Shown here piece by piece: positions 1 to 64,000 of a stretch of 64,000 bases of DNA (position 1 is its first letter; each line of letters opens with the position of its first letter). Below the pieces are notes generated by a model. It had not been told where the DNA came from. It saw only the letters and a list, made by a program, of their open reading frames with translations, and searched no databases. The translations under genes and the position numbers were made by a program. Origin of the DNA: Candidatus Sulfopaludibacter sp. SbA3 (GTDB taxonomy: Bacteria > Acidobacteriota > Terriglobia > Bryobacterales > Bryobacteraceae); contig CAMDED010000002.1 of assembly GCA_945893365.1 (NCBI GenBank), forward strand, positions 1 to 64,000, given 5' to 3'.

Positions 1-1
1 G

Positions 2-235
2 GAGTTCATCAAATTCCTGCGACTGGCCGATGCACATTACCCAGCTGGCGCACGCATCGCCGTGGTACTGGACAATCATTCCGCACATATCTCCAAAGAG
101 ACGCGCGCCTTCCTGGCGACGCTGCCGAACCGATTCGAATTCACCTTCACGCCCAAACACGGTTCCCGGCTTAACCTAATCGAATCTTTTTTCGGCAAAA
201 TGGCGAGCACTCTGTTGCGCTGCGCCACGTCTTAA
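2..235 (+). pseudogene. IS630-family transposase, C-terminal fragment
   Basis: The reading frame is open from the window edge and carries the last two acidic positions of an IS630-type DDE transposase: the second Asp in LDNHSAH (about residue 24) and the Glu in LNLIESFFGKM (about residue 64). Intact family members run some 30-50 residues past this Glu, but here the frame stops after LLRCATS, so the 3' end is missing or frameshifted. The start lies outside the window. It belongs to a different IS630 branch from the element at 50.3 kb, whose equivalent motifs are MDNY and SLNQVER. It is most likely an inactive remnant. Confidence 0.75.
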
Positions 236-326
236 CGCCTATGGGCCTCGGTAGAGGCCGCTGAAACCGGCGGAGGGTCGAGGGGCGCGCAATTCCGTCG
301 GTAAATCCCGAACCGCAACGCGGTCA

Positions 327-1514
327 TTAATCCACTCTCTGCGCGGTTATCCGGGTTTCCTGAATCTGACGGTAAAGGGTTCTAAGCGATTCGAGCGACG
401 TCCTCAAGCGGCGAAACTCGGCGAACTCGCGGTCGGCGGCCTGGCGGTTTCCGGAGCCCTGATAAGCTTGGGCAAGACGGTACCGGGCGACGTCGTTCGC
501 CGGGTCGAGCGCGGCCGCTTTCTCGAGTAGAGCGATCGCTTGCGCGGGCTGGCCTAGAGCGATCTGCGCTTTGCCCGCCGCGATGAGCGCGTCCGGGAAG
601 GACGGCTGCAATTGAAGGGCGCGGGTAAAGTGACTTAGCGCGTCCTTCGCCTGATTCCGCAGCCAAAACATCTCCCCTAACTGATACTCCGTCGCGGCGT
701 CGTTCGGGTTGATACTAAGCTCCTTCCGGAAGTGGTCTTCGGCTTCCCGGCGCGTCGCCTCATCGGTCGAATGATTCATCAGGGCCACGCCGAGCGCGCG
801 GTGGCCGCCCGGTAAGCCCGGCTCGATTTCGAGGGCCTTTCGATACTGGGTAATCGCCGTGGCGAAGTCCGCTTCTCCTTCGAGGAACTCGCCGGCGAGT
901 TGATGCAGCCGCGCGGAATCGGGCGCCGACTTGACGAGTCCCGCGACGGCCCGTGCGCCCAGAGTGGCGTGCATCCGATAAGACAGGTAGAGGACTTCGG
1001 TGTTCGTTGGGTAGAGGCGTTCAAGTTCCGCGATCACCTGTTGCAGACGCCCGAAGTCATTCGCGCGCTGGGCGGCATCGCCAAGCAACAGTCCGGCTTC
1101 GAGCTTCCACTCGTCGCTCAACGGACTCCGAAATCCCTTTTCCAGGAGCGGCATGGCCTGCTCGATGCGTCCGGCGCGGGCGAGACTCATGCCGAGGAGG
1201 GCGTCCGCGCCCTTCAGTCCCGGTCTGATTTTGAGCGCTTTCTCAAACGACGCAGTGGCTTCGGGATACTTCCCCTGCGCATAATAGACGGTTCCGAGAT
1301 TCGCATGCGCTTCGGCGGAATTCGGATTGAGACGGAGTAACTCCCGAAACTCGCGGGCGGCTTCCGGATACCGCTTACCGGCGAGGGCATCCTGTGCGCG
1401 TTGATAGTGCGCCCGGCTGGCCGCGGGAGTGGCGGGTTGCTCCGGCGGAAGCGCGTTCAGCGCCACCGAAAGGCAACCCGCCAAGGTAAGACATGCGATC
1501 CGGAGACGGATCAC
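327..1514 (-). CDS. TPR-repeat lipoprotein coupled to the TonB-dependent receptor
   Basis: This 395-residue protein is mostly tetratricopeptide repeats, recognisable by units such as AEAHANLGTVYYAQGKYPEA and by conserved N-P-x-x repeat boundaries; they run from about residue 35 to 370. I choose the GTG at 1514 because it overlaps the receptor's stop codon as GTGA, which implies translational coupling. The open frame reaches further upstream, but only inside the receptor gene. The N-terminus is hydrophobic with LAGC at residues 11-14, a plausible lipobox, so a periplasmic lipoprotein is likely. TPR proteins act as scaffolds, and co-translation suggests service to the receptor in uptake or assembly. 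The ligand is unknown. Confidence 0.8.
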   Translation of the reverse strand: MIRLRIACLTLAGCLSVALNALPPEQPATPAASRAHYQRAQDALAGKRYPEAAREFRELLRLNPNSAEAHANLGTVYYAQGKYPEATASFEKALKIRPGLKGADALLGMSLARAGRIEQAMPLLEKGFRSPLSDEWKLEAGLLLGDAAQRANDFGRLQQVIAELERLYPTNTEVLYLSYRMHATLGARAVAGLVKSAPDSARLHQLAGEFLEGEADFATAITQYRKALEIEPGLPGGHRALGVALMNHSTDEATRREAEDHFRKELSINPNDAATEYQLGEMFWLRNQAKDALSHFTRALQLQPSFPDALIAAGKAQIALGQPAQAIALLEKAAALDPANDVARYRLAQAYQGSGNRQAADREFAEFRRLRTSLESLRTLYRQIQETRITAQRVD

Positions 1515-4500
1515 CAGCTCAACCGCACTCCGAATTGCATTCGGCGCATGGGAACCGTCCCTGCGCCGCCGAATGTTTGTGAACCGGCGAGCCCGAAAAT
1601 GCGTCCGGCGATGGGAGCGTCCACCTGATTGTTGGGCAAGGCGAGATTCGCGTGATTCAGCAGGTTGAAATTCTCCCAGCGGAATTCTATTTTCTTGCCT
1701 TCGAGAAACTCGAAGTCCTTGCCGAACGCCCAATCCGCTGTGACGAGCCTGGGACCGCGGATGATGTTCGTTCCCGCATTGCCAAGGCGGCAGCATTGCG
1801 GGACGGTGAAGGCGCCGGGATTGTACCAGCGATTACGGTTCGGTTCGGCGACGGCGAAGTCGCCGGTGATATCGGGCCGTTGGCCGAAATCGCCGTTGAG
1901 GGTGGTGTTATTGCTCACAACCGGGGTGAAGGGGAAGCCCGATTGCGCGGTCGTGATGCCGTGGAACTTCCAGCCGCCCAAGGCGAATTTGCGGACCCCG
2001 GTGACTGACGATCCCCAGCGCAGACCCTTGCCGTAGGGAAGTTCCCAGGAGTGAGAGAGCACGTAGGAGACGGCGCGGTCGTACTGTGAGAGCCCGCGAC
2101 CGTTTTGCCGGAAGGCGGGGTTGGGCGCGTCGCGGGCGTCGATCGCCTTCGACCAGGTAAATGCGGAGTTGATCGAGTATCCTTTACTGAAACGCTTCTC
2201 GGTTACCCATTCGAGCCCATGGTAAGAGGAGTTCTCGCAGTTACAGCCGTTTTGGATGGTGGTGTCCAGACCGAAGGAACCGAAGTACGGTCGGCGTTGA
2301 AGAAGAGGTCCGATGCCTGGCTGAGCGGCATTGACGTTGAGCGTGCGCCAGAGTTGGCGTCCGACGTTGCCGACGTAGGCCACGGAGACGCGGACGTCCG
2401 AGCTTAGCTGCCGTTCGATGCTGAAGTTCCAGGAGTCGACGTATTCGGTTTTGTTATCGTAAGGCCGGCTCTTAAGTAACTGGCCCGGAGGCGCCTTGAG
2501 CCGCCCGGTCGAGGGAAACTGGGGACGCGCCCCGGCGGGTGGGCCTTGCTCGATGGGGAAGACGGCGGAGCGGACGTTCGCCTGCGAAATCGTCTGCTGG
2601 GTGGCGATGGGGTACGTGGAGGCCAGGAAGTAGAAGCCGCCGCCATAGTTCGAGATGAAGAAGCTGCGTCCGAAGCCCGCGCGGATGACCGTCTTCGAAG
2701 CGATTTTGTAGGCGAGGCCGAGGCGGGGCGCGAAGTTGTTGAGGTCGGCGTTGACGTTCGCGGTGCGGGAGACGTCGCCGAGTCCGGCGAGGAGCAGGTC
2801 GCCCGAGTTCAGGTCGAAGTTGACGATGCCGCCGGGCTTGCGGGCGGTATCCGGACCGATGTAGTCGTAGCGGACACCGTAGTTCAACGTAAGGTTGGGC
2901 GTGACGCGCCAGATATCCTGAAAGTAAAAGGCGTTGCGGGTGAGCCGCTCGGACGTGTAGCCGCCGAGGATGGCGCGGTCGAAGGCGGTGGGCATGCCGA
3001 GGAGGAAGGTGGCGGTGCCCAGTCCCGATCCGGCGACTTCGTTGGTTCCGGTGACGCCCGGCGCGAAGACGAAGTTCCCGCGCGTGCTGGCGTTGACGGC
3101 GACGAACTCGAACCGGTTGCGGCGGAGATCGGTTCCCCACCGGAGTTGGTGGCTCCCGCGAATGTTAGTCCAGTTATTGACGAGCTGATGGCCCGTGGTG
3201 CGGTCGAGCCGGGGGATTCCGACGCCGCTCAGGATTCCCATGAACCAGGTTCCCACCGGACCTTGCACGTTGATGCCGGCGAGCCCCTCGGTGAGCTTGT
3301 CGCTCGTGTTGATTCCCGGTATGCCCACTTTGTCGTTGGTCTTCAGGCCGGCATCGGCCTGGAAGCCGTCCAATCGGAAGCGGATGAGGCCGGCTCGGAC
3401 TTCCGTGAGCAGGTTCGGCGTAAAGGTGTGGGTGTAATTGACCGCGGCCTGTTGGCTTCGGTAATCGCCGGTTTGCGGACTGAGGCTGCCCGCAGCCAGT
3501 CCGCCCGCTTCCTTACCGAACACCGGAGGGTTGTCGAGATGTGAGCCGAAGTAGGTGTAGCGCAGGAAGACCTTGTCGGCGTCGGAGATGTTGTAGTCGA
3601 AACGGACGTCGGCCTGGTTCGAGTCCTGGATAACGGTGCCGCCTCCCACGAAATTGACATCCGTGGCTTGGCTCAAATTCGCGCGGGGCAGGATGTTGAG
3701 AAGATTGCGGGCCACCGGATTGATGCGGCTGGCCGGGATTGAGTTATTCGGGAACTGTGCGCGGTTGGCGCCGGAGGCATCGCCGGTGAGGGGGTCGAAA
3801 ACGCGGGTGCCCAGGGCGCTGAAGTCGCCGTTCCGAAAGGCGTCGTTCGGGACGGTGGACGTGCGCTGTCCACCCTGGCGTGCCCGCGTGCCCTGAAAGT
3901 CTCCGAAGAGGAACATCTTGTTGCGCCGAACAGGTCCGCCGACGCTGCCGCCGAACTGGTTCCAGTTGAACGGCGCGACTCCGAAGCCTTTCCCATCCTT
4001 ACCGGTGTTGGGGAGTTTTTCTGTAAACGGGTCGGCGGCGAAAGTGGTGCGATTGCGATTGAACTCGAACAGAGAGCCGTGCAGGCTGTTGGTTCCCGAG
4101 CGCGTGACGTATTGGGCGACCATGCCGGCGGAGGCTCCGAACTCAGGGTCGTAGGCGGCGGTGGTGACTTTCATTTCCTGCACGGAGTCCTGATTCGGGA
4201 CGATCACCTGGAATCCGCTAAAGCAGCACGCGGTATTGGTGATGCCGTCGATCTCATACTCGCTGTTGCCGAAAAACTGACCGTGCACGATGGTTCCATT
4301 GAATTCGGACGGATTCTCGCCCGCGCCGATCTGGAACGAGTTCTGAATGACGCCGGGAATGGTGTTGTAGAGCTTGCTCAGATTACGTCCGAACGTGGGC
4401 AGCTCGCGTATTTGCTGCTCCGGGATGTATTGGCCGACGTCGGTCTTTTCGCTCTTGAGCATGGGAGGCGCGCCGCTGACGGTGACGGCTTCGGTGACTC

Positions 4501-4837
4501 CGCCGAGTTCGAGGTGGGAGTCGATTCGGATGGTCGAGTCGATGCGGAGGACAATATTCTCCTGGATGAAACGGCGGAAGCCGGCGGCCTCAACGGAGAG
4601 GTTGTAGTTACCCGGCTGAAGGTTGGTCATGATGAACCGGCCGGCCGCGTCCGTGGTGCGAACGGTGGGCGTCCCGCTTCCGGCGTTGGTGACGGTTACG
4701 GTCGCGGCGGCGATCACGGCGTCGGATGCGTCATAGACATATCCTGTGATGGTTCCACTGACCGATTGCGCGAACAGGGGGCTGGCGTAGAAGGCAGCGA
4801 CGACGATCGCAACGGAGAGAGCAGTTCGTGCTAGCAT
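1511..4837 (-). CDS. Oar-like TonB-dependent receptor with N-terminal carboxypeptidase-regulatory domain
   Basis: This outer-membrane protein has 1108 residues. A signal peptide (residues 1-24, ending ASPLFAQ) is followed by a carboxypeptidase-regulatory-like beta-sandwich (about 25-115, with the typical TDAAGRFIMTNLQPGNYNL pattern), a plug-like segment (about 125-250, including ELPTFGRNLSKL) and a long barrel region ending RRMQFGVRLSW. The size and architecture fit the Oar/Solibacter receptor expansion. Such receptors are thought to import oligosaccharides or peptides, but the substrate cannot be read from sequence. The start has a good ribosome site (AGGTGATG) and a consensus promoter upstream, and the TPR gene overlaps its stop. 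Confidence 0.9.
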   Translation of the reverse strand: MLARTALSVAIVVAAFYASPLFAQSVSGTITGYVYDASDAVIAAATVTVTNAGSGTPTVRTTDAAGRFIMTNLQPGNYNLSVEAAGFRRFIQENIVLRIDSTIRIDSHLELGGVTEAVTVSGAPPMLKSEKTDVGQYIPEQQIRELPTFGRNLSKLYNTIPGVIQNSFQIGAGENPSEFNGTIVHGQFFGNSEYEIDGITNTACCFSGFQVIVPNQDSVQEMKVTTAAYDPEFGASAGMVAQYVTRSGTNSLHGSLFEFNRNRTTFAADPFTEKLPNTGKDGKGFGVAPFNWNQFGGSVGGPVRRNKMFLFGDFQGTRARQGGQRTSTVPNDAFRNGDFSALGTRVFDPLTGDASGANRAQFPNNSIPASRINPVARNLLNILPRANLSQATDVNFVGGGTVIQDSNQADVRFDYNISDADKVFLRYTYFGSHLDNPPVFGKEAGGLAAGSLSPQTGDYRSQQAAVNYTHTFTPNLLTEVRAGLIRFRLDGFQADAGLKTNDKVGIPGINTSDKLTEGLAGINVQGPVGTWFMGILSGVGIPRLDRTTGHQLVNNWTNIRGSHQLRWGTDLRRNRFEFVAVNASTRGNFVFAPGVTGTNEVAGSGLGTATFLLGMPTAFDRAILGGYTSERLTRNAFYFQDIWRVTPNLTLNYGVRYDYIGPDTARKPGGIVNFDLNSGDLLLAGLGDVSRTANVNADLNNFAPRLGLAYKIASKTVIRAGFGRSFFISNYGGGFYFLASTYPIATQQTISQANVRSAVFPIEQGPPAGARPQFPSTGRLKAPPGQLLKSRPYDNKTEYVDSWNFSIERQLSSDVRVSVAYVGNVGRQLWRTLNVNAAQPGIGPLLQRRPYFGSFGLDTTIQNGCNCENSSYHGLEWVTEKRFSKGYSINSAFTWSKAIDARDAPNPAFRQNGRGLSQYDRAVSYVLSHSWELPYGKGLRWGSSVTGVRKFALGGWKFHGITTAQSGFPFTPVVSNNTTLNGDFGQRPDITGDFAVAEPNRNRWYNPGAFTVPQCCRLGNAGTNIIRGPRLVTADWAFGKDFEFLEGKKIEFRWENFNLLNHANLALPNNQVDAPIAGRIFGLAGSQTFGGAGTVPMRRMQFGVRLSW

Positions 4838-4906
4838 ACATCACCTCTCAAGCTGGAATTTCGTAACTACAACGAGGGAAGCATCGTCATGATGCCACCG
4901 GCGGCG

Positions 4907-4935
4907 ATTATACTGCGCGCCCCCACGCATGTCAA
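4907..4935 (-). promoter_or_regulatory. Consensus sigma-70-type promoter for the TonB receptor gene
   Basis: On the minus strand the -35 box TTGACA (4935-4930) and the -10 box TATAAT (4912-4907) are separated by exactly 17 bases. Both hexamers match the consensus perfectly. Transcription would begin near 4900, giving an untranslated leader of about 60 bases before the ATG at 4837. The intergenic stretch 4838-5018 shows nothing else. Confidence 0.75.
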
Positions 4936-5018
4936 ATTGAAAAGCTTGAAAAGTTTGGAAAATCGCCGGCTATTACGGAGAAAATGCCGGCGGTTTGGAA
5001 CCGGCTACGCTGAGTGCG

Positions 5019-6371
5019 TCAACTCCTCGCTTCTACAGCCGCGCCTTCCGCCACCATCGAAAGAACCGCCCGGACCTGATCGATTGTGAAGTCGATGTCG
5101 CTCGTCTGGTGCGCATACGAAATCGAACATTGCTTCGTGCTGAGAGGAAACATGTATACGCCCCGCTCGATCAAGGCGCGGCGCATGGATTCGTCGAGAG
5201 CCGAATTGTGGTGGAGCGCGATTTCGTGCCAGTCCACCGGAAGGTGATCCATAAAGTAGAGGCAGAAGGCCGACCCTTCGCGGGCGACGACAGCCTCCAA
5301 TTCCAGAGACGACACAACCTCCTTGAGGCACCGCTCCATCCGTTCTCCAAGGGCCGCCGTATGGCGATACACCTCGCCCGCGCCGCGCAGCAACTTTTCC
5401 ACGGTCGCGATCGCGGCGGCGGTGGGTACCGGATGCGCGTTGTAGGTACCGGCGAGCAGCACGCGCCGCGCCGGATCCGGATCGGTTAGCAGGTCCATGA
5501 GATCCTTGCGGCCTCCGAGGACCGCCATCGGATATCCGTTCGCGACGGCTTTGCCGTAAACCACCAGGTCCGGCCGCAAACCGGCGATGGAACAATATCC
5601 CCCGATCGCGTGCCGGAAACCGGTCTTTACTTCATCCATTACGAGGACGAATCCATATTTATCCGCCAGCGCGCGCAGCCCTTCGAGGTAACCCGGCAGC
5701 GGGTGGACGATGCCGACGTTCTGCAGAACCGGTTCGGAGATGAACCCTGCCACCGGATACTTGCGGCAGACCCATTCGACCGAATCGAGATCGTTGAAAT
5801 TAACGATGTGAACCAGTTTCTGGTGTTCTTCCGGGACGCCCGCACTCATCCCGATGTAGGGATACTCGCCCGGCGAGACGCGCGGCCCCAGGCGGTCGAG
5901 CGGCGTCATCACGTTGCAGGAGACGTCGTTATGCCAGCCGTTATATCCACCTTGCACGCAAATGATATGATCCCGGCCCGTAGCGGCGCGCGCGATCCGG
6001 ATGGCCTGGTAGGTGGCTTCGCTTCCCGTATTCAAAAACTGGACGGTATCGAGAAACGGGATATTCGAACAAATCAGCTCCGCGAGCCGGCCTTCCGCAA
6101 CCGTGGTTCCGGTCCCGAACAGGCTGGACCCGTCGCGCAGCGCGCGCTCGACCGCTTCGGTGACGTCCGGGTCGTTATGGCCCAGAAAGTGTGGTGCGAA
6201 TGCGGCGTGGTAGTCGATGTACTCGTTGCCCTCGGCGTCCCAGATTCGCGCGCCCTCCCCCCGGACGAAAACGATCTCGGGCGCGACGGCCCGGTTGATC
6301 GACACCACGCCTCCGGGAATGAACCGCCGGTTCGCGCGAAGAATTTCTAGGGATTTAGGATAAGCCTTCAT
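5019..6371 (-). CDS. Class III PLP aminotransferase, glutamate-1-semialdehyde aminomutase-like
   Basis: The 450-residue protein has the fold-type I class III pattern: FLNTGSEAT around residue 120 for cofactor phosphate binding, VMDEVKTGFR near 245 for the Asp that contacts the pyridine nitrogen, and YGKAVANGYP near 275 for the Schiff-base lysine. Overall it resembles HemL. However, it lies beside an N-acyl-D-amino-acid deacylase and an amidohydrolase, so a catabolic or specialised transaminase or aminomutase is as likely as a role in tetrapyrrole synthesis. It is divergent from the deacylase gene with only 39 bases between the starts. The exact substrate is unknown. Confidence 0.82.
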   Translation of the reverse strand: MKAYPKSLEILRANRRFIPGGVVSINRAVAPEIVFVRGEGARIWDAEGNEYIDYHAAFAPHFLGHNDPDVTEAVERALRDGSSLFGTGTTVAEGRLAELICSNIPFLDTVQFLNTGSEATYQAIRIARAATGRDHIICVQGGYNGWHNDVSCNVMTPLDRLGPRVSPGEYPYIGMSAGVPEEHQKLVHIVNFNDLDSVEWVCRKYPVAGFISEPVLQNVGIVHPLPGYLEGLRALADKYGFVLVMDEVKTGFRHAIGGYCSIAGLRPDLVVYGKAVANGYPMAVLGGRKDLMDLLTDPDPARRVLLAGTYNAHPVPTAAAIATVEKLLRGAGEVYRHTAALGERMERCLKEVVSSLELEAVVAREGSAFCLYFMDHLPVDWHEIALHHNSALDESMRRALIERGVYMFPLSTKQCSISYAHQTSDIDFTIDQVRAVLSMVAEGAAVEARS

Positions 6372-6410
6372 GTTGTGGAGCAGCCTGTAGAGTAGCGCCG
6401 CCGCCCATCA

Positions 6411-8045
6411 TTGTCCGAATCCCGCCAGCCGTCGTCAACCGCGCTGTCCCATGGTCTGGACAGATACGTTGACGCACGCCGAGGAGTTTTCGCACAATCG
6501 GGATTGCTCCTACTTCAGAATGCGACCCTCATCGACGGCACGGGCGCCCCGCCCTGGCTCGGTAACCTGCTGATCGACGGAGACCGGATAGCGTCGCTCG
6601 GAAATGCCGATCCCGCCGACGCCGCGAAAATCGACTGTACAGGGTTGGCGGCCGCCCCCGGATTCATCGACATCCACAGCCACTCCGACTTGCAGGTCCT
6701 CGAAAACGATCGGGCGAAAGCCGATCAGGGCGTGACGACCGAGGTGGTCGGCAACTGCGGATTTTCACCGTATCCGTTCTTAAACGATCCGTTCACAAAG
6801 GGACGCTCGGCGTTGCACGAGTTTGCCGGCGGCATCCTGTTTGGCTCGGAAACAGACTGGGGTTGGCAAAGCGCGGGGGAGTATATCGAGGAGATCCACC
6901 GGCGAGCCCGGCTTTCGAATGTGCTATCTCTCACCGGCCATGGAAGCCTGCGGATCGCTCACATGGGCCATCGTCAGGGTCCGCCCGAACCGAAAGAAAT
7001 GGACGCGATGGAGCGCGCGCTTGCCGAGTGCTTCTCCGAAGGCTCCTGCGGCCTGTCGACCGGACTGATGTACGCGCCCGGGTCGAGCGCGCCGCGCGAG
7101 GAACTGATTCGCCTGTGCCGCGTGGTTGCGAAGCACGGCAAGGTCTATACGACCCACATGCGAAGCTACTCGCACGATCTGCTGGAATCGATCGAAGAGC
7201 AGATCGACCTGGCGCGGGAGAGCGGCTGCCGGCTGCAAATTTCTCATCTGCAAACGGTTGGCCGGGCGAACTGGGAAAAGCAAGCTCGCGCTCTGGAGTT
7301 GCTTGAGCGCGCGCGCCTTGAAGGAATCGACGTCGAGTTCGACAGCTATCCTTACCTTGCGGGCAGCACCGTGCTTACTCAACTTCTCCCCCAGCGGGCG
7401 ATGGACGGGGGCATCGCGCAGCTACTGAACCTGTTGGCCGATCCGGCTGAACGCCAGGCGATCGCCCGGGCGACGACGGCGGGGATGGCGCAGGAGTGGA
7501 GCGACATATTCGTGGCCTCCGTCGGGTCGGAGCGGAACCGCAGTCTCGCCGGCCGCAGCTTCGCGGAAATCGCCGCGGAACGCGAAATAGCCGCCATCGA
7601 TGCCGCTCTTGACCTGCTGATCGAGGAGCGGGGCATCGTCAACATCCTTTCGTTCAATCAGAGCGATGAGAACCTGGAGCGCCTTCTCACGCATCCGCTC
7701 TGCACCGTGATCAGCGACGGATTCTACGTGAAGGGCCGTCCCCATCCGCGCCTGTATGGAACCTTCCCCTTCCTGCTCGGAGAAATTTCCCGACGCCGCG
7801 GATGGCTGACGATTTCCGAGGCCGTCCACAAAATCACGGCGAAGCCCGCCGCGCGGTTCGACCTCAAAGATCGAGGACGGCTGGCCGCTGGATTCGTAGC
7901 CGACATCGTGTTGTTCGACCCGGTGTTAGTCGAAGGCCGCGCAAGTTACGAAGATCCGAAAGTGCCGCCCGAGGGAATAGCGATGGTCTTCCGCGGCGGA
8001 CGGCAAATAACTCCGAATACAAGGTCCATGAATCATGTTGATTGA
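6411..8045 (+). CDS. N-acyl-D-amino-acid deacylase (D-aminoacylase) family amidohydrolase
   Basis: This amidohydrolase would remove acyl groups from N-acyl-D-amino acids. With the TTG at 6411 it has 544 residues. The metal-binding HSH motif (IDIHSHSD, about residues 88-92), VVGNCGFSPYP and ISHLQTVGRANW are characteristic of D-aminoacylases. Homology begins around LLLQNATLIDGTG, so the TTG at 6504 is an alternative start that removes an unmatched 31-residue N-terminus. No secretion signal is obvious. The end overlaps the next amidohydrolase gene by 11 bases, and the two probably act in one catabolic route with the divergent aminotransferase. Confidence 0.85.
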   Translation: MSESRQPSSTALSHGLDRYVDARRGVFAQSGLLLLQNATLIDGTGAPPWLGNLLIDGDRIASLGNADPADAAKIDCTGLAAAPGFIDIHSHSDLQVLENDRAKADQGVTTEVVGNCGFSPYPFLNDPFTKGRSALHEFAGGILFGSETDWGWQSAGEYIEEIHRRARLSNVLSLTGHGSLRIAHMGHRQGPPEPKEMDAMERALAECFSEGSCGLSTGLMYAPGSSAPREELIRLCRVVAKHGKVYTTHMRSYSHDLLESIEEQIDLARESGCRLQISHLQTVGRANWEKQARALELLERARLEGIDVEFDSYPYLAGSTVLTQLLPQRAMDGGIAQLLNLLADPAERQAIARATTAGMAQEWSDIFVASVGSERNRSLAGRSFAEIAAEREIAAIDAALDLLIEERGIVNILSFNQSDENLERLLTHPLCTVISDGFYVKGRPHPRLYGTFPFLLGEISRRRGWLTISEAVHKITAKPAARFDLKDRGRLAAGFVADIVLFDPVLVEGRASYEDPKVPPEGIAMVFRGGRQITPNTRSMNHVD

Positions 8046-8886
8046 CGTCCACAGCCATTACTGGGAGTATCCCGAACACTTTTCCGATGACTTCAAGAGT
8101 CAGGCGGCGCGCGCGCGGGGGGACGGCGTGGCAGTGGACCTCACCGTGCGGTGGGAGGAATACCACGCTGGCGCGAAAGAGGCCGGCAAGACGGTCGTCT
8201 TCGGCGGCAAGGCGCATCTGTCGGGTCTATGGGTGCCGGATCGCGTCGTCGCGAACTATGTCGCGCGGCATCCGGACAAGCTGATCGGATTTCTGTCGCT
8301 CGATCCAAGCCGTCCTGGATGGCAGGACGAGATGATCGAGGGCCACCAGGACCTGAAACTCAAAGGCATCAAGCTTCTGCCGATGTACGCCGGCTTCTAT
8401 CCGAACGACCGCCGCTTCGACTACCTTTGGGAGTACGCGACGAAGCATGGTCTGCCGGTTCTGCTGCACACGGGAACCACGTTTGTCGCGCAGGCGGTGC
8501 TCGATTGTACGGTTCCGCGGCTGATCGACGAAGTCGCAAGTCGCTTTCCCGATGTGAAGATCGTGATGGCCCATCTCAGCCATCCGTACGAGGGGGAGTG
8601 CGTCGTCACCATCCGCAAACATCCGAATGTTTATGCGGACTGTTCGGCTCTGCATTACCGGCCCTATCAGCTGTACCACTCGCTCATGCTGCTTCAGGAA
8701 TACGGCGTCTGGCACAAGTTGCTGTTCGGAAGCGATTACCCGTTCACGACGGTGACAGCGAGCTTGGTTGGGATGCGGAGTTTGAACGATATGCTGGAAG
8801 GGACCCGGCTCCCCCGGCTCAACATGGAAAAAATGGAGCAGATGTTCGAGCGCGACACGCTGGGAATTTTGGGCCTGGGTTTGTAG
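8035..8886 (+). CDS. ACMSD-like amidohydrolase (amidohydrolase 2 family)
   Basis: A 283-residue TIM-barrel metal-dependent hydrolase or decarboxylase. Visible signatures are the N-terminal DVHSHYWE (metal His pair at residues 5 and 7), a His in LLHTGTTF, MAHLSHPYEGE and the C-terminal LFGSDYPF, whose Asp normally binds metal. This order matches the amidohydrolase 2 group that includes aminocarboxymuconate-semialdehyde decarboxylase and gamma-resorcylate decarboxylase. It starts inside the end of the D-aminoacylase gene (11-base overlap), so the two are co-translated. The reaction cannot be decided from sequence. Confidence 0.85.
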   Translation: MLIDVHSHYWEYPEHFSDDFKSQAARARGDGVAVDLTVRWEEYHAGAKEAGKTVVFGGKAHLSGLWVPDRVVANYVARHPDKLIGFLSLDPSRPGWQDEMIEGHQDLKLKGIKLLPMYAGFYPNDRRFDYLWEYATKHGLPVLLHTGTTFVAQAVLDCTVPRLIDEVASRFPDVKIVMAHLSHPYEGECVVTIRKHPNVYADCSALHYRPYQLYHSLMLLQEYGVWHKLLFGSDYPFTTVTASLVGMRSLNDMLEGTRLPRLNMEKMEQMFERDTLGILGLGL

Positions 8887-8934
8887 CCTGGCGTGTGCGC
8901 CTGACGGCCGAAGTTCAGAGCGGGTGCCCTTTCG

Positions 8935-9927
8935 TCACTCGTCGGCTCGTTTGAATGCAGATCTATACTCGTCAAATCTTGTTTCTCCAAACTCAAGCTG
9001 GAGGGCCACGCGAGCGAGCCCAACGTGGGCGTAGTACACGCCCCGATCGGTTCTTTCCTTCGTTGTTCCGCTGTAGGTTCTTGAACGCCGCCTCTGGGCA
9101 AGGTTGAGCGCTTCCTGCTGAAGGATCGCATCGCGGTGTCGGCTTATTAACTTCCGGAGATCACTCGCCGTGTTCAGTCCGAAATACTTGAGACCCTCCA
9201 GGAGCTCGGCATACTGCTCCGGATCTTGCTTATTTGCCAGTGGAAGCGTCTCGTCCAAAATTGCAGCCAACAGGTCAACATCCAGGGCAGAATCTGGGGA
9301 TCCGGTATCCACCTTTGACAGGTAGGACTGCCGCTCGCTCAGCACCCGCTCAAACTCAAGGTCGACCGTCTCGAGGAGCGCCGAGACTCGATGGATCGAT
9401 CGCCTCACGGGCACTGGCACGCTCTGCTCTTGCTTGTATTGCAGCTTGTGCGACGCAGCAGCCCAAATGTGCTGGGCGAGGGTACGAATCTGGATCTCGG
9501 CGCTCAACCGTCCAAAGTGCTGAAATGTCGGAACCGACAGCCATTGCGCGCGAACCTTGACTATATAGTGCAGCGATTGATAACCGAACTGGGTTTCGCT
9601 CAAGCGATCGCTGATGTCTTCGGTGCTGATTACGTTGAAGTTTTTTGCCAGCAGATCGCAAACCTGCGTAATGTCGCGTTTAAAGAGCAGGATCAGCCGG
9701 AGACCGACAAAATCATGCAGGTCTTCTATTTGCTTCAAATCAAGGGACTGACGCTCTATTTTCGCTTTCAGCGACTCCCATGATTTGACTCGGCTCTCGA
9801 TGGGCACACCCAGGGAGACACCGTTGGATTCCAGGACTCGCTCAATCTGTTTGTTGAGTTCCACTCGAAACTGCTCGGCAAAAGGGTGCAGTTCAAGGTA
9901 TTTGCCAAACATCGTTTCAAGGGTCAT
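8935..9927 (-). CDS. Stand-alone RelA/SpoT-domain alarmone synthetase
   Basis: The protein (330 residues from the ATG at 9927) contains an alarmone synthetase domain at about residues 45-165: HDFVGLRLIL, FGYQSLHYIV and AEIQIRTLAQHIWAAASH are the usual ppGpp-synthetase motifs. There is no HD hydrolase domain and no TGS/ACT tail, so it is a single-domain synthetase with a predicted alpha-helical C-terminal extension of about 165 residues. It would make (p)ppGpp or a related alarmone, or modify another target as toxSAS enzymes do. A TTG at 9954 adds nine residues and has a GAAGG upstream, so it is a possible alternative start. The neighbours do not show an antitoxin gene. Confidence 0.82.
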   Translation of the reverse strand: MTLETMFGKYLELHPFAEQFRVELNKQIERVLESNGVSLGVPIESRVKSWESLKAKIERQSLDLKQIEDLHDFVGLRLILLFKRDITQVCDLLAKNFNVISTEDISDRLSETQFGYQSLHYIVKVRAQWLSVPTFQHFGRLSAEIQIRTLAQHIWAAASHKLQYKQEQSVPVPVRRSIHRVSALLETVDLEFERVLSERQSYLSKVDTGSPDSALDVDLLAAILDETLPLANKQDPEQYAELLEGLKYFGLNTASDLRKLISRHRDAILQQEALNLAQRRRSRTYSGTTKERTDRGVYYAHVGLARVALQLEFGETRFDEYRSAFKRADE

Positions 9928-9975
9928 TGGGAGGTGTCTGTGGCTGGAAGCCAATGTATCACGAACCTTCGCGCC

Positions 9976-10998
9976 CTAAGCCGATTTGATCTCCGTCCAG
10001 ATTCGATCGCGCAGTCGCTGCGTAGCCGGGGGCAGAGTCCGCGGCCATTCGCCGCGTCCGAAGATCGCGTCCGGTGGATAGAGAACCGGGTTCGTGCGCA
10101 CCGATTCCGGCAGCAGGTCCTGCGCGGCGCGATTCGCCGTCGCCGTTTTCGTCGCCTCGACGATCTGCGCGGAAACGCGCGGGCGCAGGAGATAATCCAG
10201 AAATTGATGCGCGAGCCGGGCGCGGCGGCTCTCCCGCAAAATCACGGCGCAATCGCAATAGAAGGGAAAGCCTTCGGCTGGATAAGCAAACGCCAGATCG
10301 GGCGCGGCGGCGATCGCCTGCTGCGCCGTCGTCGACCAGAGCTGGGCCGCCAAAACGTCTCCGGAGACGAGCTGATCGCGCACTTCGGCATTGAGATAGG
10401 CCCGCAACAGCGGTTTCTGCGCAACTGCCTCCCGCTCCGCTGCACGAAGCTCCCCTGGATCCGTGGCGCTGAACGAATACCCTATTTTCTTCAGACACGC
10501 TCCGAGCATGTCCTCCGGATCGTCCAGCATAGTCAGCCGGCCCTTCAGGCGCCCGTTCCACAGGTCCGCCCAGCGGCTCGGCGCAGGCTTGATCTTCCTG
10601 TGGTAGACGATCCCGGTGCCATTCCACATATACGGGACACCCCAAAGCAGACCGGTGTCCCATTCAGGCGCGCGAAAGCGTGCGTCGAGGTTGTCGAGGC
10701 CAGGCAGCCACGAGTGGTTGAGAGGCGCGAGCAGGCCGTACTCCCGCATCGGCCCAATCCGGTTATGCGTGGGGAAGACCACATCCCAGCCGGAATTGCC
10801 GGATAGTACTTTGGCCAGCAGCTCCTCGTTGCTTTCGTAGGTCGCGTAGCGAACCCGCACGCCGAATTCGGCTTCGAATCCCGGAATCGTCTCCGGCGCA
10901 ACGTAGGCCGACCAGTTATACACGTTCAACCGCGGGCGGGTGTCTCGTGTACACCCGGGCAGTCCAGTCAAACCGAGGAACAAGTCGCGCCGCTTCAT
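9976..10998 (-). CDS. potD: PotD-like periplasmic solute-binding lipoprotein of a spermidine/putrescine-type ABC transporter
   Basis: A 340-residue extracellular solute-binding protein. The N-terminus MKRRDLFLGLTGLPGC gives a lipoprotein signal with LPGC at residues 13-16. LNVYNWSAYVAPETIPGFEA is the typical beginning of mature PotD/PotF proteins. It is the last gene of a four-gene operon; its ATG overlaps the stop of the potC-like gene as ATGA. The protein would capture polyamine-like or other small cationic solutes and deliver them to the PotB/PotC channel. Substrate residues were not checked, so polyamine specificity is an inference from family and operon order. Confidence 0.88.
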   Translation of the reverse strand: MKRRDLFLGLTGLPGCTRDTRPRLNVYNWSAYVAPETIPGFEAEFGVRVRYATYESNEELLAKVLSGNSGWDVVFPTHNRIGPMREYGLLAPLNHSWLPGLDNLDARFRAPEWDTGLLWGVPYMWNGTGIVYHRKIKPAPSRWADLWNGRLKGRLTMLDDPEDMLGACLKKIGYSFSATDPGELRAAEREAVAQKPLLRAYLNAEVRDQLVSGDVLAAQLWSTTAQQAIAAAPDLAFAYPAEGFPFYCDCAVILRESRRARLAHQFLDYLLRPRVSAQIVEATKTATANRAAQDLLPESVRTNPVLYPPDAIFGRGEWPRTLPPATQRLRDRIWTEIKSA

Positions 10999-11753
10999 GC
11001 CTCCCGCACCTTCTCCGAAATCAGTATAAGAATGCCGAAAAAGAGCGTTACCAAAGCCGAAATCGCGTTGATGACCGGACTCGCGCCCCGCCGCGCCATC
11101 GCGTAAACGACCATCGGAAGGGTCTCGGAATCGACGCCCGCGACCATGCTGGTGATGACGTAATCGTCGAAGGACACCGTCAACGCCAGCAGCGCCGCGG
11201 CGATGATTCCGGGTACGAGAGCCGGCAAAGTCACTCGCAGGAACGCCTGCCATTCGTTGGCTCCCAGGTCCATCGCAGCTTCTTCCAAAGTGGGACCGAT
11301 GGTCCGCAGTCGCGCCGACACCACAATCACGACGTATGAAATGGAGAACGCAACGTGCGCCAAAATAACTGTATAGATGCCGAGCTGCCAGTGCAGCCAG
11401 CGGAATGCCCATTGAAAGAGGGCGAGCAGCGCAATGCCTGTGACGATCTCGGGAGTGACCAGGGAGAGGTAGAGGCCACCCGTGAGAAGCCGGGAACCTC
11501 GCTTCCACAGGCCGTACGCGCAGAGCGTTCCAACGACCGTCGAGATTGCCGTGGCCCAGACCGCGATGACGACGCTGTTCCAGGTTGCTTCCAGGATCTG
11601 CGGGTCGTGAAAAACGGCTCGATACCAGACGAACGAGAAATGGTCCCAGACCGTAAACCGCGACGCATTGAAGCTGAATGCCGCGAGCGTCAGGAGCGGA
11701 AGGTGCAGGAACGCGTAGAACGCAACCGCATAGACGGCCAGCCATCGTTTCAT
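10995..11753 (-). CDS. potC: PotC-like ABC transporter permease
   Basis: A 252-residue inner-membrane permease with about six hydrophobic segments. The coupling EAA loop is visible as LEEAAMDLGANEWQAF around residue 155, which contacts the ATPase. The start at 11753 is chosen because it overlaps the preceding permease stop as ATGA; the open frame extends upstream only through that gene. The stop overlaps the potD start in the same way. It pairs with the PotB-like permease to form the heterodimeric channel. Confidence 0.88.
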   Translation of the reverse strand: MKRWLAVYAVAFYAFLHLPLLTLAAFSFNASRFTVWDHFSFVWYRAVFHDPQILEATWNSVVIAVWATAISTVVGTLCAYGLWKRGSRLLTGGLYLSLVTPEIVTGIALLALFQWAFRWLHWQLGIYTVILAHVAFSISYVVIVVSARLRTIGPTLEEAAMDLGANEWQAFLRVTLPALVPGIIAAALLALTVSFDDYVITSMVAGVDSETLPMVVYAMARRGASPVINAISALVTLFFGILILISEKVREA

Positions 11754-12577
11754 ACCAGTGGCTCGCTTTCGCGGCGGAGAAGAACCCAGAGCAGGACCGT
11801 CACGAGCGCCATCAGTGTAATCGAGACAGCCGAACCGAACGGCCAGTCGCGCGCGCCGGTGAACTGGTTCTGTACCAGGTTGCCGACCAACACCGTACGG
11901 CCCCCTCCGAGGAGATCCGGGGTGAGATAGGCGCCCAGGCACGGAATGAAGACCAGGACGGATCCCGCTAAAATGCCGGGCTTCGCGAGCGGGACGATCA
12001 CTCGCAGGATGGCGGCCATGGGGCGTGCGCCCAGATCCGCCGCGGCCTCCATCAACGACGGGTCCAACCGCTCGAGTGTCGCGTATATCGGCAGCACCAT
12101 GAACGGCAGGTATCCATAGACGAGGCCCAGCAAGACCGCGCCATTGTTGTACAACAGCGGCAGCGGGTCGTGAATGATCCCCGCGGCTTCTAGTGCGGTG
12201 TTGATCAGGCCGGTGTCGCGGAGCAGAAACATCCAGGCGTACGTGCGGACCAGGAAACTCGTCCAGAAGGGAAGCATTACGAGTTGCAGGTACAAGTTCC
12301 TGTGCCGGGTGGCGCGCACAATGAACAGCGCCGCGGGAAAGGCGAAGAGCAGGCACAGCGCCGTCGCGGCCGCCGCCATCGCGAAAGACCGCATCAAAAT
12401 GGTGAGGTAGAGGGGATCGAAGAGGCGCTGATAGTTTTCAAGCGTCCAAGGCCCCCAGACGCCGCCGTACGGCCCGCGCGTGAGAAAACTGTAGGCCAGC
12501 ACGATGACGAACGGCGCGAAGAACAAGAGCGCCATCCAAAGCCATGCCGGGAACAGGAACCAACGGCGCAACTTCAT
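11750..12577 (-). CDS. potB: PotB-like ABC transporter permease
   Basis: A 275-residue permease beginning MKLRRWFLFPAWLWM, with about six transmembrane segments and an EAA loop (LMEAAADLGARPMAAI, around residue 180). An upstream in-frame ATG at 12610 lies inside the ATPase gene, so I prefer the ATG at 12577, which forms an ATGA overlap with the ATPase stop. It is the second gene of the potABCD-type operon and forms the channel with PotC. Confidence 0.88.
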   Translation of the reverse strand: MKLRRWFLFPAWLWMALLFFAPFVIVLAYSFLTRGPYGGVWGPWTLENYQRLFDPLYLTILMRSFAMAAAATALCLLFAFPAALFIVRATRHRNLYLQLVMLPFWTSFLVRTYAWMFLLRDTGLINTALEAAGIIHDPLPLLYNNGAVLLGLVYGYLPFMVLPIYATLERLDPSLMEAAADLGARPMAAILRVIVPLAKPGILAGSVLVFIPCLGAYLTPDLLGGGRTVLVGNLVQNQFTGARDWPFGSAVSITLMALVTVLLWVLLRRESEPLV

Positions 12578-13533
12578 GAGAAGCTCAATTCCTCGGCTGC
12601 ATCCCAGCAAATGTGGACGGCGTCGTCCGGCTTAAAATTGGCGGCGCTTCGAGGCACTTGCGCGACCACGTCTTCGCCGCTGTCGAGACGGACCAGCACC
12701 TCCACACAGTCGCCCAGGAAAACGGAACCCGTCACCAATCCGGGAGCCTGTCTTTGAGAGCCGGGCCCGCCGCGGTGCGCAATGCGGGTAGCTTCGGGGC
12801 GAACGCCGATCGGGCCGATCCAGTTCACCGCGCCGAGGAAGCCGGCCACGAACGGAGTGCGCGGGCGAAGATAGACGTCCTGTGGCGAGCCTACCTGCTC
12901 GATCCTACCTTCATTCATGACCGCAAGCTGATCCGACATGGAGAGCGCCTCCTCCTGGTCGTGTGTAACCAGCAGGAACGTGATTCCGACTCGCCGCTGC
13001 ACGGCCTTGAGCTCCAGGCGCATTTGCTTACGAAGCTTGGGGTCGAGCGCTGCCAGCGGTTCATCGAGCAACAAGACGTCCGGCTGCAGCACAAGGGATC
13101 GCGCGAGCGCCACACGCTGGCGCTCGCCCCCGGAAAGCTGTGCAGGCCGGCGAGTCTCCTTACCCGTCAGGCTAACGAGAGCCAATACGTCCTTCACGCG
13201 TTTGTCGATATCCGCGACGCGGTGCTGACGAAGACCAAACTCGATGTTCCCGCGAGCGGTCAGGTGCGGGAATAGAGCGTAACTCTGAAACACCGTACTG
13301 ACGTTGCGTTCGTAGGGCTTGCGATCATTTACAGCTTCGCCGTTGAGCAAAATATCGCCGGACGTCGGCTGCTCGAATCCGGCGATCAGCCGAAGGGTTG
13401 TGGTCTTGCCACAGCCGGAAGGCCCCAGCAGCGAGAAAAAGCTTCCACGGGGCACGGAAAGGGAGATTCCACTCACTGCCCGATGACCGGGAAACTCCTT
13501 CAGCACGCTGCGTAACTCGAGGATCGGATCCAT
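12574..13533 (-). CDS. potA: PotA-like ABC transporter ATPase
   Basis: The 319-residue ATP-binding subunit shows a Walker A (GPSGCGKTT, about residue 37), the ABC signature LSGGERQRVALARSL (about 133) and a Walker B with catalytic Glu (DVLLLDEPLAALD, about 153), followed by a C-terminal TOBE-like regulatory region from about residue 240. It heads the operon; all three downstream genes are joined to it by 4-base stop/start overlaps. It powers the import of the PotD ligand. Confidence 0.9.
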   Translation of the reverse strand: MDPILELRSVLKEFPGHRAVSGISLSVPRGSFFSLLGPSGCGKTTTLRLIAGFEQPTSGDILLNGEAVNDRKPYERNVSTVFQSYALFPHLTARGNIEFGLRQHRVADIDKRVKDVLALVSLTGKETRRPAQLSGGERQRVALARSLVLQPDVLLLDEPLAALDPKLRKQMRLELKAVQRRVGITFLLVTHDQEEALSMSDQLAVMNEGRIEQVGSPQDVYLRPRTPFVAGFLGAVNWIGPIGVRPEATRIAHRGGPGSQRQAPGLVTGSVFLGDCVEVLVRLDSGEDVVAQVPRSAANFKPDDAVHICWDAAEELSFS

Positions 13534-13582
13534 CGAAATAGGATGATAGCGCAGCTTTCGACTGGTGCATCTTTAGGCCGAA

Positions 13583-13604
13583 GGGTGCCCGTATGCGGGC
13601 ACCT
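13583..13604. other. Stem-loop between potA and the EXLDI-like gene
   Basis: GGTGCCCG and CGGGCACC form an 8-base-pair stem around the loop TATG. It lies in the 148-base gap upstream of potA and downstream of the EXLDI-like gene. A second hairpin (GCGGG/CCCGC, about 13640-13655) is close by. Neither is followed by a clear T-run, so they may be processing or weak termination structures. Confidence 0.4.
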
Positions 13605-13681
13605 GCCGGTCCGGCGGGGCTGCGAGTAGCGTCGAAACCTTGCGTGTCGAGCGCGGGTTCTTCCCGCACGCTTTTACCGCC

Positions 13682-14122
13682 TCATTGCTTCGAGGCGCCT
13701 GCTGAACTGCCGTTCGTTGGCGACGCCCCTCTCAGAGCTATGCCGATCTTGGCAAAGATCTTCTGGTATTCTGCGTGATTTTGGTGAGCGCTCTCATGAC
13801 AAGATTTAGCCCCGCACCAGAGGTCTATCGCGGTCTTTTGATCCCCCTTGCGGATCGCCTCGAGAACTTTGTGAAGGTAGGCTTCTGCCTGCTCGAGATC
13901 GGCGAGGGCTTCTTTGTGGGTGCCCTCTCTGGCAAGTCGCTCACCATCCTGCTTGAACCGTTTTATAAGTTGCACGACCTCCTTTTCTTGCGAGGTCATC
14001 CTTGCCACACGATCATGCAGAAAGGATGCAAACAACGCCGAGATGCTCTCACCCAGTTCATTCGCAGCCATTTCGAGAAGTGGGACATCCGCCTCGCGCA
14101 CGTAAATTGTTTTGTTGGGCAT
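13682..14122 (-). CDS. Small EXLDI-like DNA-binding protein (N-terminal EXLDI/ribbon-helix type)
   Basis: I place the start at the ATG at 14122 (146 residues) because MPNKTIYVREADVPLLEMA matches the conserved start of EXLDI-family proteins, small presumed DNA-binding or antitoxin-like proteins. The upstream open frame crosses the promoter. The rest is helical and charged, with a possible TPR-like hairpin around residues 70-105, and it lacks the EXLDI tail. There is no ribosome site before the ATG: a -10 box ends eight bases upstream, implying a leaderless mRNA. A palindrome covers the start region, so self-repression is plausible. No toxin partner is visible. Confidence 0.6.
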   Translation of the reverse strand: MPNKTIYVREADVPLLEMAANELGESISALFASFLHDRVARMTSQEKEVVQLIKRFKQDGERLAREGTHKEALADLEQAEAYLHKVLEAIRKGDQKTAIDLWCGAKSCHESAHQNHAEYQKIFAKIGIALRGASPTNGSSAGASKQ

Positions 14123-14160
14123 ATACGCATAGTATATGCGTATGCGCGGACTTAGGTCAA
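14123..14160 (-). promoter_or_regulatory. Promoter with overlapping palindromic operator, EXLDI-like gene
   Basis: On the minus strand a -35 box TTGACC (14160-14155) and a -10 box TATACT (14136-14131) are 18 bases apart. A palindrome with 9-base arms, ATACGCATA (14123-14131) and TATGCGTAT (14135-14143) around a 3-base centre, covers the -10 box and runs to the start codon. A protein bound there would block transcription, which suggests autoregulation. Confidence 0.6.
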
Positions 14161-14378
14161 GTGGGTGTAGCGAAACGCAGTTTTCCAAGATGCACCGAGC
14201 CACCATTTGTGGTCGTTTGACGTTCATCCTGTAGAAGTCGGCGACTGAAGAGTCGCCCAACGTGGCGTTGTGGAAAAGCGTAGTCAGGCCATCTAAAGCG
14301 TACAGGTGTTCCGCGCCGTCTAAGACCGTCCAACACGGTATCGCCGGATCGGAAATCGTTAGATCGCTGAAATATAGG

Positions 14379-14453
<75 letters not shown>

Positions 14454-14521
14454 CAAGGAGGCCTTCCTGGAACATACCGCGCCCCGTCTCCGGAAGTCAA
14501 ATCTCGCGGTATGCTCGAAAC

Positions 14522-15778
14522 GTGCCCCTTTCCAGACGCCGTTTTCTTTACAGCAGTTTAGCGGCGGCCGCGGCCGCGCCACCTCCCGTTCGCCGCGATG
14601 TTTTCCTGCGCTCGCCGGGCAAGGGCACAGCCGTCATGGCTTATGCTTACTACACCCGTCCAAAAGGTGGAGAAATGATGTCCATCGAGCAGCGCTGGTC
14701 GCGGTCTGACACAGTCGACGCCGCTTTCTATCGCTTCTCGAAGGATAACGGACGGACCTGGGACCAGCCGGTTGAGAAGCGAACGGGAGAGAAGCGCCCG
14801 GAAGGCATGCTCCGGAGGCATCCGCGCGGCGGCTGGGTCGATCCGCACACTGGCCGTTTTCTCGAGCTCTGGCTCGAAGGCACGCTTCCCACCGACGATC
14901 CCCTTGAAGGATTGCGCCAATGGAGAATCTTTTACGCGGTCTCCGAAAGCGGTTACGACCCCAAGGCCAACGTCCATCAAGTGATTCATCGCGGCGCGGA
15001 ATTCGATGCGCGCCACTGGCTTCCCGGCGTCTTCAGCGGAAAGAACTGCGCCATGCTCGGAGACAATACGAGCCGCCCGGTTGCCATGAACGACGGCCGC
15101 ATCCTGTTGCCAGTCGAAATCTCGCCGGTTGCGAAAGACGGTTCCCTTTACAACCCTGGTGGTGGCTATACGTATCACCATACGGCGGTCCTGCACGGGC
15201 GTTGGAAAGGAGGGCTGCTCGAATGGGAAATAAGCGCGCTCGTCGAAGGCGACCCGGAAAAGAGCACGCGCGGAATGTCGGAACCTGGCTTGGCGGAAAT
15301 TGGCGGCGGCCGCCTGATGATGACGCTGCGCGGATCGAACGACCGCAAGCCGGATCTCCCAAGCTACCGATGGGTGTCCTTCTCGAACGATGGCGGCTGG
15401 AAATGGAGTAAGCCCGTGCCTTGGACCTACAGCAACGGCGATCCCTTCTATTCTCCGTCCTCCTGCTCGCAGCTCCTGCGGCATTCGAGCGGCAGAACTT
15501 TCTGGCTTGGCAACATCACGCCCGGGAACGCTAAAGGCAACCGGCCGCGATACCCGTTCTATCTCGGCGAGGTGGACCCGAAGAGCGGCCTGCTGATTCG
15601 ACAGACCCTTCGCGAGGTGGATGGGCTTCGTCCAGGCGAGAACGATCAGTTGACGCTTTCCAACTTCTACGCCCGCGAGGATCGCGAGACGCGTGAGCTC
15701 TGCCTTCATATGACCAGGCTTTTCGCGCTGCCGGGTGGCTGGGAAGGCGACGCGATGCTGTATCGAATACCGGTCTAG
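14522..15778 (+). CDS. Secreted sialidase-fold (BNR/Asp-box) protein
   Basis: I start at the GTG at 14522 (418 residues), since the longer open frame runs back through the tRNA gene. The N-terminus PLSRRRFLYSSLAAAAAA is Tat-like. Asp-box motifs, which cap sialidase propeller blades, are visible as FSKDNGRTW and FSNDGGWKW. The protein therefore resembles the exo-alpha-sialidase/neuraminidase superfamily common in Acidobacteria and Planctomycetes. The catalytic arginine triad was not verified, so glycoside hydrolysis is only inferred. It converges on the large membrane protein gene with 34 bases between the stops. Confidence 0.72.
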   Translation: MPLSRRRFLYSSLAAAAAAPPPVRRDVFLRSPGKGTAVMAYAYYTRPKGGEMMSIEQRWSRSDTVDAAFYRFSKDNGRTWDQPVEKRTGEKRPEGMLRRHPRGGWVDPHTGRFLELWLEGTLPTDDPLEGLRQWRIFYAVSESGYDPKANVHQVIHRGAEFDARHWLPGVFSGKNCAMLGDNTSRPVAMNDGRILLPVEISPVAKDGSLYNPGGGYTYHHTAVLHGRWKGGLLEWEISALVEGDPEKSTRGMSEPGLAEIGGGRLMMTLRGSNDRKPDLPSYRWVSFSNDGGWKWSKPVPWTYSNGDPFYSPSSCSQLLRHSSGRTFWLGNITPGNAKGNRPRYPFYLGEVDPKSGLLIRQTLREVDGLRPGENDQLTLSNFYAREDRETRELCLHMTRLFALPGGWEGDAMLYRIPV

Positions 15779-15812
15779 AAGTACCGGTCAAACACGATTT
15801 GAATCGACCGGG

Positions 15813-18656
15813 TTACCGAACCGTTACCTTGCCGTGAGGCGCCCCTACAATCGAAACACGGAACAGTTTTGCTGAAACCGGCCGTTGATCTCCTCGCGTG
15901 AGACGCTCCATTTGTCTGAAATCGAGGCTCACCCTGCATTGAGAGGCGTCCTCCGTAAGAACGTGGTTGATTTCAAAACTCCCTGGAGACATCTGTTCCG
16001 CACTATAAATTCGCTCGCCATTCAATCGTACTTCCAAACTATTACCGGTCTTCGCAAGCGCTCCCAAGCCGGGTAGGGTTCCCCTGATTACCAGCTTCTC
16101 GCCGCTCCGTGCCTTGCCGAGAACCAGATAAGCGTGGTTGGACACCCAACCATCTTCGTAGATCCCTGAGAACTCAAGCCCCGGGTTTCCCAGAAGGTCG
16201 CCGGGCCAGGAGGCAACAGACCGAGGCCGCACGAGACTGCTATACTCGGGCGCGGGAAGAATCACGATCGACCGTGCAAAGCCGATGACTTTTCTTATGT
16301 CGCGTGGGATGTGAGTATTGAAGAGCCGCATGAGGCCCGTCTTCTCATCGGGGAACAGCTCGCCCGCGATTCCGAAGTCTAAGGCGAAATAGGAGCGCCC
16401 GCCATACCGGTAGAGTTGAATCGGCTCCGAAATAACATTCGCCGCGCCGCTACCGGTAAAGCCGAGCGGCTGGGTGTTTTCGCCGGTGATTGTGGCCGCG
16501 CCTGGAAGCGAACTACGACCCCGGCCCGATAGTCCCTTGGTCAAAGCCACGCGAAGCCGTATGCCGGGAGTCGGGTTAATTACTTCAAACAAGTGATCTC
16601 TGCCGACTGTGTAAACCGACCCCCCCGGCATATATCGGTCTTTTTCGCGCTGCCAGCGGGAGGGCGCGTGTGAACGGGGAATAGGCCCTCCTTTGTCGGA
16701 CGTGACTAGGGACAGATAGTTAGAAACATCCTTAAACCTATGAATGGTCAAGTAGCTTTTCGATGGGCTTAGCCTAGTGTCATTGTTACAACTACCGTAA
16801 GGATCCACAACGACATGACCGAAATGAGTAACCCCGTCTCGTGAGCCTTCGACGATCCGGATTGAATGGCCGAGGACATTTACCGTCGCATGTTTCGAGT
16901 CGACTCGAGCGCCCAGACTATCCGCGATCGGCAGATAGTCCTTTGTAAACCCAAATCTGTACGGAAGCAGGAGTATCCGTTCCTCGATGGCGAGATTCAC
17001 AAAAGCACGGGCGCCGGTAAAATCCGCGAAGCGGATGTCGGCGCCAATTCCCGCGGCGGCAAAAACCGCATCTGCGGACGCGTTAAGTCCATCTATCAAA
17101 AGAACTTCTCCCGGCGCCATTCGAGGCACAACGACGTCAAAGTCAGTGAGTCGCGGCAGCATAATACTGATACCCGGAACAAGGTTAGTGGACTTCGCAA
17201 CGTAGAGACAGCCGGGCGCGCACGTAGCAGCCAGGTAGATAAGGAGCGCCGGGTAACGCCGGCGTTTAGCCAGCCGTAATCCGAGAGCGGCAATTGGGGC
17301 CATGAGCACGGGTTGCGCGAAGATCGCCAGCTTGTAAATGCCATACGCCGAATACCTAAAAAACAGGTGAGTCCCAACGGCCAGCATCGCAAACAACAAG
17401 AACGCCCATGGCGCGCCCTTAAAACCCTGCCATATGCAAACAAAAGTGCATGCCGTCAGCAAAAGCATCCCTGCAAGAATCGTAATCGATAGCCACGGCT
17501 CGCTATGCCTGCCATAGTAAGTCTGGAAACCAAAGAGGGCTGCGAAGAGGCTCGGGTGGAGCATGGTGCCGAAACTGGTTAGAGTTTCCGCAACCGCTCC
17601 CGGCCTAAGGCTTGCAAGGAGGGCGAAGCGAATCGCGCCGACGGCGGTAAAAATATGCTGCCGGGCGACAATCAGAAGAAGTATTCCGGAGCCGGCCAGG
17701 GTGATCGCTAATGGATAGACAGCTTGCTTACGCCGCAGTAACTGGCAGCCCTGGAAGCCTGCCACGGCGAGAGCGACAAAAGGCAGAACTTCAGGATAGT
17801 AAACGCAGAGCGCGGCGCCTAGCCAGGCGATCATGAACGCATTCTTCAGAAGCGAGCGCCAGTCGGCTCGCGGTGTGAAGGGTCTCATACACAGAGTGCA
17901 GAGGCCCAGGAGAATCGCGACACCGCCAACTTGCGAAAGGGATTGAGCGATCACACCCAACAGGAAAAGCGGGCTGAAGGCTAGCAGAACGCCTGCCGCG
18001 ACGGCAAGTCCACGGTGCCGCGGGCGCGAGAGTATCAGGGAAGCTCCAGCGAAGAGTTGTGCCAGATTCGTGGCGGCGAGGACCGGCATGCTGAGTTGTA
18101 GCGGCTGGAGGTTTGTCACGGAGGCGCACCAAGCCAGGAAAATGTCGGCCCCGACCCGGAAAATGCCTGGGACATGGTGAAACCACCAATATTGGGAGTA
18201 GTCGGTTCCCGAGAGCTCTCGAAATTCCGGAATCCGGTAGAAACCATGGTTGAGCGCGCGCAACGCACCCAGGCAGTAAGTCCCCATATCCGCATTCATG
18301 TAACCAACCCATCGAAAGCCATATAAGAACATGGGCCAGCAGGAATACAGAAGGGAGAGAAATGCGATTGCGATGAAAACACCGAGTTGTCTCCACGGGA
18401 GAATCGGGTGTTTCCGGTAGAAGACCGCAACTATGAAAACTATGAACGCCAAGGTTAACCAGGGGCCTAAGACCTTTATAGGCAGCCCCGTCTGGTTAAG
18501 GTTCAAGGTCGACAGAACGACGGTGGAAAGGCCTATGCAAGGGGCAAGAAGCCAACTGCGCAGAATTGGAAATCGTAACCCAAGAGCGTCCATGACGGCT
18601 CGGCCGAGGAACATGAGGAAAAGGAAGAGGCTGAAAGTGAGGAGAAGCGCTAGCAT
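15813..18656 (-). CDS. Large polytopic membrane protein of the glycan locus, probable GT-C-like
   Basis: I choose the ATG at 18656 (947 residues, beginning MLALLLTFSLFLFLMFLG), because the upstream extension is uncharged by homology and crosses a decayed duplicate. The first 550 residues or so hold about a dozen hydrophobic segments with short loops such as MNADMGTYCLGALRALNHGF and WWFHHVPG. The last 380 or so form a soluble, probably periplasmic region rich in beta-type sequence. The arrangement resembles GT-C glycosyltransferases or O-antigen ligase/polymerase-like proteins, but I see no diagnostic motif. It is the last gene of the leftward locus, after the GT2 gene, and may assemble or export the product. 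Confidence 0.65.
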   Translation of the reverse strand: MLALLLTFSLFLFLMFLGRAVMDALGLRFPILRSWLLAPCIGLSTVVLSTLNLNQTGLPIKVLGPWLTLAFIVFIVAVFYRKHPILPWRQLGVFIAIAFLSLLYSCWPMFLYGFRWVGYMNADMGTYCLGALRALNHGFYRIPEFRELSGTDYSQYWWFHHVPGIFRVGADIFLAWCASVTNLQPLQLSMPVLAATNLAQLFAGASLILSRPRHRGLAVAAGVLLAFSPLFLLGVIAQSLSQVGGVAILLGLCTLCMRPFTPRADWRSLLKNAFMIAWLGAALCVYYPEVLPFVALAVAGFQGCQLLRRKQAVYPLAITLAGSGILLLIVARQHIFTAVGAIRFALLASLRPGAVAETLTSFGTMLHPSLFAALFGFQTYYGRHSEPWLSITILAGMLLLTACTFVCIWQGFKGAPWAFLLFAMLAVGTHLFFRYSAYGIYKLAIFAQPVLMAPIAALGLRLAKRRRYPALLIYLAATCAPGCLYVAKSTNLVPGISIMLPRLTDFDVVVPRMAPGEVLLIDGLNASADAVFAAAGIGADIRFADFTGARAFVNLAIEERILLLPYRFGFTKDYLPIADSLGARVDSKHATVNVLGHSIRIVEGSRDGVTHFGHVVVDPYGSCNNDTRLSPSKSYLTIHRFKDVSNYLSLVTSDKGGPIPRSHAPSRWQREKDRYMPGGSVYTVGRDHLFEVINPTPGIRLRVALTKGLSGRGRSSLPGAATITGENTQPLGFTGSGAANVISEPIQLYRYGGRSYFALDFGIAGELFPDEKTGLMRLFNTHIPRDIRKVIGFARSIVILPAPEYSSLVRPRSVASWPGDLLGNPGLEFSGIYEDGWVSNHAYLVLGKARSGEKLVIRGTLPGLGALAKTGNSLEVRLNGERIYSAEQMSPGSFEINHVLTEDASQCRVSLDFRQMERLTRGDQRPVSAKLFRVSIVGAPHGKVTVR

Positions 18657-18754
18657 GATTCTTCCGGGTGCGAACCCATCGGCGGGAAATATCGGCATGG
18701 AAGATCCCGCGCCGGGTAGGCCCGTTCGCACGGGAAATCCGGAGCCGAATGACG

Positions 18755-19190
18755 CGTACCGTTCAGCTCGGCGAGTGTGGGAATTCGGAAGACGCGGTTC
18801 ATTGTGCGGACCGCGCCGGGAGCGTAAGTTCCCATGTCTCCGTTGATACAGCCCGTCCATCGGAATCCATGGACGAACATGGGCCGGCGCACATAGAGGA
18901 GAGGAAAGAAGGCAATTGCGAAAAATGGAGCGAGATGCCTCCACGGGAGCGTAGGTCCACGCCGGTTAGCCGGCGAAGGGGATGAACAAGACCAAGGTCG
19001 GCCAGGAGGCGAAGGCTCCATTTGGAAGGCTCGCCCGGTTGATCTGAAGCGGGAGCGGGATTGTGACGGAGAGGCCGGCGGACCGGGACGGCAGCCAGGC
19101 GCGCGGAATCGGAAGACGGACGGAACCTCGATGACCGCCCGTCCGAGGAAGGAACTCAACAGAGCGCTCAGTATCGAATGCAGACGAAGT
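18755..19190 (-). pseudogene. Decayed partial copy of the large membrane protein gene
   Basis: Translated in two alternating frames, this stretch matches the N-terminal 140 residues or so of the neighbouring membrane protein. FLGRAV occurs in both. Then RLPIPRAWLPSRSAGLSV (a second frame) aligns with RFPILRSWLLAPCIGLST. After a shift back, LPWRHLAPFFAIAFFPLLY aligns with LPWRQLGVFIAIAFLSLLY, and HGFRWTGCINGDMGTY with YGFRWVGYMNADMGTY. Similarity ends near 18755 at LNGT/LSGT. At least two frameshifts and the lack of the remaining 800 residues make it a pseudogene, left by a tandem duplication between the GT2 and membrane-protein genes. Confidence 0.8.
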
Positions 19191-19268
19191 AATTCCTTGA
19201 AAACATAAAGCACACCCGGAGTCGGGGCATGGAAAGACAGGCCCACCACCCACCATCGCGCCACGGTT

Positions 19269-19994
19269 CTAACGTCCAATAGCTCTTCTCCTTATGCGGC
19301 GGATCGACAATTCGAGCAACGTGTGTGTTACCGAAAGGAAGTTCCTCCAGTTTATGGCATTGTCGACCCCTCGTTTCTCCTCGTGAGTGGCGGTGACGGG
19401 AATCTCGATGTAACTGGCGCTCTCATCGAGAAGACGGGTTATCAGCTCAGCCTGGAATCCGAAGCCGAACGAATACGGCCCCCAACGCATCACGTTGTAG
19501 CGAAGATGGAGCGCGCCGCCGTTATAGTAGCGAATCCGATGGCCGCTAATCGAGTTGACCAGAAATGTATACAGCTTCGACACGCCCTTCCGCAAGGCGG
19601 ATTTGCCTTCGACGGACTCAAGGTACGCGATGATTATGTCCGCTCTTCCCAAGTGGCGGAAGAAGGCCGCTATCGTTTCTTTGGGCTCCACATTGTCCCC
19701 GCAGACCATTTTGTAGTACTTTCCCCGGCCAAGGAAAGAACCGTTCACGTATGACGTGGCCAGCCCGACGTTCTTGCGATTGCTTTTCAGAGTAAGATCG
19801 ATTTCGGGATGGGTCCGGCGATATTCTTCCACAACGGCTCCGGTGCGATCCGTCGAGCCGTCGTCGATCACGAGAATCTCGTGGGAATAGGGAAACTCGG
19901 CCATTGCCTGCCGTATCGTCTCCAGCGTGGCGACGATGCGCCTTTCTTCATTGAGACAGGGAACGACGATCGTGACATCAAGCTCATTCGTCAT
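19269..19994 (-). CDS. Family 2 glycosyltransferase (DPM1/DpgT-like)
   Basis: A 241-residue GT-A enzyme. TIVVPCLNEERRI at the start binds nucleotide, VIDDGSTDRTG (about residues 42-52) is the first Asp motif, and CGDNVEPKETI (about 98) supplies the metal-binding region. The family transfers sugars from nucleotide or polyprenyl donors. Lacking C-terminal transmembrane helices, it is probably a peripheral inner-membrane enzyme. It lies 188 bases downstream of the methyltransferase gene and likely transfers the sugar made by the operon. Confidence 0.85.
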   Translation of the reverse strand: MTNELDVTIVVPCLNEERRIVATLETIRQAMAEFPYSHEILVIDDGSTDRTGAVVEEYRRTHPEIDLTLKSNRKNVGLATSYVNGSFLGRGKYYKMVCGDNVEPKETIAAFFRHLGRADIIIAYLESVEGKSALRKGVSKLYTFLVNSISGHRIRYYNGGALHLRYNVMRWGPYSFGFGFQAELITRLLDESASYIEIPVTATHEEKRGVDNAINWRNFLSVTHTLLELSIRRIRRRAIGR

Positions 19995-20182
19995 GAGAGT
20001 GAGCGGTCGAATATTCGACAGCGGGCGCGGGCCGCCGCGGCAAACGCGCGGTTACACCCCGCGGCTCTCCAATGCGGATTGCGGGCCAAGCCACGGCGGA
20101 CCGATCCGCGCGCGAACGCTACAATGAGTAGCCTTCGTTTGTTAAACACCGCGGTCGACGGATATTCGTACTTCACAATAGT

Positions 20183-20839
20183 TTACCCAACAATCCACCA
20201 GTAATAATCGTGCGTATAGCCGGCCTTTTCAAACAACTTCAACCAATCGTCCACGTGAAGCATGGTTTCGGCCGTTAAGACCCAACTAAGCAAGTCCCGA
20301 TGCTGCGCTTCGGTTCTCCAGGCGTCCACCATGACGAACGCGTGGCCGCGCGTGACGCGCTGGATCTCACGCAGACTCCGCAGGCAGTCGCCGTAGGGAA
20401 GGTTGTGGATGGTGTTGATGGCCGTGACCAGATCGAAGCTCTTGTCCTGAAACGGAAGGCTCTTGGCGCTGCCGGCGCGGATGAACGGCTTTATGGGCTC
20501 GACGGCATGCTCGAGGGCGTATTCCGAGACGTCCAGGCCGGTTACGCGCGCCTGAGGCATCAGCTTCACAAAATCGTACAGCATGAATCCCTTGGCGCAC
20601 CCGACATCCAATATGGCGGCGTCCTCCGGGAGCCGGTAGTGGTCGCGAAACAGCTTCACCGTCTCGGTCCAAAAACGCTCGTGATAAGTGAACCCGCCGT
20701 AGCCGTGACGGCGATCGCCGTCGAAGTAGCTCTTGTCGAACCGCCTGGAAATGAGACGGTCTTCTTCGGTAATCGACGGCCGCTCCGCGGCCCGCCCGGA
20801 ACGCCGGGGGTAGAACCGCATGAGGTCAATTTCCGCCAT
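20183..20839 (-). CDS. SAM-dependent methyltransferase
   Basis: A 218-residue class I methyltransferase: ILDVGCAKGF (residues 76-85) is the SAM-binding glycine loop, VTGLDVSEYAL the acidic motif II, and SFDLVTAINTIHNLPYG motif IV. The N-terminus is about 70 residues longer than the core fold. In this operon it would most likely methylate a sugar intermediate or the finished glycan. It follows the E1 beta gene by 68 bases. Confidence 0.85.
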   Translation of the reverse strand: MAEIDLMRFYPRRSGRAAERPSITEEDRLISRRFDKSYFDGDRRHGYGGFTYHERFWTETVKLFRDHYRLPEDAAILDVGCAKGFMLYDFVKLMPQARVTGLDVSEYALEHAVEPIKPFIRAGSAKSLPFQDKSFDLVTAINTIHNLPYGDCLRSLREIQRVTRGHAFVMVDAWRTEAQHRDLLSWVLTAETMLHVDDWLKLFEKAGYTHDYYWWIVG

Positions 20840-20907
20840 AGTCGCTCTTCAGCCTGTAACCCGGCGTTCCAGGGCCTTTCATGAACGGATTCCCTTCTTA
20901 GCGACGC

Positions 20908-21906
20908 TCACAGCCGGACCATTCGCCGGACGGCCGTCTCCAGCGCCGTTTCCTCGGGATAATATTGCTCTTCCAGAGTCGCACTCATGGGCGTATGGCT
21001 GTCCGGCAAACACACGCGAACAGGCTTCGCCTTCAGTTCACCGCCCAATTCCTCAGCGACCGTGGCGACGATTTCCGCGGCAACGCCGAAGGAATGCCAT
21101 CCCGGATCGGTCACTAACAATCGCCGGGTCTTGGCGACCGAGGCGCAAATGGTCGCTGTGTCGAGGGGAGAGATAGTACGCGGGTCCACAACCTCCACCT
21201 GGATTCCGTCCCGCTCCAGCGCCGCCGCGGCGCGCAATGCAATCGGAACCATATTGCCTATGGCTACGATGGTGGCGTCGCATCCGGTGCGACGGATGGT
21301 TGCCTGCCCGAACCGGACGCGGTACGGTTTCTCCGGGACGTTGGTTGTCATCGGGAAGAGGGATCGTCCCTCGATGAAAACTGCCGGCGTCTGGCTGAAA
21401 ACGCTATCCATGAGCAGGCCCTTCGCATCGTCGGCGGTGGCCGGAATCGCCACGCGCAGGCCGGGAAGATGCGCCAACCACGCGTGCAGGCTCTTGGAGT
21501 GCTGTGGACCCTGTCCCCAACCCTTTCCCACGATGGCCCGAATCGTGACGGGCATATCGGACTTCCCGGCCGACTTGAAATACCAAAGGCCAAGCCAGTT
21601 TGCTATGGCGTCCAGCGAATAGAGCATGAAATCGAAACGCTGATGCACGACGACGGGCCGTAAGCCGGCAAGTGCCGCTCCCATGGCGGTTGCGGTCATC
21701 AGGTTCTCGGAGTTCGGGAAATCCTGCACGCGGCCGGGCCCGAACCGGTCCGCCAAACCGGTTGTCGTACCAAAGACTCCGGATTTGTAGTCCACAAGCT
21801 GGCCCAGGACAATGACGTCCTCACATAGCTCCATGGATTGGCGCAACGCCTCGTTGATCGCCTTCCCATAGCTGAGCGGGCGGTGCACGCTTTCAGTAAG
21901 GTGCAA
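20908..21906 (-). CDS. Thiamine-diphosphate E1 beta subunit (pyruvate dehydrogenase/transketolase C-terminal type)
   Basis: A 332-residue partner of the E1 alpha protein encoded just upstream (14-base overlap). It has the transketolase pyrimidine-binding domain (about 10-185) and the C-terminal domain (about 200-325, VEVVDPRTISPLDTATI). In 2-oxo-acid dehydrogenases this subunit completes the active site. No E2 or E3 gene is nearby, so acyl transfer to lipoate is unlikely to be the job. In a sugar locus, a free two-carbon or acyloin-type transfer to a keto sugar is a reasonable inference. Confidence 0.87.
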   Translation of the reverse strand: MHLTESVHRPLSYGKAINEALRQSMELCEDVIVLGQLVDYKSGVFGTTTGLADRFGPGRVQDFPNSENLMTATAMGAALAGLRPVVVHQRFDFMLYSLDAIANWLGLWYFKSAGKSDMPVTIRAIVGKGWGQGPQHSKSLHAWLAHLPGLRVAIPATADDAKGLLMDSVFSQTPAVFIEGRSLFPMTTNVPEKPYRVRFGQATIRRTGCDATIVAIGNMVPIALRAAAALERDGIQVEVVDPRTISPLDTATICASVAKTRRLLVTDPGWHSFGVAAEIVATVAEELGGELKAKPVRVCLPDSHTPMSATLEEQYYPEETALETAVRRMVRL

Positions 21907-23044
21907 GCTTCGCCTCCGCTTGATATTGATCGAATTCGGATTCCGTCAGCGTTTCGAGCAGTCGGTCGGCGAGTGGGCTGGCTGGATTCCAGTTCGCCGT
22001 CCGCCAGTCGTCAATGTGGGGAAAGGGACTGCTCTTGGCGAACTTGAAGTTTTCCGCAATCTCGGCGGCAATTTCGCTTTCGAGGTTCTCCCGGCGGACG
22101 GAGTCGAACCGGCCCGCCGCGGTCAGTTTCTCCTCGAGTAGCCGAATAGGGCAGTTTTGCCGCCAGAAGGCTATTTCTTCCACTGTGCGATATTCATTGT
22201 CGCTATCGTCCTCCGGCCCGACGTGACTGTTCCAACGGTAAGTATACGCCTCAACCAAGGCGGGCCCGCCTCCCTCGCGCATTGCCTCCATCTCAAGCTG
22301 TAGCGTGCGGTGCGTAAGCGCGGCGTCGTTGCCGAAGATGCGGCGCGCGCGCACTCCAAAGGTGGCGACTCGTTCGCATATGTTATCCGAAGCTTGACGT
22401 TTCGTCTGGTCCGAATAAACGGAATAGCGATTGTTCTCGCAAAGAAACAGTATAGGCAGCCGTCGAAGACCCGCGTAGTTGACTGCCTCCCAGAAGGCTC
22501 CCTCCTCGGTGGCCCCTTCGCCGAAGCCCGCGATGCTGATCTGGCGGCTGTGCCTGTGTTGGAGGGCGTACGCGGCGCCCACGGCTATTCCGATGGACCC
22601 GGACAGGATCGCCCCGCCGTAAAACCGGGAGGCTTCGTGAGAGATATCCATGGAGCCGGCGCGCCCCTGGTTGGCGCCCGTGACGCGGCCGTAGATCTCG
22701 GCAAAGAATTCCCGCATCGGCGCGCCCTTGGCAAAATAGTAGCCGTGCGTGCGGTGATGACTGAACAGATAGTCTTCCGCCTCGACCAGAAGAGACAGCG
22801 CCGCGGGCATGGCCTCCTGTCCGATGCAGAAGTGAACGGGGCAGCGAATCTCGTCGGCTGGGTGATATTCATGGAGAATCGCCTCTTCCGTGCGGCGCAG
22901 CCGGAGCATTTGACGAAGCAGGCCCGCGAGCGTCTCCGCCTGCATGCCGTCGATGTCCAGCGCCTGATAGCGGCCCAGTCCCAAAATGGTCTTGTGATTG
23001 AGTTCAAGCCCCATCGGCTCGGGCGGAACGGTACTTGAATTCAT
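21893..23044 (-). CDS. Thiamine-diphosphate E1 alpha subunit (dehydrogenase E1 component)
   Basis: A 383-residue E1 alpha protein. The diphosphate/Mg-binding motif is GEGATEEG (residues 175-182) followed by CENN (202-205), in place of the commoner GDG start. HHRTHGYYFAKG (about 96-107) and GSMDISH (about 130-136) are usual E1 alpha active-site segments. Typical pyruvate-dehydrogenase phosphorylation loops are not evident. It overlaps the beta gene by 14 bases and is separated from the upstream aminotransferase gene by 61 bases. Together the pair should decarboxylate a 2-oxo acid and pass the fragment to a locus-specific acceptor. Confidence 0.87.
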   Translation of the reverse strand: MNSSTVPPEPMGLELNHKTILGLGRYQALDIDGMQAETLAGLLRQMLRLRRTEEAILHEYHPADEIRCPVHFCIGQEAMPAALSLLVEAEDYLFSHHRTHGYYFAKGAPMREFFAEIYGRVTGANQGRAGSMDISHEASRFYGGAILSGSIGIAVGAAYALQHRHSRQISIAGFGEGATEEGAFWEAVNYAGLRRLPILFLCENNRYSVYSDQTKRQASDNICERVATFGVRARRIFGNDAALTHRTLQLEMEAMREGGGPALVEAYTYRWNSHVGPEDDSDNEYRTVEEIAFWRQNCPIRLLEEKLTAAGRFDSVRRENLESEIAAEIAENFKFAKSSPFPHIDDWRTANWNPASPLADRLLETLTESEFDQYQAEAKLAPY

Positions 23045-23105
23045 TGTATTTGCTCATGGTAACAGGATGTCCCGCGGCCGTTCACATCCCGATTCCCGGG
23101 TAACA

Positions 23106-24209
23106 CTAATCCGCATAGAACGCCCGAATAGTCTCGATGACGAAATCGATCTGCTCAGGGCCGATGAACTGGTGCACCGGTAGGGTGATCAGTTCGTCCG
23201 CCTGGCGTTCCGCCACCGGGAAATCTCCGCGCTTGTACCCCAAATCACGGGCCGCCTGCTGCAGGTGGAGTGGAATCGGATAATGAACCTTGGCTTCGAT
23301 TCCTTGAGAGATCAAAAACGGCAATAGCTCATCTCGTTGTTGAAAACAGGCAAGATAGAGTTGAAACGCTTCAAGATGGCCAGCGCGGCGCTCGGGCGCC
23401 CTCGCAAATTCAGGCAGCGTCTTGAGCCCAGCGTCCAGTTGCGTGGCGTTGGCGTTTCGCGCCCTCACCAAATCCGCCACGGTGTCGAGAACCCGGCTGC
23501 CGACGATCGCCTGGAAAGGTTGGAGCCGCATATTCACGCCCCAAAATTCGATGTGATTCCGATCCACCATGCCGTGGTTCCGGTACTTTCGCATCCACTC
23601 CGCAAGCCCGCCGTCATCGGTCACTACCATTCCGCCGTCGCCCATCACATTGAGCGGCTTGAGGGGGTGCATACTGAAGGCGCCCACGTTACCAAACGTG
23701 CCTGCGTGGCGATTGTTTACGTAAGCCCCCACGGCGGGGCACGCGTCCTCGACGACAAGCAGCCCGTGCGCGGCGGCAATCGTCATGATCCGATCCATGT
23801 CCGGAGAAGCTCCCGCCCAGTGTACGGGAAGAATCGCGCGTGTTTTTGGCGTGACGGCTGCTGGAATCTTCCCGGTGTCGATCTGGAACCGGTCGTCGCA
23901 GTCCACAAATACGGGCTTGGCGCCCGCGGCCGCAATCGCGCCGGCCGTGGCGTAGAAGGTGTTGCAGACCGTGATGACTTCGTCGCCCGGCCCGATGCCG
24001 ACGGACTTCAACGCCAGGATCAAGGCGTCGGTCCCGTTATTCGTACTGACGCAGTGCCTGGCGCCCACATACCTCGCGAATTTGGCTTCGAATGCCTCTA
24101 CGAACGGGCCGATTGTGAACTCGGAGCTCGCAGCCAGATTCCGCCACTCCGCTATGTAGGGCTCCGGGTCGGCAAACTGCTGGGGCAGGTAGTTGAAGGG
24201 TACGTTCAT
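23106..24209 (-). CDS. DegT/DnrJ/EryC1-type sugar aminotransferase (second of two)
   Basis: A 367-residue PLP enzyme of the nucleotide-sugar aminotransferase family. NNGTDALILAL (about 57-67) holds cofactor phosphate, VVEDACPAVGA (152-162) has the Asp for the pyridine nitrogen, and SMHPLKPLNVMGDGG contains the Schiff-base lysine K184. Such enzymes convert a 3- or 4-keto sugar nucleotide to an amino sugar. Its ATG overlaps the stop of the paralogous aminotransferase gene as ATGA. Two divergent DegT proteins in one operon suggest a diamino sugar or two alternative reactions. Confidence 0.9.
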   Translation of the reverse strand: MNVPFNYLPQQFADPEPYIAEWRNLAASSEFTIGPFVEAFEAKFARYVGARHCVSTNNGTDALILALKSVGIGPGDEVITVCNTFYATAGAIAAAGAKPVFVDCDDRFQIDTGKIPAAVTPKTRAILPVHWAGASPDMDRIMTIAAAHGLLVVEDACPAVGAYVNNRHAGTFGNVGAFSMHPLKPLNVMGDGGMVVTDDGGLAEWMRKYRNHGMVDRNHIEFWGVNMRLQPFQAIVGSRVLDTVADLVRARNANATQLDAGLKTLPEFARAPERRAGHLEAFQLYLACFQQRDELLPFLISQGIEAKVHYPIPLHLQQAARDLGYKRGDFPVAERQADELITLPVHQFIGPEQIDFVIETIRAFYAD

Positions 24210-25348
24210 GACGCTGTCACCGGCTCCATTCGGCTTTCGGGCCGCTTCTCATGGAAGTCCCGGATCAGGCTGACAACGATGTCTTGCTGAAGGGCGGTCA
24301 TCGCGGGAAATAGCGGCAGGCTCAGTATCCGACTACAGGCGCGAACAGTCTTGGGAAAGTCGGAGACCGTGTAGCCCAGGCTCGCGGCGGCCGGCTGCAA
24401 GTGGATCGGCGTTCGATAGTGGATAAGAGCCTCCACGCCATTGCTCTGGAGGAAGCTTTGCAGCCCGTCGCGGTCCTCCGCCTGGATGACGTAAGTCTGG
24501 TAGACGCAATACTCGCCAGGGCCTTCGAGCGGAACCTCGACAAACGGGCTAAGCAGATCGTTATACCGGTGCGCCAGTTCCCGGCGCCGCGCAGTCCACC
24601 CGTCGAGCGCCTCCATGTGAACCAGCAGTAGTGCGGCCTGCAACTCGTCCAGCCGGCTGTTGTCCGACCAGAAATCGCACTGCTCACGGCTTCGAAGTCC
24701 ATGATTCCTGGCCTGCAGCAGCTTCTCGCGAAGGTCCGGGTCGCTGGTCGTGATCACTCCGCCGTCCCCGTAAACAAACAGGTTCTTAAGCGGGTGCAGG
24801 CTGAAGCCCGCCGCGTTTCCCCAGGAGCCGACCCGCTTGCCGTCCAGGCTCGCGCCCACGGCCTGCGCCGCATCCTCGAGCACAAATAGTCCATGCTTTT
24901 CCGCGATGCTATTAATTTCCGGCATGCGCGCCGGGCGTCCGGTAAGATGGACGGGGACGATTCCCTTCGTGCGCGGTGTGATCGCCTTCTCGATCAGTTC
25001 CGGGGCGATATTCAGGTCGGGGCCGATGTCCACGAAGACCGGTTTAGCGCCAGTCGTCGCGATTGAGGAAGCGCTCGCAAGAAACGAATTCGGAGCTGTG
25101 ATGACTTCGTCCCCCGGTCCGGCGCCACGCACTTTCCAAACCAGTTGCAGGGCTGACGTGCCATTGGCGACTCCGAGGGCGAAGCGAGATCCGCAAAAGG
25201 CGGCAAATCGCTCTTCGAACGCCTTCAGATTCGGCCCCAGGATGTAATGCCCGCTATCCACGACCTTCTCGAACGCCGCAAGCAGCTCCTTCTTGATGCC
25301 CGCGGCCTGCCGCGGCAGACCGGTGTAGGGAACCTGGTACACGCTCAT
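24206..25348 (-). CDS. DegT/DnrJ/EryC1-type sugar aminotransferase (first of two)
   Basis: A 380-residue aminotransferase of the same family as its neighbour. Motifs are ANGTSALQLVW (61-71), LEDAAQAVGA (157-166) and FSLHPLKNLFVYGDGG with the PLP lysine K188. It begins 4 bases inside the end of the Nudix-like gene. The two DegT proteins differ throughout, so this is an old divergence and not a recent duplication. A sugar 3- or 4-aminotransferase role is inferred from family and context. Confidence 0.9.
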   Translation of the reverse strand: MSVYQVPYTGLPRQAAGIKKELLAAFEKVVDSGHYILGPNLKAFEERFAAFCGSRFALGVANGTSALQLVWKVRGAGPGDEVITAPNSFLASASSIATTGAKPVFVDIGPDLNIAPELIEKAITPRTKGIVPVHLTGRPARMPEINSIAEKHGLFVLEDAAQAVGASLDGKRVGSWGNAAGFSLHPLKNLFVYGDGGVITTSDPDLREKLLQARNHGLRSREQCDFWSDNSRLDELQAALLLVHMEALDGWTARRRELAHRYNDLLSPFVEVPLEGPGEYCVYQTYVIQAEDRDGLQSFLQSNGVEALIHYRTPIHLQPAAASLGYTVSDFPKTVRACSRILSLPLFPAMTALQQDIVVSLIRDFHEKRPESRMEPVTAS

Positions 25349-25752
25349 GAGTATTGTCCCTGGCGCCCTTGCGGCGCGATGCGGCTATGCGCCAGAGCAA
25401 GATCCCAGACTTCCGGCAGGTCCTTCGGCGCCGGCAAGGTCTTCAGTTCAACGCGTGAAACGAAGCGGACTGTTTGTCCCTCGCGGCATTTTACGTCTTG
25501 CTTTCCATCGAACAGGCGCCAAAAACAAACCGGAACGCGATCCGTTCCGTATCCAACTTCTCTTGCTCTGTACGCAACTGACCTGCGCGGATTTTCACGA
25601 TGGTGGCACGTTTCTTCCGGCAGCTCGCACGCTGCGCCGCCTTCGAGCGTCTTGCCTTTCTCCACGTGGCCGCCTGGGAAAGCCCGGAGTCCGGGGTCTT
25701 CAACCACGACGCACACATAAGGCGGGCCCGGAGCCGCGGAATCCACCGTCAT
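25345..25752 (-). CDS. Nudix-like protein with degenerate Nudix box
   Basis: A 135-residue protein with the Nudix fold signature around residues 27-49: PGGHVEKGKTLEGGAACELP followed by EET. Against the consensus (G, five residues, E, seven residues, R-E, then E-E and a G), the first Glu is Lys34, the Arg is Cys42 and the last Gly is Cys49. The metal-binding Glu residues of the ELPEE portion remain. It may hydrolyse a nucleotide-sugar by-product or have become a binding protein. It is coupled on both sides by ATGA overlaps, so it belongs to the operon. Confidence 0.75.
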   Translation of the reverse strand: MTVDSAAPGPPYVCVVVEDPGLRAFPGGHVEKGKTLEGGAACELPEETCHHRENPRRSVAYRAREVGYGTDRVPVCFWRLFDGKQDVKCREGQTVRFVSRVELKTLPAPKDLPEVWDLALAHSRIAPQGRQGQYS

Positions 25753-26651
25753 ACGGAGTTTGCCTTCGCGCGCATGGCGCCGCCGGTTTCGGCCAAGCCG
25801 TCGTCGAGCGACATGGGCGCGAAGCCGGGGAAGGCCCGGATTAGGGCTGCGATGTCATAGTGCCGGTGCGTGACCGGACCGCTTCTCGGGAGCTCCTGGA
25901 TCGCGACCGGCTGCCCGAGCGCCGCGATAACCTTGCCGGCGACTTCTCGAAAGGACCACGCCCGTCCGGTAACCGCGTTCACTACCCCGGCGCTGCGGTG
26001 CAGGAGACAAAGGAGTGTCAGGCCGGCGACGTCCCGTACGTGAATATGATCGCGGCGCTCCTCGCCGCCGCCGAAAAGAACGATCTTTCCGTCCTTGAGA
26101 GCGGTTCGGATGAATCGATTCGGCCCATAGCTATTATGTGTATCCCCGGCTCCGTAGATCGCGCATGGACGGAGGATCGCTAGCGGAATACCGGCCCTCT
26201 GGCAAGCTTGCAGAAGCATCTTTTCCCGCACCAGGTGGGCAATGGCGTACAGGTCGCCGGTCTCGCAGGGCGAGTCCTCGGAGACTAACGACAAGCGGGA
26301 ATCGTAAACTCCATCCGAGCTGATATAGACAACATGGGCGCATTGGACGCGGTTCAACAAGGCCGCAAGGTTCTCTCCCATGCGCAGGTTCTTAAGCAGA
26401 GTCGCCGGATCGCGGCCCTTGTCCGGCGTTAGTGCGGACGTAATCACCACTGCGTCATCGGGCTGGACGATGCCCGCAAGCCGCTCCACCGAAGAAGCCT
26501 CGATCAAATCGACTTCCCGGCTCCCGATGGCCCGGTGAACCTGTCGTGCCCCATCCAGCGTGCGCCGAAGTTCGGATGCGAGAAAGCCATCGGCGCCGAG
26601 AACGACGACCCGCGAGGGCCCGGCGGCTGTTGTCGATTGGTGCACTAGCAT
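25749..26651 (-). CDS. NAD-dependent epimerase/dehydratase (SDR) with altered catalytic lysine position
   Basis: A 300-residue extended-SDR protein. The nucleotide-binding loop is VVVLGADGFLASEL (about 15-28), VYISSDGVYD (about 108-117) supplies the Ser/Thr region, and DHIHVRDVAG (about 205-214) is the usual later motif. Where family members have YxxxK, this protein has Tyr-Ala-Ile-Ala-His, so the lysine is replaced by His. It could still act as an epimerase, reductase or reductone-type enzyme, but the change is notable. The ATG at 26651 lies 3 bases after the dehydrogenase stop, and its end overlaps the Nudix-like gene. Confidence 0.8.
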   Translation of the reverse strand: MLVHQSTTAAGPSRVVVLGADGFLASELRRTLDGARQVHRAIGSREVDLIEASSVERLAGIVQPDDAVVITSALTPDKGRDPATLLKNLRMGENLAALLNRVQCAHVVYISSDGVYDSRLSLVSEDSPCETGDLYAIAHLVREKMLLQACQRAGIPLAILRPCAIYGAGDTHNSYGPNRFIRTALKDGKIVLFGGGEERRDHIHVRDVAGLTLLCLLHRSAGVVNAVTGRAWSFREVAGKVIAALGQPVAIQELPRSGPVTHRHYDIAALIRAFPGFAPMSLDDGLAETGGAMRAKANSV

Positions 26652-26654
26652 CCG

Positions 26655-27932
26655 CTAAGCTCCGCGGCAATGATATTCGAATCCGCTTTCGCGGAACGCC
26701 CGTCCGTCCAACACGCGATAGGGATCGACAATGTGAACGCCGGACATGCGGGCTTTGACCTCGCCGGCGGAAATTCCGGAGAACTCGTTCCACGGTGTCA
26801 TCACGATAAGGGCGGCGGCGCCTTCCGCCGCTTCGAGCGCCGAACCGCACTGCCGCACTGCCGGAAACTCGCGATCGATTTTGGCCACCGGATCGTAAGC
26901 TCGAAACGAGTAAGCCGGCAGTGCGTCCAGTAACGCGAGTGAAGGGGAATTCCTGGTGGAGTGCGTGCCGGCCTTGTAAGCCAGTCCCCAGACCGCGAGG
27001 GAAACGCTTCCGGACCGCGCGAGCGCGCCCGCCCCGAAAAGCACGCGCAACACCCAGTCCCGATCGTGCCGGCTCTTCTCCTGCCAAGCCGTGACCACGC
27101 GGGCGTCGCAGCCGTTCTCCGCCGCCAATCGTTGCACCGTGACCAGATCGCGCTCCAGATTGCCGCCGGCGATTCCAAGACCGGGGCTCAGGTAAGCGTG
27201 CGGCCCGATTCGCTTGTCGAGGCGCAGCGCGGGTACAATCTCACTCCAGTCGGCGCCGATCCTCTCGCAGATCTCGGCAAGCGTATTGGACGTGGTCACG
27301 GACGAGACGAGGAAACAATTTATCGCGGCCTTGCACAACTCCGCGCTCTCGTAGCGCATCGGCAGCACCGGGCAGTCGAAGGCGTCCAAATACCGGCGAT
27401 ACCTTTCCGGCAATTCGCCGGCGGGGTCGGCGCAGCCCACGATGAGCCGCTCCGGATGGATCGCCCGCTCCATTGCGTTGCCGAATATGAGCGTCTCCAC
27501 CTGATGGAAAAGCTGCAGTCCGGCCGGGAGCCGGGCGGACAGACTACGGCAAAATCCGGGTGGGACCTGGCTCATTATCGCCAGCAACGCATCGGAACGG
27601 ATGGATGCCGATACTTTTTCAATCAGGGCTTCCAGGGGCGCCAGGTCGCTGGTATTCGATTCGTTCGTCGCGACGTCGAGCGTAATGAAAACTAATCCGC
27701 AGCCTGCCAGTTCTTGCGCTTCGGATGTGTACCGGATTCTGCCGCCGTGCTCGCGGGCCGTCTCCTCCAGACCGGGTTCGACAATCGGAAACTGCCGCAT
27801 GCCGAGCTCTTTCGTCAGTTCCCGGCGCTCGTCGAACGCCAGTACCGTGAAACTGCGCGCTGCCGCGGCCATACTGTAGATAGTGCCTAGGTGGGACAGC
27901 CCCGCAAAGCCGATCGTGCTTGCTTCGGTCAT
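26655..27932 (-). CDS. UDP-glucose/GDP-mannose dehydrogenase-family protein lacking the catalytic cysteine
   Basis: With the ATG at 27932, chosen for its ATGA overlap with the upstream oxidoreductase gene, the protein has 425 residues. It has the family's three parts: an N-terminal Rossmann domain (a GLSHLG loop at 11-16), a central domain with SAELCKAAINCFLVSS (catalytic-region K201 and N205 kept) and a C-terminal UDP-binding domain (WGLAYKAGTHSTRNSP). The GGxCxxxD active-site motif reads GGNLERD, so the cysteine that forms the thiohemiacetal is Asn258. It may therefore oxidise only once, or have a new function. Confidence 0.85.
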   Translation of the reverse strand: MTEASTIGFAGLSHLGTIYSMAAAARSFTVLAFDERRELTKELGMRQFPIVEPGLEETAREHGGRIRYTSEAQELAGCGLVFITLDVATNESNTSDLAPLEALIEKVSASIRSDALLAIMSQVPPGFCRSLSARLPAGLQLFHQVETLIFGNAMERAIHPERLIVGCADPAGELPERYRRYLDAFDCPVLPMRYESAELCKAAINCFLVSSVTTSNTLAEICERIGADWSEIVPALRLDKRIGPHAYLSPGLGIAGGNLERDLVTVQRLAAENGCDARVVTAWQEKSRHDRDWVLRVLFGAGALARSGSVSLAVWGLAYKAGTHSTRNSPSLALLDALPAYSFRAYDPVAKIDREFPAVRQCGSALEAAEGAAALIVMTPWNEFSGISAGEVKARMSGVHIVDPYRVLDGRAFRESGFEYHCRGA

Positions 27933-28840
27933 CTCGGCGATTCCGTTAATTCCTGAAGTTTGGACTGAATCCAAACGTCATTTGGGATGTTCGTGCAGGG
28001 CGACTGGCAGAGTGTCTTGAAATGGCCGTATTCGGCTGCCCAGGTCGGATCGGCACAGACCAGGGTCTTCGACTCTTCATCCGGACGGCCGCTGGGCAAT
28101 ACGCGCTTCCGAACCGTGAACGTGCTGGGGCCCCACTTGCACAAACAGTAGATATGGGCGCTGCCCAATTCGCCGTACACGTCCGCATGGAAGGTGTTCC
28201 GCCAGGAAAGCATCGTCGTCTCGCAATCGATGGGTAGCGGGCCGTGAAAGCCGAACAGGAAACGGTCGAAGGCGAGATTTTCAAACCGGTCCGCCCGCCA
28301 GGGGCGGCAGTCGCCGGCTACTCTTCCGAACAGAAACAGCACGATATCGAGCAGATGGGAGCCGAGGTCCGGCAGGACGCCGAAGCCCCGGTCCCGCCAT
28401 GGCGAATTGCGCGCGTCCCGCGCCGTGCCGTTCCCGTAGAATAGGCGGGCGCTGTAGATTCTGCCCAGGCGCCCCGACTCCAGCACGCGCTTGAGATTTA
28501 CGATGTGGGGTTCGAAGCGGTGATTGTAAGCGGTATAGCATACAGCGCGATGGCGATTCGCCAATGCATCCAGTTCGTGCAAATCGTCCGAGCTGCCGCC
28601 GAGGAGTGGTTTTTCCACGAGCACATGTTTCCCGTTTCCGAGTAAATAGCGCAAAATCGGCAGCTTGGCGGAATCCGGGGTGCACACCAAAGCCGCATCG
28701 TACCGCTCCAGCGGCACATCCTCGATGGCTCTATATTGGGCTTGCGGCTGGAAGGGATCGACCGTGGCAACCGCGTCGGCCCCGGCGATCGCGAGACGCT
28801 TCCCACCCTGGATACCCAAGCCCACGACGACGGCTTTCAA
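27929..28840 (-). CDS. Gfo/Idh/MocA-family sugar oxidoreductase
   Basis: A 303-residue NAD(P)-dependent oxidoreductase. VVVGLGIQGGKRL at the N-terminus binds dinucleotide, HVLVEKPLLG (about 73-82) carries the catalytic Lys of the EKP motif, and LPDLGSHLLDIVLFLFG (about 158-174) is the substrate-domain Asp-x-x-x-His segment. Members oxidise or reduce keto groups on sugars, including 3-keto sugar nucleotides that feed DegT aminotransferases. It overlaps its neighbours by 4 bases on each side. Confidence 0.87.
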   Translation of the reverse strand: MKAVVVGLGIQGGKRLAIAGADAVATVDPFQPQAQYRAIEDVPLERYDAALVCTPDSAKLPILRYLLGNGKHVLVEKPLLGGSSDDLHELDALANRHRAVCYTAYNHRFEPHIVNLKRVLESGRLGRIYSARLFYGNGTARDARNSPWRDRGFGVLPDLGSHLLDIVLFLFGRVAGDCRPWRADRFENLAFDRFLFGFHGPLPIDCETTMLSWRNTFHADVYGELGSAHIYCLCKWGPSTFTVRKRVLPSGRPDEESKTLVCADPTWAAEYGHFKTLCQSPCTNIPNDVWIQSKLQELTESPR

Positions 28841-30420
28841 CGGGCCGATACCCCGAGCGCCAGAGCCGGTACGGGCTGCATCATGGTCTGTTTCTCCAAT
28901 CGATCCAACCGCTCGGAAACCTGCTTCGATCCGATCGGATTATTACCGTCGTGCTCGCAAGCTATGGCGGCGGCGACCGAACCGAGAATCGACGCGACTA
29001 TCGGATTATTAGAGCGCACGAGGGCCAGGGTCGCGTACGCCAGCAGGGCGTCGCCCGCCCCCACCGGATCCACGACACGCTCGGCGAACGAGTCAATAGT
29101 GAAGAACGAGCGTACATTCGGATCCGGATTCCGGTACGTGATGATTCCTCGCTCTCCCAATTTCAATATCAGATACCGGCACTTTGCGTTGCGGTAAAGA
29201 TCGAGCGCAAGGGGGCGGATGGTCGAATCCTGATCTCCCAGCGCGAAACGCGCTTCCCGCTCGTTCGGCGCGATAAGATCGAATCCCTGAAAATCGAGGA
29301 TGTTTCCCCAGCGTGTAGCCACCTGGCTATCGGCAACTCGCAGGGGTCCCGCCGGTATCGATTGGGTCAATTGAGGTATGGTCGAGCTATTGAAGACTCC
29401 GTGCCGAAAGTCGCTGAATACCACGGCATCGGTCTTCGTATCCGCGACATGACGGGCGAAAGTGGAGGCAATCTTTTCCGAAATCGACCGGTTATCGAGC
29501 GAATCCACTTTCAACAGGCGATAACCGCCGGCCGTAAACAGATTCTTTTGTGTCGTGGGGCGCGTCGGGTCGATCGCGGCATTGCAATCTATTCCGTACC
29601 CTTCCAGGTCGCCGAGGGCAAAGTCCCTGAGCGCGTCGTCGCCGAGCACGGTCGTAAATATGACGTCCGCGCCAGCCTTCTTCAAGTGCTTGGCCACGAT
29701 GCCGGCCCCGCCGACAAAGTCGGCCTGACGGTCGAATTTCAGGCTGAAGGTTGGAGTCTTTGTGTTCCCGCCGATCAGCGTGCAATAGGTATAGGAATCG
29801 ACGATGGTGTCGCCGACGACATGGACCCTGGCGCCGGCGAACGAAGTCACGACTCGACGCAGTTCGTTGAAGGTAATCCCTTCGGCGTCCATGAGGAACG
29901 CGAGCTTGTGATGAGTCAGGTTCGGCGGGCTGGTCTCTATGATCGCCGACGAGGAATAGACGATGTCGCCCGGCGTGAAGAGCAACTCACCCCCGTAGCT
30001 CTCAACGATCTCCTTTTCCTCGAGCGTCCTCGGATGAATCCCGCCTTGGCTGTACTCATAGCCCTTCGCGAAGAAATCGGGCTGGATAACCCGCAGGTTT
30101 TCGAGGGGCTTGGCGTTTAGATCGATGACGACGTAGTCGACCACTTCGAGCGCGGCCAGATTCATGGCGCGCAGATCCTGTGGAACGAAGGGGCGATGGT
30201 TAGCCTTCTCGATGAACGAATCGGAGGTCAGACTGGCAACCAGAACCGACGCCTTGCTCTTGGCGTAAATCAGATGCCGGACGTGTCCGGGATGGACGAG
30301 ATCGAACGTCCCATGACACATTATTACTTTGCGCTCGCGGGGAGCCGGCCCCAGTAACTCACGCAGCTGTTCCGGAGTTTTGATCTTGCGTTCAAACAGC
30401 GATTGTTCCGCCGAGGTCAT
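28837..30420 (-). CDS. Bifunctional nucleotidyltransferase-sugar kinase (HldE/RfaE-like, domain order reversed)
   Basis: A 527-residue fusion. Residues 30-160 form a cytidylyltransferase-type domain with HGTFDLVHPGH at 36-46. Residues 195-510 form a PfkB/ribokinase domain with GGAGIVAKHLKKAG (about 237) and the anion-hole/catalytic motif DPVGAGDALL (451-460, Asp457). In E. coli HldE the kinase comes first and the nucleotidyltransferase second, so the order is swapped here. The expected work is phosphorylation of a sugar 7-phosphate (or similar) at C1 and activation to an NDP-sugar, the entry step for the operon's epimerases. Confidence 0.88.
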   Translation of the reverse strand: MTSAEQSLFERKIKTPEQLRELLGPAPRERKVIMCHGTFDLVHPGHVRHLIYAKSKASVLVASLTSDSFIEKANHRPFVPQDLRAMNLAALEVVDYVVIDLNAKPLENLRVIQPDFFAKGYEYSQGGIHPRTLEEKEIVESYGGELLFTPGDIVYSSSAIIETSPPNLTHHKLAFLMDAEGITFNELRRVVTSFAGARVHVVGDTIVDSYTYCTLIGGNTKTPTFSLKFDRQADFVGGAGIVAKHLKKAGADVIFTTVLGDDALRDFALGDLEGYGIDCNAAIDPTRPTTQKNLFTAGGYRLLKVDSLDNRSISEKIASTFARHVADTKTDAVVFSDFRHGVFNSSTIPQLTQSIPAGPLRVADSQVATRWGNILDFQGFDLIAPNEREARFALGDQDSTIRPLALDLYRNAKCRYLILKLGERGIITYRNPDPNVRSFFTIDSFAERVVDPVGAGDALLAYATLALVRSNNPIVASILGSVAAAIACEHDGNNPIGSKQVSERLDRLEKQTMMQPVPALALGVSAR

Positions 30421-31439
30421 GTTACGGACTCCGTTTGCTCCGCGGTCAGGAAGTTAAACCAGCTCTTCGTCGCCTCGGCGATGGAAGCGGGGTCCCAAAC
30501 CGGCGCCTCGCGCCAGTAGTCGATATTTTCGAGCATGGTCTTCACTCCATCCTCAAAAGAAACTCGCGGCGCCCATCCAAGCTCCGCGCGAATCCTGGTG
30601 ATATCGGCCCAGGTGCAATCGGGTTCCCCCGGCCGCCTGGGTATCCGGACGCAGTTATCGCTAATCAAGGCGGCCAGCCGCCGCACGGACTGAGGCTTGC
30701 CGGCTCCCAGGTTGTAAATGCGTTGGACCCGATCGGTGATCGCGGCGGCGTGGAATGCCCGCACGACGTCGGTTACATAGAGGAAATCGCGCGTCTGGCT
30801 GCCATCGCCCACGATGGTCAACGGCTTGCCCGCCAGCTTCTGTGCAAGTAAAACCCCGAATACCGCTCCATAGGCGCCCGTGGTGCGCGATCGAGTGCCG
30901 TAAGCGTTGAAGATCCGAATGACATTCACCGGCAGCCGGTAGATCCGGCCCCAGTGCAGAACCGCCTGCTCGCCCTGATACTTGCTCAGCGCGTATGGAT
31001 ATTGCGGACGGATCGGCGCCGCCTCGGACGTAGGCAATTCTTCCGCCAGCCCGTAGCAGGATGAGGATGCGGCATAGACGAACTTCGCCGAACCCGCCGC
31101 TCGCGCCGCCTCCAGGACATGCACGGTACCCAGCACGTTTGTCGACATATATTCGATCGGTCTGTCGATCGAAGGCACAATGTCGCCGACGCCCGCGAAG
31201 TGGAAGACATATTGGGCGTCGCGGAAGAGGCTGTTACCCGGAGCCAGCGCGCGGATGTCCTTGTTTTCAAATACGACATCCCGGTTGGTCCTGTGTTGAT
31301 CCAGGTTCAGCAGGCGCCCTCCGGTGAGGTTGTCGATTGCGCGGACCCGATAGCCTTCCGCCACCAGGAGATCCACCATGTGGCTGCCGATAAATCCGGC
31401 GCCGCCTGTCACGACCGCAATCCGGCGCGGCCCGCTCAT
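30417..31439 (-). CDS. NAD-dependent nucleotide-sugar epimerase (UDP-glucose 4-epimerase-like)
   Basis: The start at 31439 (340 residues, MSGPRRIAVVTGGAGFIGSH) is preferred because it overlaps the previous gene's stop as ATGA; the open frame extends 30 codons further inside that gene. The TGGAGFIGSH loop (about 10-19), AASSSCYG (about 125) and the catalytic YALSK (about 149-153) are those of extended SDR epimerases/dehydratases. It resembles the GalE/WbpP/Gne group. Its function is most likely epimerisation at C4 of an NDP-sugar or heptose. Confidence 0.88.
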   Translation of the reverse strand: MSGPRRIAVVTGGAGFIGSHMVDLLVAEGYRVRAIDNLTGGRLLNLDQHRTNRDVVFENKDIRALAPGNSLFRDAQYVFHFAGVGDIVPSIDRPIEYMSTNVLGTVHVLEAARAAGSAKFVYAASSSCYGLAEELPTSEAAPIRPQYPYALSKYQGEQAVLHWGRIYRLPVNVIRIFNAYGTRSRTTGAYGAVFGVLLAQKLAGKPLTIVGDGSQTRDFLYVTDVVRAFHAAAITDRVQRIYNLGAGKPQSVRRLAALISDNCVRIPRRPGEPDCTWADITRIRAELGWAPRVSFEDGVKTMLENIDYWREAPVWDPASIAEATKSWFNFLTAEQTESVT

Positions 31440-32446
31440 CGTAGCCCCAGTTTTCTGACGGTCTTCACATTCACGTAGTCTTCGTTGGTCAGACTGTCGG
31501 TGAACTTTCCCGCCTTGAATGCGCAACACAGATCGCGCACGGCATCCTCAATTGTGTGCCGCGGAGCGTACCCTAGTTTTTCAGCGATCTTGCGCGAGCT
31601 GACGTGATAGGAACGATTGTCGTTTGTGGAGGTGGTCTCGATCCGGATCGGCTCTTTGTCCGGAAATTCGCGCTCCACGATCGACTTCGTCATCTCAGCC
31701 AGTTGAGATACGGTGTGGTTCTCGTAACCTGCGTTGAAAATCTCGCCTGCGACCGATTCGTCGGGAAATTCGAGAGCTCTTACATACAGGCCGGTTATAT
31801 CGTCGATATGAATGTTGGGGCGTTTTTGAGTACCGCCGAACACCGTAATCACGCCCCGGTTGACCGCGTGATTGGTTAAAATGTTCACTGTGAGATCGAA
31901 CCGCATGCGCGGAGAATAGCCGCAGACGGTTGCCGGGCGCAAGATCACGGGGACAAAGCCGGGGGAGCCGTGACGGAGCAGAATCGGCTCGCACAACCCT
32001 TTGTACTTGTTGTAGCCGGTCAGAGGGATCAACGGGTGCTCCTCGGTGACGTCCGGGGCTTCGCTCACCCCGTAAACCGAACTGGTCGACACGTAGACGA
32101 ACCGTCGCACTCCAGCCTGCTTGCTGGCGATCACCAGCGGCTCGAAACAGTCGTAGTTGATCGTCTTGCCGAGGTCCGCGTCCAGTTCGAAGCTCGGATC
32201 GTTCGAAATGCAGGCCATGTGGATCACATAGTCGCATCCATGGACCGCGGAGGCGTAGGATGCTGTGTCGCGGATATCGCCTTCAACGATCTCCAGGTTC
32301 GGGTGCGGCTGCAAGCCTTCGGAGCCGAAAAGCATCATGTCGTAGACCACGACCGCATAGCCCGCATTCAACAATTTCGGGACGAGCACACAGCCTTTGT
32401 AGCCTGCGCCTCCCGTGACAAGAACACGTTCCATCAGATTCACCAT
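31436..32446 (-). CDS. NAD-dependent epimerase/dehydratase, first gene of the glycan operon
   Basis: A 336-residue extended SDR: VLVTGGAGYKGCVLVP (about 8-23), VSTSSVYG (about 116-123) and the catalytic YNKYK (about 141-145). NIHIDDITGLYVRALEFP later in the chain is typical for the substrate domain. A second ATG four codons in (MERVLVTGG) is an alternative start; neither has a clear ribosome site. As the 5'-most gene of the leftward series its promoter must lie beyond 32446, but I cannot identify it. Confidence 0.85.
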   Translation of the reverse strand: MVNLMERVLVTGGAGYKGCVLVPKLLNAGYAVVVYDMMLFGSEGLQPHPNLEIVEGDIRDTASYASAVHGCDYVIHMACISNDPSFELDADLGKTINYDCFEPLVIASKQAGVRRFVYVSTSSVYGVSEAPDVTEEHPLIPLTGYNKYKGLCEPILLRHGSPGFVPVILRPATVCGYSPRMRFDLTVNILTNHAVNRGVITVFGGTQKRPNIHIDDITGLYVRALEFPDESVAGEIFNAGYENHTVSQLAEMTKSIVEREFPDKEPIRIETTSTNDNRSYHVSSRKIAEKLGYAPRHTIEDAVRDLCCAFKAGKFTDSLTNEDYVNVKTVRKLGLR

Positions 32447-33332
32447 TCAACGACGCGAATCGAACTTTCGGCGCCGGGCGCCTGCCGCCGAAGAGGAGCG
32501 CACAGAAAACGGGGGGCGGAGTCTTTTCAGCCGCCAAAGTGGATTTATAAGTCTACCAAAAACCCAAACTGAAAGGTTATCTCACTTATCTCACCGGGAA
32601 TTTCGCATGGCGGCCGTTCGCGCCAGGTCGTCGGCCAGAGGACGATGGTGGGATCCCTGCGAATAAGTAAAGGGCAAGGAGATTCGCGGAATGAGGTTTT
32701 CGTCGGTATTGGAGGTCTTCAGGCGCCAAGGGCAGAAGTTCAGCGGCGATTTTTGTGCGGCGAGCCGTGGTTAAGCGTGAAGGACTTCGACGGCCTCGCC
32801 CTCAACCCAGCGGGCGGCGACGCAGGGGGGCGGCCGTGTTGAGCGCCAGTTCCCTGGTCCCACCAAGGTAAGAGAGCGGACGCTTTCGTGAATCCCGCGA
32901 ATCGACGGAGGTGCGAAATCGCTGCCGGTGCATTTCAGAAAAGCCATGGATACCCTCCAAGTCCCCCGCGGCGGGGACTGTCCAGCGGAGGTTTGTGTCA
33001 AACCGTCCCGCCAAGTTGAGAATAGCCCCACGAGCATGCTCAAGCGGATGAAATACGAGGGGTTTGGGAAAGAATGAACTGCCGCAATTCAGAATGTTGT
33101 GCCGCGATACCCCCGGTCAATGCGCCTCCTCCCAAAACGTGCGGCGAGGATAACGCTAACCGAGCGTCCACGGGCGCAAGCGTTACTGAGGGATTATTCC
33201 GAGCTGGACGCAACTTCTATAGGGTCGTCTCTGCCGGGGTCGGAAACCCACGAACCAAATGGCTCGACCAGGTGCGAGGTGTTGTGGACGAGCTTCTCGG
33301 TACCTCTAGTCTAGGAGTGTGTCGGAAATAGA
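32447..33332. other. Stretch without a recognisable gene
   Basis: About 890 bases separate the glycan operon from the IS1182-type remnant. Short open frames exist on both strands, for example minus-strand 32802-33014, but none has a ribosome site or motif I recognise. The region is probably decayed sequence and must contain the promoter of the leftward operon. Confidence 0.5.
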
Positions 33333-33614
33333 ATGGAAACATTTCACATGTTTGCATGTCCTTTATCCTGGAGTTGTAGCAAGGACTTCCGAACGTGCGA
33401 TTTGGGTCAGCCGTTTCTGCCGCCTCCTTGTTTGCAGAACTGGTTGCCGGAGAATCGTCCTGCCCGGTTCATCGCGGAACCGACGGATGGTTTGGACTTG
33501 TCGAAGATCCGCGGTTCTTATGGACGGCGGGATGGGCGTGGGAAGGCGGCGTATCACCCGGTGATTCTGAAGAAAGAGACTCCCATCGACCGCCTGCTTG
33601 CGCTTGTGACGTAG
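33333..33614 (+). pseudogene. IS1182-type (DUF772) transposase, N-terminal fragment
   Basis: The translated frame contains FLPPPCLQNWLPENRPARFI followed by DGLDLSKIRGSYGRRDGRGK and AAYHP. This is the conserved start of IS1182/DUF772 transposases, usually read as LLPPSLxDWLPExHLARF. It loses similarity after YHPVIL and stops within 25 codons, so the rest of the transposase, including its catalytic core, is gone. The first 23 residues are also atypical. This is an insertion-sequence remnant in an intergenic region. Confidence 0.7.
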
Positions 33615-33655
33615 CCGCCGTTTCTTGGGAGAAATAGTCCGCGGCGGCTCTGAGC

Positions 33656-33693
33656 AGTACTGGAACGATTTCTGGGTGGTTCCAGTACTTTTA
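33656..33693 (+). terminator. Strong stem-loop followed by T-rich run
   Basis: AGTACTGGAAC (33656-33666) and GTTCCAGTACT (33679-33689) form a perfect 11-base-pair stem with a 12-base loop, followed by TTTTAT. Just upstream, AGCCGCCG (33613-33620) and CGGCGGCT (33642-33649) form another stem. The pair looks like a terminator left behind the IS1182 remnant, isolating the PEP-CTERM gene. Confidence 0.55.
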
Positions 33694-33771
33694 TATCATG
33701 AAATGCAGGTTTCCCTCTTGGAACGCGGGCCTTCCTCGCGTAAGCTTCACTGGAGGGGGATGTAACAAACA

Positions 33772-34479
33772 ATGAAGAAGTTAAGTATTTTGGTTCTCTT
33801 GACGGCAGTAACGCTAATTCTTCCGGCCACCGCATTCGGCGCGCTGATTCAGTTCGGCGTCGGTGGTCCCATATTCGGCCCGGGCATTGGGTTCATAAAC
33901 GTTCCGTTTACGGACTCGGTAGCCCTTAACGTGGTCCTTCCGAACGCAACGATTACGGGCACCTTCGGCGAAACCATCATTCCGGGTGTCGGCGCCATAC
34001 TGACGGTTACGGACTTTCTGATCACGAACACGTCCGCGGCCGCGATCACGGATTCCATTTTTATCGCCAGCGATACGTTTCCGATTCTTCCGGCGCTTCC
34101 GGGTTTCGTCGGCGTGAGCGGTAGCTTCCTGGCGGGCAGCGCCGGTCCGGACGCAATCCAGGGAACCATATTCTTTAACCAGCCCATCGGCTTGTTCGAT
34201 CCCTTCCTTACTGCGGCAGTCGCTGTCGGCGCACATGGAGTTAACGTGCCGTTTGGGGCGTTCGCTGTGGGGATAGTTCCCGCCGGTACGTTTCAGCTTG
34301 GTGGTATCCTCACGTTCACGCTCGCCGCGGGCGCATCGATCTTCATGCCGGGTAGCTACAACGTTAGCGACAACATCGCGGCCGATGGCCAGCTTCCCGA
34401 GCCTGGGTCGATCATTCTCCTTGGCTCCGGTCTTCTGGCCGCGGGTTTCATCGGCCGACGTAAGCTTAAAGCAAGCTGA
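33772..34479 (+). CDS. PEP-CTERM sorting-domain exported protein
   Basis: A 235-residue secreted protein. It has an N-terminal signal peptide (MKKLSILVLLTAVTLILPA) and a classical C-terminal PEP-CTERM tail: LPEPGSIILLGSGLLAAGFI followed by the basic GRRKLK. The body is low in charge and rich in Gly, Ile, Phe and Thr, as is usual for these proteins. Exosortase/archaeosortase systems cut such tails for surface display; no exosortase gene lies in the window. A strong GGAGGGGG site precedes the ATG, and a rho-independent terminator follows. Confidence 0.9.
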   Translation: MKKLSILVLLTAVTLILPATAFGALIQFGVGGPIFGPGIGFINVPFTDSVALNVVLPNATITGTFGETIIPGVGAILTVTDFLITNTSAAAITDSIFIASDTFPILPALPGFVGVSGSFLAGSAGPDAIQGTIFFNQPIGLFDPFLTAAVAVGAHGVNVPFGAFAVGIVPAGTFQLGGILTFTLAAGASIFMPGSYNVSDNIAADGQLPEPGSIILLGSGLLAAGFIGRRKLKAS

Positions 34480-34512
34480 GCGCGCACTACTTCGAAGTCT
34501 GAGTTATCCTTT

Positions 34513-34543
34513 CCCGGCGCGAAAATGCGCCGGGATTTTTTTT
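34513..34543 (+). terminator. Rho-independent terminator after the PEP-CTERM gene
   Basis: CCCGGCGC (34513-34520) and GCGCCGGG (34527-34534) pair perfectly around the loop GAAAAT and are followed by A and eight T residues. Confidence 0.92.
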
Positions 34544-34586
34544 GATCGGGTCTTAAGTTGCGCGCCCGCGCTACACTGGACGGAGA

Positions 34587-35825
34587 GTGGCCGACTTCAG
34601 GAAGACCGTTAAACTCGGCGATCTCTCGTCCGCGCGCGGCGTGCGTGAATGCCTTCAATGGTTCACGCGCGAGAAGCAGTGGATCACGGAGCATCAAATT
34701 CAGTTGTGCCGCGTGCCCGCTCCCACATTCCTCGAGCGCGAGCGCGCCCAATGGATGCTCGACCAGTTCAAGTCCTGCGGCTGTGACGCGTCCATCGATC
34801 CGGCGGGCAATGTCGTCGCCTTTCCTGAACCGGGCGCGGCCGGGCCCTACGTCGCTCTCACGGCTCATCTCGACACCGTGCTCGCCCCACGCCGACCTGA
34901 AGAGATCTACGTCGACTCGGGCGGCCGCGTTTGCGGTCCCGGAGTTTCCGACAATGGGGCGGGGCTGGCGGCGTTGATCGCCGTGGCTCGCGCGCTCCGC
35001 AGCTCGCCCGGGATCGCGGACTGCCACAGGAAGCTGGTACTCGTGGCTAACGTGGGCGAGGAAGGCGAGGGCAATCTAAGCGGCATGCGCTATTTGTGCA
35101 GGCAGTCGCCGCTCGCGCCGAAGATAGCGGCGTTTCTGGTGCTCGACGGCGCCACTACCAGCCACATCACATGCCAGGCTCTCGGCAGCAGGCGTTTCGA
35201 GCTCAGTTTCACCGGTCCGGGCGGACATAGCTGGAGCGATTTCGGGATCGGAAATCCCGTCCATGCGCTGGGCCGGGCGATTGCGTTTTTCGCCGAAACA
35301 CGCGTCAACGGCGCTCCACGCGCATCCTACAGCTTCGGAATGGTGGAAGGAGGCACGAGCATCAACAGCATCGCAGCGTCGGCGCGCGCCAAGGTGGATA
35401 TTCGCTCGGAAAGCGAGGAGAAAATCGAGGAACTGGTTGAGGGGCTTTCGGTTGCGGCTACACGCGCCGAAGACGCTGAAAATGAGCGCGCCACTGGCGG
35501 CAAGGTATCGGCAAAGCTCAGAGAGATTGGGACCAGGCCAGCGGGAAAGCTTGCGGACGACGCCGTCATTTTACCCTACCTGCGGGCGGTGGACGCCCAC
35601 CTTGGTATCCGGTCGTACCTCGATTGCGCTTCGACGGACGCGAATATTCCGCTCTCCCTGGGCATTCCCGCTTTGTCGATCGGAGCCGGGGGAAACGGCG
35701 GCGGCGCGCACACGGCGCAGGAATGGTTCCACCCCGATGGCCGGGACCTCGGCCTGAAGCGCATTTTTCTGACGATTTGCCTGCTGTTGCGCGACTCGAA
35801 CGGCCAATTGCCGCCATCTCGATAG
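34587..35825 (+). CDS. M20-family metallopeptidase (aminoacylase/tripeptidase-like)
   Basis: A 412-residue cytoplasmic peptidase beginning at GTG 34587. Zinc-binding motifs are in order: TAHLDTV (H94, D96), GPGVSDNGAG (bridging Asp122), GEEGEG (catalytic Glu158/159), FTGPGGHSW for the dimerisation domain, and GAGGNGGGAHTAQEWF near the end for the last metal His. STDANIPLSLGIPAL is typical of the peptidase T/ArgE/carboxypeptidase G2 group. Substrate unknown. An alternative GTG 18 codons downstream is possible, as the ribosome site is poorly spaced. Confidence 0.87.
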   Translation: MADFRKTVKLGDLSSARGVRECLQWFTREKQWITEHQIQLCRVPAPTFLERERAQWMLDQFKSCGCDASIDPAGNVVAFPEPGAAGPYVALTAHLDTVLAPRRPEEIYVDSGGRVCGPGVSDNGAGLAALIAVARALRSSPGIADCHRKLVLVANVGEEGEGNLSGMRYLCRQSPLAPKIAAFLVLDGATTSHITCQALGSRRFELSFTGPGGHSWSDFGIGNPVHALGRAIAFFAETRVNGAPRASYSFGMVEGGTSINSIAASARAKVDIRSESEEKIEELVEGLSVAATRAEDAENERATGGKVSAKLREIGTRPAGKLADDAVILPYLRAVDAHLGIRSYLDCASTDANIPLSLGIPALSIGAGGNGGGAHTAQEWFHPDGRDLGLKRIFLTICLLLRDSNGQLPPSR

Positions 35826-35861
35826 AAATAGACGTGATTCGACCGCCCATGCTATTCTGAA

Positions 35862-36773
35862 GTGGCTGTGGACCGATTCGCCCTCACCCATCTTCGCGCT
35901 CTGGAAGCCGAAAGCATCCATATCATGCGCGAAGTGGTGGCCGAATTCTCCAATCCGGTGATGCTGTACTCCATCGGAAAAGACTCGTCGGTGATGGTTC
36001 GGCTGGCGCAAAAGGCGTTCTTTCCGGGCAAGATCCCGTTCCCGCTCCTGCACGTCGACACGACTTATAAATTTAGCGAGATGATCGAGTTCCGCGACCG
36101 TTTCGTGAAGGAAATCGGCGCCGATCTCATCGTCCACACGAACCGCCAGGCGATCGCGGATGGCGCGAATCCGTTCCGGCTGGGAACCCAGAAATGCTGC
36201 GGCCTGCTGAAGACGCGGGCGCTGCTGGACGCGCTTACGGAAGGCGGCTTCGATGCGGCGTTCGGCGGCGCGCGGCGCGACGAAGAGAAGTCCCGGGCGA
36301 AGGAACGCGTGTATTCGTTCCGCGACGGCTTTGGACAGTGGGATCCAAAGAATCAACGTCCCGAACTGTGGAACCTCTACAACTCACGCGTGGATAAGGG
36401 CGAAAGCATCCGTGTGTTTCCCCTGTCGAATTGGACCGAATTGGACGTCTGGCAGTATATTCACGTGGAGAACATTCCGATCGTGCCCATGTACTTTGCC
36501 AAAGAGCGCGAGATGGTGGTGCGGGGCGGATCGCTGATTCCGGTGGAGCAGGAGATTCCGCTGCTGCCGGGCGAGAAACCCGAGATGGTTTTATGCCGGA
36601 TGCGCTCGCTCGGATGCAGTCCGTGCACGGGCGCAATCCGCTCCGATGCCGACACGGTGCCCAAGATCATTCAGGAGATGATGCTGGTGCGCCGCTCGGA
36701 ACGGGAGAATCGGGTAATCGACCACGACCAGGAAGGCTCCATGGAAATCAAGAAGCGCGAGGGCTATTTCTGA
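35862..36773 (+). CDS. cysD: Sulfate adenylyltransferase subunit 2
   Basis: A 303-residue PP-loop enzyme that makes adenylyl sulfate (APS) from ATP and sulfate together with the CysN GTPase. [18 protein letters not shown] at the start and [12 protein letters not shown] (PP-loop S37-S42) are diagnostic. [11 protein letters not shown] (about 247) and the closing KKREGYF are also conserved CysD features. It begins at GTG 35862; a second GTG lies two codons on. It is joined to cysN by a 4-base CTGA overlap. The pair is the first step of assimilatory sulfate reduction. Confidence 0.93.
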
Positions 36774-38512
36774 GCGAAATCGAAACCTTTCTTCGACGCA
36801 ACGAAGAGAAAGAGCTGCTTCGTTTCACGACCGCGGGGAGCGTCGACGACGGCAAGTCAACCTTGATCGGACGTCTGCTCTACGACTCGAAAGGCGTTTA
36901 CGAAGATCAGATTGCCTCCATGCGCAAAGCGACGGTCAATCAGACCGCGGGCGCGATGGATTTCTCGCTGCTCACCGACGGGTTGCGCGCCGAGCGCGAG
37001 CAGGGCATCACGATCGACGTGGCGTACCGCTATTTCTCCACGCCGCGCCGGAAGTTCATCATCGCCGATACGCCGGGCCATGAGCAGTACACCCGCAACA
37101 TGGCGACCGGCGCATCCACGGCGAATCTCGCCATTATTTTGATTGACGCCCGCTTCGGCGTGCTGCAGCAATCCCGGAGGCATGCGTTCATCGCCTCTCT
37201 GCTGGCGATTCCGCACATTGCCGTCGCGGTGAACAAGATGGATCTTGTGGACTACCGTGAGGACGTATTCGAACAGATCCGCGCCGACTTCGAGGGCTTT
37301 GCCGAGCAGCTTCAGATCGCCGATGCACACTTCATTCCAGTCAGTGCGCTGCTTGGCGACAACGTCGTGGACAGGAGCGAGCGCATGCCGTGGTTCAAGG
37401 GCGCGCCGCTGCTCGAATACCTGGAGACCGTCCACATTTCGCACGACCGCAACCTCACGGAAATGCGTTTTCCGGTGCAGTACGTAATCCGGCCGAATCT
37501 CGATTTTCGCGGGTATGCCGGGCAGGTGGCGTCGGGTGTGATCCGCAAGGGCGATACGGTCATGGTGCTGCCCTCGGGACGGACCAGCCAGGTGCAGAAG
37601 ATCGTGACGTACGAAGGCGAGATCGCTCAAGCCTACCCGCCCATGTCCGTTACGGTGTGTCTTGAAGACGAGATCGACATCAGCCGAGGCGACATGCTCG
37701 TGCCGCCGCTCGACGCTCCCTACGTTTCGACCCGGTTCGAAGCGATGGCTGTCTGGATGAACGCCGCGCCTCTTGAAATCGGCCGCACCTATTTGGTGAA
37801 GCACCTGACGCAGCAGGTGACGGCTTCGGTGACGGCGATCCGCTATAGAACGGACGTGAACACGCTTGAGAAACAGGAAACGGACCGCCTGGAGCTGAAC
37901 GAAATCGGCGCGATTTCCATCGAAACGCGGCGGCCTCTGTTCTTCGACCCCTATCGGAGGAACCGTACGACGGGCGCGTTCATTCTGATCGATCCGATTA
38001 CGAATTCGACCTTGGGCGCGGGCATGATCACGGACCGCGAAACGGCTGCCGGTCGAAGCGCGGGTTCCCTTCTTGACGCGGTGCGCTATGAGCCGGGAAC
38101 AGGCCCGCGCGTGACGGCCGGTGAACGTTTTGCGCGCGCGGGACACCGGGCGGCGACGGTCTGGCTGAGCGGAGTCGAAGAAATCGCCTATCTGGCGGAG
38201 CGGAAGCTGTTCGACCACGGGTGCCTGGTGCACGTGCTTGCGGGTGAAACGGAAAGCCACATTCTGCCGGAGTTGGCGCGGATCTCAAATGCGGCCGGAC
38301 TGATTACGATCTGCTCGGTGCCCGTTGACGACCCGCAGGAACGGGAGCGTGCGCGAGGCGTCGTGGGCGAGGAGCGCTTCGTGACGGTCGATGCGGCGGC
38401 AATTCCCGGCGGAGTTGATGCCGCGGCCGAAGCCGTGTGCCGGAAGTTGGAGGAACAGGGCATCATCCGCGAGCGGCGAAGCGATCCGTTTACAGGCGGC
38501 GACGGGATTTAG
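36770..38512 (+). CDS. cysN: Sulfate adenylyltransferase subunit 1 (CysN GTPase) fused to a degenerate APS-kinase domain
   Basis: The translation-factor-like GTPase has G1 GSVDDGKST (residues 23-31), G3 DTPGHEQ and G4 NKMD, then beta-barrel domains II/III to about 440. The last 140 residues align with APS kinase (CysC), but where CysC has GLSGAGKST this protein reads LSGVEEIAY (466-474). The ATP-binding P-loop is lost, so kinase activity is unlikely. No ATG, GTG or TTG lies between the cysD stop and the G1 motif; the best start is a CTG at 36770 overlapping the cysD stop as CTGA. The 580-residue length assumes this. Confidence 0.88.
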
Positions 38513-38524
38513 AAAGATCGCCCG

Positions 38525-39328
38525 ATGAATAACGGCAACACGTACGACCTGGTGGTGAAGGACCTGTTCCAGCGGGACCATCCGAGCCTGTTGGACGAGT
38601 TGACTGGCGGCGTGGCCGTGCGGGAAGTCCTGAACGTGGAGTTGGCCAGAGTCGAGGAGCGGCGGGCGGACTTGGTGTTGTCGCTGGCGGATGGAACCAT
38701 TCTCCACATCGAGTTCCAGAGCGGCAACGACAAAGACATGCCGTACCGCGAGGGAATTTATTGCTTGTTGCTCGGACAGAAGTACCGGCGTCGCGTGCGG
38801 CAGGTGGTTCTGTATGTGGGACAGGCAAAAATGCGGATGGAAGACCACGTGGATCTGGGCGAGACGAAGTGCGCCTACACATTGATGGACATTCGCGAGA
38901 TGGACGCGGGCAAGTTGATGGCAAGCGGCCGGCCCGGCGATCTCGCGCTGGCGATGCTTGCCGGCGGCGGGACGGAGCGAGTGCTGGAGATCGTGAAACG
39001 GGCGGAGGCGTTGAGCGGCGCTGAGCGGCAGAGAGTTTTGTCCCAACTCGTGGTGCTGTCAAGGTTGCGCCGATTGACGGGACCGCTCACAATGGAGTTG
39101 AAAGCTATGCTGAGCGCGACAGACCCCTTCTACAAGCATCCATACGCCCAGGACGCCATGCGGTATGCTCGCAGGACCATGCTCAGGGGACTACTGGCAA
39201 CGAAATTCGGGAGGGTGCCAAAGTGGGTGGACGAGCGGCTGGAAGCGGCCACCTCCGTCCAGATCGAGCGGTGGTCGAAAAAATTCGTTACCGCCGATAC
39301 GCTCGAAGGCGTCCTCGGCAAGAAGTAG
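38525..39328 (+). CDS. Rpn-type PD-(D/E)xK nuclease (recombination-promoting nuclease/putative transposase family)
   Basis: A 267-residue protein. The nuclease core is ADLVLSLADGTILHIEFQSG (about 48-67), giving the D...ExQ form of PD-(D/E)xK used by the Rpn/YhgA family. The C-terminal portion ends with LEGVLGKK. These proteins cut DNA and promote RecA-independent recombination in E. coli, and several act in phage defence or genome rearrangement. It starts 12 bases after cysN with no visible partner, and a partial copy of its C-terminus follows directly. Confidence 0.8.
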   Translation: MNNGNTYDLVVKDLFQRDHPSLLDELTGGVAVREVLNVELARVEERRADLVLSLADGTILHIEFQSGNDKDMPYREGIYCLLLGQKYRRRVRQVVLYVGQAKMRMEDHVDLGETKCAYTLMDIREMDAGKLMASGRPGDLALAMLAGGGTERVLEIVKRAEALSGAERQRVLSQLVVLSRLRRLTGPLTMELKAMLSATDPFYKHPYAQDAMRYARRTMLRGLLATKFGRVPKWVDERLEAATSVQIERWSKKFVTADTLEGVLGKK

Positions 39329-39361
39329 GTTGCCGTGGCAAAGCGGCGGCCACGCAGCACG

Positions 39362-39592
39362 GAGTTGAGATGCACGCGGGGCGCGACGGACCCCTTCTAC
39401 AGGAGTCCATACGCCCAGGACGCCATGCGGTATGCTCTCGCCAAGATGCTGCGGGTACAACTGAAAACGAAGTTCGGCAGGCTGCCGAAATGGGCAGATG
39501 AACGGCTGAAAGTCGCCACGTCTGTCCAGATTGATCGTTGGATGAAAAAGTTCGTTCGCGCCGAGACGATCGAAGGCGTCCTCGGCAAGAAG
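39362..39592 (+). pseudogene. Tandem duplicated C-terminal segment of the Rpn-type gene
   Basis: About 77 codons repeat the end of the preceding gene: DPFYRSPYAQDAMRYALAKM here against DPFYKHPYAQDAMRYARRTM there. KFGRLPKWADERLK then matches KFGRVPKWVDERLE, and both end EGVLGKK. The nuclease core is absent, and the frame continues past GKK into the end of the convergent MFS gene. It is therefore a fragment from a diverged second copy. The DNA is clearly similar but not identical, so the event is not very recent. Confidence 0.8.
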
Positions 39593-39603
39593 TACCCGCC
39601 CGT

Positions 39604-40854
39604 CTACGCCTCCAGCACCTCGGCCGGATCTATGCGCAGCCATAAGAATCCCCCAATCACGTAGACACCCGACGCCACCACAAGCGTCGCATGAAACGAT
39701 CCGAAGGTCTGCATCAGCCACGCCGCCGAGACGGACGACACCATGGCGGAAAGGCTCGACGCCATGTTCATGAACGCGCTTGTCGTGCCGCCGAACCGTC
39801 CGCCGACGTCCGTGACCGTCGCCCACGAAACCGGCAAGGTCATGTCGTGCGAGCATTGCGCGATGGCCAGGCAGAGTACCGCCAGAAACGGCTCGCGCGC
39901 GAAGGCCGAGAACAGCGAACCCGTCCCCGCGAGCAGGAATCCGGTGAATCCGATGCCGCGCCGCGACCATCTCAGATTGCCGGTCCGCCGCACCAGCCAG
40001 TCGGAGAAAGCGCCGCCGGCGACGCATCCAAGCGCGCCGCCCGCGAGCGGCAGCGACGAGTACAGCCCGGAACGTTCGAGCGTGAGGCCGTAATCCTTCA
40101 TCAGGAACGTGGGCAGCCATGTCACGGAAAACCAGAATCCATAGGCGGAACAGAAGTACATGCCGAACAGCGCCCACATCGTGCCGCTCGAAAAGATCCT
40201 GCGCCAGGGCGGTTGTTCGCCGTGGCCGTGAGGAGCGGAGGGTGGACCGATGTGCCGCAGCTCCGCTTCGTTGACGCCAGGGTGTTCGGCCGGATCGTCG
40301 CGATACCAGCGCCAGAATACGGCGCACCAAACCAGACCCGTCAGGCCGAAGACGGCAAACGTGGCGCGCCATCCGATACCGGCCATCAAATACGCCGCGA
40401 GAACCGGGGCCATCGACCCGCCGGAGCGCGCGCCCATCCACATCACGCCGTTCGCGCGCGCTCGCTCGTGCGGCGGAAACCAGCGTGCGAGCGCCCGCGA
40501 TAGCGTGGGAAACGCCCCGGACTCGCCCGCGCCGAATGCGAAGCGCGTCGCGAGCAGCGAGGGGTAGTTCCAAGCCACTCCGGTGAGGATTGTGAACGCG
40601 CTCCAGCACGCCACGATGCGCGTCATCACCTTGCGCTGGCCGATGCGGTCGCCCCACCAGCCCGAAGGGATCTCGAAGATCGCGTACGACAGCGCGAATA
40701 CGCTGAAGACATAGCCCATCTGCATCGCCGAGAGCCCGAGGTCCTTCGTAATGGACGGCGCGGCCACCGAAATACACACGCGGTCGAGGTAAGTAATTAC
40801 CGAAACCAGAAAGCCCAGTAACAGCACAATGTAGCGCTTGGAAGTTTTTCTCAA
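39604..40854 (-). CDS. MFS transporter, anion:cation symporter (hexuronate/galactonate-like) type
   Basis: A 416-residue inner-membrane protein with about 12 transmembrane segments. ITYLDRVCISVAAPSI at the start and GWWGDRIGQRKVMT (the MFS loop 2-3 motif) fit the ACS family, which imports hexuronates, galactonate or related organic acids. The start is a TTG at 40854 with AGGG upstream. It is divergent from the sigma factor gene with only 25 bases between the starts. Substrate is inferred from the family. Confidence 0.85.
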   Translation of the reverse strand: MRKTSKRYIVLLLGFLVSVITYLDRVCISVAAPSITKDLGLSAMQMGYVFSVFALSYAIFEIPSGWWGDRIGQRKVMTRIVACWSAFTILTGVAWNYPSLLATRFAFGAGESGAFPTLSRALARWFPPHERARANGVMWMGARSGGSMAPVLAAYLMAGIGWRATFAVFGLTGLVWCAVFWRWYRDDPAEHPGVNEAELRHIGPPSAPHGHGEQPPWRRIFSSGTMWALFGMYFCSAYGFWFSVTWLPTFLMKDYGLTLERSGLYSSLPLAGGALGCVAGGAFSDWLVRRTGNLRWSRRGIGFTGFLLAGTGSLFSAFAREPFLAVLCLAIAQCSHDMTLPVSWATVTDVGGRFGGTTSAFMNMASSLSAMVSSVSAAWLMQTFGSFHATLVVASGVYVIGGFLWLRIDPAEVLEA

Positions 40855-40879
40855 CGTTTACCCTGTTCGGTCAGTATAT

Positions 40880-41437
40880 ATGTATGAGACGGTCATGAAC
40901 GAACTGGCGCTCAGCGTGGTCAGGATGGGTTACGGATTGCGGGCCGAGGAGTTCGAGCGCGTGGTAATCGAGCATCAGCGGCAGGTACTGATGACGGCGT
41001 TCCGGCTTCTGGGGCGCATGGAAGACGCGCAGGATGCGGCCCAGGATGTGTTTTTGCGCCTGCACAGGAGTCTCGGCCGGTTCGACAATTCGCGCGAGAT
41101 CTCGCCGTGGCTCTACAGAATGACCGTGAATGTGTGCCACGATCTTCGGCGGAAGCGGAGGGTCACGGTTGGGCTCGACGGAGTTGAACCCGTTGCGCCG
41201 GAGTTCGATCCGCTGGGCGAGAGGAAGCTCGAGGAAAGGCGCGCCGCGGTAGCCGAAGCGCTTCAGTCGCTGCCGGAAAAGGAACGCGCGGCCTTGGTGC
41301 TGCGCGATATCGAAGGGCTGCCCACGACCGAGGTGGCGCGAATCCTGGGATCGAGCGAATCGACCGTGCGGTCGCAAATCAGCACCGCGCGCGTGAAGAT
41401 AAGCAAGTTATTGAGAGGGAGGGGCCATGTCCTGTGA
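40880..41437 (+). CDS. ECF-type RNA polymerase sigma factor
   Basis: A 185-residue sigma factor. Region 2 is HRQVLMTAFRLLGRMEDAQD and following residues up to WLYRMTVNVCHDLRRKRR, recognising the -10 element. Region 4 is EALQSLPEKERAALVLRDIE with the helix-turn-helix GLPTTEVARILGSSESTVRS. The ATG at 40880 is preferred to an upstream TTG; a second ATG at 40895 is possible. The end overlaps the anti-sigma gene by 11 bases, the standard arrangement for a sigma/anti-sigma pair. Confidence 0.9.
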   Translation: MYETVMNELALSVVRMGYGLRAEEFERVVIEHQRQVLMTAFRLLGRMEDAQDAAQDVFLRLHRSLGRFDNSREISPWLYRMTVNVCHDLRRKRRVTVGLDGVEPVAPEFDPLGERKLEERRAAVAEALQSLPEKERAALVLRDIEGLPTTEVARILGSSESTVRSQISTARVKISKLLRGRGHVL

Positions 41438-41933
41438 GCGAATGGAATTGGCGATCGCGCTCTACGTGGAGGGAGACCTGCCCTCGCTCGAAAGGCCGGA
41501 AGTGGAGGCCCATCTGACGAGGTGCACCGCGTGCGCGGAGTTCGAGCGGGAGTTGCTCGCAAGTCAGATAGCGCTGAAAGACCTGGCGCATGAAACGATG
41601 GACGAATCCGTATTTCGCATTATGCGCGCGCGGGTCATGGAAGAAAGCACCGGGCGCGGCCGACGCTGGTTCCCCGTATGGCTGTTCGCTCCGCTGACGG
41701 CGGTGGCCGCGGCTGTGTTCGCCATTGCCTTGATTCCGGCAGGCGTCGTCGAGGGACCGGTTCCGCCCTCCGCCCCGCAGGCGCCGGTAGTCGTTGCGTC
41801 GCGGTTCACGCGAGAACCCGTTCGCCGGGCGCCGGTTCGAAGACCTCGGCCGAAGGCCGTGACCCGGGAATCGGTGATGTTGCAACTGGTGTCCGACGAC
41901 CCGGACATCGTCATTTATTGGCTGGTGGACTAA
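41427..41933 (+). CDS. Zinc-finger anti-sigma factor, single-pass membrane protein
   Basis: A 168-residue protein. The N-terminus carries the ZAS/zf-HC2 motif: Cys3, then HLTRCTAC (His-x3-Cys-x2-Cys, about residues 29-36), which binds and silences ECF sigma factors. A hydrophobic segment (WLFAPLTAVAAAVFAIALIP, about 85-104) anchors it in the membrane, and the periplasmic tail is basic and Pro-rich. It overlaps the sigma gene and is followed 23 bases later by the secretin-domain gene. Confidence 0.87.
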   Translation: MSCERMELAIALYVEGDLPSLERPEVEAHLTRCTACAEFERELLASQIALKDLAHETMDESVFRIMRARVMEESTGRGRRWFPVWLFAPLTAVAAAVFAIALIPAGVVEGPVPPSAPQAPVVVASRFTREPVRRAPVRRPRPKAVTRESVMLQLVSDDPDIVIYWLVD

Positions 41934-41956
41934 AAACCAGAACAAGGAGAAGAACG

Positions 41957-42709
41957 ATGAAACGATTGTTGTGTCCGGTACTCTTGACTTCGCTGGCGCT
42001 CGCCCAGGCGCTTGCTCAGGATCTATCGAGAGTGACCCGCATTATCGAAATCAAACATGCCGACGTGAATCACATTGCGGCCGTGATGGGGCCTTTTGGA
42101 GCGGGAGTCAGCCCGAACCCGCAAATGAAAGTCATCACCGTGAATGGGCCCACGGCCGTTGTGGCCGCGATCGAGGAAGCCGTGAAGAAACTGGACGTGC
42201 CGCCGCAGCCGCTTCCGAATATCGAACTGACCGCCTATCTGGTTGTGGCCTCGGCGCAGCCGCCGGGAGGCTCTCCGATTCCGGCGGACTTGCAGCCGGT
42301 GGTAAATCAGCTGAAGGGCGTCCTGCAATACCAGGGATTCCGCGTGCTCGACACGCTGCTGATGCGCACGGCGCAAGGCAGTTCCGCCGAAGCGCGGGGG
42401 CTCACGTCCAATGGGGGCGTGGAGGGCCAACGTCCGGGGTACCACCTCAACATCGGCAAAGCGCAGATCATCTCCGACGGGCCAAATCGCACGCTGCGTT
42501 TAACCGGCATGTCGCTCAATATGAGGATTCCAAATGCCGTTAAGGGTGGCGGGCCGCTCGGCGGCGTATCTCAGATCCAGTACCACGACGCCAACATCAA
42601 AGCGGATGTCGATATTCGCGAAGGACAAAAAGTCGTGGTCGGCAAGACCAGTTTCGACACGCCGGACACGGCGCTGATACTGATTCTCATGGCGAGGGTC
42701 GTGAACTAA
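41957..42709 (+). CDS. Exported protein with secretin N-domain-like repeat
   Basis: A 250-residue exported protein (signal peptide about 1-20, LAQALAQ). Residues 24-80, with EIKHADVNHIAAVMGPFG and VNGPTAVVAAIEEAVKKLD, match the secretin_N/N1 ring-building domain of type II/III secretion and pilus secretins. The C-terminal half is a beta-rich domain of unknown type without the secretin pore. The start codon follows AAGGAGAAG closely. As third gene of the sigma/anti-sigma operon it may be an envelope sensor or target. Confidence 0.75.
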   Translation: MKRLLCPVLLTSLALAQALAQDLSRVTRIIEIKHADVNHIAAVMGPFGAGVSPNPQMKVITVNGPTAVVAAIEEAVKKLDVPPQPLPNIELTAYLVVASAQPPGGSPIPADLQPVVNQLKGVLQYQGFRVLDTLLMRTAQGSSAEARGLTSNGGVEGQRPGYHLNIGKAQIISDGPNRTLRLTGMSLNMRIPNAVKGGGPLGGVSQIQYHDANIKADVDIREGQKVVVGKTSFDTPDTALILILMARVVN

Positions 42710-42717
42710 TGGTGGGA

Positions 42718-42745
42718 AGCCGCGGGGAGCTTCATGTCCGCGGCT
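42718..42745. terminator. Symmetrical hairpin between convergent genes
   Basis: AGCCGCGG (42718-42725) and CCGCGGCT (42738-42745) form a perfect 8-base-pair stem in the 34-base gap between the secretin-domain gene and the convergent phosphoesterase gene. It could serve both strands, but neither side has a T-run. Confidence 0.4.
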
Positions 42746-45431
42746 ACCGCTTGTGCTGCTCTTTTAGCACCTTCGGGTCGTCCATTTTCGGCCCCGGCTT
42801 CGGGTCCTTCGGCTCTCTCGCCTCGGACGGCACGAACAGCCTCGCGTCCACCTGTTCGAGTTTGTACGGCGTGAAATCGGGCTGAGAGGTGAAGACGCCG
42901 CTCAGATCCGAAGCTACGGCGTCGAACAGATTGAGCGGCGGCATGCCCAGCACTCGAAACACGGTCTTCAGCAGTCCGGGAAACCCTGAATTTACGCGGC
43001 TCACGTAGCCCTTTTTCACGTACGGGCCCATCGCCATCAGCAGCGTGCGATGGGCGTCGACGTGGTCGCGCCCGCCCTGCGCATCGTCCTCGGTAACGAA
43101 CACCGCCATTTCCTTCCACCAGGGCGTGCGCGAAAGAAATTCGACGATCCGCCCGAGCGCGTAGTCGTTGTCCGCCATGTAAGACGCCTCGTACGGGAAG
43201 CCGTCTTCGGGCCGCGGCTTCGCCAAATGGTCGTTTGGCAAATGAATGTAGATGAAGCGGGGAAACGCTTCGCCGCCTTCGATGTACTTTTCGCGAACCT
43301 CTTTGATAAACACGTCCGCGCGAAACTGATCCGGGATATTCGTGTTGTACATCGGGTAGGCCCGCGAGGTGTTGCGATAGAGCGGGTCGGGCGCCGGGAC
43401 GTTGGTCAACACGCCCGCCCCCGTGGGTTTCAGCCCCGTGCCCTCGTCCACGCCGGCCAGCTCAAACCCTTCGCCGTAGTTCCTGAAAGGGATCCCGGCG
43501 CGCTCCAGGTGATGCCACAGCGTGCCCGCCTCCAGCTGCTCTTCGGGATGCACCGAGGAATTGCTTTCCGTGAACAGCAGGCGGCCGGGCGCGGCGGTGG
43601 GAAGGCGGAAGTCCTTTTGGCCGCCATACCCAGCCATGAGCGTGCTCTCGGTCCATGCGTTCGGATAAGATCCCACCAGCCAGTGATGCCCGTCGACGCT
43701 CACCTCGGAATCCGCGTGGAAGTTGTCGCTAATCGCCCAGCGCGCGGCCATCGAATGATGGTTTGGCGTCACGTTGACGGCCTTCAGACTCAATCGCTCG
43801 CTGCCTCCGTATACGAATCCGCGGCGCCCGAATCGCGCAAGGAGAGGTGCGGAGCGCACGGGGCCGTCCGGGGCTTTCACGATGTCGCCAAACACCTCGT
43901 CGAAGGTGCGGTTCTCCTTGACGATGAGCACAACACGTTTGATCCCGTCCGGCGGCGCGACGGCCTTTTCTCCCTGTGCCGCTTCGCTTAGTGCAAAGAA
44001 ACCGTTGTATTCGAAGACCCGCTTCGTGTGCGCGGCCAGTTCCGCCGGGTCCGGCAGAGGGTACGTGGAAACCGTGCCGCGCCGTAACGTTCCCATGAAG
44101 CTGCTCTCGGGCGATAGATAATGTGCGCCGTTGTGCGCGGCGTTCGGTCCTACACCGATGCCTTTCGCGTTCGAGACGTACACATTGTCGCGATCCACAA
44201 CTACGCGCGTGGGAAACCAGCCCGCCGGCAGATGGCCCAACACGCGGCGCTCCGCTACATCGATGACGCCGACGGCGTTGATACCCGCCTCGGCGACAAG
44301 CAGCCAGCCCGCCGAATGCCACGCCATCCCGAGCGGAAGCACGCCGCGAAATCCTTCGAGACCCGGAATGCGGATCTGGATTTCCGCCGTTACCGCGAGC
44401 GTGCCCGCGTCAATCACCGTGATGGAATCGTTATGTGCGTTGCTCACGAAAACCCTGGCGCCCGCCGCCAGGACGCCCGAGGGACTGCTCCCTCCGACCG
44501 TCCCCTTGCCCCATGGAAGCCCGGTCGGAATGAACCGTTCCACCTTCGGCGCAGCCGGATTTTCCACGTCGACTACGGCGAGCGAGTTCGATTCCTTCAC
44601 GTTCGGTTCGCCCAGGCCTGGTACATCGACCGTCGCGCCCGCGACCGTCTGCCTGCGCGCTCCGTCGCGGGCTTCCGCGGATGGGAACCCGAACGCCGGA
44701 AACGGAAGTCCCGTCTCGCCGCGCTTCCGGTCCGCGCCTGGAATCGCCCTGTACTCGAACATTCCGATGTTCGTCACGTAGGCGCGGCGCGCGTCCGGCG
44801 AAAGCGCGATCGCGAAGGGAAGCCGACCGACTTTAACCGATGAAACGACGCGCCCGCGCTTTACGTCGACCACGACAACCCGGAAGTTCGCCTGGTCCAC
44901 GACGTAGAGCAGCCCGCGCGCGTGGTCGAGCGCCAGGTCTCCGGTGTAGCTATCCTTGAAAGCTCCCTGATTGAGGTCGATGGTCTTGCGCCGGTTCCCG
45001 CTCGCCGTTTGAATGAGCCGGACGCCGCCCGAGTTCCCATCCGACGCCCACACGGCCTTGTTGTCGACGAACGCGAGGCCCATGAATACCGATCGCCAGT
45101 CGTCGTCATCGGCTTCGGGGTCGTTCTTCCTGGGAGCGACCAGGTGACGCGAGATCCAGCGGCCTTTGTCCTTTTCGAGCACCGTGAGCGAGTAGCGGTC
45201 CGGCCCGCCGTTCGCCGAGACCAGAACGTTTCCGGCGGGATTGATGGCAAGACCGAAGGGCCCGGGACCGGTCATATACTGCTGGCCGAGCGGATGCAGG
45301 AGACGGCCGCCGGGCAAAATCGACTCTCCGGTGAGACTGCGGAACGGCGTACGCGTGGCTGCCGGCGCTGCAAAGTCCGCGGCGTGCGCAACGGCGCACA
45401 GCGCCAGCACGCAGAGCAACAGGGGAATCAT
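42744..45431 (-). CDS. Secreted beta-propeller plus phosphoesterase (alkaline-phosphatase-fold) protein
   Basis: The ATG at 45431 starts a signal peptide (MIPLLLCVLALCAVAHAAD), giving 895 residues; the open frame is longer upstream but unsupported. Residues 60-460 are YVTN-type propeller blades (GPFGLAINPAGNVLVS, LPFAIALSPDARRAYVTNIG). From about 530 the phosphoesterase domain related to phospholipase C begins: VVLIVKENRTFDEVFGD, HSMAARWAISDNFHADSEVS, FVTEDDAQGGRDHVDAHRT. These supply the metal-binding Glu/Asp/His of the alkaline-phosphatase superfamily. The substrate is probably a phosphodiester, but unknown. Confidence 0.87.
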   Translation of the reverse strand: MIPLLLCVLALCAVAHAADFAAPAATRTPFRSLTGESILPGGRLLHPLGQQYMTGPGPFGLAINPAGNVLVSANGGPDRYSLTVLEKDKGRWISRHLVAPRKNDPEADDDDWRSVFMGLAFVDNKAVWASDGNSGGVRLIQTASGNRRKTIDLNQGAFKDSYTGDLALDHARGLLYVVDQANFRVVVVDVKRGRVVSSVKVGRLPFAIALSPDARRAYVTNIGMFEYRAIPGADRKRGETGLPFPAFGFPSAEARDGARRQTVAGATVDVPGLGEPNVKESNSLAVVDVENPAAPKVERFIPTGLPWGKGTVGGSSPSGVLAAGARVFVSNAHNDSITVIDAGTLAVTAEIQIRIPGLEGFRGVLPLGMAWHSAGWLLVAEAGINAVGVIDVAERRVLGHLPAGWFPTRVVVDRDNVYVSNAKGIGVGPNAAHNGAHYLSPESSFMGTLRRGTVSTYPLPDPAELAAHTKRVFEYNGFFALSEAAQGEKAVAPPDGIKRVVLIVKENRTFDEVFGDIVKAPDGPVRSAPLLARFGRRGFVYGGSERLSLKAVNVTPNHHSMAARWAISDNFHADSEVSVDGHHWLVGSYPNAWTESTLMAGYGGQKDFRLPTAAPGRLLFTESNSSVHPEEQLEAGTLWHHLERAGIPFRNYGEGFELAGVDEGTGLKPTGAGVLTNVPAPDPLYRNTSRAYPMYNTNIPDQFRADVFIKEVREKYIEGGEAFPRFIYIHLPNDHLAKPRPEDGFPYEASYMADNDYALGRIVEFLSRTPWWKEMAVFVTEDDAQGGRDHVDAHRTLLMAMGPYVKKGYVSRVNSGFPGLLKTVFRVLGMPPLNLFDAVASDLSGVFTSQPDFTPYKLEQVDARLFVPSEAREPKDPKPGPKMDDPKVLKEQHKR

Positions 45432-45543
45432 AGGATCATTGAACCATACGTGCGCCCGCGAAACGCCTCCCGTTCGCGCGGCAGCGCCGTATACAATTAA
45501 GGAGAGCCCGCCGCAGCCGGGCGTTCGGTTCCGGCTTTCCACT

Positions 45544-46758
45544 ATGAAAACCACGTTTGCGCCCGTTGTCCTTCCGCTCTTGACTCTCTTTGCCGCTTCC
45601 GCCGCCGCGTCGCCGCAGCCCGACTCGATCCGCCGCCTGGACGGTACTACGATCACCGTGGCGGATGCGGAAACTTTCGCGGCGAAGACTTTGCAGGCCG
45701 CCCGCGTGACCGGTGCGCAAATCGCCGTTCTCGACCGCGGTCGCCTCGTCTGGAGCGCGGCATTCGGCTTTCGCCGCCTGGAGCCCAGGCTTCCGATGGA
45801 TCGCGAGACGACTACATGGGCAGCTTCCATCACGAAAAGCGTCTTCGCCACCTACGTGATGCAGCTTGTCGAACGCGGCGAGTTCGATCTCGATATCCCG
45901 GTCGCCGCCCAACTCCCCAAGCCCCTCAATAGCTACGATGCCTACCGCGAAACAGCTTCTGATCTCGTGAACGATCCAGCGTGGGCGGCGGTAACGCCGC
46001 GCATGCTGCTCGCTCACACCGCGGGACTGGCAAATTTCGCCTTCCTCGAACCGGACAAGAAGATACACCTGCACTTCAAGCCGGGCACGCAGTTTCGCTA
46101 TTCCGGAGAAGGCATCAACCTGGTGCAGTTCGCGATCGAGCAGAAGAAACAGCGTCTGCTCGACCAACTTATGCACGAAGCCTTCTTCGCGCCGCTCGGC
46201 ATGACACGCACCGGCATCATCTACCGGACGGACTTCGCCGCGAACGTCGCCGACCGCTACGATTCCGAGGAACGATTCCGCGCGCAGACCAAGCGCTTCC
46301 CCGCGCGCGCCGCCGGTTCGATGACCACCAGCGCCGAGGACCTGGGCCGCTTCGCCTCCGCGCTGTTCTCGGGCAAGATCCTCAAGCCTGCGACACGGAA
46401 GGCGATGCTTACTCCGTTCATTCGCCTTCGGTCGCTTCACCAATTCGCGATCGCGCCGAACGAGGGCGAGGGCTTAGAGGCCCCGGCCGTTGGTCTGGCG
46501 TATGGCGTGGGCTGGGGCCTCCTGACCAAGACGCGCTTCGGACCCGCCTTTTTCAAGGAAGGACACGGCGACGGAGCGCAGGACTACATGATCTGCTTTG
46601 AACGCCGCCAAGCCTGCATGATTCTCCTCACGAACAGCGACAATGGCGAGCTTGCCTTTCGCCCGCTTCTCGAAACCATCCTTGGAAACACGGTCACTCC
46701 GTGGGAATGGGAAGGCTACACTCCGGCCTATATCGAAGCGAGCCGGAAGAATCAGTAG
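45544..46758 (+). CDS. Serine hydrolase of the class C beta-lactamase fold
   Basis: A 404-residue exported protein (signal peptide about 1-22). The active-site SxxK is SITK (Ser95-Lys98). The second motif, usually YxN, is YSG (186-188), and the third-strand HxG is GHGDGAQ (about 340-346). Proteins of this group act as esterases, D-aminopeptidases or transacylases; true beta-lactamase activity is unlikely with YSG. It is divergent from the phosphoesterase gene across 112 bases, which should hold both promoters. Confidence 0.85.
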   Translation: MKTTFAPVVLPLLTLFAASAAASPQPDSIRRLDGTTITVADAETFAAKTLQAARVTGAQIAVLDRGRLVWSAAFGFRRLEPRLPMDRETTTWAASITKSVFATYVMQLVERGEFDLDIPVAAQLPKPLNSYDAYRETASDLVNDPAWAAVTPRMLLAHTAGLANFAFLEPDKKIHLHFKPGTQFRYSGEGINLVQFAIEQKKQRLLDQLMHEAFFAPLGMTRTGIIYRTDFAANVADRYDSEERFRAQTKRFPARAAGSMTTSAEDLGRFASALFSGKILKPATRKAMLTPFIRLRSLHQFAIAPNEGEGLEAPAVGLAYGVGWGLLTKTRFGPAFFKEGHGDGAQDYMICFERRQACMILLTNSDNGELAFRPLLETILGNTVTPWEWEGYTPAYIEASRKNQ

Positions 46759-46774
46759 CCGTCCATCAATTCAC

Positions 46775-46798
46775 TGGGCGCAGTCTGACCCGCACCCA
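46775..46798. repeat. Imperfect inverted repeat after the serine hydrolase, REP-like
   Basis: TGGGCGC (46775-46781) faces GCACCCA (46792-46798) with one mismatch and a 10-base loop containing GTCTGACCC. It resembles REP-type palindromes, or a weak terminator, as AT-rich sequence follows. No second copy was found in the window. Confidence 0.3.
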
Positions 46799-46829
46799 AT
46801 AATATTTAGTAGATCGACAAAGTATACTA

Positions 46830-46858
46830 TTGACATTTTCCGCCATTCGTACTATATT
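46830..46858 (+). promoter_or_regulatory. Promoter of the Cys-leader/TonB receptor transcript
   Basis: The -35 box TTGACA (46830-46835) and the -10 box TATATT (46853-46858) are 17 bases apart. The expected start site, about seven bases after the -10 box, coincides with the ATG of the 23-codon leader ORF at 46865, so the leader should be translated as a leaderless mRNA. Confidence 0.72.
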
Positions 46859-46864
46859 CGATCT

Positions 46865-46936
46865 ATGAAGTCGAGTATAAGCACAGAACGGCATCGTCTC
46901 ACGGTCCTCCGCTCCGCCTCCACTTGTTGTTGTTGA
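46865..46936 (+). CDS. Leader peptide ending in three cysteines, putative attenuator
   Basis: A 23-residue ORF, beginning MKSSIS and ending RSASTCCC with codons TGT-TGT-TGT-TGA. It has no ribosome site, but its ATG sits at the predicted transcription start. Consecutive Cys codons just before the stop are the hallmark of cysteine-responsive leader ORFs known from mycobacteria and other actinobacteria: ribosome stalling when charged Cys-tRNA is scarce changes expression of the gene downstream. That gene, the TonB receptor, begins 137 bases later. Whether the peptide is made is untested; function is inferred from codon content, promoter and position. Confidence 0.6.
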   Translation: MKSSISTERHRLTVLRSASTCCC

Positions 46937-47005
46937 TTCTGCTTCTTCCATCCACCAGAAGCTCGCGCCCCATTTAACTTCCTTGTCGAAGCGGATGCGC
47001 GGTCC

Positions 47006-47046
47006 TGCGCCCGAAGGGTGCGAGCAATCGTTATTTAATTCATTTT
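47006..47046 (+). promoter_or_regulatory. Hairpin and AT-rich tail in the receptor leader
   Basis: TGCGCCC (47006-47012) and GGGTGCG (47016-47022) can form a seven-base-pair stem (two G-T pairs) around GAA. Eight bases later comes TTATTTAATTCATTTT. It lies between the Cys-rich ORF and the receptor start and might be the structure controlled by ribosome stalling. It is not a standard terminator. Confidence 0.35.
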
Positions 47047-47073
47047 CTAAGAGATAGGAGATATCAAGCACCC

Positions 47074-50000
47074 ATGACAAAGGTAATCTTTCCGATTCTG
47101 GCGCTGGCCATTTCGGCTTTCGGACAGGTGGATACAGGGGCCGTCAGCGGCCTTGTCCACGACGAGTCCGGCGCTCGCGTCACCGCCGCCCAAATCACCG
47201 TCGTCAACGGCGCAACCAATATCGAACAGCGCCTTCTGACGAACAACTCCGGGTATTATTCAGCCCCCTCCCTGCGGCCCGGCGTGTACACCATCCGCGC
47301 AAAGAAGGAGGGGTTCGCCGCCGGCAAACGCGAGCGCATCGAACTGCGGGTCCAGGACCGGCTGGAGATCAACTTCGAGCTGAAAGTCAGCGCGGCCAGC
47401 ACGGAAATCACGGTTTCGACCGAGGCTCCCCGGCTCGAATCCGAAAGCTCCTCACTCGGAAACGTGGTGGCAAACCGCACGCTCATCGATCTGCCTCTTA
47501 ATGGTCGCAACTTCACCCAGTTGGCCACGCTGGGAGCCGGGACGCTGCCTGCGAAGAAGTCCGCGGAACGCGACTCCTTTGTGGCCAACGGTGCGCGCCC
47601 GGTACAGAATAGTTACCTGCTGGACGGCATCGAGAACAAGAATCGGATCGTCGGATTCGACAACGGCACGGCTCAGACTATTCAGCCGGTTCTCGACGCG
47701 ATTCAGGAGTTCAAGGTTCAGACCAGCACCTACTCGGCGGAGTTTGGGCAAGCCGCCGGAGGCGTGGTGAATGTCTCGCTGCGATCGGGAACGAACCATC
47801 CTCACGGCAGCCTTTTCGCTTTTCATCGCAACTCAGCCGTCTCCGCCACTCCGTACTTCCAGCCTTTGCGCGGCGAAAAGCCGCAGTTTCTGCAGAATCA
47901 GTTCGGCGCCACGCTGGGCGGACCGCTCATCAAGGACCGTACCTTCTACTTCGCCAGTTGGCAGAGTTCCCGCGAGTTGAGCGCGGCGCCGCAAGTCTCC
48001 ACCGTTCCCACCCAGGAGCTTCGCGGTGGCGAGTTTGGAGCCCGCGCTATTTTCGACCCCGGTACGACGCGCGCCAACCCGAACGGCAGCGGATTTGTGC
48101 GCGATCCATTTCCGGGAAATCGTGTCCCGGCCACGCGTTGGGATCCCGTCGCGGCGAAGGCGGCCGCGCTCTATCCCGAGCCCAATCTGACAGGGGCCGT
48201 GCGCAACTACTTCTACAACCCCAAACAGACCGTCTTCAGCGACCAGGGAAATTTGCGCGTGGACCATCAACTCTCGCCGAAGGACTCGTTGTTCGGACGC
48301 GTTTCGATCAACGACGGGCGCAACACTCTCCCCACGCTGCTGCCGCCGCCGGCAAGCACCCCTGTCCTCGCCACGCCCACAGCGCAATCGATCGCCGCCA
48401 GCCATACCCGCGTTTTGACCAACACCGCCGTGAACGAACTTCGTTTCGGATTCATGCGCACGCGGCTGCAACAGCAGACGACCGGCGACCGTTTGTTCGA
48501 GTCCTACGGGATCAAGGGCGTCTTCGAGGACCCAACGGTAAAGGGATTGCCCACTTTCGGCGTTACGGGACTCTCGACGCTCGGCACCACGGGTCCAGGC
48601 AATCTGCCCATCGGTTCAACCGGCTCGGGCAACCTGCCTATCGACAAGTGGGGACGCGTGATTCAGTTCACCGACACGTTGAACTGGGTGACGGGCAAGC
48701 ACACCGTCAAGTTCGGAGCGGACCTGCAGGAAGCCAGGCTGTTCGGTTTTGTTACATTGCAGGCGCGGCCGTCCATAAACTTTAGCGGCGTCTATTCGCA
48801 AAATCCGCAGAACCGCGCCGCGACGGGGTCCCCGTACGCCGACTTCCTGATCGGCTACGCCGCCACAACTACGATTTCGAATCGTCCGCGCAACGAAAGC
48901 CGCCAGCGCGTGGCGCAGGGGTTCATCCAGGACGATTGGAAGGCCGGCCCAAAGCTGACCGTGAATCTGGGGCTGCGCTACGAACTCGCGGCGCCTTGGG
49001 TGGAAGTGAATAATCGCCAGTCGAACTTGGTCCTCGAACAAGGGCCGCTATTCGGCAAGCTCCTGCAGGTTGAGAACCTGGCAGGCACCGGTTTCAACCG
49101 TTCCTTCATGGACGCCGACCGGAACAACTTTGCGCCGCGCGTTGGCGTGGCGTACAAGGCCGCATCGAAGACGGTGATCCGGTCGGCGGTCGGTGTTTTC
49201 TATGGCCGTGACGAGAACCTGGGAATTTCGCGGCGCATCACGAACAACCCGCCATTCTTCGTTCGGACGCAGCTCGCCGGCGACCAGGTGACGCCGAACT
49301 TTGTGCTGTCGAAGGGCTACCCGGCTGGGATATTGGAGCCGGCGAGCATGGTGAATCCGGAAGTCAACTCGGTGCCGAAAGATTCGCCGCTCCCCTACAT
49401 CCTGCAGTGGAACTTCAATCTGCAGCGGGAACTGCCCTCGAAGTTCGTTCTGCAACTCGGCTACACAGGTTCGGGCGGACGCAAGCTTTACTACACCAAC
49501 AACATCAATCAGCCGCTGCCGGGCGCGGGAAGCGTGGATGCGAGGCGGCCGGTCCAAGGCTACAGCGGGATTTTCCAATGGGCGCCGCTGTTCAAGTCGA
49601 GCTACCAGGCCTTCACTTCCCAGCTCGACCGGCGCTTTGCCAACGGTTTCAGCATCCTGGCCTCGTACACCTATAGCCACTCGATCGACGACGGTCCGGC
49701 GAGCAGCGAAACCAACGATCCCGCTCCGCAGGATGCGCGTACCCTGAGCGCCAACCGGGGTAGCTCGTCGTTCGATATCCGCCATCGCTTCGTGACGAGT
49801 TACACGTGGGAGCTGCCCTTTGGCCGGGGTAAACGTTGGACCAACGGACCTGGCGCTATCTCGGCGCTGACGGGCGGCTGGCAGATCGCAGGCATCACCA
49901 GTTGGCAAACGGGCTTACCTTTTACGCCGGTACTGAGCTTCGATCCCTCCAACACCGCCACAACGGCGCGGCCCAATCGTCTGGGCGACGGCTCGCTTCA

Positions 50001-50313
50001 CGCCGGCGAGCGCTCGATCGGCCGATGGTTCGACGCGGCCGCTTTCACCGCCGCCCCCGCGTTCACGTTCGGCAATTCCGGCCGCAACATTCTGCGCGCG
50101 CCGCGGCAAACCAACTTCGATGCCGGAGTATCGCGCAGTTTTCGACTCACGGAGCGTTTCGGTCTCAGTTTCCGCGCCGAGGCCTTCAATCTATTGAACA
50201 CTCCGCAGTTCGGTCTCCCCAACGCGACGGTGGGCGTAGCTAACGCCGGAGTGATCGAAACCGTAAGCACGCCGGAGCGGCAACTGCAGTTCGCGCTACG
50301 GCTGGCGTTTTAG
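47074..50313 (+). CDS. Oar-like TonB-dependent receptor under a Cys-codon leader
   Basis: A 1079-residue outer-membrane receptor. A short signal peptide (1-17, ALAISAFGQ) is followed by a carboxypeptidase-regulatory domain (about 20-105, VSGLVHDESGARVTAAQI), a plug (about 115-240, with LIDLPLNGRNFTQLATLG and NSYLLDGIENKNRI) and a barrel ending LQFALRLAF. It differs widely from the receptor at 1.5-4.8 kb. The leader suggests that expression follows cysteine supply, so a sulfur-containing nutrient is a possible cargo. AGGAGA lies 14 bases before the ATG. The TAG stop is formed by a TA and the first base of an inserted IS630 element. Confidence 0.88.
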   Translation: MTKVIFPILALAISAFGQVDTGAVSGLVHDESGARVTAAQITVVNGATNIEQRLLTNNSGYYSAPSLRPGVYTIRAKKEGFAAGKRERIELRVQDRLEINFELKVSAASTEITVSTEAPRLESESSSLGNVVANRTLIDLPLNGRNFTQLATLGAGTLPAKKSAERDSFVANGARPVQNSYLLDGIENKNRIVGFDNGTAQTIQPVLDAIQEFKVQTSTYSAEFGQAAGGVVNVSLRSGTNHPHGSLFAFHRNSAVSATPYFQPLRGEKPQFLQNQFGATLGGPLIKDRTFYFASWQSSRELSAAPQVSTVPTQELRGGEFGARAIFDPGTTRANPNGSGFVRDPFPGNRVPATRWDPVAAKAAALYPEPNLTGAVRNYFYNPKQTVFSDQGNLRVDHQLSPKDSLFGRVSINDGRNTLPTLLPPPASTPVLATPTAQSIAASHTRVLTNTAVNELRFGFMRTRLQQQTTGDRLFESYGIKGVFEDPTVKGLPTFGVTGLSTLGTTGPGNLPIGSTGSGNLPIDKWGRVIQFTDTLNWVTGKHTVKFGADLQEARLFGFVTLQARPSINFSGVYSQNPQNRAATGSPYADFLIGYAATTTISNRPRNESRQRVAQGFIQDDWKAGPKLTVNLGLRYELAAPWVEVNNRQSNLVLEQGPLFGKLLQVENLAGTGFNRSFMDADRNNFAPRVGVAYKAASKTVIRSAVGVFYGRDENLGISRRITNNPPFFVRTQLAGDQVTPNFVLSKGYPAGILEPASMVNPEVNSVPKDSPLPYILQWNFNLQRELPSKFVLQLGYTGSGGRKLYYTNNINQPLPGAGSVDARRPVQGYSGIFQWAPLFKSSYQAFTSQLDRRFANGFSILASYTYSHSIDDGPASSETNDPAPQDARTLSANRGSSSFDIRHRFVTSYTWELPFGRGKRWTNGPGAISALTGGWQIAGITSWQTGLPFTPVLSFDPSNTATTARPNRLGDGSLHAGERSIGRWFDAAAFTAAPAFTFGNSGRNILRAPRQTNFDAGVSRSFRLTERFGLSFRAEAFNLLNTPQFGLPNATVGVANAGVIETVSTPERQLQFALRLAF

Positions 50314-51234
50314 TCTTTCGTCTTGGATAATTCTTTACAATGACGCACCTTGTAATCGGCGCGAAGCACCGTTCCACTTGGTTCAACGAAGAGGCACTGG
50401 TCGGCGTGAAGTGACAATGAAATCTCGGCGCTTCTTCGGTTCGAGCCAGCGTCGTACTTCAGCGCTCTTGTGGCTGCAGTAGTTGTCCATGATCAGGTGC
50501 ACATCTTGGCCGGCGGGAATGTTCTTTTCCAGATGATTCAGGAATTTGACAAACTCGCCGCTACGATGCCGTTCCTGGCAGGTCCCAATCACTCTGCCAT
50601 TGAGGATGTTGCATGCAGCGAACAGAGTCGTCGTGCCGTTCCGCTTATAATCGTGCGTTTGACGTTCCGGCAGACCGGGCCGCAAGGGAAGAAGCGGCGC
50701 AGTGCGGTCCAATGCTTGAATCCGGCCCTCCTCGTCCACACGCAACACCAGAGCGCGGTCGGGAGGATTTAGGGATAGCCCGACGATATCGCGGACCTTG
50801 GCCTCGAACTGCGGATCGTTGGATAGTTTGAACCGCTCCACCCGATGCGGTTGCACGTCGTGATGCTGCCAGACGCGGTGCACGATGCTCCGGGAAACAC
50901 GCAGGTGCTCCGCCAACATCCGAACACTCCAATGCGTGCTGCCATCGCCGGGTCTCGTTTTCAATGTCGTCGTGAGGATCTTCCGCTCCAGCTCCGGCGT
51001 GAGCACTTTGGCCTGGCGCTTCCGCCGGTGAATTCCCGTGACCGCAACTCATCCCTTTTTGGGCAAACGCCGCGCGCACGGCTAGAATGGCCGGACGCGA
51101 CACGTTCAACTGCCGAGCTATGGCATGGTCGGCTAGGCCCTGATTTGCGAGCAGCACGACGCGGAAACGGAGCGCCCCTCGTTGTGAAGAATTGCCGTTT
51201 CGGAGCAGTGCCTCCAGTATCTAAGGCGGGAGAC
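50313..51234 (-). mobile_element. IS630-family element with terminal inverted repeats and TA flanks
   Basis: The ends are GTCTTTCGTCTTGGATA (from 50313 inward) and, read inward from 51234 on the other strand, GTCTCCCGCCTTAGATA; 14 of 17 bases agree. Each end is flanked by TA (50311-50312 and 51235-51236), the dinucleotide that IS630/Tc1-mariner elements target and duplicate. The 922-base length is short for the family because of an internal deletion. About 24 bases appear inserted just inside the right repeat. The element sits exactly between two convergent genes. Confidence 0.8.
50325..51195 (-). pseudogene. IS630-family transposase, frameshifted and internally deleted
   Basis: The N-terminal helix-turn-helix (LRFRVVLLANQGLADHAIAR, near 51170) lies in one frame. 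A shift near 51040 moves the frame to RRKRQAKVLTPELERKIL and onward through ALVLRVDEEGRIQALDRTAP (first Asp) to HLIMDNYCSHKSAEVRRWL (second Asp). A second shift hides HFTPTSASSLNQVER, which carries the catalytic Glu, in another frame. Beyond it about 130 bases are deleted, joining the Glu region to the element end. At least two frameshifts and a deletion make the gene inactive. Confidence 0.85.
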
Positions 51235-51872
51235 TAGCTCGCCAAAGACTTCATGCCGCGCCGACAGGCGAGAAGCAGCGCGCCGCCGGCGAGCATGCCG
51301 AGCGTCCCTGGTTCGGGAACGCCGGTAAACACCATAGGGTCGCTGTCGGCAAAGAACGAGGCGTTTCCCGCGTAGAGGCCCGATTGCCCGGTGTTGGCAT
51401 CTACAAACCCATATAACCGAAACGTGACGGCGCTCGATTGCACGCCGAGCACAGCGAGCGAGTCGTCCCAAGTTTGGATACCGATTGGGTCGATATGGTC
51501 GCCGAGGTTGGTTGTGTAGCCGTCGACGCTGCTGAACAGCCCGGTGGTGTAGGTCTCGTTCGAGCCGACCACGTAATGGAATTCGACCGTTGAGAAGTCG
51601 ATCAGATAATCGGGATCCGGAGTGAGAGTGACCTCGAAGTAGGCGCCGCCAAAAGAGCCCACTGGCCAGTCATTGCCGCTAAAGAAAAGGCTGTCATTAC
51701 CGACGAGTGTGATGCCGGTATGGCTAATTCCGCTCGACGACAGGTGGGGAACAACGAATGTGTTCGGCACGGGATCAACGCCGTTCTGAAAAACGTATTG
51801 AGAAACGAGCATGGTGGACCAACTCGGGGCGGCCAGCGCCAGGAGAGAGGATGCGAGGACGATTGTGCGCAT
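51234..51872 (-). CDS. PEP-CTERM sorting-domain exported protein
   Basis: Starting at the ATG at 51872 (MRTIVLASSLLALAAPSWST, a signal peptide) the protein has 212 residues. The C-terminus VPEPGTLGMLAGGALLLACR followed by basic residues is a PEP-CTERM exosortase signal. The body is rich in Asp, Ser, Gly and Phe, with no recognised domain. Its TAG stop is made of a TA and the terminal G of the IS630 element; without the insertion the stop would read TAA. It lies between two IS630 fragments in opposite orientation. Confidence 0.85.
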   Translation of the reverse strand: MRTIVLASSLLALAAPSWSTMLVSQYVFQNGVDPVPNTFVVPHLSSSGISHTGITLVGNDSLFFSGNDWPVGSFGGAYFEVTLTPDPDYLIDFSTVEFHYVVGSNETYTTGLFSSVDGYTTNLGDHIDPIGIQTWDDSLAVLGVQSSAVTFRLYGFVDANTGQSGLYAGNASFFADSDPMVFTGVPEPGTLGMLAGGALLLACRRGMKSLAS

Positions 51873-51908
51873 TGGGACAAGTCTAAACGATACCGGTGTA
51901 CCTAAACA

Positions 51909-52127
51909 AGTGCCTCTTGGTTGAACCAAGTGGAACGGTTCTTCGCGCCGATTACAGGGAGAATGATTCGCCGCGGTACGCTCCACAGCGCCGACGAATT
52001 GGAGGAGGCCATCTGCCAATGGCTGGCGCACTGGAACGAGGCGCCCAAACCGTTTGTCTGGAAGGACTCTGCCGACGTCATTTTGGACAAGGTCCGTCGT
52101 TGTAAAGAATTATCTAAGACGGAAGAC
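51909..52127 (+). pseudogene. IS630-family transposase, C-terminal fragment and right end
   Basis: The frame reads SASWLNQVERFFAPITGRMI, with the catalytic Glu, then RRGTLHSADELEEAICQWLA and ILDKVRRCKEL, the C-terminus of the same IS630 type as the element at 50.3 kb. It supplies the stretch that the other copy has lost. Only this last 220-base part remains, on the opposite strand. It ends with a 41-base sequence (52087-52127) matching the left end of the other copy in inverted orientation. Confidence 0.82.
52087..52127. repeat. 41-base inverted repeat partner of 50313-50353
   Basis: Comparison by eye gives 37 of 41 identical bases between this sequence and the reverse complement of 50313-50353. 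Both are 3' ends of related IS630 copies, so the 1.8-kb segment with the PEP-CTERM gene is bounded by inverted IS ends. Confidence 0.8.
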
Positions 52128-52179
52128 TGGAATACTCAGATAGAATACTCAAGTGACAAGCCACGCAAAGGAGTTTGCC

Positions 52180-53376
52180 ATGAAGTTCCCATCGTGCCTC
52201 CTGCTCGCTGCTACTTCAGCATGGGCGCAATCGGTTTCGGGTCTCTGGGATGCGACTGCCGTAATCAACCAGGTGGAGATTCCCTTTCGTATCGAGTTCG
52301 CCGGTGAAGGCGATTCGGTGAAAGGCTGGTTCTTCAATGGCGATGAAAAGGTGACCTCTACCAGCGGCAGCTTGAAAGACGGCCGGCTGACGCTGGCCTT
52401 CGATCATTACGCGACGCGCCTGGAAGCAACCGTTCAAGAGGGTAGGATTGAGGGCCGGTATGGCCGCTCCTCGCGCGGCCTCGATCCTTTCACAGCTGTA
52501 CGGCATGTTGCGGGTTCGAGCCCAGTGTCGGAGGTCCCGCGCATCGGCGGCCTTTGGGAAGTGGGCGTGAAGTCGCCTAAGGGAGAATCGGCGTGGCGGC
52601 TCATCGTGCGCCAGAACGGCGCGGATGTCTCCGCCGCGATCCTGCGAGTCGACGGTGATACCGGCACTCTCACCGGATCGTTCAAAGACGGCAAATTTAT
52701 ACTGAGCCACTTCTCCGGCGCGCGGCCATCGTTGCTCGTGCTGACTCCGAATCCGGATGGCAGCCTCGAACTCGATCTGAGCGGCAAGGGCAAGATGACC
52801 GCCCTGCGCCCCGCGGCCGCGCGCGCAAAGGGACTGGAAGGTCCAACCGATCCGGCCAGGCACACCACGGTAAAGGACCCTTCGGAGCCTTTCCGGTTTC
52901 GATTTCCGGACTTGAACGGCAACGTCGCGACCGAATCCGATCCGCGCTTCCAAGGGAAGGTTCTGGTGATCAACATTACCGGAAGCTGGTGCCCGAACTG
53001 CCACGACGAAGCGCCCTTCCTCGCTGAGATTTACCGCAAGTATCGCAAGCAAGGGCTGGAGGTGATTGCCATCTCATTCGAGGAAGCCGAACAACTCAAG
53101 GATCCGGCGCGGTTACGGGCGTTCATCGGGCGCTACGGACTTGAATACACGGTGCTGCTCGGCGGCGAGCCTGCGGAATTGAAGACTAAGATTCCCCAGG
53201 CTGTGAATCTCAACTCCTGGCCTACAACGTTTTTCCTCGGCCGGGATGGACGAGTGCGCCACATCCACGCGGGATTCCCGGGAAAGGCAAGCGGTGAGCT
53301 GCACGCGGAAGCGAAACAGGATTTTGCAGGCGCCGTCGAAGCTCTGCTTGCTGAGCCGATACGTTCCTCGCGTTGA
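52180..53376 (+). CDS. TlpA-like thioredoxin-fold protein with N-terminal lipocalin-like repeats
   Basis: A 398-residue exported protein; the ATG at 52180 follows an ideal AAAGGAG site and begins a signal peptide (about 1-16, SAWAQ). Residues 20-215 contain two beta-rich modules, each opening G-L-W (SGLWDATAVIN and GGLWEVGVKS), not assigned to a named family. The C-terminal thioredoxin fold (about 235-390) has the active site GSWCPNC (C271, C274) of TlpA/ResA-type periplasmic disulfide reductases, and a cis-Pro in SWPTTFFLG. It may reduce cytochrome or surface protein thiols. It follows the IS630 fragment by about 50 bases. Confidence 0.85.
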   Translation: MKFPSCLLLAATSAWAQSVSGLWDATAVINQVEIPFRIEFAGEGDSVKGWFFNGDEKVTSTSGSLKDGRLTLAFDHYATRLEATVQEGRIEGRYGRSSRGLDPFTAVRHVAGSSPVSEVPRIGGLWEVGVKSPKGESAWRLIVRQNGADVSAAILRVDGDTGTLTGSFKDGKFILSHFSGARPSLLVLTPNPDGSLELDLSGKGKMTALRPAAARAKGLEGPTDPARHTTVKDPSEPFRFRFPDLNGNVATESDPRFQGKVLVINITGSWCPNCHDEAPFLAEIYRKYRKQGLEVIAISFEEAEQLKDPARLRAFIGRYGLEYTVLLGGEPAELKTKIPQAVNLNSWPTTFFLGRDGRVRHIHAGFPGKASGELHAEAKQDFAGAVEALLAEPIRSSR

Positions 53377-53594
53377 CGGAAGGAACGAACGACAAGGGAA
53401 GGTTGCCGGCGGCCCGCTTCCCGCCACGACGACGGCCGAACGGGACCGCTTGCCGATCGCCGACGGGCTTCGGTTACGGCGGCACGGACGAACCCGGCGT
53501 GAAAGCTGTCGACGGCCGCATGCAGACGAACATCCGCATGCCGCGTCGCTCGCGCTTCGCCTGAACCGATACAGCGGACCGCGGCCGTTCGAGC

Positions 53595-54821
53595 CTACAG
53601 CTTCGCCTTGCAGAAAACATTTTCGCGCGGAGCCATGTACTTCACCGCCAAGTGCGGCGTCTCGAGCCACCTGCCATTCTCGAACTTCGAATTGAGAAGC
53701 GCTTCGAGCATTCCGCTGGTCAGCAGCGTACGCTCCACCGGATACGCCGGCCGCCCTGTCTCAAACATCGTTTCGATGGCCTGAACCAGACAGGCGAAGT
53801 GCTGGAAAGGGCGGCCCTCTTCAAGCCACATCAGCGTGGCTACGGGGTCCGCGCGCCCCTCCACTTCCACCGCTGTCGCCGCGTCCTGCGCGACGCCGTT
53901 CGTCATGAAGGCCGCGGCTTCCAGACCGTCGAGGTATTCCACGCGAAAGGCGTACGCTTCCTTGCCGAGATCGCGAATGCCGCCCGGCTTGCGATGAATC
54001 GCCTGCGCCAGTGCCGCGTTGAGGAGCTTTTCGGCCCACGGTGTTTTCGAGACCCAGTCCCACATCGCCTGTTTCTCGATGTATTGGACGGCTTTCACGC
54101 CGGTCTCGCCGCCGCGACGCCGTTCCACCATGCACTGCAGCCCTTCGAGCAGATGAAAGCCGTAGGCGTCAGGGTCCGCATAGAAAATGGAGACGGCGTG
54201 CGTGGCCTTGGCGCCCCAATCCAGATCGACACCGTGAGGACGGTAGCTGACGGGAATAGAGGACCCCGCCATCAGCGGAAACTTCAGCTCGCGCGCGATT
54301 TCGACCATGCGCCGCGCCTTCAACCAGCTGTACGAGAGGTGCTTGTCATTGAACACGGGCACGCTCTTTCCCGTCGCCCGGAAAACATCGGCGATCTCGA
54401 GGAACAATTCGAAGCGCGGGTACAGATGCTGTCCTTTCTCGTTCCACGGATACTGTCCGTGCTCGCCGATCAGGAGCACGCCATCAACGGCCAGCCGATC
54501 ACCCCCAAGCGTCAGCGTCTCCCAGATCGTCGGGTAGATCGGCACGTTGTGCTTCTTCGCCATGTCCCGGCTCATGTCGTTCTTGGGTACCTGCGCCGTG
54601 TACATCGACACGATTTTCGAACGCGGGCCGGGCGGGCGGCCGTCCTGGCGGAAGCCCTCGAGGTACTTGCCGATGATGACGTCGGCATGAGAGTTGTGCC
54701 GGTATTCGGTGACGACGGCGGCGATGCGCTTGGGCGGCGTCCCCTGTGCCGCGGATACGAGCCCGCCCGCCGCGAGGCTTACGCCGCCCGCCGTTGCTAC
54801 GAATTCTCTTCTCGTGGTCAT
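53595..54821 (-). CDS. Tat-exported protein of unknown function, paralogue 2
   Basis: A 408-residue protein with a Tat-type signal (TTRREFVATAGGVSLAAGG). The mature part begins RIAAVVTEYRHNSHADVIIG and contains VDGVLLIGEHGQYP, VPVFNDKHLSYSW and GGETGVKAVQ, which are shared with the neighbouring gene product. I do not recognise a named family; similar two-gene arrangements occur in Acidobacteria and Planctomycetes as hypothetical or oxidoreductase-like proteins. The conserved EYR, HGxYP and NDKHL blocks suggest an enzyme active site. It follows its paralogue by 6 bases. Confidence 0.75.
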   Translation of the reverse strand: MTTRREFVATAGGVSLAAGGLVSAAQGTPPKRIAAVVTEYRHNSHADVIIGKYLEGFRQDGRPPGPRSKIVSMYTAQVPKNDMSRDMAKKHNVPIYPTIWETLTLGGDRLAVDGVLLIGEHGQYPWNEKGQHLYPRFELFLEIADVFRATGKSVPVFNDKHLSYSWLKARRMVEIARELKFPLMAGSSIPVSYRPHGVDLDWGAKATHAVSIFYADPDAYGFHLLEGLQCMVERRRGGETGVKAVQYIEKQAMWDWVSKTPWAEKLLNAALAQAIHRKPGGIRDLGKEAYAFRVEYLDGLEAAAFMTNGVAQDAATAVEVEGRADPVATLMWLEEGRPFQHFACLVQAIETMFETGRPAYPVERTLLTSGMLEALLNSKFENGRWLETPHLAVKYMAPRENVFCKAKL

Positions 54822-54827
54822 CCGCGA

Positions 54828-56090
54828 TTACATGTCGAGGCGTTTGCCGTCCGGTCCCCAGCCTTTCGCGCAGAAATGCGACGCGTCCGGCGTCTGGTAG
54901 CGGACCTTGGCCAACTCCGGCGTGTCGAGTTTCTTGTAACCCTGTATCCGCGATTCAAGCGCAAAGTCGAGAATACCGCTGGTCAGCATCGTGCGTTCCA
55001 CGGGATACGGCGGCCGCCCGCTCTCAAACAGGATCTCGATGTTCTTCACCAGACAACCGAAGTGGTGGTGAGGCCTTCCAGGCTGGAGATGCATCAGCAT
55101 CGAAACGGGCGCGGACTGGCCTTCGATGTCCACCGCCACCGTGAAATCCTCCACTAATCCGGTTAACAGGAACGCGGCGGCCTTCAGCCCGTCGTTGTAG
55201 TCGATCACGAACACGGCGGGTTCCCTTACGAGAGCTTTCGGGTCTCCGGACTTGCGCGTCTTGCTGTGCGAGAGCGCCCGCTCGAAAAGCTGCTTCACCC
55301 ATTCGTTGTTTTCGACGAAGTCCCAGCACTCCCGATTCTGCAAACACTGCACGGCGCGCACCCCTGTTTCGCCGCCTTTCCGCCGCTCGACCACCGCCTG
55401 AAGAGATTCGAGCACGTGAAAGCCGTAGATATCGAGCCCGCTGTACGAAATGGCGACCGCGTGCCTCTGCGGCGCGCCGAACGGCGTGTCCACCGCCGGA
55501 ATTCGCCATGCGACGGGCGCGGACGACCCGGCCAGCATAGGAAACTTCAACTCCCGTGAAATCTCCACCATCCGCTTCGCCTGCCGCCAGCTCCACGACA
55601 GGTGCTTGTCGTTGAATACCGGTACGGACCTTCCGCTCTGCCGGAAGACGTCCGTTATTTTCAGGAACATCTCGAAGCGAGGATACAATTTCTGTTCTTT
55701 GTCGTTTGACGGATAGTCGCCGTGTTCGCCGATGAGCAGGACGCCGTCCACGCCAAGCCGCTCCCCTCCCAGCGTGAGCGCCTCCTGGACGGTTCTGTAA
55801 ATGGGAACCTTGTATTTCCTGGCGCGTTCCCGGCTCATATCGGCCTTCGGAACCTGTTCCGTGAACATTGAGACGATCTTCGATCGCGGATAGGGCGGCT
55901 GGTCGTCCTGGTTGTAACCTTCGAGGTACTTGCCCACCACGACGTCCGCGTGCGAATTGGGGCGGTACTCCGTGATGATTGCGGCGATCTTCTTGGGAAT
56001 CCCAGTCCCTTGCGCCGCGCCGAGTTGTGACGCCGCCATCAGCGGCGCGGAAACGGAAGAGGATGCGGCGAGGAATGTGCGTCTGTTCAT
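54828..56090 (-). CDS. Tat-exported protein of unknown function, paralogue 1
   Basis: A 420-residue protein with a Tat-like signal (NRRTFLAASSSVSAPLMAAS). It is clearly homologous to the next gene's product along its length: KIAAIITEYRPNSHADVVVG, DGVLLIGEHGDYP, VPVFNDKHLSWSW and ETGVRAVQCLQ. By-eye identity is around half. The two are translated in tandem with a 6-base gap, and the pair follows the PPK2 gene by 12 bases on the same strand. Both would be exported folded by the Tat system, so a cofactor is possible. Confidence 0.75.
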   Translation of the reverse strand: MNRRTFLAASSSVSAPLMAASQLGAAQGTGIPKKIAAIITEYRPNSHADVVVGKYLEGYNQDDQPPYPRSKIVSMFTEQVPKADMSRERARKYKVPIYRTVQEALTLGGERLGVDGVLLIGEHGDYPSNDKEQKLYPRFEMFLKITDVFRQSGRSVPVFNDKHLSWSWRQAKRMVEISRELKFPMLAGSSAPVAWRIPAVDTPFGAPQRHAVAISYSGLDIYGFHVLESLQAVVERRKGGETGVRAVQCLQNRECWDFVENNEWVKQLFERALSHSKTRKSGDPKALVREPAVFVIDYNDGLKAAAFLLTGLVEDFTVAVDIEGQSAPVSMLMHLQPGRPHHHFGCLVKNIEILFESGRPPYPVERTMLTSGILDFALESRIQGYKKLDTPELAKVRYQTPDASHFCAKGWGPDGKRLDM

Positions 56091-56102
56091 CAGACTTCCA
56101 GA

Positions 56103-57014
56103 TTACTCCTGTTCGAGAATCGCCCGCGCCTTCTCCAATTCCAGCCGGTGTTCTCCGGACACCGTGGGATAGGCCAGATCCAGCCGTTTCATCGTCCGGT
56201 AGATTCCCTGCGCGACCGCGAGCCGTGTAAACCACTTGTCGTCCGCCGGCACGATCACCCACGGCGCCCAAGGGGTGCTCGTATGGTTAAACATGTCCTC
56301 GTAGGCGTCCATGTAGTCCTTCCAGTAAGCCCTTTCCTTGCAGTCGTTCGTGGAGAATTTCCAGTTCTTCGCCGGCATCTCGATTCGCTCGAGGAATCGT
56401 TTCTTTTGCTCCTTCTTCGAAACGTTCAGGAAGAATTTGAGCACTACGGTCCCGTTTTGCACCAGATACTTTTCGAAATTGTTGATCTCCTCGTAGCGGC
56501 GCTTCCAGATCCCTTTCTCTTTGTATTTCGGCGGCAGCTTTTGCTTCTCGAGGATCTCCGGGTGGACCTTTGCGACCAGGACCTCTTCGTAGTAGGAGCG
56601 GTTGAAGATGCCGATCCGGCCGCGCTCGGGCAGAGCCTTGACGCAGCGCCACAGATAGTCGTGGTTCAGCTCTTCGACGGACGGCCCTTTGAAGCTGAAT
56701 ACCTGGCAGCCCTGCGGGTTCAGACCGGACATCACGTGCTTGATGGCGCTGTCCTTTCCGGCCGCGTCCATCGCCTGGAAAATGATGAGCAAGGCGTACG
56801 TATTCTGGGCATAGAGCTTGCTCTCAAGCTCGGCAAGTTCCTTAATGCCCTCCCGCAGTACCGCCGCCGCTTCCGGCTTTGTCATCTCGACGCTGAAGCC
56901 GGGGTCGTAGCCTCGCTTCAGATCGATCTTCTTGCCCGGAGGAACCAGCATCTGCTGGAACAATTTTTCGCGGTACTCCTCCTCGCTCTTCTTTACCTTC
57001 GATTCCGATGCCAT
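56103..57014 (-). CDS. Polyphosphate kinase 2 family nucleotide phosphotransferase
   Basis: A 303-residue PPK2 protein. Walker A is AMDAAGKDS (about 81-89); NPQGCQVFSFKGPS (99-112) and IGIFNRSYYEEVLVAKVHPE (134-153) are the lid and Walker B regions typical of the single-domain group that phosphorylates nucleoside mono- or diphosphates using polyphosphate. The strong match of MSGLNPQGCQVFSFK suggests the class III-like branch acting on AMP and ADP, but class is not certain. It would recycle energy from polyphosphate. It is likely co-transcribed with the downstream Tat paralogues. Confidence 0.9.
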   Translation of the reverse strand: MASESKVKKSEEEYREKLFQQMLVPPGKKIDLKRGYDPGFSVEMTKPEAAAVLREGIKELAELESKLYAQNTYALLIIFQAMDAAGKDSAIKHVMSGLNPQGCQVFSFKGPSVEELNHDYLWRCVKALPERGRIGIFNRSYYEEVLVAKVHPEILEKQKLPPKYKEKGIWKRRYEEINNFEKYLVQNGTVVLKFFLNVSKKEQKKRFLERIEMPAKNWKFSTNDCKERAYWKDYMDAYEDMFNHTSTPWAPWVIVPADDKWFTRLAVAQGIYRTMKRLDLAYPTVSGEHRLELEKARAILEQE

Positions 57015-57105
57015 ACGGTCTCCGTCCCGCCGTTGCCGGGATGGAGATATCGTAGCACTCGGCTGGATCCTGCGCCTCGCTCTGTCGTGAGCCGCGTGAG
57101 CCGGA

Positions 57106-57420
57106 CTATTTCTTCAGAGTTCTAATGTACGCGACAACGTCGCCCGCCTGCTTCGCGGTCACGGCGGCAACCGGCTTCATCTTGCCTGTGCCATCCGTGA
57201 TGACTTTTTTCAGATCCGCGTCGGAGGATTTCTGGACTTCGGCTGAACCGAGCGGCCGCAGCGTAACCTTCAACATCTTCGCAATGCCGGGATTTCCCGC
57301 TCCGTCCGCTCCATGACAGGATTTGCAGGACTTGTCATAACTTGCCTTCCCCGCATGATCGGCAGCTACGGCCGGCATCGCAAGAAGCGCTAAAACCGAC
57401 AGAACAACGAAAACTCGCAT
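57106..57420 (-). CDS. Small class I cytochrome c
   Basis: A 104-residue periplasmic protein: a signal peptide (1-20, LALLAMPAVAAD), the haem site CKSCH (about 32-36) and a C-terminal region with MKPVAAV, whose Met is the probable sixth ligand, followed by VVAYIRTLKK. It is a soluble electron carrier of the cytochrome c6/c551 type. It lies divergent to the DUF1549 protein, another c-type haem protein, and may serve the same oxidase or reductase. Confidence 0.9.
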   Translation of the reverse strand: MRVFVVLSVLALLAMPAVAADHAGKASYDKSCKSCHGADGAGNPGIAKMLKVTLRPLGSAEVQKSSDADLKKVITDGTGKMKPVAAVTAKQAGDVVAYIRTLKK

Positions 57421-57531
57421 TCAGACTCCTTTTCGGGGCTCTCGCGCCCACCTCGAACGGCGGGAATACACTCCGGCGTTGTGTCGCTATTCCGATGCGC
57501 CGGGTTCCCGTCTAAGCTAGAATTATAACTG

Positions 57532-60500
57532 ATGCGTCTAAGGAAAAGATCTCTCGCCCGCAGCCACTGGGCCGTCGTGCTGGCCGTTTCCGCCGGGGGA
57601 ATCGCATCCGCGCAGGGCGATGGCGCAGCTTTTTTCGAGAAGAACGTGCGTCCTTTGCTGGCGCAGCACTGCTTTGGATGCCACTCGGCTTCGAGCAGCG
57701 TCGCCATGGGCGGCCTTCGCCTGGACAGCCGTGAGAGTCTCGAAAAGGGGGGCGCGCGCGGCCCCGCGCTCGTGAGCGGTAATCCTGAGCGGAGCCACCT
57801 GATACGGGCCGTCCGGTACGCGGACGAGAAGCTGCGCATGCCGCCCACCGGCAAGTTGAAGGATGCGGAGATCGCCATTCTTGTCCAATGGGTACAGATG
57901 GGTGCGCCTTGGGGCGCTCAGGCAGTGCAAGGCGCAACGAAAGGTCGGGAATATTGGGCCTTCGCGCCGCCAAAGGAATCGCCTCTCCCTGAGGTCAAAG
58001 TCCGCGCTTGGGTGAAGTCGCCCATTGACGCTTTCATCCTCGCCGGACTCGATGCGAAGGGGCTGCGTCCAGCGAAAGCCGCCGATAAGCGCACGCTCAT
58101 TCGCCGCGCCACGTTCGATCTTACGGGACTCCCTCCCACGCCCGAAGAAGTGCGCGCCTTCCTCGACGACCAGATGCCTGACGCCTTCGCCCGCGTGATC
58201 GACCGGCTGCTCGCATCGCCCCGCTACGGCGAGCGTTGGGGACGACATTGGCTCGACGTCGCCCGTTATGCCGATTCAAACGGCCTCGACGAGAACCTGG
58301 TTTACAAGAACGCGTTCCGCTACAGAGACTACGTGATTCAGGCGTTCAATAAGGACAAACCGTATAACCAGTTCATCGTCGAACAACTCGCGGGCGACCT
58401 CATGCCCCCCACGGAGAATCTGGCGACGGAATTCGAGCGCCGGACAGCGACCGGCTTTCTCTCGCTTGGCGCCAAGATGCTCGCCGAAGACGACCCGGTC
58501 AAGATGGAGATGGACATTGTCGATGAGCAACTCGACACGACCGCGCGCGCATTCATGGGCTTGACGGTCGGTTGCGCCCGCTGCCATGACCACAAGTTCG
58601 ATCCCATCCCGACGGCCGACTACTATTCGATGGCGGGAATCTTCAAAAGCTCGAAGACCATGGAGAACTTCAAGGTGGTCGCCAAGTGGCACGAATACGT
58701 GCTCGCGCCCGAGGAAGACCGCAAGAAACTGAAGGCGCATGAGGACTCGATCGAAGCGAAGCTGAAGGAAATCGGCCGGCTCACGAAGGTGGAAAACGAC
58801 AGGCTGGCCACCGCGGAAAGACGGAAGGTAGGCGAGTATCTTCTCGCCGCCGCCGACCTGGAGCGTTACGAGCAGACTCATCCGGCCACGGCGCTCGCGG
58901 AATCCGATACGGCTCCGAAACCCGGCATGGTGGTTGTCGAGGCGGGCAGCTTTACACTGGGGAATGTCCCCAAAAAGCTCGAAAAGGGCAAAAACAACGC
59001 CTTAGACAAGCAAAAAGGTCCCTATTTCGCCCAATATGAAATCACTGTTGCCAGGGCTGGCGCGTATCAGATCGACGTGCTCGACCAGGAAAAAGGCGGC
59101 GGCACGGCGGACATTTGGATCAATGCCGTGCTCGAGAAGCGGGGCGCGGAGCCGATTGAGAATCGTGAAGCCTCTCCCGACGCCGGCGGCTGGTCGGTTG
59201 AGTGCATAGTTCCTCTCGTGGCGGGAAAGAACACGCTCCGGCTGGAGCACAAGTCGCGGTTTCCGTACTTCGCCAAACTCCTGATCGCCCCGAGTGTGCT
59301 GCCGAAGGGCGTGCCGGCGCCCAAAACCGCGGTTCAGACGGCCCGGCAATACGGTATCAACGCGGGGATGCTGGGCCAGTGGGTCGACCAGTTGCGCCGC
59401 TCGAAAGGCGCGCCGAATTCGCCGCTCTTTGCCTGGCTTACCTTCGGGACGGACACCCGTCCGGATGCCTGGACCTCTCCCGCGGCAACCCTGTTCGCCA
59501 AGTCCAAGCCCGCGAACCGCGCCGAACTCGCGGCACGCTACCGGAACTTGTTTTTAGAAACGATAAGGCAGTGGGAGGCGGCAAATCCGGAAGGTGAGAA
59601 ACCCGCCGCAAAGAAGGACGCCGGAACGAAGGAAAGTGAGAAGGAAACTCCGCTCGCCGACTCCGCTTACGAGGCGCTCCGTCAGGTTATCTACGAGAAA
59701 TTCGGGCCCTTCCGCCCGCCAGTGGACTCAAAGCAGTATTATCCGGCGGCAGCGCAGGAACAACTCGCGCGCCTGGAGAAAGAGCACAAGGAGCTGGAAG
59801 CCTCGACGCCGGACCTGCCGCGCGCCATGGGAGTCGCCGAAAGCGCCGTCATCGCGGATTTGCCCATCCACTTGCGGGGCAGCCATTGGACGCTCGGCCA
59901 GGTTACGCCGCGCCGTTTCCTGCGCGTCATCGCGGGAGAGAACCAGCCGCCGCTCGGCGCGCAATCGAGCGGCCGCCTTCAACTGGCTGAGTGGCTGACG
60001 CAGCCCAGCCACCCGCTCACCAGCCGTGTGATGGTGAATCGCCTCTGGCGCTGGCATTTCGGCCGCGGTATCGTACCTTCCACCGATAACTTCGGACGCC
60101 TCGGCGAGCCTCCCAGCAATCAGCCGCTGCTCGACTGGCTGGCGGTTCGCTTCGCCTCGGCCGGTTGGTCGATCAAAGAGATGCATCGGGTCATCATGCT
60201 CTCTAACACCTATCAAATGAGTTCGGATTTCGACAAAGGGGCGGCGGAGATCGACCCGGAGAACCGGCTGCTCTGGCGCGCCAGCAGACTGCGCCTCGAA
60301 GCCGAACAGATTCGCGACGCGATCATGGCCGTGTCGGGCGGTCTCAAATTCGTCGAAGGCGGATCGCTGCTGAGCTACAAGGACCGCCAGTACGTCGCCA
60401 ACACCTCGAAGCGCGGCGCGATCGACTACGACCGCAATATCCGGGCCGTGTTCATCCCGGTGATCCGGAGCTCGATGTATGAGGTCTTTCAGGCCTTCGA

Positions 60501-60849
60501 CCTGCCCGACCCCGCAGTGCCGAACGGCGACCGGGACTCGACTGTGGTTGCGCCCCAAGCCTTGTTCATGATGAATGGCGCAACCGTATTACAGCACACC
60601 AAGGCGATGGCGGACGGGCTGCTTGCGAGGCCCGACGTGGACGACGCGGGACGGATTCGCGACGCCTATGAACGCGCTCTCGGCCGGCCGCCGGCTCCCC
60701 GTGATATCGACCGCGCGCTTACTTTTATCGCGAGCGTCGAGCGTGCGATTGAAGGCCGCAAGCCCTCGGTGGCCGAGCGTCATGCCTTTGCCTGGCAGAG
60801 TTTCTGCAAGGCTCTGATTTCGTCGAACGAGTTTATTTATCTGAATTGA
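57532..60849 (+). CDS. PSD1-type cytochrome c with DUF1549 and DUF1553 domains
   Basis: A 1105-residue exported protein. A planctomycete-type cytochrome c domain comes first (CFGCH at 47-51), then DUF1549 (about 155-370, including SPIDAFILAGLDAKGL, LTGLPPTPEEVRAFLDD and a CARCHDHKFDP motif). A beta-sandwich resembling a carbohydrate-binding module is inserted (about 465-590), and DUF1553 fills about 820-1105 (LTSRVMVNRLWRWHFGRG). This family pairs with DUF1501 proteins in Planctomycetes and Acidobacteria. Its biochemical role is not established; redox chemistry at surface polymers has been suggested. Confidence 0.9.
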   Translation: MRLRKRSLARSHWAVVLAVSAGGIASAQGDGAAFFEKNVRPLLAQHCFGCHSASSSVAMGGLRLDSRESLEKGGARGPALVSGNPERSHLIRAVRYADEKLRMPPTGKLKDAEIAILVQWVQMGAPWGAQAVQGATKGREYWAFAPPKESPLPEVKVRAWVKSPIDAFILAGLDAKGLRPAKAADKRTLIRRATFDLTGLPPTPEEVRAFLDDQMPDAFARVIDRLLASPRYGERWGRHWLDVARYADSNGLDENLVYKNAFRYRDYVIQAFNKDKPYNQFIVEQLAGDLMPPTENLATEFERRTATGFLSLGAKMLAEDDPVKMEMDIVDEQLDTTARAFMGLTVGCARCHDHKFDPIPTADYYSMAGIFKSSKTMENFKVVAKWHEYVLAPEEDRKKLKAHEDSIEAKLKEIGRLTKVENDRLATAERRKVGEYLLAAADLERYEQTHPATALAESDTAPKPGMVVVEAGSFTLGNVPKKLEKGKNNALDKQKGPYFAQYEITVARAGAYQIDVLDQEKGGGTADIWINAVLEKRGAEPIENREASPDAGGWSVECIVPLVAGKNTLRLEHKSRFPYFAKLLIAPSVLPKGVPAPKTAVQTARQYGINAGMLGQWVDQLRRSKGAPNSPLFAWLTFGTDTRPDAWTSPAATLFAKSKPANRAELAARYRNLFLETIRQWEAANPEGEKPAAKKDAGTKESEKETPLADSAYEALRQVIYEKFGPFRPPVDSKQYYPAAAQEQLARLEKEHKELEASTPDLPRAMGVAESAVIADLPIHLRGSHWTLGQVTPRRFLRVIAGENQPPLGAQSSGRLQLAEWLTQPSHPLTSRVMVNRLWRWHFGRGIVPSTDNFGRLGEPPSNQPLLDWLAVRFASAGWSIKEMHRVIMLSNTYQMSSDFDKGAAEIDPENRLLWRASRLRLEAEQIRDAIMAVSGGLKFVEGGSLLSYKDRQYVANTSKRGAIDYDRNIRAVFIPVIRSSMYEVFQAFDLPDPAVPNGDRDSTVVAPQALFMMNGATVLQHTKAMADGLLARPDVDDAGRIRDAYERALGRPPAPRDIDRALTFIASVERAIEGRKPSVAERHAFAWQSFCKALISSNEFIYLN

Positions 60850-60868
60850 GCCCTTGAATTGAGCCCAT

Positions 60869-62299
60869 ATGAATCGACACTGGAACTCTTACCTTAATCG
60901 CACGTTATCGCGGCGCGATCTGCTGCGCGTCAGCAGCGCTGGATTTGGCGGCTTGGCCTTGGCCGGCTTGCTTGGGCAGGAGGCGCGCGCGGCTACCCTC
61001 GGAACAGCCGCCGGTCCGCTCGTGCCCAAGTCGCCTCACTTTGAGCCGAGGGTCAAACGCGTCATCTTTCTGTTCATGCATGGCGGGCCGTCTCAGGTAG
61101 ATACCTTCGACTACAAGCCGCTGCTCAAGCGGGACCACGGCAAGCCGCTACCCTTCAAGCGGCCGAAGGTCGTGTCGAGCGAGACTTTCAATCTTCTGCA
61201 ATCGCCATGGGAGTTCAAACAGCACGGCGAGAGCGGAGCCTGGGTCAGCGAACTATTTCCCGAGTTGGCGAAGAAGGTGGACGACATCTGCTTTATCCGG
61301 TCGATGTGGGGCTCGAATTCGCGCCACGGCGGCGCGCTGCTTGAGATGCACACGGGAAGCGATACGTTCGTCCGTCCAAGCATGGGTTCCTGGATCACCT
61401 ATGGACTGGGCACCGAGAACCAGAGCATGCCCGGCTTCATCACCATCTGCCCCACGCAAAGCCACGGGGGCGCGAACAATTTCGGCTCCGCGTTTCTTCC
61501 CGCGCCCTATGCCGGGACCCCCATCGGCGCAGTGGGAATCCCTGCGCGCGAGGCGAGGATTCCGTTTATCGCGAACACCGAGTCGCCGGTCGATATTCAG
61601 CGCATCGAGATCGACTACATCCAGGAAATGAACCGGCGGCAACTCGAGGGAACCGGTCCCGACCGCGCGCTCGAGGGCCGCATCGAGTCGTTTGAATTGG
61701 CGTTCCGGATGCAGGCCGAAGCTCCGCAACTGCAGGATCTAAACACGGAAACCGAGGCCACGCGGAAGCTTTACGGATTGGACAATCCCATCACGGAAGA
61801 CTTCGGACGCCAGTGTCTGATGGCTCGCCGGTTTTCCGAACGCGGCGTGCGTTTTGTGCAGGTCAGCCATACCTATAAATGGGATCAGCACACTCAATTG
61901 CGGCGCGACCATTCGCAGAACGCCCGCGAAGTGGACAAGCCGATTGCGGGGTTGCTCGCGGATCTGAAGTCCCGCGGGCTGCTGAAGGATACGCTTGTGC
62001 TGTGGGGCGGGGAATTCGGCAGGACGCCGACCGCGCAGGGCTCGGATGGGCGCGACCACAACCCGGAAGCCTTCACGATGTGGATGGCCGGCGGCGGCGT
62101 CAAAGCGGGCCTTCAATACGGCGCAACCGACGATTACGGCTACTATTCCATGGTGAACAAGGTCCACTTCCACGATCTCCACGCAACGATTCTGCACCTC
62201 ATGGGGATGGATCACAAGCGGCTGACCTATCGCTATGCCGGCCGCGACTTCCGCCTCACCGACGTTCACGGGGAAGTGGTTCGAGACATTCTGGCGTAG
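60869..62299 (+). CDS. DUF1501 (sulfatase-fold) Tat-exported protein
   Basis: A 476-residue protein starting 19 bases after the DUF1553 stop. A Tat signal (LSRRDLLRVSSAGFGGLALA) precedes a domain of the alkaline-phosphatase/sulfatase superfamily type: IFLFMHGGPSQVDTFDYKP near the start, RFVQVSHTYKWDQH, and LVLWGGEFGRTPTAQGSDGR with DHNPEAF near the end. No sulfatase Cys signature is visible. Partnership with the DUF1549/DUF1553 protein is the rule for the family; the substrate is unknown. Confidence 0.9.
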   Translation: MNRHWNSYLNRTLSRRDLLRVSSAGFGGLALAGLLGQEARAATLGTAAGPLVPKSPHFEPRVKRVIFLFMHGGPSQVDTFDYKPLLKRDHGKPLPFKRPKVVSSETFNLLQSPWEFKQHGESGAWVSELFPELAKKVDDICFIRSMWGSNSRHGGALLEMHTGSDTFVRPSMGSWITYGLGTENQSMPGFITICPTQSHGGANNFGSAFLPAPYAGTPIGAVGIPAREARIPFIANTESPVDIQRIEIDYIQEMNRRQLEGTGPDRALEGRIESFELAFRMQAEAPQLQDLNTETEATRKLYGLDNPITEDFGRQCLMARRFSERGVRFVQVSHTYKWDQHTQLRRDHSQNAREVDKPIAGLLADLKSRGLLKDTLVLWGGEFGRTPTAQGSDGRDHNPEAFTMWMAGGGVKAGLQYGATDDYGYYSMVNKVHFHDLHATILHLMGMDHKRLTYRYAGRDFRLTDVHGEVVRDILA

Positions 62300-62306
62300 C
62301 TGGCGA

Positions 62307-62324
62307 CGCCGGTCGGCGATTTTT
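62307..62324 (+). terminator. Short hairpin with T-run after the DUF1501 gene
   Basis: CGCC (62307-62310) and GGCG (62315-62318) flank the loop GGTC and are followed by A and five T residues. The stem is short, so termination may be partial. Confidence 0.45.
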
Positions 62325-62365
62325 ACCCAGGGGATATTGACAGAGCAATATTAGCCGGGTAAAAT
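62321..62365 (+). promoter_or_regulatory. Palindromic leaderless promoter of the DUF2239 gene
   Basis: A -35 box TTGACA (62337-62342) and a -10 box TAAAAT (62360-62365) are 17 bases apart, and the ATG at 62373 is where transcription should start. The promoter lies in a nested palindrome: TTTTACCC (62321-62328) with GGGTAAAA (62357-62364), and inside it ATATTG with CAATAT. This suggests an operator, and a leaderless mRNA. Confidence 0.6.
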
Positions 62366-62372
62366 CTAGCGT

Positions 62373-62978
62373 ATGGAAGAGGAACGAACCTACACCGCAT
62401 TCGAGGGCCAAACTCTCATCGCCTCAGGTCCGATTGAGGCCATGCTCCCAATCGCGAAGGCGAGGTTTGATGAGAACGAGAGCGTTCTTTTCCTCGTTTT
62501 CGAGGACCAGAGCGGCCGGCAGGTGGACTTCGACCTTCGGGGCGCCTTGACCGAGGTCGTGGCGCGCGCTTTGCCGCCGCGGTCCCGATCCGGGCCAGGC
62601 CGTCCGAAGCTGGGGGTAGTCTCACGGGAAGTCTCGCTGCTTCCCCGCCACTGGGCTTGGCTTGAGGAACAACCGAATGGGGCGTCGGCGGCGCTCCGCC
62701 GACTTGTCGATCAGGCGAGAAAGCGGGAGCCCGGCGAGCAGCGCGCGCGTCTGGCGACGGAGGCGGCAGGCCGAATTATGTCCGCTGTGGCAGGGAACCT
62801 TCCCGGCTATGAGGAAGCAACCCGCGCACTCTACGCTGCGAACCGCGCAGGCTTTGAGGATCTGGTTCTGCACTGGCCTCACGATATTCGGGACTACATC
62901 CGGCGAGGGGCCGAGGACGCCTTCCGTTACAAGGACGGCTCCCGCGAAGTCTCGCCAGACTGCCTGAATGGGGTGTAG
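62373..62978 (+). CDS. DUF2239-family protein
   Basis: A 201-residue protein matching DUF2239: YTAFEGQTLIASGPIE at the start, LVFEDQSGRQVDFDLRGAL (about 51-69), the basic GRPKLGVVSREVSLLPRHW (about 75-100) and GASAALRRLVDQARK, all family hallmarks. The function is unknown; the basic centre and the arginine-rich helix resemble DNA- or RNA-binding segments. No ribosome site is seen, in line with the predicted leaderless transcript. The nested palindrome over the promoter may be its own target. Confidence 0.85.
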   Translation: MEEERTYTAFEGQTLIASGPIEAMLPIAKARFDENESVLFLVFEDQSGRQVDFDLRGALTEVVARALPPRSRSGPGRPKLGVVSREVSLLPRHWAWLEEQPNGASAALRRLVDQARKREPGEQRARLATEAAGRIMSAVAGNLPGYEEATRALYAANRAGFEDLVLHWPHDIRDYIRRGAEDAFRYKDGSREVSPDCLNGV

Positions 62979-63025
62979 GCGAGCCTCTCGCAAACCAGCC
63001 GTATCCGGTGAGACCGGCGCCTCCC

Positions 63026-63085
63026 GAGCTTTACGGATTGGATAAACCCATCGTCGACAACTTCGGCGCCGGTGTTCGCAGTCGC
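63026..63085 (+). pseudogene. Micro-remnant of a DUF1501 gene
   Basis: Twenty codons reading ELYGLDKPIVDNFGAG match KLYGLDNPITEDFGRQ of the DUF1501 protein at 60.9-62.3 kb, and the DNA is very similar at its start (AGCTTTACGGATTGGA in both). Nothing of the gene remains on either side. It is a relic of a second DUF1501 copy or a small duplication. The region 62979-63376 otherwise shows no gene. Confidence 0.5.
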
Positions 63086-63376
63086 CGAGCCTGGCGCGCC
63101 GCGGCGCTATTGTATCCTTGATCGCCCATGGTCAGACGACCGCACGACGCCACTAATCCGTCGCGCTCATCCGTCGAAATCCGCTCGATAACTCATCGGC
63201 GAGCGAGTAGCCTGAACATGGGCCAGTGGGCTCAGCAGATGCTGAAGTTGGCAAGCCGCGTGCTCTTGATAAGACTCCTGTCAAAGGTAAGTCGTTGCCC
63301 AAAAGCCCCAGAGATATTTCCAGGTACTGCCTATGTGGGCGGCAATCCGCGGTAACGGTTAAGGAACCATTTAGCG

Positions 63377-64000
63377 ATGAAATGCATGCTGATCTTAATG
63401 CTCGCGGTCCCGGCCGTGGTTGGCCAAACGGGAAGAACTGGCATTAACGGCCAGGTGACGCTCTCCGGAAGCGATGCCGGCATAAGCGGCGCGACCATTG
63501 CCGCCAGCGGGTCGCAAGGCGGCACCGCCATTACGGACGCGAAGGGCAGGTACTCATTACGCGGCATGGCAGCCGGCGCCAGCGATACCGTTACGGCCTC
63601 GAAGAGCGGATACGAACTCAGCGGCGCGCGGAGCTTTACGAACCTTGCCGCCAATCGGACCGCCAGCTTTGCCGCCACACCATCGCTCAGCATCAATGGC
63701 GGGTCGAACAGCGCTCAGGTTGCGCCCTTGACTAACGTTTCGCTGGCGTTCAACCTTTTCGACCAACCCAATGGGGCCAACAACATCGCCTGAGCGCAGT
63801 ATTATTTTGCGGATAGTTTGGGGACTCCCCATTGCTACGGGAACTGGGGGCGGCCCAACGGCCTCAATCTCTATGGCGGGAACACCGGGGTGGCATGGGG
63901 TTTCAACATGAACCAGAGCGACAGCTTCTGCACCGTTTCGCTTGCCTCCATCGCGAATTCTTCGAGCGATCCGTCGGCAGTCACGGCCCTCCTGAACGTG
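63377..64000 (+). pseudogene. Exported protein with carboxypeptidase-regulatory domain, interrupted by TGA, running off the window
   Basis: The ATG at 63377 follows AAGGA and begins a signal peptide (MKCMLILMLAVPAVVGQ). A carboxypeptidase-regulatory-like repeat follows (ITDAKGRYSLRGMAAGASDT, about 55-74). A TGA at 63791-63793 ends the ORF at 138 residues, yet the same frame stays open to the window edge with protein-like sequence (AQYYFADSLGTPHCYGNWG). The likely ancestral codon is TGG. It is either a nonsense-mutated gene, a sequencing error, or a short protein with a chance-open frame behind it. Confidence 0.65.

Follow-up and report, generated by a model that had tools for sequence, protein, structure and literature searches.

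Known Cysteine-Codon Leaders and the Present Locus

Short reading frames with runs of Cys codons near their stop were predicted in 2005 before the cys operons of mycobacteria and propionibacteria and, in the same set, before cbs of B. longum; Rho-dependent attenuation was considered for these leaders, and no conserved terminator hairpin was found (Seliverstov et al., 2005; PMC1262725). Leaderless reading frames containing Cys clusters were subsequently described before cysA2 and nirA in mycobacteria (Shell et al., 2015; PMC4633059), and the poly-Cys leaders of M. smegmatis have been shown to be cysteine-responsive attenuators (Canestrari et al., 2020, as cited in PMC9031893 and PMC13236596). 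For M. smegmatis, a stalled ribosome is described as freeing the Shine-Dalgarno region, which is paired with the leader end. The original prediction had named the control of sulfur genes by poly-Cys leaders in Actinobacteria as its precedent.

The leader described here lies in a 64-kb window (the whole stretch of DNA that was analysed), and in its predicted anatomy it resembles the actinobacterial poly-Cys attenuators. Like the leaderless attenuators of mycobacteria, the leaders that we have identified in Acidobacteriota show a predicted leaderless start, a Cys run near the stop, a position upstream of an operon and several loci per genome, and like those of the 2005 set they show no conserved terminator hairpin (PMC1262725). 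They differ from the mycobacterial attenuators in belonging to another phylum, with an outer membrane, and in their targets, which are receptors, sulfatase operons, PSCyt proteins and an M19 dipeptidase rather than cysA2 or nirA. A shielded ribosome-binding site, moreover, is not a general feature of the acidobacterial leaders. The 2005 leaders, in turn, concern only cysteine metabolism genes and only Actinobacteria (PMC1262725). No report of poly-Cys leaders in Acidobacteriota or before TonB-type receptors was found in the full text of open papers. Cysteine attenuators are known in Actinobacteria; the phylum and the targets described here are new.

A Predicted Leaderless Cys Leader Upstream of an Oar-Like Receptor

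The window leader and the gene that follows it comprise the following features:

46830–46835, + strand: -35 hexamer TTGACA, of which TTGAC is kept in four orthologous loci
46853–46858, + strand: -10 hexamer TATATT, 6 nt upstream of the leader ATG; TATTCT in the orthologs
46853–46872, + strand: promoter/start element TATNNTCKATCTATGAAVTC, conserved and also present at further genes of the order for which a leaderless start is predicted
46865–46936, + strand: leader ORF MKSSISTERHRLTVLRSASTCCC and stop, 23 codons, predicted leaderless
46925–46933, + strand: three Cys codons, TGT TGT TGT, proposed to act as the sensor and followed by the stop TGA
46937–46986, + strand: spacer downstream of the leader stop (C 0.38, G 0.12), a candidate rut-like Rho-loading region
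47056–47060, + strand: Shine-Dalgarno-like AGGAG, 13 nt upstream of the receptor ATG (read by eye)
47074–50313, + strand: Oar-like outer-membrane receptor (PF13620 CarboxypepD_reg and PF25183 OMP_b-brl_4)

The two hexamers are separated by 17 bp and match 11 of the 12 consensus bases; promoter-like sites in this kilobase of the window number 2, compared with 0.4 expected from shuffled sequence. The original prediction, viz. a promoter that sets the transcription start on the ATG of a 23-codon reading frame ending in TGT-TGT-TGT-TGA ahead of a receptor, is confirmed. The reading frame and its ending are present, 137 bases separate its stop from the receptor ATG at 47074, and the six bases between the -10 hexamer and the ATG at 46865 place a canonical start, as predicted from this spacing, on the A of the ATG. 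No terminator-like hairpin was found after the leader in the window, and searches of NCBIfam and Rfam gave no match. Matches to a CCC-stop pattern from three genomes lie mostly within genes or antisense to genes, and among those examined in the source genome the window leader is the sole clean intergenic short leader before a gene.

The barrel of the window receptor matches OMP_b-brl_4 (PF25183) at 2.3e-243, no solved structure related to the receptor by sequence was found, and the 13 nt between AGGAG and its ATG is a long distance. The next ORF lies on the opposite strand and is transposase-like, and no sulfatase adjoins the receptor gene. Elsewhere in the window are a tRNA-Cys gene (anticodon GCA; 14379–14453, - strand), cysD- and cysN/C-like sulfate activation genes (35862–38512; named from translation alone) located downstream of a block of sugar-nucleotide and glycan genes, and a PSCyt/PSD1 (DUF1549/1553) and DUF1501 pair (57532–62299), homologs of which follow the receptor in the orthologous loci L069, L070 and L076. 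The genes at 57532–62299 show about 50% identity to those of the L069 operon, and a split operon comprising them is not claimed.

Conservation of the Leader in Close Receptor Orthologs

A single scan of the receptor alignment against public genomes yielded 65 loci, in which the closest orthologs of the window receptor (L069, L070, L071, and L076) show 77–79% identity to it. All four share TTGAC, a spacer of 17 bases from hexamer to hexamer, TATTCT, CGATCT and the ATG, and their leaders (MNSSDNRRTFLLPCSLPSCCCC, MNSAIGQDRSFLPFGSFCICCCC, MNSTIHRDRCFRSSYVALCCCC, and MNSTVSRDPLLRPSLFLFCCCC) all end in CCCC before the stop, so that CCC or CCCC directly precedes the stop in 5/5 members of the clade, the window included. 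The first residues of the peptide are kept along with the promoter, the start and the Cys run, while its middle varies. Conservation of the reading frame and its Cys codons in relatives, on which the original prediction had been staked, thus holds for the promoter-ATG geometry and the Cys run and not for the rest of the peptide.

A BLAST search of the 291-bp leader region against 40 relatives returned only chance matches (L008, L013, L018, and L031 were inspected); a DNA search of this kind fails because the leader peptide is not conserved, and it is the receptor that leads to the leaders instead. The proposed search for ERHRLTVLRSASTCCC-type endings likewise succeeded only in the window genome, with chance sites elsewhere, and was too narrow because the peptide is not conserved residue for residue. 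The leader-receptor unit is patchy in its distribution, since only four other genomes among the 237 of the family contain an ortholog of the window receptor and the orthologous unit is missing from the genomes G001 and G002 of its own genus. Several receptors at 51–59% identity (L072, L073, L074, L078, and L080) have no clear leader. The partners of the receptor within the window clade are PSCyt/PSD1 and DUF1501 proteins. At L071:7680–7980, leader and receptor are separated by a tandem repeat that includes an N run and could reflect either an insertion or an error of assembly.

The Promoter/Start Element Identifies Further Leaders

We also searched for the promoter/start element alone, making no use of the Cys codons and taking the reversed pattern as control. 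The element has 17 matches in 257 genomes of the order compared with 1 for the reversed pattern, and a related pattern has 18 matches in the 237 family genomes compared with 2. Nine of the matches with short ORFs end in Cys runs, viz. the five already known and four new ones. Of the new leaders, MNGRLRPRVVHRCCCG lies ahead of an M19 dipeptidase, MKSSIGPQHAPLQLPSSARCC and MKSSMCLLHVACCC precede receptors, and MKSSIVFRQVSHIRCRCCCCC is followed by a PSCyt (DUF1549) gene that is 68% identical to the gene following the receptor in L069. Short ORFs without a Cys-run end also occur at the element (L326, L342, and L345), and it starts full-length genes as well (TlpA-like and PIG-L-like), suggesting that this order makes use of leaderless starts. 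In L343 and L344, the ATG of full-length TlpA-like genes lies on the element, so that these genes are predicted to be leaderless.

Cys Leaders in More Distant Acidobacteriota

Distant receptors of the Terriglobales have leaders of their own, ending before the stop in GCSCCC, GCCCCFCCR, GCCCTCCR (the leader of the Granulicella mallensis receptor, L122), CQLCCCCR and others; the leader of the Terriglobus roseus DSM 18391 receptor (L126) is MQSSWISDRAFSEDCQLCCCCR. A leader of this strain is located near position 4,638,379 of NC_018014. On the receptor tree, a leader is present in at least 3 clades. A promoter matching at least 9 of 12 consensus bases in the exact leaderless geometry is found at 10/27 poly-Cys leaders, several of which are close relatives, compared with 1/3152 ATGs of control short ORFs; the Terriglobales leaders L100, L102, and L122 lack this geometry.

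When nine Terriglobia genomes were searched for CCCR followed by a stop, additional leaders came to light ahead of further PF25183 receptors, ahead of a PF03601 protein whose best NCBIfam match is the YeiH family putative sulfate exporter, at a score below the family cut-off, and ahead of an RHS/CBM60 protein. At L302:1023 and L319:933–6881, the predicted leaderless poly-Cys leader MIPVQQTAFPHLDAATVDRCCCCR is followed by a small ORF and an RHS/CBM60 protein of 1983 aa. In isolate KBS 146, a candidate leader, MGRADDSARPICCEMTIAGDAHNLTCCC, precedes a dehydrogenase E1/transketolase-like gene (L186:1005).

Association of the Leaders with Sulfatases and Sulfur Genes

In many relatives, a PF00884 sulfatase lies within tens of bases downstream of the receptor. 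A single automatic detection rule assigns a Cys leader to 20 of the 31 receptors that have a sulfatase directly behind them and to 9 of 54 other receptors (Fisher p 1.2e-5; a few genomes, e.g., L100 and L235, are counted twice), and five of the latter nine belong to the window clade. The same rule applied to nine other residue types gave 0–4/31 and 0–5/54, and on the antisense strand it gave 2/31 and 1/54. The association between leader and sulfatase is not statistically independent of phylogeny; an independent-pairs test on the receptor tree comprised 7 pairs and had no power (p ~1).

The original prediction had also pointed to a sulfur-containing cargo. The gene neighbourhoods of relatives support a link to sulfur, in that they include, besides the sulfatases, a sulfatase-modifying-factor (formylglycine-generating-enzyme-like) protein behind the receptor in Granulicella and, behind other leaders, the YeiH-type putative sulfate exporter and the M19 dipeptidase; in the window itself, no sulfatase lies beside the receptor. 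The best reading of these neighbourhoods is that synteny in relatives links the leader system to sulfur.

Proposed Mechanism and Alternative Explanations

The full explanation that we put forward, and consider probable on comparative grounds, is that the window ORF is a leaderless regulatory uORF that senses charged tRNA-Cys and controls the outer-membrane receptor. The cysteine-sensing reading is based upon the strong promoter on the ATG, the Cys run before the stop, and a receptor that is, in the comparison, often followed by a sulfatase. When cysteine is ample, ribosomes would pass the Cys codons and be released at the leader stop, leaving the C-rich, G-poor spacer bare, and Rho would keep receptor expression low; in some members a shielded receptor ribosome-binding site may do so instead of Rho. 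When cysteine is low, charged tRNA-Cys would be short and a ribosome would stall on the Cys codons, where it would cover the leader end together with the first part of the spacer, and receptor expression would follow. The cargo brought in by the receptor would be a sulfur-bearing compound; in many relatives it may be a sulfate ester that the sulfatase encoded next to the receptor cleaves.

In E. coli, arrest of the ribosome on tnaC is due to the leader's own peptide together with free tryptophan. As in that system, a ribosome held at the leader end could mask an adjacent Rho-loading site; unlike tnaC, the acidobacterial leaders would respond simply to a shortage of charged tRNA-Cys.

In the 50 nt that directly follow the leader stop, the C and G fractions are 0.353 and 0.154, compared with 0.265 and 0.266 at receptors without a leader (P=1.5e-12, with related leaders counted as separate data points), and this excess of C over G is the most general mechanistic feature of the leaders. 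Because this segment is C-rich and G-poor, like a Rho-loading region, and in the window is accompanied by no intrinsic terminator that we could find, as in Rho-dependent attenuators, we favour Rho-dependent attenuation, which a ribosome stalling at the leader end would relieve.

The main mechanistic rival, possible and in our judgement clearly less likely, is purely translational control, in which the leader end pairs with the Shine-Dalgarno region of the receptor and a stalled ribosome frees it with no part for Rho. L071 offers a perfect 10-bp pairing of GTTAGCTCCT with AGGAGCTAAC (P 0.0005; duplex -22.2 kcal/mol, P < 0.001), although in this sequence the repeat with its N run separates leader from receptor, and weaker pairings occur in L069 (P 0.09) and L076 (P 0.03), where masking of the Cys codons lowers the opening energy from 10.6 to 7.9 and from 10.3 to 5.1 kcal/mol, respectively. 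A 9-bp stem also joins the Cys codons and the post-stop region in one Terriglobales clade. In the window, however, such pairing was not detected (P 0.65 and 0.40 in two tests), and masking of the Cys codons did not raise the accessibility of the ribosome-binding site there or at most of 15 loci. Only three sequences (L069, L071, and L076) are consistent with a shielded ribosome-binding site, and the general model, in which a Cys stall frees this site, failed the masking analysis for the window and most loci.

It is improbable that the TGT run is kept for the sake of an RNA UGUUGUUGU arm rather than for cysteine sensing. The bias towards TGT in leaders is strong (TGT 111 : TGC 33, i.e., 111/144, compared with 0 : 8 in four receptors) and in one clade the Cys codons lie in the conserved stem, but this stem is not common to all clades, and the Cys runs, which are interrupted in some leaders (CSCCC, CFCCC, CCSCCCC, CCLCCC), stay in frame beside the stop across leader lengths of 14 to 33 residues. 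The interruptions and the mixture of TGT and TGC speak for the amino acid and against a fixed DNA repeat.

We give still less credence to a working metal- or thiol-binding microprotein made together with the receptor, in place of a regulatory ORF, which the Cys-rich C terminus might suggest, since the peptide varies freely outside its first residues and its Cys run and has no family match. That the leader is a functionless chance ORF of the 5' region, as its shortness and lack of a family match would allow, is scarcely credible in view of the Cys-run/promoter geometry conserved across genomes and the receptor, element and geometry statistics that exceed their controls.

Returning to Rho-dependent attenuation by a cysteine-sensing uORF, we propose that the window leader may be one member of an acidobacterial cysteine ribulon. 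That such a ribulon exists in its full extent, comprising leaderless poly-Cys uORFs, an element shared within the Bryobacterales, and Rho-dependent control of receptors with sulfatases and of other surface and sulfur genes, we hold to be an even proposition.

Significance for the Acidobacteriota

The Acidobacteriota contain many Oar-like receptors whose cargo is not known, and a leader that names the scarce amino acid provides a testable handle on the role of these receptors. The leaders also make one class of leaderless small ORFs predictable in a phylum in which leaderless translation has been little studied. If the proposal is correct, leaderless attenuation in response to cysteine would be no peculiarity of Actinobacteria, these would be the first cysteine attenuators beyond that phylum, and TonB-type uptake would be subject to amino-acid attenuation. 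For soil Acidobacteriota, the leaders would then represent a switch for scavenging sulfur-bearing molecules when cysteine is low.
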